Source of the DNA: a virus
Virus record (IMG/VR): IMGVR_UViG_3300025707_000017
Coordinates: 1-36,991 of that record
Length of the DNA stretch: 36,991 nt
Strand: one strand, 5' to 3'
The position numbers and the translations under genes were made by a program. Each line of letters starts with the position of its first letter. Position 1 is the first letter of the stretch. Below the pieces are notes generated by a model. That model was not told where the DNA came from and searched no databases. It worked only from the letters and a program-made list of their open reading frames with translations. Shown in pieces: positions 1 to 36,991 of the stretch.

Positions 1-1768
1 CTGTAGTAATAGCCAATGCACCATTGGTAGCTCCACTAAAAGTAATCGTATCACTTGTTGATGGTGTCATCACAATTGAGTCGTCTGTAATAACCGTTGA
101 ACCTATTGTAAAATCTGTTGTGGCGTCTATTGTAGTACCAACTATTGCGGCAAATGTACCAGCTACTGCTGATGCTGCACCAATAGTAGTTCCATCAATA
201 CTTCCACCATTAATATCTACTGTAGTAACTATTCCTAAATCTGCAACTGTTCTACCTGCGTTTGTCCAGTTATTACTAAATGACAAACTTGAACCATCGT
301 CTGCACTAATTGTATCGAGTGCTATATCACCCACATTAGTAATGTTTCCATCACTAAAAGATGTGGCGGTTGTAGAAGCAATTACAAGAGTTCCATCATC
401 TGTAATTGTGTTATCAGTAATGACAGTTCCACCGATTGTAAAATCAGCTGTGGCATCTATTGTTGTACCTTTAATTGTCGTATGTGAAGAAGCTCCAATA
501 GTAGCCCCATCAACTGTTCCACCATTAATATCTGCTGTAGTGATACTACCTAAATCTGCTACCGTATTTCCAGCGTTTGTCCAATTACCTTGAATATTAT
601 CAAGTTCTATTCGTGATGCACTTACTGAATTTACTGCAATGTGTGCAAATGAACCACTTGATGTGGCTGAACCACTAATAGTTGTTGCGTTAATTGTTAA
701 TATATCCGCTCCATCGTCTGTAATAACTACATCTCCACCATCAACATCTATCGCCAAATCTCCAGCGAGATCCATAGTTAAATTAGCATCATTTGTAATC
801 GTATCTGCTGTAAGTACCAAACCATCAATTGTAAAATCAGTTGTAGCGTCAATAGTCGTACCTTTAATTGTAGTAGCTGATGCTGCTCCAATTGCAGTTC
901 CGTCAATTGCTCCACTATCAATATCTACATTTGTAGAATTAAAGTTGCCGTGGTCTAAATTAGCTCCTAATGCATCTGCATTCAAAGTATCTATATATGC
1001 CACACCATCTATGTATAAATCTTTCCATTGTGTACCAGATGCACCCAAGTCATCGGCATCATCACTTCCAGGTAAAACATTATTTCCACCTGGGTCTAAT
1101 ATAATATCTGCGGCTGCTATAATTTTTAAATCTGTATCTACATCAACATAATCAGCTGCACTATCTATTTCTAATCTTGGAACTCTTAAATTACCACCTG
1201 ATTGTACTAATACATCTGATGTTTCAGTTAATGTTATTCCACCGTTAGCCCAATTTATAACACCTGCTGCACCTAAATGTAAATCGTTCCATCCTTTAGT
1301 AGCACTACCTAAATCGTATGTAGCATTTGCATTTGGAGTTAAATTTGAAGTAATATCTGCACCAATACTAATAGAATCTGTATCTGCATCTCCAAGTGTT
1401 AAATCTCCACCTATAAAAGCATCTCCCACAATATGTAGTTTAGAACCACTAAGTACTGAACCACTTAAGTCCGATACTAAACTTCCACTTGCAAACGTTA
1501 TTCCATCTGGAGTTGCAGTCATTGTTTGTACTGTATTTCCAGTTTTATCCATAAAATGAATAGAGCTAGTAGATACATATAATTCTTTCCAGGGTCTACC
1601 CGCATTTCCTAAAGTATAGGTGTCAGAATCTCCTGGTATAAAATGAAAACTTGCCGTTGCAGTATTTATAGACTGCGACATCACTAACATTGCGTCCGTT
1701 GATTCTACAAGTATTCCTTTTGGGTGATGTAAATCACTCGTGATTAAACTACTATGTTTTTTTGCCAT
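1..1768 (-). CDS. Repetitive tail-fibre/adhesin-like virion protein (partial, C-terminus beyond window)
   Basis: An open minus-strand frame begins with ATG at 1768, preceded by a GGGAAT ribosome-binding site, and runs for 589 codons off the left edge without a stop. The protein is rich in Thr, Ser, Gly, Ala and Asp and lacks Cys-rich or membrane segments. After residue 300 it carries near-repeats built on 'TIGAAS' and 'GTTIDATTDFTI', and earlier a 'YDLGSATKGWNDLHLG' module that also occurs in the gene at 3178-4827. This is typical of beta-structured fibre or adhesin proteins of marine myoviruses. It is the last gene of the fibre cluster seen here. Exact role (long fibre, short fibre or baseplate-attached) cannot be told. 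Family assignment rests on composition and repeats only. Confidence 0.75.
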   Translation of the reverse strand, partial: MAKKHSSLITSDLHHPKGILVESTDAMLVMSQSINTATASFHFIPGDSDTYTLGNAGRPWKELYVSTSSIHFMDKTGNTVQTMTATPDGITFASGSLVSDLSGSVLSGSKLHIVGDAFIGGDLTLGDADTDSISIGADITSNLTPNANATYDLGSATKGWNDLHLGAAGVINWANGGITLTETSDVLVQSGGNLRVPRLEIDSAADYVDVDTDLKIIAAADIILDPGGNNVLPGSDDADDLGASGTQWKDLYIDGVAYIDTLNADALGANLDHGNFNSTNVDIDSGAIDGTAIGAASATTIKGTTIDATTDFTIDGLVLTADTITNDANLTMDLAGDLAIDVDGGDVVITDDGADILTINATTISGSATSSGSFAHIAVNSVSASRIELDNIQGNWTNAGNTVADLGSITTADINGGTVDGATIGASSHTTIKGTTIDATADFTIGGTVITDNTITDDGTLVIASTTATSFSDGNITNVGDIALDTISADDGSSLSFSNNWTNAGRTVADLGIVTTVDINGGSIDGTTIGAASAVAGTFAAIVGTTIDATTDFTIGSTVITDDSIVMTPSTSDTITFSGATNGALAITT

Positions 1769-1780
1769 TTCTTATTCCCT

Positions 1781-2056
1781 TTAAGATGCTCCAGTTATTA
1801 CTACTTCATTATTTTGGGTGGTAATTTGTTCAAAATCCATTATAGTTGATGTCTCTTCTGTTACTACCATATTTGCTAATACATCAAATGTTACAAGTTC
1901 CGAACCTGCTTGTTTAACAGTAGTTGCATCTAATGAACCAGTAAATTCATGTTTACTACCTGAAAAATTTGTAGATCCTGTTACTTCAAAGCCACCCCCA
2001 TCAATTTTGATTTTATTACCAAATCTATCAAATCCTAAATATGAAGTAAGTGACAT
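1781..2056 (-). CDS. Small fibre-associated virion protein
   Basis: A 91-residue protein with the same Thr/Ser/Gly-rich composition as its neighbours. Residues around 30-45 read 'SGSKHEFTGSLDATT', a short module that also appears as 'RHEFTGSLSVTGS' and 'HEMTGSFNL' in the 939-residue fibre protein at 5863-8682. The acidic C-terminal third contains 'MVVTEETSTIMDFEQ'. It lies 1 nt downstream of the preceding gene and 12 nt upstream of the next, so it is part of one fibre operon. A role as a fibre accessory or cap protein is inference. Confidence 0.65.
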   Translation of the reverse strand: MSLTSYLGFDRFGNKIKIDGGGFEVTGSTNFSGSKHEFTGSLDATTVKQAGSELVTFDVLANMVVTEETSTIMDFEQITTQNNEVVITGAS

Positions 2057-2057
2057 A

Positions 2058-2381
2058 TTATACTATTTCCAAAATACTACAAAATGCCTGTAGTGTAGAT
2101 GCTGCATCAGCCGTAGCCTTTAAAACATCGGCTGTTTCTAAATTTATTGGTTTATCCAATACTACCGTTGTACCATTTGGTACTGCTAAATTCTTTGCTA
2201 TATAAAAATCACTCCCTGCACTGGAATCCGTTACAAAAATATCGACTAGCCCAGCATTTGATGCGTGTATATTTGAAATATATACTGCGTGAACTACTGC
2301 CGTTGTCGAACTTGGTGTTGTATAAATTGTTGTTGCACTATCTGTAATTGCAACTCCCTTATTTTTAAATGTATTAGCCAT
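2058..2381 (-). CDS. Small beta-rich virion structural protein
   Basis: A 107-residue protein beginning 'MANTFKNKGVAITDSATTIY'. It shows the pattern of a common class of about 100-residue structural proteins in T4-like marine phages: an early 'TTIYTTPSSTTAVVHAVYIS' strand region, a central 'IFVTDSSAGSDFYIAKN', then 'VLKATADAAS' and a hydrophobic C-terminal strand. No membrane segment or catalytic motif is visible. It sits 3 nt from the preceding gene and 1 nt from the next in the fibre operon. It is probably a virion decoration or fibre-attachment protein; the resemblance is from memory of family patterns and unproven. Confidence 0.65.
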   Translation of the reverse strand: MANTFKNKGVAITDSATTIYTTPSSTTAVVHAVYISNIHASNAGLVDIFVTDSSAGSDFYIAKNLAVPNGTTVVLDKPINLETADVLKATADAASTLQAFCSILEIV

Positions 2382-2384
2382 TCA

Positions 2385-2861
2385 TTATCCTCCGAAAACT
2401 ATTCCAAAAACTACCGCATTTACATCTGTTACATTTGTTAGTCCTGTACCATCACCACTTAAATTAGTTGCCTCTACTTTACCAAACGAACCAGTTGAAG
2501 TTGATGAACCACTTATGTTTCCAGATGCCTGTATAATTCCTGTTACATCTACACCAGTATTTGTAGTTTCAAGTTTTGTACTATTATTATAATTTAAATC
2601 TACTGAATTTGCTGAGTTTAAAACCAACATAGTTTTAGAACCAGCTGCATTCTGGAATGTCTGTGTTCCACCCAAATAATTTAGGTTTCCAGTTCCATTA
2701 TCTTTTATGTAACTATTACTACCATCGTGGTATAGTTGTAAATCATTTTCATCACCAATATTTAAAACTGCATCATCTGCAAGTTTTACGCCACCACTTC
2801 CTGTAATTTGATTTAAATGGGCTGAACTGCCCGATACTATGACTTTTTTCCAGTTTGGCAT
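2385..2861 (-). CDS. Short fibre-like protein sharing the 'WxKVxVSGS' head module
   Basis: A 158-residue protein starting 'MPNWKKVIVSGSSAHLNQIT', which matches the start of the 549-residue protein at 3178-4827 ('MAQWRKVVVSGSTAELNDIS'). Residues 40-60 contain 'DLQLYHDGSNSYIKDNG', a widespread phage fibre motif. Residues near 118-130 contain 'ISGSSTSTGSFGKVEA', a module reused in three other genes of this cluster. It therefore looks like a cut-down paralogue of the larger fibre proteins: same head, same join module, little in between. The start has a GGAG ribosome-binding site about 9 nt upstream. Confidence 0.7.
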   Translation of the reverse strand: MPNWKKVIVSGSSAHLNQITGSGGVKLADDAVLNIGDENDLQLYHDGSNSYIKDNGTGNLNYLGGTQTFQNAAGSKTMLVLNSANSVDLNYNNSTKLETTNTGVDVTGIIQASGNISGSSTSTGSFGKVEATNLSGDGTGLTNVTDVNAVVFGIVFGG

Positions 2862-2899
2862 TTAAGTTATTCTCCTATTGCGGTTGGTTACTCTTTCGA

Positions 2900-2932
2900 G
2901 CCCACTTCCCATCCTCTACCATAAAGATGGGC
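2900..2932 (-). other. Hairpin with two mutually exclusive pairings in a leader
   Basis: In the 88-nt gap between two small genes, CCCATC (2908-2913) can pair with GATGGG (2926-2931). Alternatively the outer GCCCA (2900-2904) can pair with TGGGC (2928-2932). The arms overlap, so only one can form at a time. No U-run follows, so it is not an ordinary terminator. The downstream start codon at 2861 is about 40 nt away. It could affect translation or mRNA processing; function unknown. Confidence 0.35.
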
Positions 2933-2949
2933 CAACATTATAATACAAG

Positions 2950-3159
2950 TTATTCTCCTAAACCTTCTAAGTGTTTCTTCATTAACTTGTATTCTTCTTG
3001 TAACTTTCTTGTTACATATAATACTTTCTGAACCTCTGATATCTTATGTCCAGCGTTTGCTACTATTTCTAATAAAAATTCTATTTCTTGGAAAGACATT
3101 GGGTGTACATATGCCTTACCCTCTAATACTTTAATACCACCTTTTACAGTAAGTCCCAT
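2950..3159 (-). CDS. Small helical protein of unknown function
   Basis: A 69-residue protein, not recognised. The first 20 residues are short strands ('GLTVKGGIKVLEGKAYVHP'), and the rest is predicted helical and charged ('FQEIEFLLEIVANAGHKIS', then a Lys/Glu-rich end). This composition differs sharply from the Ser/Thr/Gly-rich fibre proteins on either side. A chaperone or assembly helper for the fibres would fit the context, because T4-like phages encode small fibre-assembly helpers near fibre genes. No motif supports that directly. Confidence 0.6.
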   Translation of the reverse strand: MGLTVKGGIKVLEGKAYVHPMSFQEIEFLLEIVANAGHKISEVQKVLYVTRKLQEEYKLMKKHLEGLGE

Positions 3160-3177
3160 TTGTAACCTCTTATTTAA

Positions 3178-4827
3178 TTAAGACCAAATCCAAATATCCC
3201 CTGCTACTGTCCTCGAACCGGCGTGGTCTGATGTTTGTACATAAATCATTCCTCGTCTTGTAGCTGCATCAGTACCGAAATCACTTGGATTTTGTGTTGC
3301 TCCACCTTCCCAATCATCTGGGGGTGCTGCCGATTGTGAAACCGACACTAAATATTGTCGTGGTGTTGCTGTAGTTGCACTTCCTGAAGTATCATCAGCT
3401 GCTGTTAATGCCCATCTTGATGCACTATCGTCATAGAAAAATGCTGAACCAATACCACCTGCTCCTGTGTTAGCAATAAGTCCAGAATCTCCACTCGTTG
3501 AACCACTTGCCACTATTATAAATCTGTCTGCAACTCTTAAATTAGTTGAATCTATTGTAGTCAATGTGCCATTCACATCCAAACTACCATTTACCGTTAC
3601 ATCACCAGTAGTTGTAATTGAATCTATATATGCATTTGCCCAATATAGTCCTGTTGTTCCTAAATCTCTTGCACTATCTGTAGATGGTACAAGTGCGGAA
3701 TCAAATCGACCCGTTGCTGTAATTGTATCACCCGTAGCGTCTCCTAAATCAACATCTCCTGTTGCAATCAAAGTTGTAAATTTACCAGTTGTATGTGAAG
3801 CTGCTCCAATAGTAGTTCCGTCAATAGCCCCACTATCTATATCAACATTGGTCATTTCATGATTATTAAAATCTATTTCTACTGCTCCATCTCCACCCCA
3901 AGTAAGTTTACCTGCGGCGTGTGTTAATGTTACATCACCACCATCTAAATTAATAACTCCACCACTACCTAAATGTAAATCATTCCATCCTTGAGAAGTT
4001 GTACCCAAATCATAAGTTGCATCTGTGTTTGGTGTTAGGTTAGAACCAATATCTGCCCCAATAGTAATAAGATCAGTGTTGGCATCTCCAAATGTAAGGT
4101 CACCTTTTATAATTGCGTCACCATGTACATTTAAGTATCCGAATGAACCCGATGAAGCGTGAGATCCTGATATTTGATTTGCACCAATATCAACCATAGA
4201 TGCCGATATATGTAATTCTGTACCTGCTGCTATGGAAAGAATACTACCATCCGAAGAAATATGTTCTCCACCTTGGTCAAAGAAATAAAGTTTTCTATCA
4301 TCAGCGACACGGATAACTTCGTTACCTCCCTGTGTCTTAAATACTAAATCATCACTTGCTACTTTTAACTGAACATCGATTTGGCCGGCCGTTCCATCCA
4401 TATCTATTGCTAACTGTGCAGTTCCTGCATCCTCAAACGATACATCTCCTGCTGCCGAATCAATTTTTATAGTAGTGGCTGCATCTAATAATATATCTGC
4501 TCCTGCTACTAAATTAATATCTGCGTCATCTGATAATTTAAGATCAGTTCCATCATGTTGGATATAAGCATTAAAATTACCACCAAATCCTAATTTGTTG
4601 GTCGAATTAAGTGCTATTCCACTACCATCTGTATGTGTAAGAGTAGTATCTTGATCTGCTCCAAAGTTAATAACACTACTATCTGCCAAATATAAATCTG
4701 ACCATTCACTTTTTGCAGAACCTAATGTACCACCATCTGCTGTTACTGGTACTATATGTCCACTTGCTGATATGTCATTTAGTTCCGCAGTACTTCCAGA
4801 TACTACGACTTTTCTCCATTGAGCCAT
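3178..4827 (-). CDS. Modular tail-fibre/adhesin-like virion protein
   Basis: A 549-residue protein, rich in Asp, Gly, Thr and Ser. Its head 'MAQWRKVVVSGSTAELNDIS' is shared with the gene at 2385-2861. Internal modules include 'SEWSDLYLADSSVINFG' and 'QGWNDLHLGSGGVINLDGG' (repeats of one unit), 'ISGSHASSGSFGYLNV', and 'GAIDGTTIGAASHTTGKFTT', shared with the left-edge gene. Residues about 447-479 ('DSGLIAN' followed by 'FFYDDSASRWAL') match a module in the protein at 10893-11906 and are common in marine phage virion proteins. A candidate late promoter and 5' hairpin lie directly upstream, so it may start a transcript. Receptor binding is likely but not shown. Confidence 0.75.
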   Translation of the reverse strand: MAQWRKVVVSGSTAELNDISASGHIVPVTADGGTLGSAKSEWSDLYLADSSVINFGADQDTTLTHTDGSGIALNSTNKLGFGGNFNAYIQHDGTDLKLSDDADINLVAGADILLDAATTIKIDSAAGDVSFEDAGTAQLAIDMDGTAGQIDVQLKVASDDLVFKTQGGNEVIRVADDRKLYFFDQGGEHISSDGSILSIAAGTELHISASMVDIGANQISGSHASSGSFGYLNVHGDAIIKGDLTFGDANTDLITIGADIGSNLTPNTDATYDLGTTSQGWNDLHLGSGGVINLDGGDVTLTHAAGKLTWGGDGAVEIDFNNHEMTNVDIDSGAIDGTTIGAASHTTGKFTTLIATGDVDLGDATGDTITATGRFDSALVPSTDSARDLGTTGLYWANAYIDSITTTGDVTVNGSLDVNGTLTTIDSTNLRVADRFIIVASGSTSGDSGLIANTGAGGIGSAFFYDDSASRWALTAADDTSGSATTATPRQYLVSVSQSAAPPDDWEGGATQNPSDFGTDAATRRGMIYVQTSDHAGSRTVAGDIWIWS

Positions 4828-4843
4828 TACTGTTCTCCTATCG

Positions 4844-4862
4844 ACGAACCTCTATAGTTCGT
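4844..4862 (-). other. 5'-end mRNA hairpin upstream of fibre gene
   Basis: ACGAAC (4844-4849) and GTTCGT (4857-4862) form a perfect 6-bp stem with a 7-nt loop. The hairpin lies 6 nt after the TATTTATT box at 4869-4876, so a transcript from that box would begin at or next to the stem. A 5'-terminal hairpin could protect the mRNA from 5'-dependent decay. That role is inferred from position. Confidence 0.4.
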
Positions 4863-4868
4863 ACTATT

Positions 4869-4876
4869 AATAAATA
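4869..4876 (-). promoter_or_regulatory. Candidate late promoter box TATTTATT
   Basis: The minus strand reads TATTTATT inside the 90-nt gap before the fibre gene, 41 nt upstream of its start codon at 4827. The same TATTTAT core occurs 33-43 nt upstream of four other minus-strand genes (15450, 16909, 24730, 29448). Recurrence in short gaps at near-constant distance supports promoter function. Confidence 0.45.
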
Positions 4877-4917
4877 TAATATTTCTAAATAATTCCACTT
4901 TTCTTCTACTTAAATCT

Positions 4918-5853
4918 CTAAGAAACTTCATTTTCATACCCAAAGTAAAAGTCATCAGAACCAGAATAATATATTCCCCCAGCCGTGGCTGTAGGTGTTG
5001 TTGTTCTTGCTCCCAATATTGCTACTTTATTTTCAATTTTAAACATTAGTGCATCACTATTATCATAAATATCAAATCCACCACCAGTTGATTTCCAAAA
5101 GAAATCTGAACCAGTTACACTTAATGCCCCTCCACTTTCATTCCAATTTGTACTTCCATAGGTCAAATCATCAGTTATTGACAATTCTCCAACTTCCAAT
5201 CTTCCAAATGACCCTGTTGAAGTAGCTGAACCACTTATGTTTCCACTAGCTAATGTAGATCCGACATACTGATATACCGTCATGTAAAGATAATCACTAT
5301 TACCTGGGTCTACAGATGAATTAGTAAATTGTACTACCCCCGTTTTATAATCAAATGTATAATCATTAGTTGAAACAATATCATCACCATCTAATGAAGA
5401 TGAATCTAATGAAGTTGATTTAAGTAAGGTTGCTAAATATCCTGGTGTAGAATCTTCTGTCGTAGAAGTTGCCAATCCTGCTATTGAATATTTAGGTGAT
5501 ATAAAATTCACCGTTTGGTCATCACTAATTAACTGAGCTCCAATTCCACTATCGCTACCCGTTGGGTCTAAAAAGAACCAAACTTCATTATTGGTATTTG
5601 ATTTTGTCAATCTTTGTCTATACCAATATTTCATTACAGATTTACCTTCAGTAGAATAAGTTGAATGTATTTGAGTACTTCCACTATAAGGTAATCCACT
5701 TGATGGTATTAAACCAGCCTCTGTATATATCTCAGAAGCACCTAAATCTAATACCTCTGTAAACGATTCTTGTGAGGCGTTCAGGGTTTCGTGCGTATAT
5801 CGTCGTGACGCTAACAGTCGACTTGATTTTTTTTCTTTATCTAAGGCTGCCAT
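4918..5853 (-). CDS. Fibre-like virion protein
   Basis: A 311-residue protein. The N-terminus is charged ('MAALDKEKKSSRLLASRRYT') and differs from the other fibre genes. It is followed by a mixed region with 'KYWYRQRLTKSNTNNEVWFF' that looks like a globular beta domain. Residues about 205-225 carry the shared join module 'ISGSATSTGSFGRLEV'. The C-terminal part ('FFWKSTGGGFDIYDNSDAL', then 'GGIYYSGSDDFYFGYE') is a terminal pattern seen in phage fibres. The gap to the upstream gene is 9 nt, with translational coupling likely. Probably a fibre or baseplate-tip protein. Confidence 0.7.
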   Translation of the reverse strand: MAALDKEKKSSRLLASRRYTHETLNASQESFTEVLDLGASEIYTEAGLIPSSGLPYSGSTQIHSTYSTEGKSVMKYWYRQRLTKSNTNNEVWFFLDPTGSDSGIGAQLISDDQTVNFISPKYSIAGLATSTTEDSTPGYLATLLKSTSLDSSSLDGDDIVSTNDYTFDYKTGVVQFTNSSVDPGNSDYLYMTVYQYVGSTLASGNISGSATSTGSFGRLEVGELSITDDLTYGSTNWNESGGALSVTGSDFFWKSTGGGFDIYDNSDALMFKIENKVAILGARTTTPTATAGGIYYSGSDDFYFGYENEVS

Positions 5854-5862
5854 TTCTTATCT

Positions 5863-8682
5863 CTAACTAAAAGTTAATGTGATATCATCTATTGGTGTTG
5901 GATCACCCTTATATCTAACTATCACGTAAAGTTCGTTATCACTACTATCTAAATACATCCCATCTGCATTTCTTATTGGAACTGTATATGTTCCACTTGC
6001 TATACTACCACCACTATTTCCATATAAACTAATTGCTGTACTAAATGGATTTTTAAAATTATCTGCTGATATATCTGCTTCAATTAAGTTACTTGTGGTT
6101 TTTACTGGGTCATAAATTCTTGCAACACCTAAAGAAGCATTATTACCACTACCATTACCAGAACTCTCAAATAATATTGCACAAGATATTCCGTTAGTAG
6201 TTGCGTTCCAAGCTATCAATGTAGTATTATTAAGATTAATCGTCATACTCGAATACGTACTGCCCGGTGTTTGGAATCTTCTTATATAATATTTGTATGT
6301 TCCACTACCAAAACTTGATGGATACCAATATCGATATGTACCACCTGGATCCACTAAAAATCCTGGCTTTACTTGTAAATCATAATCACCTAGCTGATTT
6401 CCACCTCCTGTTAATTGGTATGAGGTAGTCCACGCAGCTCCACTAAATGTTTGTACGTTATCTGCTAATTTTATTCTAAAATCTTCACCAGTAAATGTTT
6501 CAGTTGTGTCTTGTAAGGTATTTGAATCATACCCTTGAGCTCTACCATATATTCCTAAACTACCACTAGCTGATGTTTGTCCGAAATCTCCTGCCGTATG
6601 ATAATTAATTGTTTGTGTATCTAAAGTGGATTGTGAACTATTTCTATTTCTTGCTTTTGTGGCTACGGTAAATGTTGTATCGGTAAGAGTTGATGATTGT
6701 TGTATACTATCTGAAGTTCCACTATCGTAACTAACTGATGCAGTAACTATTGCAATATCATCATATCTTGGAACTCCACTATTAACTGCGGTGCTTCCAT
6801 CACTCTGAAAAACTTTACCACTTGTCTGAACCGTTCCACCATTTGTGGAAATTGTATCTCCACTTATCGAAACACTACCAACACCAACTGAACCTGCTGT
6901 CATATCTACTAATGTGGTTGATGAAGGATACATCGGATTAAACAATCCTGTAATCTTTGTGGATACTTCAAATGTTGCATCTAATAAATACGGGACTCCA
7001 CTTAAACTTCTTGAGGTAGCAGTTAATGCTTTATGAGTTGTTCCCGTATCATTTAATGAATTAGTTCCAATATCTGAATCTATTTGGTCTATTGGTGCCC
7101 AAAATCTATTTTTATCAGTTCCACTTTTAAAATCATATACTGATTGAGAACCACTCTTAATTCCTACTGCCAAATCATGAAATTTATAGTAACCACTTGA
7201 AGATACACTCGTGATACTACCCGAAGTAGCGTGCCATTTTCTTGACAAAGAACCACTCATAGTAGAAGTTCCACCAACATTCTCAAATTTACCATCTTGA
7301 TATGCTGCAGGTATAACTGCTGGGTTTGCCGTGTTTATTTTTGCCAACTCCACACCATTAGTTGTTCCAAAACTTGTCAGAGTTTCATCATAATAAGATT
7401 GTGTGGTAAATTTATTAGATGACTCATCTGGTGAAGTATTTGTAGAAACATCACTAAAAGATTGTGTGGCCACTATTCTAATTCCAAATGTATTTGCATT
7501 TCCACTTGATAATGAACCTAACCCAAACAATTCTGAATCAGCAGATGACGATGCTTGTGATGAACCTGCAGAATTAGAATCAAAATCTACATAATGTGTT
7601 CTACCATTATCGTGATATACTGAAATACCACTAAAAACTGTTGCCCCAACACTCGTCCATCCTTTATGAACTAAATAATTTAAAGTTGTGTTACTTACAG
7701 AAGTATAATTTGTTGGTAAATAACCATTAATTGAATCTGTTGAACCTAAACTATTTTCAAGTGTATCAATACTATTATAGTATAGATTATTTGGTGCTGC
7801 ATCTGATACATCTAAAGAATGACTTAATATACCAGACATAAATCTTAAAATTTCACTTATATGAGTTGTATTATCAAAATTCTGAAAATAACTACCACTT
7901 AATCCATTATCCCAAGTATTGGATGTTGGATAACCAACTTGCGTATTATTAGTGAATATTGCAGTTGATGAAGTTAATGGTGTGTTTACTTTTAAAGTTG
8001 AACCTGATATAACTGCTGACCCAGTTACACTTAAACTGCCTGTAAATTCATGTCTATCATCTAAAGTATCACCGAATATATGTGAACCACTTGCAAAACT
8101 TTGTGTTAAATACGTTACTGATGAAGAAACTATATAGGTTTCTGCTATTATATCTCCAGTAACTCTCATATCACCTAATACTCTACCACCAAGAGTTAAA
8201 TTATCAGATAAATTAAAAGAACCTGTCATTTCATGTTCATTATCTGATTTCAGTCTAAATTTTACATTAGAATCCGTTTCACCATCTATTCTAAAAAGTA
8301 TGGTACTATTAGCCCCATCATCATTAATATCTGCAGACATTGAAAGATGAGTATTTTTAGTATTAATATCACCGGCTGGTATCCACGTTATTCCATCATA
8401 TATTTTTACAATTCCATCTGAATTATTGTAAAACATCATACCTTTAGAATCAGTAGTCATTCCAGTTGGATCAGAAGAACCTGATGGTAACATCATACCT
8501 TTCTTATTACCAAGTAGAACTGTAAATGAGGCAGATTCGTGTGCCCAAGTATCTGTTCCTACAGCTCCTGTATACGGAATCCCTGCTACTACTTGTTCGC
8601 TAACAAGTGATTGACTTGACCCCGAAAGGCTGAATGAACCAGTAAACTTAGGATTTAATTGCTTGCTGTCTAATAAAGCCAT
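5863..8682 (-). CDS. Large tail-fibre/virion protein
   Basis: A 939-residue protein rich in Ser, Thr, Gly and Asn with no transmembrane segment. The start 'MALLDSKQLNPKFTGSFSLS' resembles the opening of the gene at 10893-11906. Residues 90-100 ('GIVKIYDGITW') match a fibre module common in phages. 'HEMTGSFNLS' and 'RHEFTGSLSVTGS' near residues 150 and 210 repeat the HE(F/M)TGS module. The remaining two thirds are strand-rich and aromatic toward the C-terminus, as expected for a trimeric beta-fibre. It is the largest fibre protein in the window. Its first 35 nt overlap the end of the small zinc-finger gene upstream. Confidence 0.75.
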   Translation of the reverse strand: MALLDSKQLNPKFTGSFSLSGSSQSLVSEQVVAGIPYTGAVGTDTWAHESASFTVLLGNKKGMMLPSGSSDPTGMTTDSKGMMFYNNSDGIVKIYDGITWIPAGDINTKNTHLSMSADINDDGANSTILFRIDGETDSNVKFRLKSDNEHEMTGSFNLSDNLTLGGRVLGDMRVTGDIIAETYIVSSSVTYLTQSFASGSHIFGDTLDDRHEFTGSLSVTGSAVISGSTLKVNTPLTSSTAIFTNNTQVGYPTSNTWDNGLSGSYFQNFDNTTHISEILRFMSGILSHSLDVSDAAPNNLYYNSIDTLENSLGSTDSINGYLPTNYTSVSNTTLNYLVHKGWTSVGATVFSGISVYHDNGRTHYVDFDSNSAGSSQASSSADSELFGLGSLSSGNANTFGIRIVATQSFSDVSTNTSPDESSNKFTTQSYYDETLTSFGTTNGVELAKINTANPAVIPAAYQDGKFENVGGTSTMSGSLSRKWHATSGSITSVSSSGYYKFHDLAVGIKSGSQSVYDFKSGTDKNRFWAPIDQIDSDIGTNSLNDTGTTHKALTATSRSLSGVPYLLDATFEVSTKITGLFNPMYPSSTTLVDMTAGSVGVGSVSISGDTISTNGGTVQTSGKVFQSDGSTAVNSGVPRYDDIAIVTASVSYDSGTSDSIQQSSTLTDTTFTVATKARNRNSSQSTLDTQTINYHTAGDFGQTSASGSLGIYGRAQGYDSNTLQDTTETFTGEDFRIKLADNVQTFSGAAWTTSYQLTGGGNQLGDYDLQVKPGFLVDPGGTYRYWYPSSFGSGTYKYYIRRFQTPGSTYSSMTINLNNTTLIAWNATTNGISCAILFESSGNGSGNNASLGVARIYDPVKTTSNLIEADISADNFKNPFSTAISLYGNSGGSIASGTYTVPIRNADGMYLDSSDNELYVIVRYKGDPTPIDDITLTFS

Positions 8683-8935
8683 ATTCTTCTCGTTTTAGTC
8701 GTTTCCAATACATTTTCATCCCTATAGAAATTTGTTTCTTGTGTTGAATGGTTTTAGGTTGTTTCAATTTCTCAATCGTATCCATTGAAACTTTCCTATC
8801 TATTTGTGCACAAGATTTACATACGGCATTGTTTCCTACAGCGCGGTCGAAAGCGTCCTTTCTTGTATAAGTAATCATTTTAGTACAATCTGGACACCTA
8901 CGATTTTTTCTATGCTTCCAATGGCGTTTTCTCAT
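8648..8935 (-). CDS. Small zinc-finger protein with NUMOD3-like tail; possible homing-endonuclease remnant
   Basis: 95 residues from ATG at 8935. A GTG at 8953 would add six residues, but neither start has a good ribosome-binding site. C14-x2-C17 and C39-x2-C42 form a zinc ribbon ('CPDC' and 'CKSC') separated by an 'ITYTRKDAFDRAV' helix. This arrangement is typical of the N-terminal region of phage homing endonucleases. It is followed by 'QPKTIQHKKQISIGMKMYW', resembling the DNA-binding NUMOD3 motif. No HNH or GIY-YIG nuclease core is present, so this looks like a truncated or stand-alone DNA-binding piece. It overlaps the start of the 939-residue fibre gene and borders the plus-strand island, which it may have helped insert. 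Confidence 0.6.
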   Translation of the reverse strand: MRKRHWKHRKNRRCPDCTKMITYTRKDAFDRAVGNNAVCKSCAQIDRKVSMDTIEKLKQPKTIQHKKQISIGMKMYWKRLKREEYGFIRQQAIKS

Positions 8936-8999
8936 ATCGGTAATAAATATCACTTAACTGAAATAGTAGAAGAAAAGTGGAAACTAATTAAAATAAAGC

Positions 9000-9029
9000 T
9001 TGACTTATATAGGTTTTATGTTGTATATT
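9000..9029 (+). promoter_or_regulatory. Sigma70-like early promoter, copy 1
   Basis: TTGACT (9000-9005), an 18-nt spacer and TATATT (9024-9029). The box and spacer are nearly identical to the copies at 9363 and 10224, including the internal 'TATAGG' and 'GTTG' segments. This copy lacks the 'AGAGTAACGAATAAAG' extension that follows the other two. It would start a transcript near 9036 that runs through the structured leader into the 57-residue gene. Confidence 0.7.
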
Positions 9030-9073
9030 CAGTTATGATATGAGTTAATATAATGTCCAATTGATTAAATAAG

Positions 9074-9152
9074 CTCCTCCTGGGATACCAGGGTGTAGGG
9101 AGGCCCCTAATCCGGGAAATACAGGTTCAGAGTGGTACAATCTACACAACCT
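9074..9152 (+). ncRNA. Predicted pseudoknotted leader RNA (riboswitch-like)
   Basis: Between promoter copy 1 and the gene at 9193 lies a GC-richer block. It has a hairpin CCTGG (9079-9083) / CCAGG (9088-9092) with a GATA loop, flanked by CTCC (9074-9077) / GGAG (9099-9102). Immediately after the hairpin, GTGTAG (9093-9098) can pair with CTACAC (9142-9147). AGGTT (9123-9127) can pair with AACCT (9148-9152). The last two pairings interleave as a-b-a'-b' with a' and b' contiguous, which is an H-type pseudoknot. GTGTAG pairing competes with the outer CTCC/GGAG extension only by geometry, not by shared bases. It is followed by an A-rich single-stranded stretch and a strong AAAGGAG site. I do not recognise a known riboswitch class. 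Confidence 0.5.
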
Positions 9153-9192
9153 AAACAAATAATAATCAATTAAATTAAACAAAGGAGACACT

Positions 9193-9366
9193 ATGTCTAA
9201 ACTCAAACCAAAAAAACAATATACTATACAAACTACCGTTTATCGCGGTGGTCATCTAGTAAAATCTACAACCGTCAGTTACCCAGTCAAATGGGTCAAC
9301 AGACATAACTTGATTGAGGTCATAAATAACATGACCTCACTCAAAAATAATGAAAATAAAGCTTGA
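9193..9366 (+). CDS. Small basic protein of unknown function (57 residues)
   Basis: ATG at 9193 follows a strong AAAGGAG site with 5 nt spacing; the stop TGA at 9364-9366 lies inside the -35 box of promoter copy 2. The product is basic: it starts 'MSKLKPKKQYTIQTTVYRGG' and ends 'NNMTSLKNNENKA'. The first half looks strand-rich and the second helical. No known family is recognised. It is the first gene after the pseudoknotted leader, so it is the likely target of any regulation there. A perfect inverted repeat lies near its 3' end. Confidence 0.7.
   Translation: MSKLKPKKQYTIQTTVYRGGHLVKSTTVSYPVKWVNRHNLIEVINNMTSLKNNENKA
9315..9339. repeat. Perfect 9-bp inverted repeat upstream of promoter copy 2
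   Basis: TGAGGTCAT (9315-9323) and ATGACCTCA (9331-9339) are exact inverted copies around a 7-nt centre. The element lies in the end of the 57-residue gene, 23 nt before the -35 box at 9363. It is not followed by a T-run on either strand, so an intrinsic terminator is unlikely. It could be an operator for a dimeric regulator or an RNA hairpin. Confidence 0.5.
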
Positions 9367-9392
9367 CTCGTATAGGCTTTTAGTTGTATATT
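9363..9392 (+). promoter_or_regulatory. Sigma70-like early promoter, copy 2
   Basis: TTGACT (9363-9368), an 18-nt spacer and TATATT (9387-9392), followed by AGAGTAACGAATAAAG. That extension is identical in copy 3, so the start of the transcribed region is conserved as well. It drives the genes at 9418-10227. Confidence 0.75.
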
Positions 9393-9417
9393 AGAGTAAC
9401 GAATAAAGGAATAAAAT

Positions 9418-9630
9418 ATGAGTTATGTTAAAAAAATGAAAATCACAAATGAAATCACCGGTGAGGTTATAAACACCACCGAAGATAAAATGAGAAGTGT
9501 AATGGGATATGTAGAAATGTTAACCGATTCATTAGAACTATCAGATGAAACAGTTAAATCTCTTATCCCCCGGATGTTAAAGGGTGAATCTGTTAATTTA
9601 GAAGAAGTAATGAAGTTGGAGGCCCGATAG
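9418..9630 (+). CDS. Small helical protein of unknown function
   Basis: A 70-residue protein with ATG at 9418 and AAAGGA about 9 nt upstream. It opens 'MSYVKKMKITNEITGEVINT', a short beta-hairpin-like segment, followed by two acidic amphipathic helices ('KMRSVMGYVEMLTDSLELSD' and the C-terminal helix ending 'EEVMKLEAR'). No catalytic motif or known family is recognised. It begins the operon of promoter copy 2, with 4 nt to the next gene. An early host-interaction or regulatory role is typical for such genes, but nothing in the sequence shows it. Confidence 0.65.
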   Translation: MSYVKKMKITNEITGEVINTTEDKMRSVMGYVEMLTDSLELSDETVKSLIPRMLKGESVNLEEVMKLEAR

Positions 9631-9634
9631 GATA

Positions 9635-9862
9635 ATGAATAAAGAAGAATATTATATTAGTGATTGGGATATGATGATGGATCAATGGCCAGATTGTCCT
9701 GTTGATGGTTGTAAAAATAAAATAAATTTAAATTTAAATAGTGGTAAATGTTTCCCACATTCCGAGGGAAGTTACCATTGGAAAAGTTTTAAGATTTTGT
9801 TTAAAAATACATTTATAAATTCACCAAGACTTTTATGGAGAAAAATGAGAGAAATACAATGA
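9635..9862 (+). CDS. Small putative zinc-binding protein
   Basis: A 75-residue protein. C21-x4-C26 ('CPVDGC') and C39-x2-H42 ('CFPH') could bind one zinc ion, with an Asn/Leu-rich loop between them. The N-terminus is acidic and Met/Trp-rich ('YYISDWDMMMDQWPD') and the C-terminus is basic and aromatic. The stop codon overlaps the next start (ATGA at 9859), so translation is coupled. Family unknown. Confidence 0.6.
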   Translation: MNKEEYYISDWDMMMDQWPDCPVDGCKNKINLNLNSGKCFPHSEGSYHWKSFKILFKNTFINSPRLLWRKMREIQ

Positions 9863-10227
9863 ACTTAAATGAATATATAATAGACGAATTCCCATCACCA
9901 GAATATGATAGGAATTTTATAAATGACTTGGTTAATAATTACTCAGGTGATACCAATCCTAATGGTGATTTACTGGATAACATGGGGTTATATAACTATA
10001 TATGGGAGTGTTTAGTCGCAATAGAACATCCAGGTACAGAATCTGCAGATACGGAGTCACTATTGGATGATTTAGATGACTTGGTATCTGATGTGAATGA
10101 AGCTGAGAAGGATAAAAAATATAAAGTAGTGCTAGCACCATCCTTTCCTGAGGAGTACCGCTCAGTATTTGAAGATATACTGGAAGATTGGGAAAAAGAA
10201 GATAAAAAAAGTGAAAAAAAGGCTTGA
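9859..10227 (+). CDS. Acidic protein of unknown function
   Basis: 122 residues from ATG at 9859, which overlaps the upstream stop as ATGA. An ATG at 9835 in the same frame would add eight residues inside the upstream gene and has no better site. The protein is strongly acidic, with 'ESLLDDLDDLVSDVNEAEK' at its middle and a Lys/Glu-rich end 'EDWEKEDKKSEKKA'. A small acidic early protein could mimic DNA or bind basic host proteins, but that is speculation. The 3' end runs into promoter copy 3. Confidence 0.65.
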   Translation: MNLNEYIIDEFPSPEYDRNFINDLVNNYSGDTNPNGDLLDNMGLYNYIWECLVAIEHPGTESADTESLLDDLDDLVSDVNEAEKDKKYKVVLAPSFPEEYRSVFEDILEDWEKEDKKSEKKA

Positions 10228-10253
10228 CTTGTATAGCTTTTATGTTGTATATT
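10224..10253 (+). promoter_or_regulatory. Sigma70-like early promoter, copy 3
   Basis: TTGACT (10224-10229), an 18-nt spacer and TATATT (10248-10253), followed by the same AGAGTAACGAATAAAG as copy 2. The -35 box overlaps the stop codon of the preceding gene. It drives the last two genes of the island. Confidence 0.75.
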
Positions 10254-10279
10254 AGAGTAACGAATAAAGAAAGAAAATA

Positions 10280-10537
10280 ATGTTAAACTTAATAAACTTA
10301 AAAAAAGAACTCAGGAAATTAGATAGTCTTTCAGAACTGAACGATTTATCAACTTTCATTAATGAGTGTAAAACTATGTTGGGTAAATCTTCACTAAGTG
10401 TTGGAGATAATGTCTTTGTGGTTCAGAAAACTAAAAAGACTCCAGGAGTTATCACTAAGATGAAGGTTAAGAAAGCCATTGTTGAGATGAGTGGTATGTT
10501 ATATAATGTTCCATTAGCAATGTTAGAATTAGCCTAA
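10280..10537 (+). CDS. Small protein with SH3/KOW-like C-terminal half
   Basis: An 85-residue protein. The N-terminal half is a Leu-rich amphipathic helix pair ('LKKELRKLDSLSELNDLSTF'). The C-terminal half has 'LSVGDNVFVV', 'TPGVITKMKVKKAIVEM' and 'MLYNVPLAMLEL', the strand pattern of a small SH3/KOW-like barrel often found in phage nucleic-acid-associated proteins. There is no catalytic motif. The ribosome-binding site is weak (AAAGAAAG). The next gene starts 1 nt after the stop. Confidence 0.65.
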   Translation: MLNLINLKKELRKLDSLSELNDLSTFINECKTMLGKSSLSVGDNVFVVQKTKKTPGVITKMKVKKAIVEMSGMLYNVPLAMLELA

Positions 10538-10538
10538 T

Positions 10539-10892
10539 ATGTATAAATTTATTAATGGAATTCAACCAAATCCAATCAAAGGTGATTTTGATGGGGCTAT
10601 GGATAGATTACTTGAAAATATTCATAAAGACTACGAAAAATGGCGTGGTGGTTATGAGAAATTAAACGAGAAACTATCATTAAAACCAGGTAGGAAATTT
10701 ATAAAGGTTATAAGAGGTGGTTCAGTTTGGGGATTTGTCGCTAAAACTGATGGTGTTCATAAAGGATTACCAATAAAATCTGGTGATGTATTAAAAGCCG
10801 CTGGTTGGAGTGCTCCCGCTAAACATACTCGTGGTAATATATTTGATAAGAATCAAGATTATTTTCAATGGACAGGACCCAATTATTTATAA
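10539..10892 (+). CDS. Conserved phage protein of unknown function
   Basis: A 117-residue protein. The C-terminal half has 'VWGFVAKTDGVHKGLPIKSG' followed by 'DVLKAAGWSAPAKHTRGNIF' and an aromatic end 'YFQWTGPNYL'. I recall this pattern (GDxLKAAxWxAPAKxxxRGNIF) from uncharacterised proteins of many T4-like phages, so it is conserved rather than spurious. The N-terminal half is helical and charged. Its stop codon abuts the stop of the opposite-strand gene with no gap. Function unknown. Confidence 0.7.
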   Translation: MYKFINGIQPNPIKGDFDGAMDRLLENIHKDYEKWRGGYEKLNEKLSLKPGRKFIKVIRGGSVWGFVAKTDGVHKGLPIKSGDVLKAAGWSAPAKHTRGNIFDKNQDYFQWTGPNYL

Positions 10893-11906
10893 TTAAGCGT
10901 TAAATTTACCGTGAGCGATAATCTCGTCATCTCCCTCTAATACATAACCTATAGAACTCACATCTACTTTAAGATAAAACGCTGCGCCTGCTTGTTCTAT
11001 TTCTAATGCATCATGTTCCATATATTGACCATTTATAAAAAATACAAAATCATCTTCACTCGTTGCAGTAATTCCTGTTGGGGCTGATGCTGTAACTGCT
11101 GAAAAACTAGCCGTGGCATATCCAGTAAGTTCATTTAACGTAGCCACGGTCACAAATGACGAAGCTTTCTTAACATAAGATTTTCTCAAATAATCTAATC
11201 TATGTTGAACATATATTTTTGAAGTAGCGGCATTATCTACACTTGCTGTTGCAGGTAATCCTAATACTTCTCCCCCACCACTAAATGTTAAATCGGCGTT
11301 ACTCCCCATAGTAGAAGATGCAAGTGAAGTAATTGTTTTGTTGGTTAATGTATCGGTTGTAGAAACACCAACTATATTGATATTACTACCAGCGGCATTA
11401 TCTATAGCCCATCTTGTTTCACTATGGTCAAATATTAATTGTGCATTTGTACTACCTAATCTACCAACTCTTAATCCACTATCTTGTGAACCTAAAGCAG
11501 TTGATCCACTAAAATTTATATCAACGATAGGATCTTCAATTGAAATCGTAGCTTGATTAAATACACTTGAAGTACCTTCTACAATTAAATCTCCCCATAT
11601 TTTTACTGAGCCGGTTGGGTGTCCTAATGGATTTATTTGTAAAACAATATTTGAACCATAACTTCCAGTAGAATATATGTTTCCACCACCAGATTGTTCT
11701 ACTGCATCATATAAATATAAATTTTTTCCTGCAACATATCCACCAGTACCAGCATCAAGTGATCCAGTACTAACTTCATCTAAAGATAAAGTATCCCATT
11801 CAATTTCATATAATCCTGTAGCTGATGAGGTGTATGCACTCGTTCTTAAAACTCGTCCACCTACTGTTCCCGCTTTTGCTTGTCTTGATAAATCTATTAA
11901 TGCCAT
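10893..11906 (-). CDS. Modular virion structural (fibre/baseplate-type) protein
   Basis: A 337-residue protein. Residues 105-117 ('GDLIVEGTSSVFN'), 142-148 ('DSGLRVG') and 159-168 ('FDHSETRWAI') follow the order of a module also found in the 549-residue protein at 3178-4827 and common in marine T4-like virion proteins. The N-terminus 'MALIDLSRQAKAGTVGGRVL' resembles a virion-anchoring segment. The C-terminal region ('DDFVFFINGQYMEHDALEIE') looks like a beta domain for partner binding. Its start overlaps the stop of the upstream gene (TAATG). It ends exactly against the plus-strand gene at 10892 with no terminator between. Confidence 0.75.
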   Translation of the reverse strand: MALIDLSRQAKAGTVGGRVLRTSAYTSSATGLYEIEWDTLSLDEVSTGSLDAGTGGYVAGKNLYLYDAVEQSGGGNIYSTGSYGSNIVLQINPLGHPTGSVKIWGDLIVEGTSSVFNQATISIEDPIVDINFSGSTALGSQDSGLRVGRLGSTNAQLIFDHSETRWAIDNAAGSNINIVGVSTTDTLTNKTITSLASSTMGSNADLTFSGGGEVLGLPATASVDNAATSKIYVQHRLDYLRKSYVKKASSFVTVATLNELTGYATASFSAVTASAPTGITATSEDDFVFFINGQYMEHDALEIEQAGAAFYLKVDVSSIGYVLEGDDEIIAHGKFNA

Positions 11907-12433
11907 TATATTATTTCCGTTTGAAATTCAAGTTGTATCTCGTCACCATCTTGTAAAGTAATTCCACGTAATACTCCACTTAATGCGTAAAGTTTCCGTA
12001 TATGTATCTTTCTATAATTAGTAGCAAAATACCAATCTACTCCTGAAGTATTCGTCCAGGGAGTTTTATTAATTTGATTCACTCCATTTACTTTCACTCT
12101 TGTTCCCATTGCAGTTGCACTAAATCCGGCGGATATCCCTAGATTAAAAGTTTGATATGTTGATGCATTTGTCTCTATATCACTATATCTCAATTCTCTT
12201 CTATGTCGTTGTATAAATCGTACTGTATCTTTATAATGTAATACATGATGTAAATCTGTAGCTCTAGCATTTCTCATATTCATCGTAAATGGCATCTTAT
12301 CTTGTCTACCATCTTTTAAACTACCAGATACATTACTATAAAATTGTAATTGGTCTCCACTAAATACCGATTCACTTACGGGTGCGGTATATTTTCTTGT
12401 TGAACCTTTATATCCTTGTAATTCTGTTATCAT
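11906..12433 (-). CDS. Virion protein downstream of the tail-completion genes
   Basis: A 175-residue protein that I cannot place in a named family. The N-terminus 'MITELQGYKGSTRKYTAP' is followed by a basic aromatic segment ('RFIQRHRRELRYSDIETNA') and strand-rich C-terminal halves with 'KIHIRKLYALSGVLRGITL' and 'DGDEIQLEFQTEII'. Start and upstream stop overlap by 4 nt, and its stop overlaps the next start. Such tight coupling with the gp15-like gene suggests a structural role in the tail terminus or the fibre connection. There are no membrane segments. Confidence 0.6.
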   Translation of the reverse strand: MITELQGYKGSTRKYTAPVSESVFSGDQLQFYSNVSGSLKDGRQDKMPFTMNMRNARATDLHHVLHYKDTVRFIQRHRRELRYSDIETNASTYQTFNLGISAGFSATAMGTRVKVNGVNQINKTPWTNTSGVDWYFATNYRKIHIRKLYALSGVLRGITLQDGDEIQLEFQTEII

Positions 12434-13800
12434 CCCACACTCAATACATATTTTATTACTATATCATCTGATGCATCTATATTTATTCCCACCCCACCAG
12501 TATATGGTTTATTTATAGCAATTTTTCCTGCCGTAGAAGAACTAATATAAAAATCATAATCAGTAGTTACTGTTGTTTGATTTGATGGGTTACTTGATAA
12601 AAAACTCCCATTTATTGATACATAAACCGTACCATTAAATAAAGTTTTTCCACTCGGCACAGTAACTTGATATATTTGTTTCTCTGGAGTAGCCTCTGTC
12701 TCTAATGAATGTGACTGAGACCCACTAAAACTACTCTGTTTTTCCGTCATAGATGAAGATACAAACCCATAAGTCATTACTGCTAAACTATCAGTGCTCG
12801 AAGTTGGTTCTCCATCAGACCTCATAATATAAAAAGTATTTCCACCATATGTGTTTGTAAATTCTAAATCTTTTGTTTCTTGTCCTACAGCACTTCGTGC
12901 TCCTCGTATAAAATCAGTAGCACTTCCTAATCCACTTTGTACACCACTTGAAAATTTCCCACCAGTCAATGTTACGGTTTCTGCTCGTTGATCTGGTGAA
13001 TAAACACTTGAAAAACTTAAATCTGTTTCATCATTTATATTAACTCTAGCGGGTGTTAAATATTTTCGAGTATTTATATAATTGTTAAATGCTTCAGGTA
13101 TTAAATAACCTCTAAAATTAAATGAAAAAGAAGTTTTAATCATCCTTTCATTATCTGCCATCTCTGTAGCATCTTCAAAACTTTCTACATTAACTTTAAA
13201 TTTAAATTTTCCAGGTTCTCCCCAATATGCACCATCACTATATTGTATTTTTTCAATAATACTATTCATTTGTTCAATATATGCTGTCCATATAATACAT
13301 TCATAAGACATAATAACATAATCTGGAACTGCTACATTATATAATTCTCTTTGTGGTAAAATTCCTTTTTGTGCTGAAAATTTATCATAACGATTTTCTT
13401 GAGTGTATTTTTTCTCAAATGTATAAAATAATTTTGGATCATTTGCATCTAACTTATCTACTGCCATTGTATCATCTTTAGCAATAGATGTACGTCTAAA
13501 TGCAATCATAGGAGTTATTAATTGTTTTTTACTATCTCTAAGGTGTCCATTTTTTTGTATAGTTTTCCATCTTTCAGGATTTGCATACATAATAGGAACT
13601 TTTATTTCTTCACCCTGTTCCATCACCGTAGGAGATATAGTATTTTGAAAATAATACATAATTGCAGCGTCGTGATCCATCAATGTAACTTCTACATTTT
13701 TCTGCTCTTGTTTATCACGACGACGTGCCTCTCCTCTATTTGGAACGGGAGAAGTATAAATATATCGTTGTGATCTTGGTAATGGTTTTAATCTAGCCAC
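12430..13800 (-). CDS. Tail-completion / sheath-stabiliser-like protein (T4 gp15-type, tentative)
   Basis: A 456-residue protein starting at GTG 13800 with GGAG 6 nt upstream; the start overlaps the upstream stop (TAGTG). The N-terminal half has 'RRRDKQEQKNVEVTLMDHD', 'EEIKVPIMYANPERWKTI' and 'YECIIWTAYIEQMNSIIEKI'. This is the succession (stated variables, 'VPI.Y..P.R', then a long interface helix) of the gp15-type proteins of marine T4-like phages. The C-terminal ~180 residues are Ser/Thr-rich and fibre-like, an extension not present in T4 gp15. The gene order after gp13- and gp14-like genes agrees with the assignment. The call rests on pattern and synteny, not on a computed match. Confidence 0.55.
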   Translation of the reverse strand: MARLKPLPRSQRYIYTSPVPNRGEARRRDKQEQKNVEVTLMDHDAAIMYYFQNTISPTVMEQGEEIKVPIMYANPERWKTIQKNGHLRDSKKQLITPMIAFRRTSIAKDDTMAVDKLDANDPKLFYTFEKKYTQENRYDKFSAQKGILPQRELYNVAVPDYVIMSYECIIWTAYIEQMNSIIEKIQYSDGAYWGEPGKFKFKVNVESFEDATEMADNERMIKTSFSFNFRGYLIPEAFNNYINTRKYLTPARVNINDETDLSFSSVYSPDQRAETVTLTGGKFSSGVQSGLGSATDFIRGARSAVGQETKDLEFTNTYGGNTFYIMRSDGEPTSSTDSLAVMTYGFVSSSMTEKQSSFSGSQSHSLETEATPEKQIYQVTVPSGKTLFNGTVYVSINGSFLSSNPSNQTTVTTDYDFYISSSTAGKIAINKPYTGGVGINIDASDDIVIKYVLSVG

Positions 13801-14285
13801 TAATTACTCCGTATTCTTTCAATCTGTAAATTACTTTTTCTAACAAGAAATGCATTACACACAACCGAAAAATTACTATCTACTTGACCACCAAGTAATT
13901 GATTTTCATTCAAGGAAGCTATTTCCCAATGTGCATAATTCCAATCAATTATATCACCGATACTTGTAACTAATGGTAATCCTACTAAATAATCTCTCTC
14001 AAATGAAAATGTTGCAGTTTGTCTCATATCTGGCCCAAACTCATCTGTGTTGAAATCGAAATCTTCAGCAGAAACTAATGAAGGTAATTGTACCCCTGGT
14101 AGATAAATCTTTCCAGCAGATGCTTCCCCATATAAATTGGTTGCTGTATTTTCTACAGATAAACGAAACAGTTTAACAAAAGTATTGATAATCCCTTCTT
14201 TATTATCACGAGGACTACCAAGTAATTCTTTATTTACAGTTTCAAAAAAGTTTCTGTCTGTTTGACTTAAAAATCTTGAAGCCAT
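13800..14285 (-). CDS. Neck protein, T4 gp14-like (tentative)
   Basis: A 161-residue protein. In T4 gp14, a segment on interface entry ('..FEINWVEP..') is followed by a strand with a conserved end. The region 'DIIDWNYAHWEIASLNENQL' followed by 'SNFSVVCNAFLVRKSNLQIE' here has the same order and spacing. The protein is shorter than T4 gp14 (about 256 residues). It lies directly after the gp13-like gene, as in T4, with 4 nt between them. Neck proteins close the filled head and join it to the tail. The call is by remembered pattern plus synteny. Confidence 0.55.
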   Translation of the reverse strand: MASRFLSQTDRNFFETVNKELLGSPRDNKEGIINTFVKLFRLSVENTATNLYGEASAGKIYLPGVQLPSLVSAEDFDFNTDEFGPDMRQTATFSFERDYLVGLPLVTSIGDIIDWNYAHWEIASLNENQLLGGQVDSNFSVVCNAFLVRKSNLQIERIRSN

Positions 14286-14289
14286 ATTT

Positions 14290-15450
14290 TTATCCTATAA
14301 AAATTGGTATTGGAACTTTATTTAATTTCTGCTGTAAAAACTCAGATTCCTCTTGGTCTTTTTCTGTCAGAGCTCTTCTACTCGTTTGTTCTAATGTTTC
14401 TCTCAACTGAGTAATCAATTGTTCTTTTTCAGTAGCTGCTTCAGTTCTTAAAGCATCACCGTCCATAGTTACTTCTGAGTTTGGTATAGGTATTGTTCCA
14501 TATTTACTTCTAACTGCACCTAAAATCTCTTTAGATAATGCCAAACCATATTTACGAATCCAAGTTTTCCCAGGATCATTAATTTGATTATAATTCATAT
14601 TATTATATGGTACATTAGAAAAATCTGATATAGAACCCGTTACAGAAGTTCCCACTCCCTCAACCAATCCACTTTTATCTTCCGTTAAATAATAATCAAA
14701 CCATACTTTAAAAGTATCACTTGGATCTGGAAATATTCTCAATTTATTATTAACTAAATGAAATGAATATGCTGATTTTCTAATCTCATCATTCATTTCA
14801 ATAGCCTGTACTCTCAACAAATCCTCAAATATTGGCATCATTGTAAAAGAAACGGCGGGTGAATACGAACCAAACCCAAATCCTTCAATTAAATTTTGAG
14901 TTCCATATCCAGTTGTTGCGTATGGATCAAAATATCTTTGAATTGCTGGTGTTGCTCCATGATAAACTCGTCTAATTTCAATTGCTTTTCCAGATTCAGA
15001 TACTGCTGCATATAAAGCATTTAAATCATATAATTGACTACCACTATTTACTGTGATTGAACCTTTCTTTAAATCTACTTGTCCACCAACGGGTAAAGTA
15101 GCTTCCGTACCATATTGGTTAGACAATGCTACAGTTCTTCCTAATGTTGGTGTAACATTTTTATGTGTTAAATCTGAACCTGTTGATTGTCCTTTTAACT
15201 GTAATAAGTTATCAATTATATTATATTGATTTACCTGTGAGGAATATTCTAATGAGGCCTCTTCAAAACATGCATAAAAACTTGTATCCTGTAACTCTAC
15301 GTCCATTATAGGATAGCCCAATCTACGGGCTGCCCAAGTTGCGAATTTCGGTGCGTCTGTTTGAAATGTTGATTGATTATCAAAAGTTCCAAACGGTGTT
15401 GATTCACTTACGGCTGAACCACTTCCTGGCCATATTGAGGTTTGTGCCAT
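14290..15450 (-). CDS. Neck protein, T4 gp13-like
   Basis: A 386-residue protein with ATG after GGAGAAG. Residues about 35-75 ('KFATWAARRLGYPIMDVELQ' then 'DTSFYACFEEASLEYSSQVN') match the opening of gp13-type neck proteins of marine T4-like phages. In those, a '(K)RRLGxPxxxVEL' segment is followed by a helix containing 'EEAxxEY'. The C-terminal region has a long charged helix ('EKEQLITQLRETLEQTSRRA'). It has its own candidate TATTTATT promoter 33 nt upstream and heads the neck/tail-completion block. Position next to gp14- and gp15-like genes supports the call. Confidence 0.65.
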   Translation of the reverse strand: MAQTSIWPGSGSAVSESTPFGTFDNQSTFQTDAPKFATWAARRLGYPIMDVELQDTSFYACFEEASLEYSSQVNQYNIIDNLLQLKGQSTGSDLTHKNVTPTLGRTVALSNQYGTEATLPVGGQVDLKKGSITVNSGSQLYDLNALYAAVSESGKAIEIRRVYHGATPAIQRYFDPYATTGYGTQNLIEGFGFGSYSPAVSFTMMPIFEDLLRVQAIEMNDEIRKSAYSFHLVNNKLRIFPDPSDTFKVWFDYYLTEDKSGLVEGVGTSVTGSISDFSNVPYNNMNYNQINDPGKTWIRKYGLALSKEILGAVRSKYGTIPIPNSEVTMDGDALRTEAATEKEQLITQLRETLEQTSRRALTEKDQEESEFLQQKLNKVPIPIFIG

Positions 15451-15483
15451 TTAAACTTCTCCAATTAAATAAAGTTATTCACT

Positions 15484-15491
15484 AATAAATA
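15484..15491 (-). promoter_or_regulatory. Candidate late promoter box TATTTATT
   Basis: The minus strand reads TATTTATT, 33 nt upstream of the gp13-like start codon, in an 86-nt gap after the Hint genes. It is followed by a weak AATA/TATT hairpin near the expected transcript start. Confidence 0.45.
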
Positions 15492-15536
15492 GATGATAGG
15501 GGAAAAGAAAGATTATAAGAGTTATAACTAATTAAT

Positions 15537-16349
15537 TTATCTGTGTTCTTGTTCGTTGTTTTGTGGGCCTTTGACACTACTTACTAATATGTTATTTGCA
15601 AAATAATTGTTATCACTAGAATTAATATCAGTACTATCTATAAAATACGTTTCAAATTCATCATCTATATCTTCAAACCCTACTATTGTAACTGCATCAT
15701 TAACCAATTCTGTATAATTACCTTCCACTTCCATACGAATATCTTCTATTGCCTTTCCCGTTCCCAGTATAGGAAATCCACCAATTTTTAATTGTGCTGT
15801 TTCCCATTCATTTCTTGTAACCACATTATTAAATCTTAAATCTTCTATATCATATTTACTTTCTGTATACTTTTTTTCAGGTGAATATGATTCCATTCCT
15901 ACATTACAGCAAAAATGGTATCCCAAATCTTTAGCCCAATCATCAACTTCGTCTATATCAGTAACCATTTTTGCACGAGCACCTACTCTATCATATTCTT
16001 CCATACCCCCATCCACATCACTACATCCACGAGTTTCTATACCATCTTCACGATAAACAATACCACACGGCATAGCTTGCATTCTTAATGGGTGACCGAT
16101 AGTAGTAATTAAATCAGTCCCATCACTAAATTTTATTTTAACTAACTTAGTAGCTCGTTGTTTTTTTACTTTTCTAACTTTAGTATATGTGGGAGTATTC
16201 ATCATAGGATGTGCCCCATCATAATCTTCTGAAGCCATATCGAATGTTTTTATAACATCACCAGTTTGAATTTCTTCTATGGGTTTCTGATAATCATCTA
16301 ACATAGTAATTAACGTACCAGATGATAATCCAGGAATGATTTGTTCCAT
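15537..16349 (-). CDS. Stand-alone Hint-domain protein, copy 2 (270 residues)
   Basis: Residues 11-37 ('GTLITMLDDYQKPIEEIQTG' then 'DVIKTFD') are the first block of Hint (hedgehog/intein) domains. Residues 80-88 ('LITTIGHPL') are the second block and keep T83 and H86 of the TxxH motif. The terminal 'YFANNILVSS' (249-258) is the last block. The catalytic Cys expected three to four residues before GT is absent (G7/L8), and the terminal His-Asn pair is replaced by Ser-Ser, so protein splicing is unlikely. The insert between blocks (about 90-230) contains several Cys residues and no recognisable endonuclease. Only 2 nt separate it from the other Hint copy. It sits between the capsid and neck genes, so a structural or maturation role is inferred. 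Confidence 0.7.
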   Translation of the reverse strand: MEQIIPGLSSGTLITMLDDYQKPIEEIQTGDVIKTFDMASEDYDGAHPMMNTPTYTKVRKVKKQRATKLVKIKFSDGTDLITTIGHPLRMQAMPCGIVYREDGIETRGCSDVDGGMEEYDRVGARAKMVTDIDEVDDWAKDLGYHFCCNVGMESYSPEKKYTESKYDIEDLRFNNVVTRNEWETAQLKIGGFPILGTGKAIEDIRMEVEGNYTELVNDAVTIVGFEDIDDEFETYFIDSTDINSSDNNYFANNILVSSVKGPQNNEQEHR

Positions 16350-16351
16350 TA

Positions 16352-16909
16352 TTAATCTACACCTAAACCAAGTAAAACTCCATTTGCAAAGAAAGTTGAT
16401 CCTTTATCCAATCCACCAATACAATACATAGTAAAATCATCCTTACCTTCTTGAGATTCTACTTCCTCGACTGTTACATCATATGATAATCCTTCACCAT
16501 CATCCACAAAAACTGGATCATCGGCTGCAATTGCTGAAAATCTACTTTCAGGTTCACCTTCAGCATGTTCACCTGCACCATAGACTTCTTCTGCTGCTTC
16601 TTTACTTGCAACTACCCAATTCGTTCCTTCTTTCATCCCATATATTGGACTATCTGATGATAATACCAAATTAGTATCATTACTAAGTGATATTTTACTT
16701 ACATCTACACTTTCAATAGTGTTTTCTTGTACTTCAGTAACAGCTCCTGATGTTTGTTCATTTACCTCTATATGTGCCGAATCAAAATCTTCTGCTGATC
16801 CATCATATGTTTGAATTTTATCCCCTACTAGAATTTCTTCTATTGCCTTTAGAGAACCATCTTCTAGTGTTATCAAAGTACCTGTGTTTAACCACGACAA
16901 ATTTGCCAT
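16352..16909 (-). CDS. Stand-alone degenerate Hint-domain protein, copy 1 (185 residues)
   Basis: Residues 10-36 ('GTLITLEDGSLKAIEEILVG' then 'DKIQTYD') form an almost ideal Hint first block, and 'FFANGVLLGLG' (173-183) forms the last. The second block is degenerate: 'SSDSP' at 84-88 replaces T-x-x-H-P, so the catalytic His is lost. The N-terminal Cys and C-terminal Asn are also missing. The 'SAEDFDSAH' segment after block 1 matches 'ASEDYDGAH' in the next gene, showing that the two arose by duplication. A strong GGAG site and a TATTTATA box (16953) precede it, after the terminator of the capsid gene. It has no splicing potential; the fold may be reused as a virion or assembly component. Confidence 0.7.
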   Translation of the reverse strand: MANLSWLNTGTLITLEDGSLKAIEEILVGDKIQTYDGSAEDFDSAHIEVNEQTSGAVTEVQENTIESVDVSKISLSNDTNLVLSSDSPIYGMKEGTNWVVASKEAAEEVYGAGEHAEGEPESRFSAIAADDPVFVDDGEGLSYDVTVEEVESQEGKDDFTMYCIGGLDKGSTFFANGVLLGLGVD

Positions 16910-16952
16910 CTTGTAATCTCCTAAGTATAAATTTAAGATATATAATCTCTAC

Positions 16953-16960
16953 TATAAATA
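16953..16960 (-). promoter_or_regulatory. Candidate late promoter box TATTTATA
   Basis: The minus strand reads TATTTATA between the capsid-gene terminator (16971-17003) and the first Hint gene, 43 nt before its start codon. Being right after a terminator, it is the obvious place for a new promoter. Confidence 0.5.
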
Positions 16961-16970
16961 TAATGATCAC

Positions 16971-17003
16971 AAAAAAACCCCAATCTAAAGACTGGGGTTT
17001 TTT
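16971..17003 (-). terminator. Intrinsic terminator after the major capsid gene
   Basis: On the minus strand CCCCAGTCT pairs with AGATTGGGG through nine pairs (one G.U), extended by an A-run before and a T-run after the stem. The plus-strand reading has a mismatch where the minus strand has a G.U pair, which indicates minus-strand function. It lies 25 nt after the capsid stop codon and separates the highly expressed capsid message from the Hint genes. Confidence 0.85.
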
Positions 17004-17028
17004 CAGTTATCTTATAAGATATTAACCA

Positions 17029-18645
17029 TTATACATAGTTAACATCAGCAACGATCACTTTACCGTAGAATTCTGGCCTGACCATTTTCTTGGCGTAGCG
17101 AGTCATTACACCTTTACGTGGAGTAAAGTTAGTTGGGTCATAGACCAACGGAGTCATTATAAGAGGTACATACGGAGCATATACAGCACCTGTTTCAAGG
17201 AAATTACTTCCTCTGAAACCGACTAAGATTTGATTCTCAATCATGTATGGGTTCTTATAAACAGTATATCTGTTGTTCAATTGACCAACCTTCTGAACGC
17301 CCATTGCGTAAGAGGTGTTGGTTGCATTACCATCAGTATCAGCGGCGTAGCCAGGGATACTTTCGATGATAGTTGCAGTTTCAGGAGAAACTACGATGAA
17401 GTTTGCACCACCACGTAGAGTCTTCTGATGAATTGCGTTACTTACAGCTTGTATCTTGTTACCAAGAGTCTGGAACCAAGTTCCTTTTGTGTAAGCGTTA
17501 GAGTTACCAGATGCTTCAACAAATAATCTAGATGCTGAGTCATACTCGTATCCAGGTCTAGCACTCCAGCGTTCCTGTTTAGCAGATTCGTTAACTAACA
17601 ACATATCAAGGATTTCCAAATCAATTTCCATTGAGATGTATTCACTTAACATTGCTGTTAATTCGGCTTCTGCATCAACACTATGATAAGCGTTAAGGTC
17701 TTGAGCTAACTCAGGAGTCCATACAGCTTTCAGTTTACGTGTTTTAGCAACGATAGAGACATTACGCATTTGGATATCAACTTCGGGTATTCCAGCTGCT
17801 GTAGTGGAATCACCACTTGTGGAAGTATCTTCAAAATCTCCACGAGTTGTATCGGTTGGTTGTTTGTGATATTTAACACCAATACCTGTAGCCGCTCCAG
17901 TAATATCCGCTATAAACGAATATGTGGAAGCTGCTGCACTGTATTTAGTATGTGCGGGGTAGTATGCGGCTACTCCAGATCCAGAAAGTTCAAATGCACG
18001 AACACCAGAATGATCTGGGTTTGTGAATGCACCTGTACCTACAGTAACTTTAGATAAAGTTCCTGCGGAAACAGAAGCTGAAAGATCAGGTTCGAATTCA
18101 ACATCATCCCAAACAACAGAACCAGTAGTATATACCGTAGCACTTGCAGTACTACCTGATACTAATGTTCCAGTTGCGGAATCGTTGACGGAATATCCGA
18201 ATTTACCAGCACCATAAAGTCCACCACTAGCATCAGCGTTTGATGCAGAGGTGTCACCATGGATATCACCACCGACTGCATGTGCTGCTGTCTGTAATGT
18301 TCCATATTTGAAGTCAAGATAAAAGATCAGTCCACTTGGAAGGTTCATAGGTTGGACAGAAACGAAGTCCTGTGCTGCTAATTCACCAAAGATTCTACGA
18401 ACCAGTGGTAATGCAACTCCAGACCATTCTTCTGTACCAGGGCCACCAACTCTTGATGTTTCATCAATGAGCTGTTTAGCTTGGTTTTCCAACAGTTGAG
18501 CCATATTGTGAACTTTATCTTCTCTATCAAGACCTTCTAATAGACCTGTGGCTTCCCACTTCGCGACGAGCTTTTCTGTTTCTTTCCTACGCTCGACGGA
18601 AGGGCTATAGCCGCCCATTATATTTTCAATTGCCTTAAGTGACAT
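17029..18645 (-). CDS. Major capsid protein (T4 gp23-like)
   Basis: A 538-residue protein with ATG after GGAGAAC. Residues about 320-350 ('LAQDLNAYHSVDAEAELTAM' and 'EYISMEIDLEILDMLL') form the signature region of gp23-type capsid proteins with an HK97 fold. The sequence 'PMNLPSGLIFYLDFKYG' near residue 105 is also typical. The N-terminal ~65 residues are charged and contain 'QLLENQ' (LLE at 51-53), a plausible prohead-protease (L/I)xE cleavage site removing the scaffold-contacting arm. The C-terminus ('GVMTRYAKKMVRPEFYGKVI') is also conserved. The gene follows the scaffold by 21 nt and is closed by a strong terminator. Confidence 0.9.
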   Translation of the reverse strand: MSLKAIENIMGGYSPSVERRKETEKLVAKWEATGLLEGLDREDKVHNMAQLLENQAKQLIDETSRVGGPGTEEWSGVALPLVRRIFGELAAQDFVSVQPMNLPSGLIFYLDFKYGTLQTAAHAVGGDIHGDTSASNADASGGLYGAGKFGYSVNDSATGTLVSGSTASATVYTTGSVVWDDVEFEPDLSASVSAGTLSKVTVGTGAFTNPDHSGVRAFELSGSGVAAYYPAHTKYSAAASTYSFIADITGAATGIGVKYHKQPTDTTRGDFEDTSTSGDSTTAAGIPEVDIQMRNVSIVAKTRKLKAVWTPELAQDLNAYHSVDAEAELTAMLSEYISMEIDLEILDMLLVNESAKQERWSARPGYEYDSASRLFVEASGNSNAYTKGTWFQTLGNKIQAVSNAIHQKTLRGGANFIVVSPETATIIESIPGYAADTDGNATNTSYAMGVQKVGQLNNRYTVYKNPYMIENQILVGFRGSNFLETGAVYAPYVPLIMTPLVYDPTNFTPRKGVMTRYAKKMVRPEFYGKVIVADVNYV

Positions 18646-18666
18646 AATAAGTTCTCCAGTTTACTA

Positions 18667-19983
18667 TTAAATAATCTTAGCTAACTTCTGAAATCTATCT
18701 TTCATAGAATCGCCTTCAGAAATTACTTCCTGTTTCGGTGATTTTGTTGAAGCGACAGGTTTAGATGCTGAGCCTTTAGATTCTTTAACAATTTCGGGTT
18801 TAGCTTCAGAATTTGCTCCGAAAGATTCTGCCATTGTACTATACACTAGCTTAACCTCACGAATATTCTTAGCTCTATCAAAGGTTTCAACTACTTTAAC
18901 TTTCTGACCAGTATTCAAACCAAACACTCTAAATAGTTTGTTTGTGAATAATAGTTTTGCGTTAAGTAAGTTGACTTCGTTCAACTTAGAACGAAGATAT
19001 TTTACGACATTGCGATGCTCGTCAAGATCGGATTTAAGTTGAGAAACTTGCTCTTGTGCTGCTTCAGCTTCTTCTTCTTCACCTTCTTCTTCTTGAAGTG
19101 CTTTTATGATTTCTTCTAAGTCGATTTCCTCTTCAACATCCGTTACAGCATCCTCTTGTGGGGGTGCTAGTGGATCGTCAGCGGATTCGGCTAGAGATGC
19201 TTCATCTGCAGGTTCGCCTTTTTCATCTTCAGGATTTTCACTTCCTGCTTCTGGGGCGTCTGCTGCTGCAGGTTCTTCAGAGCCTTGGCCTACTTCAGAC
19301 GAATCTGATGCTTCAGCGGCTGGTTCTGTGTTTTCTGCATTTCCGATATCAGAAGAATCAAGAGTTTCATTAGAATCGTTATCGGGGGAAATTGTATCAA
19401 CTTCACCTTCGGTAACTTGTTCGTCTGTAGGCTCTTCTTCTTCAGCTTCTTCTTCATTAAGCTCATCTTCAAGTTCTTTCAATACTGCTTCGAGGTCTAG
19501 ATCAGCGTCAGAAACTTCTTCGTGGCCATCTTCAACATCCTCTTCAGAATATTCTTCTTCCACTTCAGCTTCTTCTTCAGAAACTACTGGTGCATATTTA
19601 ACACCATTGATTTCAATCACGCCTTCTTCTGCAGGTATTGCGACTTCTTCTTCATCCTCATCTGAAAATTCAGCTGGAACTTCTTCAGGAGCAACTTCTT
19701 CATCTTCATCAGAAAATTCAGCAGGTGCTTCAGGAGCAACCTCATCATCTTCTGCTGAGAATTCAGCAGGTACTTCTTCAGGAGCTATAGCAACTTCTTC
19801 TTCATCTTCGTCTGAAAATTCAGCTGGTACTTCTTCATCTTCTACTTCTGCCTGAATCTTCTTTGAAAGCATAGATTGTAGGCGAGGAGTGAAAGCTTCT
19901 TCAAGTGCCATTTTAGCGTTTGCTAAGGCTGTTTCGCGAACTTGTTTTGCGTCTGCAATGGCTTCTTTTAAAAGATCATCCAT
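18667..19983 (-). CDS. Acidic prohead core scaffold (T4 gp22-type)
   Basis: A 438-residue protein. Four 'PAEFS(D/A)ED' repeats (starting near 53, 72, 88 and 103) and long Glu/Asp runs give an extremely acidic middle. 'EINGVKYAP' (124-132) and 'DGHEEVSDAD' (152-161) recur in the protein at 20402-21163. The C-terminal quarter has 'LRSKLNEVNLLNAKLLFTNK' and 'VKVVETFDRAKNIREVKLVY', a coiled-coil/helical region typical of marine gp22-like core proteins. A gp22-type scaffold forms the inside of the prohead and is degraded by the protease. Position between the protease and capsid genes agrees. The upstream gap holds a structured leader and a TATTTATA box. Confidence 0.8.
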   Translation of the reverse strand: MDDLLKEAIADAKQVRETALANAKMALEEAFTPRLQSMLSKKIQAEVEDEEVPAEFSDEDEEEVAIAPEEVPAEFSAEDDEVAPEAPAEFSDEDEEVAPEEVPAEFSDEDEEEVAIPAEEGVIEINGVKYAPVVSEEEAEVEEEYSEEDVEDGHEEVSDADLDLEAVLKELEDELNEEEAEEEEPTDEQVTEGEVDTISPDNDSNETLDSSDIGNAENTEPAAEASDSSEVGQGSEEPAAADAPEAGSENPEDEKGEPADEASLAESADDPLAPPQEDAVTDVEEEIDLEEIIKALQEEEGEEEEAEAAQEQVSQLKSDLDEHRNVVKYLRSKLNEVNLLNAKLLFTNKLFRVFGLNTGQKVKVVETFDRAKNIREVKLVYSTMAESFGANSEAKPEIVKESKGSASKPVASTKSPKQEVISEGDSMKDRFQKLAKII

Positions 19984-20091
19984 TGTTTTTCTCCTAATTA
20001 ATTAAAAACTAGATAAATTACCTAATTTAATTTAATTATTTGTTTGGATTTAAAATAGTTATTGGGAACTATTATGTGATTAGTTTTAAGG

Positions 20092-20127
20092 TACACTATA
20101 TGACGGGATGGTTATCCCAATAGTGTA
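20092..20127 (-). other. Long stem-loop in the leader of the scaffold gene
   Basis: On the minus strand TACACTAT (20120-20127) pairs with ATAGTGTA (20092-20099), and the inner TGGGAT pairs with ATCCCG (one G.U) around an AACC loop, with a 4-nt bulge. The stem begins 10 nt after the TATTTATA box at 20138, so it would sit at the 5' end of that transcript. No T-run follows. Of the 190-nt gap before 20173, the rest is AT-rich and shows nothing else. Confidence 0.5.
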
Positions 20128-20137
20128 TTTAGTTTTA

Positions 20138-20145
20138 TATAAATA
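20138..20145 (-). promoter_or_regulatory. Candidate late promoter box TATTTATA
   Basis: The minus strand reads TATTTATA in the 190-nt gap before the scaffold gene. The distance to the start codon (154 nt) is longer than for other copies because the leader contains a large stem-loop. The surrounding tract is close to palindromic, so the direction is not certain. Confidence 0.4.
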
Positions 20146-20173
20146 TATATTTATTTAGGAAAACGTTCAAAAA

Positions 20174-20377
20174 TTAGAAGTTTTTATCGTTTTCTACTTG
20201 CATATCTCGTAAATTTCGTGCTTTTGCCCTTAATACCATCTTTCTCTTCTTCAAAGAGGGTTTTGTATAGTATGATCTCTCACTTAAATCATACAATATT
20301 CTGGAATCTTTTATCTTCCGTTTGAATATTCTTAAAGCTTTTTCTACATTATTATTCTTTACTTTTACTTCTATCAA
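20174..20377 (-). CDS. rpsU: Ribosomal protein bS21 homologue
   Basis: A 67-residue basic protein starting at TTG (20375-20377), with AGAGG 6 nt upstream; no better start exists. 'EVKVKNNNVEKALRIFKRKI' corresponds to the 'VxVxxNxxxxxALRRFKR' opening of bS21. 'YYTKPSLKKRKMVLRAKAR' corresponds to its conserved 'F(Y)xKPSxxRKRKxxxAxxR' part. Bacterial bS21 is about 65-71 residues long, so it is full length. bS21 is a late-binding 30S protein near the mRNA exit site, and homologues are known from marine phage genomes. It could modify host ribosomes to favour phage mRNAs. It lies inside the head operon, with a TATAAATA box just upstream. Confidence 0.8.
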   Translation of the reverse strand: MIEVKVKNNNVEKALRIFKRKIKDSRILYDLSERSYYTKPSLKKRKMVLRAKARNLRDMQVENDKNF

Positions 20378-20390
20378 GTGTAACCTCTAT

Positions 20391-20398
20391 TATTTATA
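20391..20398 (-). promoter_or_regulatory. Possible TATAAATA box upstream of bS21
   Basis: The minus strand reads TATAAATA, the T4 late-promoter consensus, 13 nt before the TTG start. A transcript from it would have a very short leader that starts near the ribosome-binding site, so it may be fortuitous. Confidence 0.3.
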
Positions 20399-20401
20399 TA
20401 A

Positions 20402-21163
20402 TTATTTTTGCCATCTACGATCAAATTGTCGTAAACTAACTCTTTTAAATTGTTTTTTTATTTCTCTATATGGATCATATATTTTTGGTTTAATGGATTC
20501 TGTTATTGGTTTATACTTCTTACCATCTATTGTAATTTCACCCATATCACCAAATTCATCTTCCATATCTTTCATTGCTTGTGCTCTAGCGGCTTCTTCA
20601 TCATCGGGGTCTCCACGAGTAGGATCATCATCAAGTGCTGTATCTAAGTTATCAATATCATCGGGGTCATCTTCAAAATCTCTACCAGGAGCACCCGTAA
20701 GAGATGAACCTTTCTCAGAGTCGTCTTCTGGAGTATCATCAAGTTCACGAGAACCTGGTACTACTCCCATATCGTAATCATCTTCGTCATCGTCAAAATC
20801 TCTTTCGAAATCTCCACCACCTAATTTACCTACTGGTTCTTTCTCTGGTTTCTCTTCTTTATCTGGGGTAAATTTACCTTTTTCATCATCTTTACCTTTT
20901 ACATATTTTCCATCATCTGTTTTTTTGAAAGTGGGTGCAGTTTTATCATCTTCTTTACCCTTTTCTTTATATTTTCCCCAACCAACGGATACATACTTAT
21001 CATCATCATTTGTTGGGTCAGCTTCAGAAACTACAGCGTGACCGTCTCCACAATCTTCGTCATCGTAAGATTCACCCATATAATCTTCTAACGTGGGTAA
21101 GGATTCACCAAATTTTCTATTAGTCCAAGTGGACTCTTTTAATAGTGGTTTCATTTTAATCAT
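20402..21163 (-). CDS. Acidic head-core protein sharing motifs with the scaffold
   Basis: 253 residues from ATG at 21163, chosen because GGAG lies 7 nt upstream; upstream in-frame codons lie inside the previous gene. Residues 40-49 are 'DGHAVVSEAD', matching 'DGHEEVSDAD' of the scaffold. 'GEITIDGKKYKPITES' matches the scaffold's 'GVIEINGVKYAPVVSE'. The middle is a long Asp/Glu/Lys-rich low-complexity tract. The N-terminus 'MIKMKPLLKESTWTNRKF' may be a capsid-targeting peptide. Probably an internal head or core protein. Confidence 0.65.
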   Translation of the reverse strand: MIKMKPLLKESTWTNRKFGESLPTLEDYMGESYDDEDCGDGHAVVSEADPTNDDDKYVSVGWGKYKEKGKEDDKTAPTFKKTDDGKYVKGKDDEKGKFTPDKEEKPEKEPVGKLGGGDFERDFDDDEDDYDMGVVPGSRELDDTPEDDSEKGSSLTGAPGRDFEDDPDDIDNLDTALDDDPTRGDPDDEEAARAQAMKDMEDEFGDMGEITIDGKKYKPITESIKPKIYDPYREIKKQFKRVSLRQFDRRWQK

Positions 21164-21491
21164 TATCATACTCCAAAGAATAATCTTCATTTCCAAATTT
21201 ATCCCAAGATGCAACTGCACCATTGAAATCTTCATATTTTTCGCCTGTATTAACCACTCTCTTTATCACTTGTAATCTTTGTATATTTTTATCCCTATCA
21301 CCTTTATATGGATCGTCTGCGGTTGGATAACTTAACTGTCTATATCCACCCTTCTCGAACCAAGGTTCAGGTTTATTCATATTTACACCTAATACGCGGT
21401 CTTTACCTGCTAATGTCCATCCAGTATCGGGTTCTCCACCATCTGCTTTATATGATACAACATTAGTTGAAACTTCTTTCAAAATGTCCAT
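21156..21491 (-). CDS. Small head-region protein of unknown function
   Basis: 111 residues from ATG at 21491; a GTG at 21515 would add eight residues overlapping the upstream gene. The start 'MDILKEVSTNVVSYKADGGE' is a short helix with an LKE site, similar to other N-terminal peptides in this cluster. The rest has 'GKDRVLGVNMNKPEPWFEKG' and 'PYKGDRDKNIQRLQVIKRVV', and an acidic C-terminus. No family is recognised. The gene overlaps the next by 8 nt. Confidence 0.6.
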   Translation of the reverse strand: MDILKEVSTNVVSYKADGGEPDTGWTLAGKDRVLGVNMNKPEPWFEKGGYRQLSYPTADDPYKGDRDKNIQRLQVIKRVVNTGEKYEDFNGAVASWDKFGNEDYSLEYDND

Positions 21492-21495
21492 CAAT

Positions 21496-22146
21496 TTAAT
21501 CACTCTCGTTATCACCCTGCCAATTTTTATCTATATAATTAAAGAATTTTGATTTTGCCTCATCACCCAATTCATCAGGAGAACCAACACCAAACTTCTT
21601 TAACGCGGCTTGAAAAAATTTCTCATATTCTTCTTTACCACCAGATTCTTCATTGACTTCATAGTATCTACCTACAATATGTCCCATATCTTCATATAGT
21701 GCACTCATTCTTTCTTGTAATCCTTGTGCTTCATTTGCAATTTTACTAAATTGACCTGAGAGAGAACCTAAATCTTTCATATTACGATTGATTGTAATTT
21801 TATCAAACCATTCTTCGGTTTCTCTTAAGGTATGAGTTCTTGCAGTCTTTGCAATATTAGCTAACTTTTCAGCAACTGATCTTATATCATTTTCACGATA
21901 AATATGTTTACCCAAAGAACCAAAATTTCTAACATCTTCTAAAAACTGAGATTCGTCAATTTCTTGTTCTTCGTGGCCATCCTCGTGGTCTTCTGGTATT
22001 AAAGACGACAATCTAATATCAGAGTTCACATCTTCAGTAGAAATTTTAGTCTTAAACATATCAAGATTTGAAAAGGCTGGTTTATTAACTACCCCACCCA
22101 CCATAAAATTTTCTACTATTTGTTTTAATTTAATTTTCTTTGACAT
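21496..22146 (-). CDS. Helical head-core protein of unknown function
   Basis: A 216-residue, mostly helical protein. The N-terminus 'MSKKIKLKQIVENFM' resembles the KxxLxxII(V)xE peptides of neighbouring proteins. Residues 51-60 ('PEDHEDGHEE') carry the DGH motif shared with the scaffold and with the protein at 20402-21163. The middle ('SVAEKLANIAKTARTHTLRE' and 'GQFSKIANEAQGLQERMSAL') is coiled-coil-like. A role as an internal head or core component is suggested by its place between the protease and scaffold genes. Confidence 0.6.
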   Translation of the reverse strand: MSKKIKLKQIVENFMVGGVVNKPAFSNLDMFKTKISTEDVNSDIRLSSLIPEDHEDGHEEQEIDESQFLEDVRNFGSLGKHIYRENDIRSVAEKLANIAKTARTHTLRETEEWFDKITINRNMKDLGSLSGQFSKIANEAQGLQERMSALYEDMGHIVGRYYEVNEESGGKEEYEKFFQAALKKFGVGSPDELGDEAKSKFFNYIDKNWQGDNESD

Positions 22147-22164
22147 TATATGTCTCCTATTATC

Positions 22165-22569
22165 TCAATTTGAGTATCTTCTAAATTTATCTCTTACTTT
22201 ATGCCACAATTGCTTTATAAAATCTTCTTCACCAAAATGGGTTCTTCTAATATCCCCTTGATTAAGTCCTCTTACTAAATCCAATGCCTCATACTTATGA
22301 CTTTTTACTCCATTCATCATAGTCTTAATTACTTTCTGTGATGCCTTTCCTAAAATCTGTGACATTACATTTAAATCTTTATCAACGAATTGTTGTGCTT
22401 CAGGTGAACTAAATGGCTTACCATATTCGGCTTCATCTAATTCAATTAAATGTTGTTTAAATTTTCTATGACTAAATTCTTCGTTAGTTGATTTTTTAGA
22501 TTCATCTACTTCAATTCCATCTTTTTCAAGTAAAAATCTTTTAAATTCTCTATGACTAAAGTCACCCAT
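22165..22569 (-). CDS. Small head protein with duplicated N-terminal targeting-like peptide
   Basis: A 134-residue protein. Residues 4-17 'FSHREFKRFLLEKD' and 32-45 'FSHRKFKQHLIELD' are tandem copies of one helix that ends in LLE or LIE. The rest is helical with 'DKDLNVMSQILGKASQKVIK'. In T4, internal head proteins carry an N-terminal helix ending in (L/I)xE that targets them to the prohead and is cut by the protease. The duplicate here fits that pattern. The gene follows the protease start by overlap (ATG of the upstream stop). Confidence 0.65.
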   Translation of the reverse strand: MGDFSHREFKRFLLEKDGIEVDESKKSTNEEFSHRKFKQHLIELDEAEYGKPFSSPEAQQFVDKDLNVMSQILGKASQKVIKTMMNGVKSHKYEALDLVRGLNQGDIRRTHFGEEDFIKQLWHKVRDKFRRYSN

Positions 22570-23195
22570 TATTCACCCCTAATAATCTTATTAATCATAT
22601 CTTCTGCTTTACAATATGTTCCACAAGTTCTTCCTTGTGCTTTAGTTGTTCTATCTACACCCTCAGACATTGGATACATAAAAGCACCTTGTGTAGAAGG
22701 ATTAGATACGAAATCAAATGCTATCAATTCAAAATCTGGTTGTACTTGTTGTAAATCTTCTCCATCTGCTTCACTAACTGTTTCTACTGAACCCATCCCA
22801 CGAGACGAAATTCCGAGTTTAATTCCTGCTTTAAATAATTCTTTTAATATATTACCACTTGGTGTACCCAATACTTCAACCGTACCAAGTAAATCATCCC
22901 CCAACCAATGCATCTCTTTAATATTATGTGAAACATTCTGTAGGTTCACCACAGATGAATCTGGGTGGTCTAATTCCCCCATAGCCCGACGTTCTTTAAT
23001 ATAGGTGGTTGTATACTTCTTAGCCTCTCTTACTAAAACTTCACGTGGATAAACTCTACCATTTTGGTTTTTAGCCTCTGCTCGTTGAAGTACACCTTTA
23101 ACAATTAATTTACCATTATTTTCTTTTAATGATTCAGTTATCTGTTTTGATTTTACTTCAAATGGTAGATAATCTACTAATAGTTCCTTGTTCAT
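22569..23195 (-). CDS. Prohead protease (T4 gp21-type serine protease)
   Basis: A 208-residue protein. 'GVLQRAEAKNQNGRVYPREV' (34-53), 'MGELDHP' with His77 (72-78) and 'GIKLGISSRGMGS' with the Ser130/Ser131 pair (124-136) are the three signature stretches of the herpesvirus-like/gp21-type prohead protease family. Length is normal for the family. The enzyme cuts the scaffold, internal proteins and capsid protein at (L/I)xE sites during maturation. It lies upstream of its substrates. Which of the two Ser residues is the nucleophile cannot be settled by eye. Confidence 0.85.
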   Translation of the reverse strand: MNKELLVDYLPFEVKSKQITESLKENNGKLIVKGVLQRAEAKNQNGRVYPREVLVREAKKYTTTYIKERRAMGELDHPDSSVVNLQNVSHNIKEMHWLGDDLLGTVEVLGTPSGNILKELFKAGIKLGISSRGMGSVETVSEADGEDLQQVQPDFELIAFDFVSNPSTQGAFMYPMSEGVDRTTKAQGRTCGTYCKAEDMINKIIRGE

Positions 23196-23197
23196 AA

Positions 23198-23455
23198 TTA
23201 TTTTATCCTCTTAGTGAGTGCCATAAATTCTCTCATAAATTTAGTTATATTCTGTTGATATGACCTTATTATTTTATTAGCCGTGGGTTTTTCACCACCA
23301 CTACTTAAATCTTGTGCTAACTCATACATCGTATGACGTAAACGACTTTCTGCCTTACGTAAAGTCTTTATCTGTTTTTGTAATTTTTTATCACTAACAG
23401 GTGCCTCTATTAAAAGTTCAGAAGCCTCAAGAAAATCTTTTAATCCTACAGACAT
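23198..23455 (-). CDS. Small helical head protein with targeting-like N-terminus
   Basis: An 85-residue protein. Its N-terminus 'MSVGLKDFLEASELLIEAPV' resembles the T4 capsid-targeting peptide (MKTYQEFIAEA), with LEA and LIEA sites for the prohead protease. The rest is basic, helical and coiled-coil-like ('KKLQKQIKTLRKAESRLRHT'). It is tightly packed with the protease gene (2 nt) and the upstream gene (1-nt overlap). Likely an internal or core head protein. Confidence 0.65.
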   Translation of the reverse strand: MSVGLKDFLEASELLIEAPVSDKKLQKQIKTLRKAESRLRHTMYELAQDLSSGGEKPTANKIIRSYQQNITKFMREFMALTKRIK

Positions 23456-23892
23456 TAGTATAATTTACCAACTTTATTAGCTAATTTAACTAATCTCTCA
23501 CTAATTTTACCTAATGCCTTATGAGTAGTTTTCCAATAATCTCTTGAATCTATGTTCAATTCATTTTTCAGTCTAACATTATATTGAACAGTTCTTTCTA
23601 ATTCTTGTAAGGAATCACGAGTTTCTCTCATTGCTAAACCAATTTTTTGTTTAGGTGTTAAAGTCTCATCATTTCTATATTGATGATATCTGCCTTCTTT
23701 AACAACTTCATATCCAGTTGAATTGGTTGCCACTTCTTCTTCCTTATCCTTATCTTTCTTTTTCTTCGAACTAAATGCAAACGGTGTATTATATCCTGCA
23801 ATATCACCAGTTTGTGTAATTTCATTAGTGCTTAATAATTCTCTAACAAATGCCCTAATATATTGTCTTAACTTATTTTCTGTCAAGGACAT
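23455..23892 (-). CDS. Head-region protein of unknown function
   Basis: A 145-residue protein. It opens 'MSLTENKLRQYIRAFVRELL', a member of the recurring LRxxIRxxxxEL peptide set, followed by 'STNEITQTGDIAGYNTPF' and a Lys-rich tract. The second half is a long helix ('KQKIGLAMRETRDSLQELER'). The 3' end overlaps the downstream start (TAATG region) and its start lies within the end of the gene at 23873. Unknown family; a core or internal protein fits the context. Confidence 0.6.
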   Translation of the reverse strand: MSLTENKLRQYIRAFVRELLSTNEITQTGDIAGYNTPFAFSSKKKKDKDKEEEVATNSTGYEVVKEGRYHQYRNDETLTPKQKIGLAMRETRDSLQELERTVQYNVRLKNELNIDSRDYWKTTHKALGKISERLVKLANKVGKLY

Positions 23893-24730
23893 CTTCTAAC
23901 TCCGTTATCAAATCATAATATCTTAATAAAGTTGTTAATTTCTTCTCAGTATTTTTATTTTCACTAATAGTATCTACAAAGTTAATCGCCTCTGTTAACT
24001 TAATTTTAGTAATATCATCATCTATAGCAGGTACAAGTTTTTTCAGATAACTTTTTATTTTACCCACCTCTACTTGTACAAATTCTCTTAATGAAGTAGC
24101 ATTAGAAACATTATTAATATATTTTCTCAATACTTCTTTTTGTTCTGTAGATAATTTAGAATACTTTTTATTAAACTTTTCTACCATTAACTCATAAGCA
24201 AGTAATCTAACATCCTTTTCTTCAGTAGTTACTGGAGATTCACTAACCTTTTTATTAGGATTAGAGGAAATTAAATTTTCAACAATAGTATATCTTGAAT
24301 CTACTTCTTCTTTTGGACTATAACTTTCGTTTGAAGTCTCAATAGAAAATAGTTTCCAAATGGAAGCCAATTGTTTAAAATTAGGGATTTTTGAAGTAAA
24401 TAATGTTTTTACATCATAATCTTCTTTAATTTCTTTTATTAAATTAAATTTTTCCCTTCTAAGAGAGGCATTTGTAATTTGTGCCCGTTCTTTTAAGACG
24501 GCATCTACCAATCTGTTTGCACGTTCTTCAGAATTATATCGTTCTTTTGTTAAAATTTCATATAATTCTAACTCTTTACCTAATGCAGTATTTTTATTAA
24601 AATACTTTTTGACTAAATTTACAGATTTTGATTCTTTATTGCTCAGTATATCTGATGTTATTTGTCGAGTCAAAACTTCAAATAACACACCAGTATTTTT
24701 AATTTTACTGTGCTTCAACTTTTTAGACAT
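23873..24730 (-). CDS. Helical protein following the portal gene
   Basis: A 285-residue Lys/Glu-rich, wholly helical protein. It starts 'MSKKLKHSKIKNTGVLFEVL' and contains 'KERYNSEERANRLVDAVLKE' and 'LREFVQVEVGKIKSYLKKLV'. I recall similar uncharacterised proteins at this place in marine T4-like phages. It starts its own transcript, judging by a TATTTATA box 33 nt upstream. Its 3' end overlaps the next gene by 20 nt. A role in prohead initiation or the core is plausible but unsupported by motifs. Confidence 0.6.
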   Translation of the reverse strand: MSKKLKHSKIKNTGVLFEVLTRQITSDILSNKESKSVNLVKKYFNKNTALGKELELYEILTKERYNSEERANRLVDAVLKERAQITNASLRREKFNLIKEIKEDYDVKTLFTSKIPNFKQLASIWKLFSIETSNESYSPKEEVDSRYTIVENLISSNPNKKVSESPVTTEEKDVRLLAYELMVEKFNKKYSKLSTEQKEVLRKYINNVSNATSLREFVQVEVGKIKSYLKKLVPAIDDDITKIKLTEAINFVDTISENKNTEKKLTTLLRYYDLITELEDVLDRK

Positions 24731-24763
24731 ATATCACTCCAATGATAATTATATTCACTCTAT

Positions 24764-24771
24764 TATAAATA
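24764..24771 (-). promoter_or_regulatory. Candidate late promoter box TATTTATA
   Basis: The minus strand reads AATATTTATAATAG in the 65-nt gap after the portal gene, with 33 nt between the box and the start codon at 24730. Confidence 0.45.
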
Positions 24772-24795
24772 TTAAACTTCTAAAATTTATATATA

Positions 24796-26607
24796 TTACG
24801 ATTTAGAATTTATTTCCTTATCATATTCCTCTTTTACTTCCTCAGACTCAGTTAATATCTTTGTATGAGGTTTAATTAATGTTCCCTTTAGTTTATCAAC
24901 GTGGGCTAAAGCTAATGACTTACCATATTTAGGTGCTCCACTCCCACCTTTTCTTTTATCGTGTTTTCCTAATGGATCTCTTCCTCTTGCACTACCATCT
25001 TTTCCATAGTGAGGGCCTTCTTTAGGTCTACCTGCTCCCGGCTGTCCACCTTCTGGAGCTCCACCCTCATCTTCTAACTCATGACCAGTTCTTCCCATAG
25101 CTAAATCACTCGGTGTTCCTTGTGATTCACCAGATTTTGCTGGATCATTTCCTTCCGTTTCTATTTGTCCTCTTCTAAATTTTTGCTTAAAATCGAAAAC
25201 AATACCTTCATCTTCTTTTTTAATTTCTTCTTCGGTGAATCCAAATATGTTTCTATAAATCCAATCTGTAGAAACTATACCATCTTGTAACATTGAAGAT
25301 GCAAGTGAAGTTTTACTCGTCCACAACTCAATTTTTTCTTGTTCATATATTGTAGATGGATTTGTTAAACCTAAATCAAAATTAACTAAATCTGCGTCTG
25401 TATATCCTTGTACGTATAAATGTACAATAGCAATCTTTGTTAATTCACTAACAATAATTCTTTGTATTCTTTCAATCGTTCTTGCAAATCTAACATCTTC
25501 TGCTGCTAAAGTTGCCTTTGAACCAACTTGTTCTTCGTATCCAAGAAACGCCTTTGGAATCTTTAATGCTGCCATCAACTTATTTCTTAGATACTCAATA
25601 TCTTCAACTGCTTCATAAGTTAATCCAGGTAATGAATCTATTTGTGTTCCACTATCTCCACCACGAACAGGTACAAAGAAATCTTCTGTTATGTTTTGCA
25701 TATTATATCGTAAATTATAATCACCAGATTCTTTTTCTACTACGGGTGCCTTTTTCATTTTATTGATAATTTGTTGCATATAATTATCAACTTCGTTTGG
25801 TGGAATATTACCTATATCAATTTTAAATACTCTCTTTTCTGGAGCTCTCATAATTCTGTGAATCAACATAGCATCTTCCATAAGTGAAAGTTGTTTCCAA
25901 GTCTTTCTACCACCTTCAACCATAGCCTTACCATACGGTAAATAATTTGAATCTCCCAATAATCTAAAATGTGCAATTTCGAAATTTTCAAATTCTTGTT
26001 GAGTATGAGTTACTTTTGTCTGATTTGGATCTGCTGATTCTAATACAAACTTAACATATTCTGGATTTTCTGGATCAATTCCTTCTAATCTCACTACATC
26101 ATAGCTTGATAACGGAACTACATTTTTAACTCCATATTTATCATCTATTTCTAAATGTAAAAAGAAATCTCCATACTTACACATATTACGAACCCAAGAC
26201 CATAAATTAAATTCTACATTCAAAATATCATAAAATAAATTATGTAATATTTGTTTTATTTGATCATTATCACTATTGATTGTTAAAACATCACCATACT
26301 CGGATTTCATTGTTGATTCATCTGAATAAACATCCAATGCTGATGATATAATAGAATCACTATCCATTGATTCATAATCTCTAAATAACCCTAACCGCAT
26401 TGAGCGTACCATCGCGGTATCTGAATATCCAGATAATCCTTTACCCGTTGAAAACAATCGTTGATATCTATCCACCAATTGTTTTTGTGGTAAATATTGT
26501 ACTTTACTCGTATCTGCTACTTTTAATTTTCTTCCACCAACGTTTCTAACAATAACGTTACCTGAAAATAATCTAAACAGTCGAGCTCTTATTGATGTAT
26601 CTGCCAT
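24796..26607 (-). CDS. Portal protein (T4 gp20-like)
   Basis: A 603-residue protein. 'SALDVYSDESTMKSEYGDVL' (near residue 86), 'LWSWVRNMCKYGDFFLHLEI' (near 135) and 'EDAMLIHRIMRAPEKRVFKI' (near 250), followed by 'KAFLGYEEQVGSKATLAAED' (near 355), are signature stretches of gp20-type portals. T4 gp20 is 524 residues; the extra length is a Gly/Pro/Lys-rich low-complexity C-terminal tail (about 480-603) ending with an 'ILTESEEV' site. The portal forms the dodecameric DNA channel at the head vertex and nucleates head assembly. It follows the terminase gene by 8 nt. Confidence 0.9.
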   Translation of the reverse strand: MADTSIRARLFRLFSGNVIVRNVGGRKLKVADTSKVQYLPQKQLVDRYQRLFSTGKGLSGYSDTAMVRSMRLGLFRDYESMDSDSIISSALDVYSDESTMKSEYGDVLTINSDNDQIKQILHNLFYDILNVEFNLWSWVRNMCKYGDFFLHLEIDDKYGVKNVVPLSSYDVVRLEGIDPENPEYVKFVLESADPNQTKVTHTQQEFENFEIAHFRLLGDSNYLPYGKAMVEGGRKTWKQLSLMEDAMLIHRIMRAPEKRVFKIDIGNIPPNEVDNYMQQIINKMKKAPVVEKESGDYNLRYNMQNITEDFFVPVRGGDSGTQIDSLPGLTYEAVEDIEYLRNKLMAALKIPKAFLGYEEQVGSKATLAAEDVRFARTIERIQRIIVSELTKIAIVHLYVQGYTDADLVNFDLGLTNPSTIYEQEKIELWTSKTSLASSMLQDGIVSTDWIYRNIFGFTEEEIKKEDEGIVFDFKQKFRRGQIETEGNDPAKSGESQGTPSDLAMGRTGHELEDEGGAPEGGQPGAGRPKEGPHYGKDGSARGRDPLGKHDKRKGGSGAPKYGKSLALAHVDKLKGTLIKPHTKILTESEEVKEEYDKEINSKS

Positions 26608-26615
26608 ACTTTCCT

Positions 26616-28205
26616 CTAATTAATTAACCATTCCAATGATTCTTTTTCTTTATTTCTATTTCCTACATCCCATTGCCAGGCATCCTGACCAGGGTTTTCA
26701 TCTGTTACATATATACCAGGATTCATATCAATCCCCGCCAAACTTTTCTTCTGTAATTCTATTCCTTCGGCCCTCAATCTTAATGCTGTTTCTCTTATCC
26801 ACAATCCAATACCAAATGACATTACTAAGTCATCATTGTATCCTTGCATAGCTTCAGCTTTAGTTCCGTTATATATAAATACGAATAATTCATCAATTAA
26901 CCTCTGGGAATAAACTTTAACTGATTTTTCTCTAAAAAATTCTTCTAATTTAGAAATAACCAAAGGTCTTGTTTTTGTAGACATTGTAAACCCAGGAATC
27001 ATTTGTTTTTCTTGTCTATAAAGTTTATTAGACATTTGTTTTTGTGTATCCACATATTGTAAATCTTTACTCATATAAAATAAGTTATCATATTCTCTAT
27101 CTATTACTTGTTGAATTGCTGCCCACCCAATTGTGGCGTTCTCAATTACCAATAATGCGTTATTATATTCCTTAGATATATTTACAAGTAAGTTACCATA
27201 ATCCCTTGTAGAAATCTTACCTTTATATTCCGCTACTTGTTTACAATCTTCTACTTCCATAACATGAAATGCCGAGTAGTCGGTCGCATCCCCCCTACTA
27301 ACATCTGCACTCACAACATAATCTTTTGTATAATTTGGTTGTTCCCATATCCAAACATTATTATCAACTCCACGTTTTTCCATAGGGTCTTTTACCATAG
27401 TGGTTCTATATTCTTCTAAAATAACACCATCAACTACAGATTGACCAGAAGTGATAAAGTCACAATCACATTCTTGAGCGGCCATTGAAGGCCCCAATAA
27501 TTTATCTTGTTCATCTCTCCAAGGTTGTTCTCTATCTGGATGTATAGTCCAATGAAGTTTAATCATATTCCAATTATTAGCACCATCTTCAGCATCTACC
27601 CAAGTTCTATGAAACCAATTACCAACACCATTTGGTGTAGAAAGTGCAATACATCTACCACCTAATGCCAATGTTTGAGATGCAGCAGTCCATATTGAAT
27701 CTATTTTAGGAATAAATGCCGCCTCATCTAACACCAATAAAGATAGTGCCTCTGAACGACCTGCTTCATCTGAACTTGCGATTGCCTTGATTTGAGAACC
27801 ATTTCTATATCTTAATGATAATTTATTATCTTCCACACAATTGGCCTTTAACCAACTTGGAAGATTTGCGTGCATTACACGAACTTTTGTTACTAAATTT
27901 TTAGCAGTATCTTGTTTGGTGGCAATTACTAATATGTTCTTATCTTGATGAAATGTCATCATCCATAATGCATATCCCGCAGTTAATGTACTGATACCTA
28001 ACTGTCTTGCCTTTAAAATAACATTATATTCATTTTTTAATAAATCTTCAATTGTTCTTTCTTGAAAATCATACAAATTAAATGGTATTTTCCCTTTAAG
28101 TGGATGTTGAATTACGCAATACTTTCTTAAAAAATATACAGGAGATTCTGCACATTTTAAAAATTCTCGTTTTATTGCATTTTTTATATTTTTCTTATTA
28201 TCCAT
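26616..28205 (-). CDS. Terminase large subunit (T4 gp17-like)
   Basis: A 529-residue protein. The ATPase part has Walker A 'KARQLGIST' (65-73), Walker B 'SLLVLDEAAF' (155-164) and the coupling motif 'STPNGVGNWFH' (189-199). The RNase H-like nuclease part has 'VVSADVSRGDATDYSAF' with Asp301 and Asp306 or Asp309, 'LLVIENATIG' with Glu355, and 'GYNDDLVMSF' with Asp458/459. All motor and nuclease residues are intact and the length is slightly below that of T4 gp17 (610). It packages DNA through the portal. It is unusual that the portal follows directly: in T4, sheath and tube genes lie between them. Confidence 0.93.
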   Translation of the reverse strand: MDNKKNIKNAIKREFLKCAESPVYFLRKYCVIQHPLKGKIPFNLYDFQERTIEDLLKNEYNVILKARQLGISTLTAGYALWMMTFHQDKNILVIATKQDTAKNLVTKVRVMHANLPSWLKANCVEDNKLSLRYRNGSQIKAIASSDEAGRSEALSLLVLDEAAFIPKIDSIWTAASQTLALGGRCIALSTPNGVGNWFHRTWVDAEDGANNWNMIKLHWTIHPDREQPWRDEQDKLLGPSMAAQECDCDFITSGQSVVDGVILEEYRTTMVKDPMEKRGVDNNVWIWEQPNYTKDYVVSADVSRGDATDYSAFHVMEVEDCKQVAEYKGKISTRDYGNLLVNISKEYNNALLVIENATIGWAAIQQVIDREYDNLFYMSKDLQYVDTQKQMSNKLYRQEKQMIPGFTMSTKTRPLVISKLEEFFREKSVKVYSQRLIDELFVFIYNGTKAEAMQGYNDDLVMSFGIGLWIRETALRLRAEGIELQKKSLAGIDMNPGIYVTDENPGQDAWQWDVGNRNKEKESLEWLIN

Positions 28206-28579
28206 TATTTAAACCAGTTGATACCTTTACCTATATTATATGCCGGTATTCCGACTATTCCTGCTCCATAGACAAAATATAACCATTTATTTTCATACCA
28301 AGATGGTTTTACTAATTTTACCTTCTTTTCTAATAACTTAATTTGTTCATCAGATAATTTAATTTGAGATTCATATAAAACTTTTAAAGAATCATCTTCT
28401 ACTGACTTTCCCTTATAAATATCAAATAAACTGTCCTGATACGAAACTATTTTTGATAAACTTTCTACTTCAAATTGTAACTGTTTTATATTATTAGTTA
28501 AACTTATAGCATCCTCTTCGGTCAGAGTCATTTGTCCGAAAAGTGAACCAATTAGGAATAAGTGTATTATCCATTTCAT
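28205..28579 (-). CDS. Membrane-anchored coiled-coil protein
   Basis: A 124-residue protein. Residues 1-16 ('MKWIIHLFLIGSLFGQ') form a signal-like hydrophobic segment, 20-90 form a charged coiled coil, and about 98-119 ('WLYFVYGAGIVGIPAYNIGK') form a second membrane segment. Two ends in the membrane with a periplasmic coil would suit lysis or envelope proteins such as spanin-like factors, although this is not the usual spanin layout. Its stop overlaps the terminase start by one base. Function unknown. Confidence 0.6.
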   Translation of the reverse strand: MKWIIHLFLIGSLFGQMTLTEEDAISLTNNIKQLQFEVESLSKIVSYQDSLFDIYKGKSVEDDSLKVLYESQIKLSDEQIKLLEKKVKLVKPSWYENKWLYFVYGAGIVGIPAYNIGKGINWFK

Positions 28580-28597
28580 TAGTCAAGATTATTTTAA

Positions 28598-28852
28598 TTA
28601 TCTATGTAGGACGTGAACTACACCAGTTGAACCAATTACTACTTTCCTTACACCAATTGGATAAAGTGTTTTAGTGGTAATTTGATCCGTATCTAATGTT
28701 CCACCACTAGCACAATGTATTACTACATTAGTAGCATTTTCAACAATAAATCCCGCACCAGAATTTGAACCTGTGGCATGAAAGGTAGTACTTGACGCCA
28801 CCTCTGTTACCTTATTATAATCACCCAGTGCTAAATTGTCTGGTATTGCCAT
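28598..28852 (-). CDS. Small beta-rich virion protein
   Basis: An 84-residue Ser/Thr/Val-rich protein with no charged helices. 'STTFHATGSNSGAGFIVENA' and 'LYPIGVRKVVIGSTGVVHVL' suggest a small beta-sandwich or decoration protein. It is reminiscent of the small structural protein at 2058-2381 without clear identity. It lies upstream of the membrane protein in the terminase operon. A head decoration or structural accessory role is inferred. Confidence 0.6.
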   Translation of the reverse strand: MAIPDNLALGDYNKVTEVASSTTFHATGSNSGAGFIVENATNVVIHCASGGTLDTDQITTKTLYPIGVRKVVIGSTGVVHVLHR

Positions 28853-28864
28853 TTTAATCTCCTA

Positions 28865-29194
28865 TTATTTTTTCTTAGCAAATTCTCTTAAAAAATCTTC
28901 AGCCTCAGAAATATCTTTTACTTTCTTTGTCTTAGAAGAACCTTTTTTTACTTCTTCTATTTCTTTTTCAAGTTTTTCTGCCTTTGTTTTTAATTTATCA
29001 CTCTTTTTAGAAACAGATTTAGTGGCAGACTTAATTTGTTTCTTTTTTTTCTTTATATCTTTAATTTTTTTGTCTATCTTTACTATTTTCTTCTTTTTTA
29101 TCTTAGATAATAGTTGAGATAATCCCAGAAAAAAAGTAAATATCCAAACAGGATTAATTTTTTTAAAGAATTTCCTGATTGAGTCCCTACTCAT
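28865..29194 (-). CDS. Membrane-anchored Lys-rich coiled-coil protein
   Basis: A 109-residue protein. Residues 13-32 ('NPVWIFTFFLGLSQLLSKI') form a single membrane helix. The remainder is almost entirely Lys, Glu, Ile and Ser in a heptad-like pattern ('KKIKDIKKKKKQIKSATKSV', then 'KLKTKAEKLEKEIEEVKKGS'). The start overlaps the upstream stop by one base. Topology resembles small phage membrane proteins (holin-like or spanin-like), but low complexity makes any assignment weak. Confidence 0.55.
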   Translation of the reverse strand: MSRDSIRKFFKKINPVWIFTFFLGLSQLLSKIKKKKIVKIDKKIKDIKKKKKQIKSATKSVSKKSDKLKTKAEKLEKEIEEVKKGSSKTKKVKDISEAEDFLREFAKKK

Positions 29195-29448
29195 TAAAGA
29201 CCACGTTTAATTTTAGCAAAGTATCTAATTAAATCACTTTTATCCAAATTTAACGCCTTAACTATTCTTGCCAGTGCTGCTACTTGTCTTTTTCGATTAA
29301 GATTAGCACCTTTAATAGCATCAACTGCTTTATTTAAATATCTTTCGGCTTGAGCGGGAAGTTTATAATCTTCTAAACCTTTACCGTCTTCCGTCATCAC
29401 TTCCTTAATCTCTGTACGAATTATATTACGCAATTCATCTTGTGTCAT
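29194..29448 (-). CDS. Small helical protein with a KITK-type N-terminus
   Basis: An 84-residue protein beginning 'MTQDELRNIIRTEIKEVMTE', a member of the LRxIIRxE peptide set found in proteins at both ends of the window. The rest is helical and basic ('AERYLNKAVDAIKGANLNRK' then 'ALARIVKALNLDKSDLIRYF'). It has a GGAG site and a TATTTATA box 34 nt upstream, so it may head the terminase operon. A small terminase subunit is conceivable by location only; I see no helix-turn-helix match. Confidence 0.6.
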   Translation of the reverse strand: MTQDELRNIIRTEIKEVMTEDGKGLEDYKLPAQAERYLNKAVDAIKGANLNRKRQVAALARIVKALNLDKSDLIRYFAKIKRGL

Positions 29449-29482
29449 AGTAAAATCTCCTAATTATCTATGTTAACATACA

Positions 29483-29490
29483 TATAAATA
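29483..29490 (-). promoter_or_regulatory. Candidate late promoter box TATTTATA
   Basis: The minus strand reads GATATTTATATG in the 46-nt gap before the gene at 29194-29448, with 34 nt from box to start codon. A TATG/CATA palindrome follows near the expected transcript start. Confidence 0.45.
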
Positions 29491-29494
29491 TCAA

Positions 29495-30040
29495 TTAAAT
29501 TGTTTCTTCTAAGTTTTTTAAATAATCTTCAGCTTCCACTAAAAGTTTTTTCATTTCTTCTCCATCATCTCCGCCCCACTTCTCTTCATCTACCGAATAA
29601 CCATCCGCTCTTACCTGATTCAAAAATGTGACCGCATCTGGAGAATTTTTCCACTCTTCTATGGTTTGTTTTAAATCTTTGATATAAGACCGTTTATTTT
29701 CTCTAACTTTTGTTTTTTCATATTCTTCATAAGTACCATTTATTCTCATTTTGGTTTCTTCGTTTACCACACAATCATGACACCTACTTTGTAAATAATA
29801 AAATTTAGTATCTAACCGACTTTTCATTATTTTCTTACATTCTGGACAAAACCACGGCATTCTTGCTTCTTTTAATACATCTGCCTTTTCTGAAGAAATT
29901 TTTCGTTCTTCTTTCTCTGTTTCAGTAAGTCCTATTGTATCTCCTTGATATCCTACCATTATACGTTTTTCTGGAGACTTACCATCAAGAATTGATTGTA
30001 ATGCTTCGTTTTGTCTTTGATTTTCTCTACTATATCCCAT
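29495..30040 (-). CDS. Zinc-ribbon protein near the terminase
   Basis: A 181-residue protein. C65-x2-C68 ('MPWFCPECKKIM') and C87-x2-C90 ('SRCHDCVV') form a zinc ribbon. This motif with a preceding basic-acidic helix and a following 'GTYEEYEKTK' segment is found in a conserved uncharacterised protein near terminase genes of many T4-like marine phages. The C-terminus is acidic and helical ('GEEMKKLLVEAEDYLKNLEE'). The likely role is DNA or RNA binding in packaging or transcription, by context only. Confidence 0.65.
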   Translation of the reverse strand: MGYSRENQRQNEALQSILDGKSPEKRIMVGYQGDTIGLTETEKEERKISSEKADVLKEARMPWFCPECKKIMKSRLDTKFYYLQSRCHDCVVNEETKMRINGTYEEYEKTKVRENKRSYIKDLKQTIEEWKNSPDAVTFLNQVRADGYSVDEEKWGGDDGEEMKKLLVEAEDYLKNLEETI

Positions 30041-30046
30041 AATAAC

Positions 30047-30664
30047 CTATACTCCGTATTGCCTTTTATATTTGTAATATGTCGGAATACTTACACCTAA
30101 TTCATAGATGATTTCTGTTACTGACTTATTACTTTCTAATACTTTTATTAAATCTTCTTTTTTCACTTTCGGGTTTTCCTCATAATATCTTTTGTGAGCC
30201 AATCTCTGTTTCTCTCTATACTCATCACTTTTCCAAAGTTCTTTACTAACTTTAGAAACTCCTCTTGAAATTTTTTCTCTTACTTCTTTACTTCTCATTA
30301 CTTCCTTATGTATCTTTGAGTTTCTTTGTGCTAAACTCATTTTCTTTTTTTGTTCTTTCGTTCTCCTTAAACCCAATGTTGCTTTACCACCTGCAACTGC
30401 ATCATTAGTTAAACCACCTGGTGAAATATTGTATTCTGGTTTTAATTTACTAATCCAATATTTCTCTCTTTCATCTAATTTATCAATACTATCTACTACT
30501 TCTAATGTTTCAACAATAAAGTTTTCACCACCATACTTTTTGATAGCATTACTCAATATAATTCCACTACCTTTATAATAGCGATTATTATTTTGTCTGG
30601 TCTGTCCTATGTAGAACTTTCCATTCAATAAATTGGTTGTTTTATATATTCTATAATATCCCAT
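30047..30664 (-). CDS. GIY-YIG homing endonuclease (free-standing)
   Basis: 205 residues from ATG at 30664; a TTG at 30691 in the same frame has no site and is less likely. 'YRIYKTTNLLNGKFYIGQT' (4-22) is the GIY-YIG core, and 'EREKYWI' with its Glu (66) and 'NISPGG' (79-84) complete the nuclease domain. NUMOD3-like basic repeats follow ('RTKEQKKKMSLAQR'). A C-terminal helix-turn-helix ('SVTEIIYELGVSIPTYYKYK') would give DNA recognition. All expected parts are present, so it is likely active. It sits between the giant enzyme and the zinc-ribbon gene, with no intron evident. Confidence 0.85.
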   Translation of the reverse strand: MGYYRIYKTTNLLNGKFYIGQTRQNNNRYYKGSGIILSNAIKKYGGENFIVETLEVVDSIDKLDEREKYWISKLKPEYNISPGGLTNDAVAGGKATLGLRRTKEQKKKMSLAQRNSKIHKEVMRSKEVREKISRGVSKVSKELWKSDEYREKQRLAHKRYYEENPKVKKEDLIKVLESNKSVTEIIYELGVSIPTYYKYKRQYGV

Positions 30665-30700
30665 ACCTTTATATAAATATATAGGATACAAAAAAATGTA

Positions 30701-33700
30701 TTAAAAGTTCACCAATCCCAAAATCTGGTTAATCGGAGCAAAACTTCCTGTGAACTTATAAGTATTACCTTTATACTTAAATACTATACCTTCTGACGGA
30801 ACAATTGAAGATAATCCACCAATTGCTTCTAATTTTTCAAGTTGGTGTTTTAACGTAGCCAACTTTTTAACATCTTTACCTCGTTTTACCTGTTTTATTG
30901 CCGCAATTACATCTCTTCTTATCTTTTGTACCGTACTATCTCCCGAAACTGCTAAATATCCACTAATATTCTTCAATATTTGTGCACCTACATCAAAAAA
31001 TAAAACTTCAAAGGGTTTCATATTCTGTTTTACCGTTTCTTGATGGTCATTCTTATCAAATGATAATACCCAGTCTAAAAAATCAGGAAATTTCTTCAAA
31101 TCTTTTTTAATCGTTGGTATCTTATATGACTTATCAAAAAACGCCCATCTTTTAGTTAAATTAATCAAAACTTTATTCGATATTTTTGCACTATGTTGTT
31201 TTGTTGCGTTAAAGATAAATTCTTCCCAAAATGATTGATGATACATAGATAAAGTATCATTATCTTTTAATGCATATTCTTTTTGTAATTTATTTAATCT
31301 ACTGATAAACCCAGCCTTCTTTTTTCCAAAATCTTGTACTTTAGATACTGTTAAAAATTGAGGTTTACCAATTTTATAATGTTTTTGTACGTGTTGATTA
31401 ACTTGTTTAATCATACCTGCCAACATTCGTCCAGAACCTTTAAGTTCTCCAATTGCCTTCCCGCTATCATCATATTCTAATGCTCCGTGAAATACAATCT
31501 CTGCTTTATCATAATTGATTACATTTGATGATGCTGGATACATGACTTCAAGATTCATCCAATTCTTACCATTACCAAAAATCTTTTCTTTTTGTGCATC
31601 GGATAATCTACCGATAGATTTTCCCAAATCTTTCATTGCAAATACAAAGGCATCTCTAATATCACCTCTACCTGCAAACTTAGATGCTACTCCACTCGTA
31701 TCCATCGAATTTGCTCCAAAATTCTTTAGTTGACCTTTATTTCTGGCCGTGACTAATTTTCCATCTTTCCAACTAACCATTAAATTTTGACCATCAAGTT
31801 TCTCTGTAACATTATCTTCACGACTAAGATTTCCACCCAATCCTAAAGTAATAATGTTTTTTAAATCACCAAATGTCAAATTTTTATCATCAAAGGGATG
31901 ATTCATGTGTCCATAGGCTCCACCCATTAATAATAACTCCTTTCCATTATCTTGTTTATCTGTAACTAATAAATTTACATATTCTTTTAAATCAAAAATA
32001 TTATCACTATGAAATTTATCCATTGGTGATAATTTAAGCTTTTTTGCTCTTTTTGTATTTTGTCCAACTGAGTCTATATCAACTCCGGCCGATACGGGTG
32101 CCTCAACTGCCACTCCTGTATAATCTTTACCATCGGGAGTAATTCCGTTCCAATTAAGAACTTCCCAACCCAAACTACTCATTATAAATTTTATTCTATC
32201 TTTATATGCCTCTATTGGATTTGTCTTACCAAATCTTTCACCGTAGGCTCCAGCTCCTTTTTTACCATATGCCACTGCCGGAACTATGTTTTTTGAAGTT
32301 GTATAATCAAGTCCTGGATCTTTTGCAGAATCACTTATAATATAACTCAATAAATCCCAACCCGTATCATTGATTTGTTCATGAGAATACATATTTTCAA
32401 TCCAAGATTTTGTAACTCGTTTGTAATCCTCAAATCCATCATAAAATGTTGGTGGGCCGTCATCCGTAGGAAACATACCACTATTAGCAACTTCTTTTAA
32501 TAATTTTGGTATAATATTTGGATTATTAACTAAAAACCCATCATATACTTCAAATAATTTTTTAAATTTATTAGTCATCATTTGGAATACCCCTTTATCA
32601 AAGTATCCGAATGCCTTTTTAAATAATTTTTCTCTATTCTTTTCAAATTCAGGTGAACCAAGTAGTTGTCTTATAGTAGTTCCACTTACTTCCTTTCCAC
32701 CAACTCTAACTGAAACGTGTGGTGCTGTATGAATGTATCCGTGTTCCTCGTATCCACTCATGTTATTTTTATTCTTTTTATAATCTTGATAATAAGTTTT
32801 TCCACCACTTTTCTTTGTTCCACCCGTTAATCTATCGGCGTCCTTTTCACCAAATATGTAAATTACTGCAGTTGTTTCTTCATCAAATTTATTTAATGTG
32901 TTTTTAGCAACATAAGGTGTTCTTTCTTTTATAATACGATTAGATGGTATACCCATTTTTTTCATATGACGAACTTTTTCCTTAAAGTTCATTGGATGTC
33001 TTGGTGGTTGTTTTATATCAGATGTAGTGATATATGCTACATCAACTTGTTTTTCTAACCATTTATAGGTTTTCAAATGGTGGGGCCCAAACGGTTGAAA
33101 CCGTCCACCGTATACACCTACGACTTTTTTAATTTTTGATTTTTCTTCTATCACATTAGTTGTGGCTTCACTTTTCTCACTAATGGAATATACAACATTT
33201 TTAGTATATAAGTCAAGCGTTTTATTAAGTTTTTCAACAGTCACTCCAGTATCTTTAATTGCACTTTTCTTCTCTGCCTTATCTGTAGTAACGTATGTGT
33301 CGTATTTATCACCTGGAGAATGTTCATATTGACGAACTTTTAATTTAATTTTTGATTCATAATCGCTTGGTAAAGTATTCTCAATTCCTAAAAATTTAAC
33401 CGCTCCTGGTATCAAATATAAAGTCACTTCTTTTTTATTTAAATTCATCATTAACTGACTTGATGTCCAGAGTTTATTTTGTGCCCTAACTAAATCATAT
33501 TTGGGGCCTTCATTTTGTTTATGATTATAAAACGATGGAAATACCTTCTTGTAATCTTTTTCTTTAGTTAATATCTCTAAAGAATTATTCAATCTCACTA
33601 CAGAAGAATGTCTATCTGTTCCACTAGTATATCCTTGTTCTGGATGATAAATCCCGTGATTTGACTTAACTACTGGTTGTTTTAAATCTTGTATTTTCAC

Positions 33701-35482
33701 ATAAGGACTAACTCTACTTGTATTTTCTATTTCAACTAATTTATTTCCATCACTAATTAATGTATGTCCCTTAATACCACCATGATATGTTATAAGTGAT
33801 TCAACTGCATCTTTTAAAGTCGTTTTAGAAAGTGCCTCTCTGATTCTTACACCATCTTTAGACATAGCCTTCTTTTTCTTTGCTTTATCAAAATCTTTCT
33901 CATCTCGTTTTACAAATAGTGCTGAATTTACAATTCCTATTCCATGAGAATTCATTCCTTCTGACCAATCTGTATCTTGGTCTATCATATAACATAACTC
34001 CACACCATAACCAGTTAGTTCCCTAACTACTTTTAGATTTGGATTATAATTTCTATCTCGGTTTTTACCTATTACAATATCATCACCAAATTTTTTGGCT
34101 ATTGCAATACATTCATCTACTTTACGATATTCATCATCTTTTCGTTGTTTATCTAATTGTTTTTTTACTTTATTAACTTTCTTTACACTTGGTGCACCAC
34201 CAATAGATTCTTTTCTAAAAGTTCCAAATTTTGGTTGACCTGATTTTTTTGTTCTTTTTCCACGACTAACTAAATTTTCATCATCTGGTGAATTAACGGG
34301 TGTGGGTGCCTGATTATCAAGATAATTTGGTGGATTTAACATCTCGGTTGTAATCTTTTGTTTATCTAACCACTTTTTAGCCTGTTTACTTTTTATTGGT
34401 TTTTTAATAAATTTACTAATTCCCTTTCTAACCAACATATTGAATTTTCTCTGTGCTTGTTTTGGATTCAAGGTAGCATTATTATCTACTAACATAAAGT
34501 TAGACCCACCAAATAATCCTTGAAAGTATGCCATATTTTTTTGAACATTATTCCAATACTTTTCTACAAGTTCAGATGGTAAAACTCTATCTCTTAATTT
34601 ATTTCTCATTTGTGCAACTTCTAATGAAGTATTAACAAATACCATATAGGTATCATAACCTAAATCAATCAATTTTTGTCGTTCTTTTTTTACATCTGAA
34701 AATTTATGACCAGTACCATCAATAATAACACCAAGTCTACCTTTTGAATATAACTTTAATCTTTGTTTACTCAATGCTTTAGCGTGTGTTCTCACTCCCA
34801 TATGTGCACTATAACTTGGGTCTGTAATCTGTCTAAATAAATCATTTGACATATTATCTAAATCTGTTGTACCAAAATACTTTTTCAAAAACATTTCTAA
34901 TTCTGTATCTTGATTAACAAGTTTTAATCCGTATGCTGAAGTGGTTAATTTATCGGGTATTCCAAACAATCCACCAGCAACATATGACTTTCCACTACCT
35001 GGCCCACCTGCAAGAAATACTGCTTTGAATATTCCTGGATCATTTTTTCCTTCAAATAAATCATCTGCTTTCCAAATATCTTTTGGGTCTTGTGCCATAT
35101 CTAAAACTTGTATTCGAGCTTTCGTAACTCCGTGTTTCTTAGTTAATATTTTTATTATCTTTTTAGCTTCGGAATGTGATTTAGCCTTTGTATAAAGTAT
35201 ATCTTCGTGTTTCTTACCTGGAGGAATACCCCAAATTACAAATTCTTTTTTACTTTCATCTATAGTATCTTCGTCAAATATATTAACTGTTTTATGTATT
35301 CTGAATGTGGCAGCTTTTCTACCATTGATAGTTGGCATGCCGTGGTCATCTTTACCAATATCTTTGATTTTCATTTTCTTGTTTTTAAATTTACCAACAA
35401 GAATAGTATCACCAATATTAACTGGTATATTTATATCTTCTTCTATCAGGGGTTTAGTTAACCATTCAGTTAATTTATTCAC
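30701..35482 (-). CDS. Giant multi-enzyme protein: kinase, Ntn amidohydrolase, nucleotidylyltransferase, RNA-ligase-like
   Basis: A 1593-residue protein in one intact frame. Residues 1-20 ('MNKLTEWLTKPLIEED') look like a capsid-targeting peptide with a cleavable LIE site. A small barrel-like domain follows (about 20-75). A P-loop kinase has Walker A 'GGPGSGKS' (159-166). After a linker, an Ntn amidohydrolase of the choloylglycine-hydrolase type has C458, 'NRD' (474-476), 'GMNSHGIG' (509-516), 'SNH' (607-609) and R624. A nucleotidylyltransferase has 'GRFQPFGPHH' (793-802) and 'SGTTIR' (933-938). A helical region of about 200 residues precedes an RNA-ligase-like domain with 'EKLDGQN' (K1228) and 'EGIVFKYKG' (1564-1572). 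Together these could repair or modify nucleic acid or process NAD-type cofactors. Individual domains are well supported; the joint function is not. Confidence 0.8.
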   Translation of the reverse strand: MNKLTEWLTKPLIEEDINIPVNIGDTILVGKFKNKKMKIKDIGKDDHGMPTINGRKAATFRIHKTVNIFDEDTIDESKKEFVIWGIPPGKKHEDILYTKAKSHSEAKKIIKILTKKHGVTKARIQVLDMAQDPKDIWKADDLFEGKNDPGIFKAVFLAGGPGSGKSYVAGGLFGIPDKLTTSAYGLKLVNQDTELEMFLKKYFGTTDLDNMSNDLFRQITDPSYSAHMGVRTHAKALSKQRLKLYSKGRLGVIIDGTGHKFSDVKKERQKLIDLGYDTYMVFVNTSLEVAQMRNKLRDRVLPSELVEKYWNNVQKNMAYFQGLFGGSNFMLVDNNATLNPKQAQRKFNMLVRKGISKFIKKPIKSKQAKKWLDKQKITTEMLNPPNYLDNQAPTPVNSPDDENLVSRGKRTKKSGQPKFGTFRKESIGGAPSVKKVNKVKKQLDKQRKDDEYRKVDECIAIAKKFGDDIVIGKNRDRNYNPNLKVVRELTGYGVELCYMIDQDTDWSEGMNSHGIGIVNSALFVKRDEKDFDKAKKKKAMSKDGVRIREALSKTTLKDAVESLITYHGGIKGHTLISDGNKLVEIENTSRVSPYVKIQDLKQPVVKSNHGIYHPEQGYTSGTDRHSSVVRLNNSLEILTKEKDYKKVFPSFYNHKQNEGPKYDLVRAQNKLWTSSQLMMNLNKKEVTLYLIPGAVKFLGIENTLPSDYESKIKLKVRQYEHSPGDKYDTYVTTDKAEKKSAIKDTGVTVEKLNKTLDLYTKNVVYSISEKSEATTNVIEEKSKIKKVVGVYGGRFQPFGPHHLKTYKWLEKQVDVAYITTSDIKQPPRHPMNFKEKVRHMKKMGIPSNRIIKERTPYVAKNTLNKFDEETTAVIYIFGEKDADRLTGGTKKSGGKTYYQDYKKNKNNMSGYEEHGYIHTAPHVSVRVGGKEVSGTTIRQLLGSPEFEKNREKLFKKAFGYFDKGVFQMMTNKFKKLFEVYDGFLVNNPNIIPKLLKEVANSGMFPTDDGPPTFYDGFEDYKRVTKSWIENMYSHEQINDTGWDLLSYIISDSAKDPGLDYTTSKNIVPAVAYGKKGAGAYGERFGKTNPIEAYKDRIKFIMSSLGWEVLNWNGITPDGKDYTGVAVEAPVSAGVDIDSVGQNTKRAKKLKLSPMDKFHSDNIFDLKEYVNLLVTDKQDNGKELLLMGGAYGHMNHPFDDKNLTFGDLKNIITLGLGGNLSREDNVTEKLDGQNLMVSWKDGKLVTARNKGQLKNFGANSMDTSGVASKFAGRGDIRDAFVFAMKDLGKSIGRLSDAQKEKIFGNGKNWMNLEVMYPASSNVINYDKAEIVFHGALEYDDSGKAIGELKGSGRMLAGMIKQVNQHVQKHYKIGKPQFLTVSKVQDFGKKKAGFISRLNKLQKEYALKDNDTLSMYHQSFWEEFIFNATKQHSAKISNKVLINLTKRWAFFDKSYKIPTIKKDLKKFPDFLDWVLSFDKNDHQETVKQNMKPFEVLFFDVGAQILKNISGYLAVSGDSTVQKIRRDVIAAIKQVKRGKDVKKLATLKHQLEKLEAIGGLSSIVPSEGIVFKYKGNTYKFTGSFAPINQILGLVNF

Positions 35483-35499
35483 TTGTATTTTCCGTTAAG

Positions 35500-35997
35500 T
35501 TATACTGAAAGTGCTCTCTTATACCATCCAAATATAAATCTCTCTTGTTCTGGTTTTCTATTCACTAAATCATAATAGTGTTTTAGACGATAACAACGAA
35601 CTCTATCTACAGATGGATTATATTTTGACAATGCTGCCTTAGTACCTGGCCCAAATCCTCCATCGACTGATATTTTACCACCCTTACCATTGATTGCACT
35701 TTGTAAAATCTTTACTGCTGTTCTTCTACCTTGATTTACACACATATCAAAATAAATATGTTTTAAATTATCAGATACATCATCTATTTTATTCTTATCC
35801 CAATAATCTTTTTTATAGATTTCTTTAGCACCTTCTTTAGTAAGGTTCTTGATATCTACATCAGGATAAAATCTCTTTGCTATACCAAAATTGGTTTCGC
35901 CCCCTAAATCACTCGGATCGTGAACATATCCACCCTCGTGTTCTAAAGTTAAATCAATTATTTCATCAAATGTAGTTAGTGTTTCATTATTTGCCAT
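35500..35997 (-). CDS. GH108-type muramidase (lysozyme) with peptidoglycan-binding domain
   Basis: 165 residues from ATG at 35997, chosen because GGAGG lies 7 nt upstream; a longer frame to 36051 overlaps the neighbour. 'EHEGGYVHDPSDLGGETNFG' (19-38) is the GH108 signature with catalytic Glu21. 'YFDMCVNQGRRTAVKILQSA' and 'ISVDGGFGPGTKAAL' belong to the C-terminal peptidoglycan-binding part of this family. There is no signal peptide, so it needs a holin, or acts from the virion. It cleaves the bacterial wall during lysis or entry. It lies next to the giant enzyme and head genes. Confidence 0.85.
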   Translation of the reverse strand: MANNETLTTFDEIIDLTLEHEGGYVHDPSDLGGETNFGIAKRFYPDVDIKNLTKEGAKEIYKKDYWDKNKIDDVSDNLKHIYFDMCVNQGRRTAVKILQSAINGKGGKISVDGGFGPGTKAALSKYNPSVDRVRCYRLKHYYDLVNRKPEQERFIFGWYKRALSV

Positions 35998-36016
35998 AAA
36001 TAACCTCCGTATTAAA

Positions 36017-36250
36017 TTAAATAGCTTTTTTAATATGTTTAGATTTTCCATTCGTTAATTTTTCTTCTTGTTTTAATTTTACATCAGGTTTCCCTGTCAA
36101 TTTATATCCAAGAACTTCTGCATTACTCATTCGAACCTTTTCAAATTCAGCTCTGTCCTTCTCATTCAACTCTCCACCAAACCCCTCATGTATCACTCGT
36201 TCAAGTTCTTCACCAATCATTCTATGTATAGCTGCTTTTGTTATTTTCAT
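36017..36250 (-). CDS. Small protein with KITK-type N-terminus
   Basis: A 77-residue protein. It opens 'MKITKAAIHRMIGEELERVI', nearly the same opening as the adjacent gene, and then diverges ('GELNEKDRAEFEKVRMSNAE'). The C-terminus is basic. The start has a GGTGGGA site inside the previous stop. Probably an internal virion or head protein, from the peptide and context. Confidence 0.6.
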   Translation of the reverse strand: MKITKAAIHRMIGEELERVIHEGFGGELNEKDRAEFEKVRMSNAEVLGYKLTGKPDVKLKQEEKLTNGKSKHIKKAI

Positions 36251-36251
36251 T

Positions 36252-36491
36252 TTAATCCCACCCTGAATGATTTTTTTCTAAGTGTCTATAAATCATAGTA
36301 ACTATTTTTTTGAGAGTCTGTGCATGTTTTTTTAATTTTGCATCTTTTCTAGTATCAGTATTTCTTCCAACAAACCACTCAAAATTTTCAACTGCATCAC
36401 CAAGTTCATAATATGCACTTTTAAGATTCATTTGTTCCTTTAACAATTCTTCTCTAATGATTTCTCTTAGTTGTGTTTTAGTTATTTTCAT
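36252..36491 (-). CDS. Small protein with KITK-type N-terminus
   Basis: A 79-residue protein beginning 'MKITKTQLREIIREELLKE', the clearest member of the recurring N-terminal peptide. The rest is helical and charged with 'YELGDAVENFEWFVGRNTD'. Its start overlaps the upstream stop (ATGA) and it ends 1 nt before the next gene. Unknown family. Confidence 0.6.
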   Translation of the reverse strand: MKITKTQLREIIREELLKEQMNLKSAYYELGDAVENFEWFVGRNTDTRKDAKLKKHAQTLKKIVTMIYRHLEKNHSGWD

Positions 36492-36991
36492 TTTACTTTA
36501 TTTCCTAACAATTTTACCCATTCGTCATATTTTAATGAGACTGAACCTGTCCTTATGTTTCCATAATTAATGTTATCCATATCTCTAGCTCTACCACCAC
36601 CGATTACTTTCAATGCCCTTTTTCTAAAATCATTTGGTATTACATCTTTTCCGGATCTTGCTACTCTTACGTCAATCCAGGGATTGTGGTTTGCCTGTTT
36701 TATAACTCTAACCTTTACAGGTATTTTAAGAAGTCTTCTCATATATGGTTTTAATTTTCTTGCGTATTTCGGATATTCTGACCATTCTTCTTTTGAAATT
36801 TTTTCATTTACGGATTCTTTAAGTGGTTTTCCATTTCTCAAAACCCTCTTAATAAATTTTACTCTTATTTGACTATCAAAATTTGATTTAGATAATTTTG
36901 CATCAGATGCAAACATTCCACCAGTTGCTTTCTTTTTAGCAACTAAACCCATATGAATATTTTTACCATCATTTTTCGCAACATAATACTG
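36488..36991 (-). CDS. Basic protein of unknown function (partial, N-terminus beyond window)
   Basis: The frame stays open to the right edge: 13 codons ('QYYVAKNDGKNIHM' region) precede the Met at 36952, which has no ribosome-binding site. The true start therefore lies outside the window and at least 167 residues are present. The protein is Lys/Arg-rich with 'KKATGGMFASDAKL', 'RRLLKIPVKVRVIKQANHNP' and 'NYGNIRTGSVSLKYDEWVKL'. No family is recognised. A nucleic-acid or head-interior role would suit its charge. Confidence 0.6.
   Translation of the reverse strand, partial: QYYVAKNDGKNIHMGLVAKKKATGGMFASDAKLSKSNFDSQIRVKFIKRVLRNGKPLKESVNEKISKEEWSEYPKYARKLKPYMRRLLKIPVKVRVIKQANHNPWIDVRVARSGKDVIPNDFRKRALKVIGGGRARDMDNINYGNIRTGSVSLKYDEWVKLLGNKVK

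Follow-up and report, generated by a model that had tools for sequence, protein, structure and literature searches.

The role of a GC-rich and probably folded RNA segment of about 110 bases, lying behind an early promoter and ahead of a very small gene, is the question raised by one end of a small gene island in the window, a 36,991-nt stretch of DNA that is a fragment of a marine T4-like tailed phage. ORFs of the window matched portal and major head proteins in PHROGs, and the large terminase matched a Pfam family of the T4likevirus type. Most genes of the window run leftward. The island (8983-10892, + strand) is made of small rightward ORFs that have no counterpart in the gene order of related phages, and the leader and the 57-aa gene behind it form its left end. 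In relative L012 the flanking structural genes lie about 13 nt apart with no island between them, and the island is missing also from L014, L020 and L023. In relative L009 the island is 98.9% identical in its right part, from about 9641, but other small ORFs, a tRNA-Pro gene and a tRNA-Cys gene stand in place of the leader and the 57-aa gene. The island is a variable, hypervariable early-gene region with three near-identical promoters. Repeat and consensus scans placed the first of these (TTGACT-18-TATATT) at 9000-9029 on the + strand and the further copies at 9363-9392 and 10224-10253, and a motif scan found the same motif in more than 119 stretches of viral contigs. A near-perfect copy was also seen at 33187-33217 (-), inside a 1593-aa ORF (30701-35482) with weak matches to kinase-like and cytidylyltransferase-like domains.

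The gene behind the leader (9193-9366, + strand) translates into a basic protein of 57 aa with no assigned function. No Pfam or PHROG match above the cut-off was obtained for it, protein searches returned no relatives beyond identical copies, and a fold search using its low-confidence structure model (pLDDT 68) gave no significant match. A stem-loop with 14-nt arms (9310-9344) lies at the 3' end of this ORF, and the stop codon overlaps the -35 box of the promoter at 9363-9392. Elsewhere in the island, a 117-aa ORF (10539-10892, +) matched Pfam DUF7717 above the cut-off.

The leader, 163 nt between the promoter at 9000-9029 and the 57-aa ORF, is noncoding. At 87 promoters of the same class the distance to the next ORF was mostly 22-63 nt; the length of this leader is exceptional for its promoter class. 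The first-pass annotation had singled out the block at 9074-9152 as richer in GC than its surroundings and as a pseudoknotted control element for the small gene. The composition was borne out, at 53% GC against a mean of 33% (sd 6.5%), a value reached by 0.33% of 79-nt genome windows. So were the sequence elements: a hairpin of CCTGG (9079-9083), GATA (9084-9087) and CCAGG (9088-9092) is directly followed by GTGTAG (9093-9098), which is complementary to CTACAC (9142-9147), and AGGTT (9123-9127) is complementary to AACCT (9148-9152). The helix order a-b-a'-b' with contiguous 3' arms is thus present in the sequence, and as described it leads through a linker to a ribosome-binding site. By direct reading the linker (9153-9182) is A/U-rich with UUAAA repeats and runs into the Shine-Dalgarno AGGAG (9183-9187; AAAGGAGA at 9181-9188, CAAUUAAAUUAAACAAAGGAG at 9166-9187), and the start ATG is at 9193.

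Fold prediction added pairings that had been overlooked. CTCCT (9074-9078) pairs with GGGAG (9098-9102), which turns GTGTA into a 5-nt bulge within a 10-bp hairpin, P2 (9074-9102; CTCCT and CCTGG, loop GATA, CCAGG, bulge, GGGAG; pair probability 0.56-0.98), made up of helix a/a' and the inner hairpin. Both P2 and pseudoknot arm b (GTGTAG, 9093-9098) need G9098, which cannot serve both helices, so that arm b shrinks to 9093-9097 when P2 is complete. Next comes P3, a small hairpin of CCC, 6 nt and GGG (9105-9116; pair probability 0.72), followed by P4, in which AGGTT (9123-9127) pairs with AACCT (9148-9152) at a probability of 0.74-0.91 and whose 3' strand, by direct reading, is contiguous with arm b' (CTACAC, 9142-9147). 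Arm b' also has a local partner that had been missed, the nested alternative P4b (9132-9145; GTGG 9132-9135 with CTAC 9142-9145; pair probability 0.85 in the pseudoknot-free ensemble), which competes with the pseudoknot for CTACAC. Finally, AATTGATTA at 9059-9067 is a perfect complement of TAATCAATT at 9163-9171, giving a closing stem, P1, that was supported by complementarity and fold prediction and likewise absent from the earlier description. P1 has a perfect 9 bp and encloses all other stems; a perfect 9-bp helix arose in 28 of 1500 shuffles.

Whether this fold exceeds chance was assessed using shuffled and genomic sequence. A Watson-Crick pseudoknot of 6+5 bp with contiguous 3' arms was present in 107 of 1500 dinucleotide shuffles of 9059-9171 (7%), and an equivalent 6+5 bp pseudoknot in 242 of 2460 113-nt genome windows taken on both strands (10%). 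Given its composition, the block had an unremarkable folding energy (z -0.26). Values were mildly low for the P1-enclosed region and for the leader as a whole (z -1.97 and -2.13), with 2-4% of shuffles as low. The topology with a hairpin inside the pseudoknot occurred in 31 of 2000 leader shuffles, using a descriptor framed after the sequence had been seen. For the earlier label of a classic pseudoknot, the helices are present, but the arrangement is not beyond chance and the nested P4b competes with it. The pseudoknot may form, and the leader as a whole is credible as a structured RNA within a variable early region of the phage.

The competing pairings bear on whether the leader is a switch. 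The 5' arm at 9041-9057 (+) is able to pair with the Shine-Dalgarno and start-codon region at 9187-9205 (pair probabilities 0.84-1.0), and the duplex of -12.8 kcal/mol was equalled by 0.85% of shuffled arms and 1.4% of genome segments. This pairing is weak evidence, as start-codon pairing was predicted for other island ORFs as well, and occlusion of the start codon was set aside as a gene-specific feature. A metabolite riboswitch, in which exchange between the pseudoknot and a P4b/P0 fold would expose or hide the start codon, could draw on the fact that CTACAC and G9098 each have pairings that exclude one another, and on the reach of the 5' arm to the AUG region. However, the leader showed no Rfam match, no link to a metabolic gene and no homologues, and start-codon pairing is shared across the island, making this mechanism very improbable. 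The first-pass description of the element as riboswitch-like found no support. Its further remark that no known class could be recognised agreed with Rfam, which gave no match at gathering scores and, for the leader region up to E=10, two irrelevant matches only, both outside the block. A group I intron fragment, suggested by eye from UUCAGAG, returned nothing in Rfam, and HDV-like, pistol, SAM-II and preQ1 topologies and type III toxin-antitoxin RNA differed in helix order or called for repeats that the block does not have.

Leader and gene were 100% identical in four other contigs, whose flanks differ by at most about 0.15%; because the flanks are this similar, identity over 176 nt is uninformative about constraint. 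Searches with the protein, with DNA patterns and with a covariance model of the single sequence brought up no diverged homologue in the collections covered. In IMG/VR and GTDB, exact patterns taken from the leader core matched identical copies or unrelated sequence only. The single-sequence model (R1), with a reach limited to near relatives, gave two weak chance matches (E of about 5) beyond the window in more than 200 loci and 50 full contigs. These results, together with the frequency of the pseudoknot in shuffles, the z of the block and the hypervariable region, are what would be expected if there were no functional RNA here and a recently acquired or drifting GC-rich stretch had produced chance pairings. 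We consider this quite improbable: the block is a GC outlier, the leader is very long for its promoter class, P1 and the stability of the whole leader fall within the best 2-4% of shuffles, and position and topology are common to a covarying class of RNAs in sister phages.

That class emerged when viral contigs were scanned for the early promoter and the downstream sequence was read. A pseudoknot of the order a, hairpin, b, a', b' was first met behind the promoter in L230, L254 and L217, and a covariance model built from four sequences (R2) recovered further members. The class was found in at least six related marine T4-like phage contigs (L230, L254, L349, L351, L352 and L359), with members at L347/L348:1501-1572 (+), L349:1501-1570 (-), L350:217-286 (+), L351:163-232 (+), L359:1501-1571 (-) and L352:1501-1557 (+). 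The layout is GCCC, hairpin, b, WAA, GGGC, GUAAA, b', and members begin 38-50 nt downstream of the -10 element. In an alignment of seven distinct sequences all cells were paired and 8 of 12 pairs carried changes on both sides, with the qualification that the L353 row overlaps a 44-aa ORF and that the pseudoknot-like match of L246/L353 may be coincidence; slid controls on the same alignment were only 14-66% paired. Helix a/a', which lies outside the R2 model, changes from GCCC/GGGC to ACCC/GGGU in L352. Rfam holds no family for this class. The covarying sister pseudoknot is the more solid novelty of the two.

What follows the pseudoknot differs among the sister phages. In L352 an A-rich linker, a Shine-Dalgarno and a 73-aa ORF come next, L350, L351 and L349 have conserved hairpins whose loop is CUACNNAUUUG, and several of the pseudoknots head transcripts without a nearby ORF. 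The hairpin recurs as a noncoding element behind the same promoters: its loop CUACNNAUUUG(G)A is conserved, its stems vary yet remain complementary, and copies often follow GUGGGUU and stand in tandem (L230:290-400, L351:235-300, L228:3780-3815, L225:9276-9340 and, on the - strand, L262 near 8342, L240 near 3189, L067 near 14595 and L342 near 1441); Rfam reported nothing for it in the loci scanned. The contig L230, which carries the sister pseudoknot, also holds a manA RNA (RF01745) at 819-1019. A tRNA-like RNA was observed at L262 near 9396 (-), L265 near 2539 (-) and L270 near 9600 (+), having a T-arm GTGGGGTTCRANTCCCCAC and an acceptor-like stem but with the D and anticodon arms replaced by a long, unusual insert that starts GAAGGGCGTTGA; ARAGORN called no tRNA or tmRNA at these three loci, nor any tRNA or tmRNA gene in the window.

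These strings of conserved noncoding hairpins behind the same promoter are one reason to ask if the block is instead an independent small ncRNA, processed from the early transcript and exerting no control over the 57-aa gene, much as ncRNA and tRNA genes occupy such islands in relatives. The two tRNA genes in the corresponding island of L009 fit this proposal, and P1 would yield a closed RNA of about 113 nt. We regard it as improbable, as no terminator follows the block, the block is directly joined to the Shine-Dalgarno and ORF, and nothing homologous sets it apart as a gene of its own.

The leader resembles the sister class in several respects. It lies behind the same early-promoter class (CTTGACT..TATAG) with a spacer of 44 nt compared to 38-50 nt, its helices follow the order a, hairpin, b, a', b' (descriptor match at 9074), and, as in L352, an A-rich linker, Shine-Dalgarno and small ORF lie downstream. 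The descriptor topology was present at 4 of 159 other promoters against 0.7 expected; this and the count of 31 in 2000 shuffles are suggestive only, because the descriptor was framed after seeing examples and was widened to long a'-b' gaps so as to admit this leader. In contrast, the class core GAAA..AAGGGCGUAAA, (A/U)AAGGGCGUAAA, is missing from the leader, a' and b' stand 39-40 nt apart, two further hairpins lying in the gap, as compared to 2-5 nt in the class, and the R2 model did not match the leader core even with filters off. We have not filed the leader as a member of the R2 class; it may work in the same way. It is conceivable, if rather doubtful, that the leader has diverged far from the other members of an undescribed class of promoter-proximal pseudoknots in marine T4-like phages. 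If true, such RNAs would serve early transcripts as a common device at the 5' end, heading strings of noncoding modules in some phages and preceding small early genes in L352 and the window.

The explanation we tentatively favour, at a little short of an even chance, is that an early phage transcript has the block as its structured 5' leader, a promoter-proximal module acting at the RNA level. Transcription from 9000-9029 would start near 9036 and the RNA would fold into a GC-rich core of P2 with its GUGUA bulge, P3 and P4, closed by P1. The bulge could tie the fold together by pairing with UACAC at 9143-9147, and the A/U-rich linker would then lead from the fold to the ribosome-binding site of the 57-aa gene. 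The fold may be bound by a phage or host protein or may shield the 5' end from nucleases, and either would set the translation or the lifetime of the early message. The lack of a closely following ORF at several sister pseudoknots favours a role at the RNA level (protein binding, 5' protection or processing) over a pure translation switch, and we infer such a role for the leader. The proposed control element for the small gene holds up in part: a structured leader is plausible from its noncoding, GC-rich sequence, its position between promoter and Shine-Dalgarno and its length, but its pseudoknot is not beyond chance. A second kind of RNA in marine T4-like phages, tied to a defined early-promoter class and covarying in sister phages, would be a concrete, testable early-infection device; the claim for the element in the window itself stays modest.

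Compared with known systems, the leader is like the phage cis-RNAs in Rfam, manA for example, in being a structured RNA in a phage early or auxiliary region and unlike them in having no sequence or model match to them. The promoter/stem-loop (PeSL) cassettes of T4-like phages, as described in PMC4503421, are resembled by the stem-loop at 9310-9344 and the promoter at 9363-9392 just behind it, and by the repetition of early promoters in a region of gene shuffling. The leader RNA differs from them, as it sits after the promoter and is not a simple terminator-like hairpin. In the T4 gene 32 mRNA an A+U-rich stretch lies behind the pseudoknot, carries UUAA(A) repeats and overlaps the ribosome-binding site (PMC3014915). 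In a translational operator of this kind, a gp32-like SSB or the basic 57-aa protein itself would bind first at the pseudoknot and from there extend over the UUAAA-rich linker until the Shine-Dalgarno is covered. The order of elements agrees, with CAAUUAAAUUAAACAAAGGAG at 9166-9187 as the counterpart of the T4 stretch, and relatives do encode gp32. We judge such an operator unlikely, however, as the gene downstream is a gene other than 32, the leader block is absent from the gp32 genes of relatives, several sister pseudoknots have no nearby ORF, and P1 would bury part of the linker. As to the T4, T2 and RB69 gene 32 operators more broadly (PMC3014915), the leader shares a T4-like phage setting and an A/U-rich UUAA(A) linker reaching the Shine-Dalgarno; it would also share a pseudoknot upstream of the start codon, should the candidate helices form, and possibly a coaxial arrangement of two helices. 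It differs in that a 57-aa orphan takes the place of gene 32 and in an extra hairpin inside the pseudoknot, P3 and the closing P1. By analogy to the T4 gene 32 operator and to the covarying pseudoknot of the sister phages, the better guess is that the leader is most likely a protein-binding or stability element.
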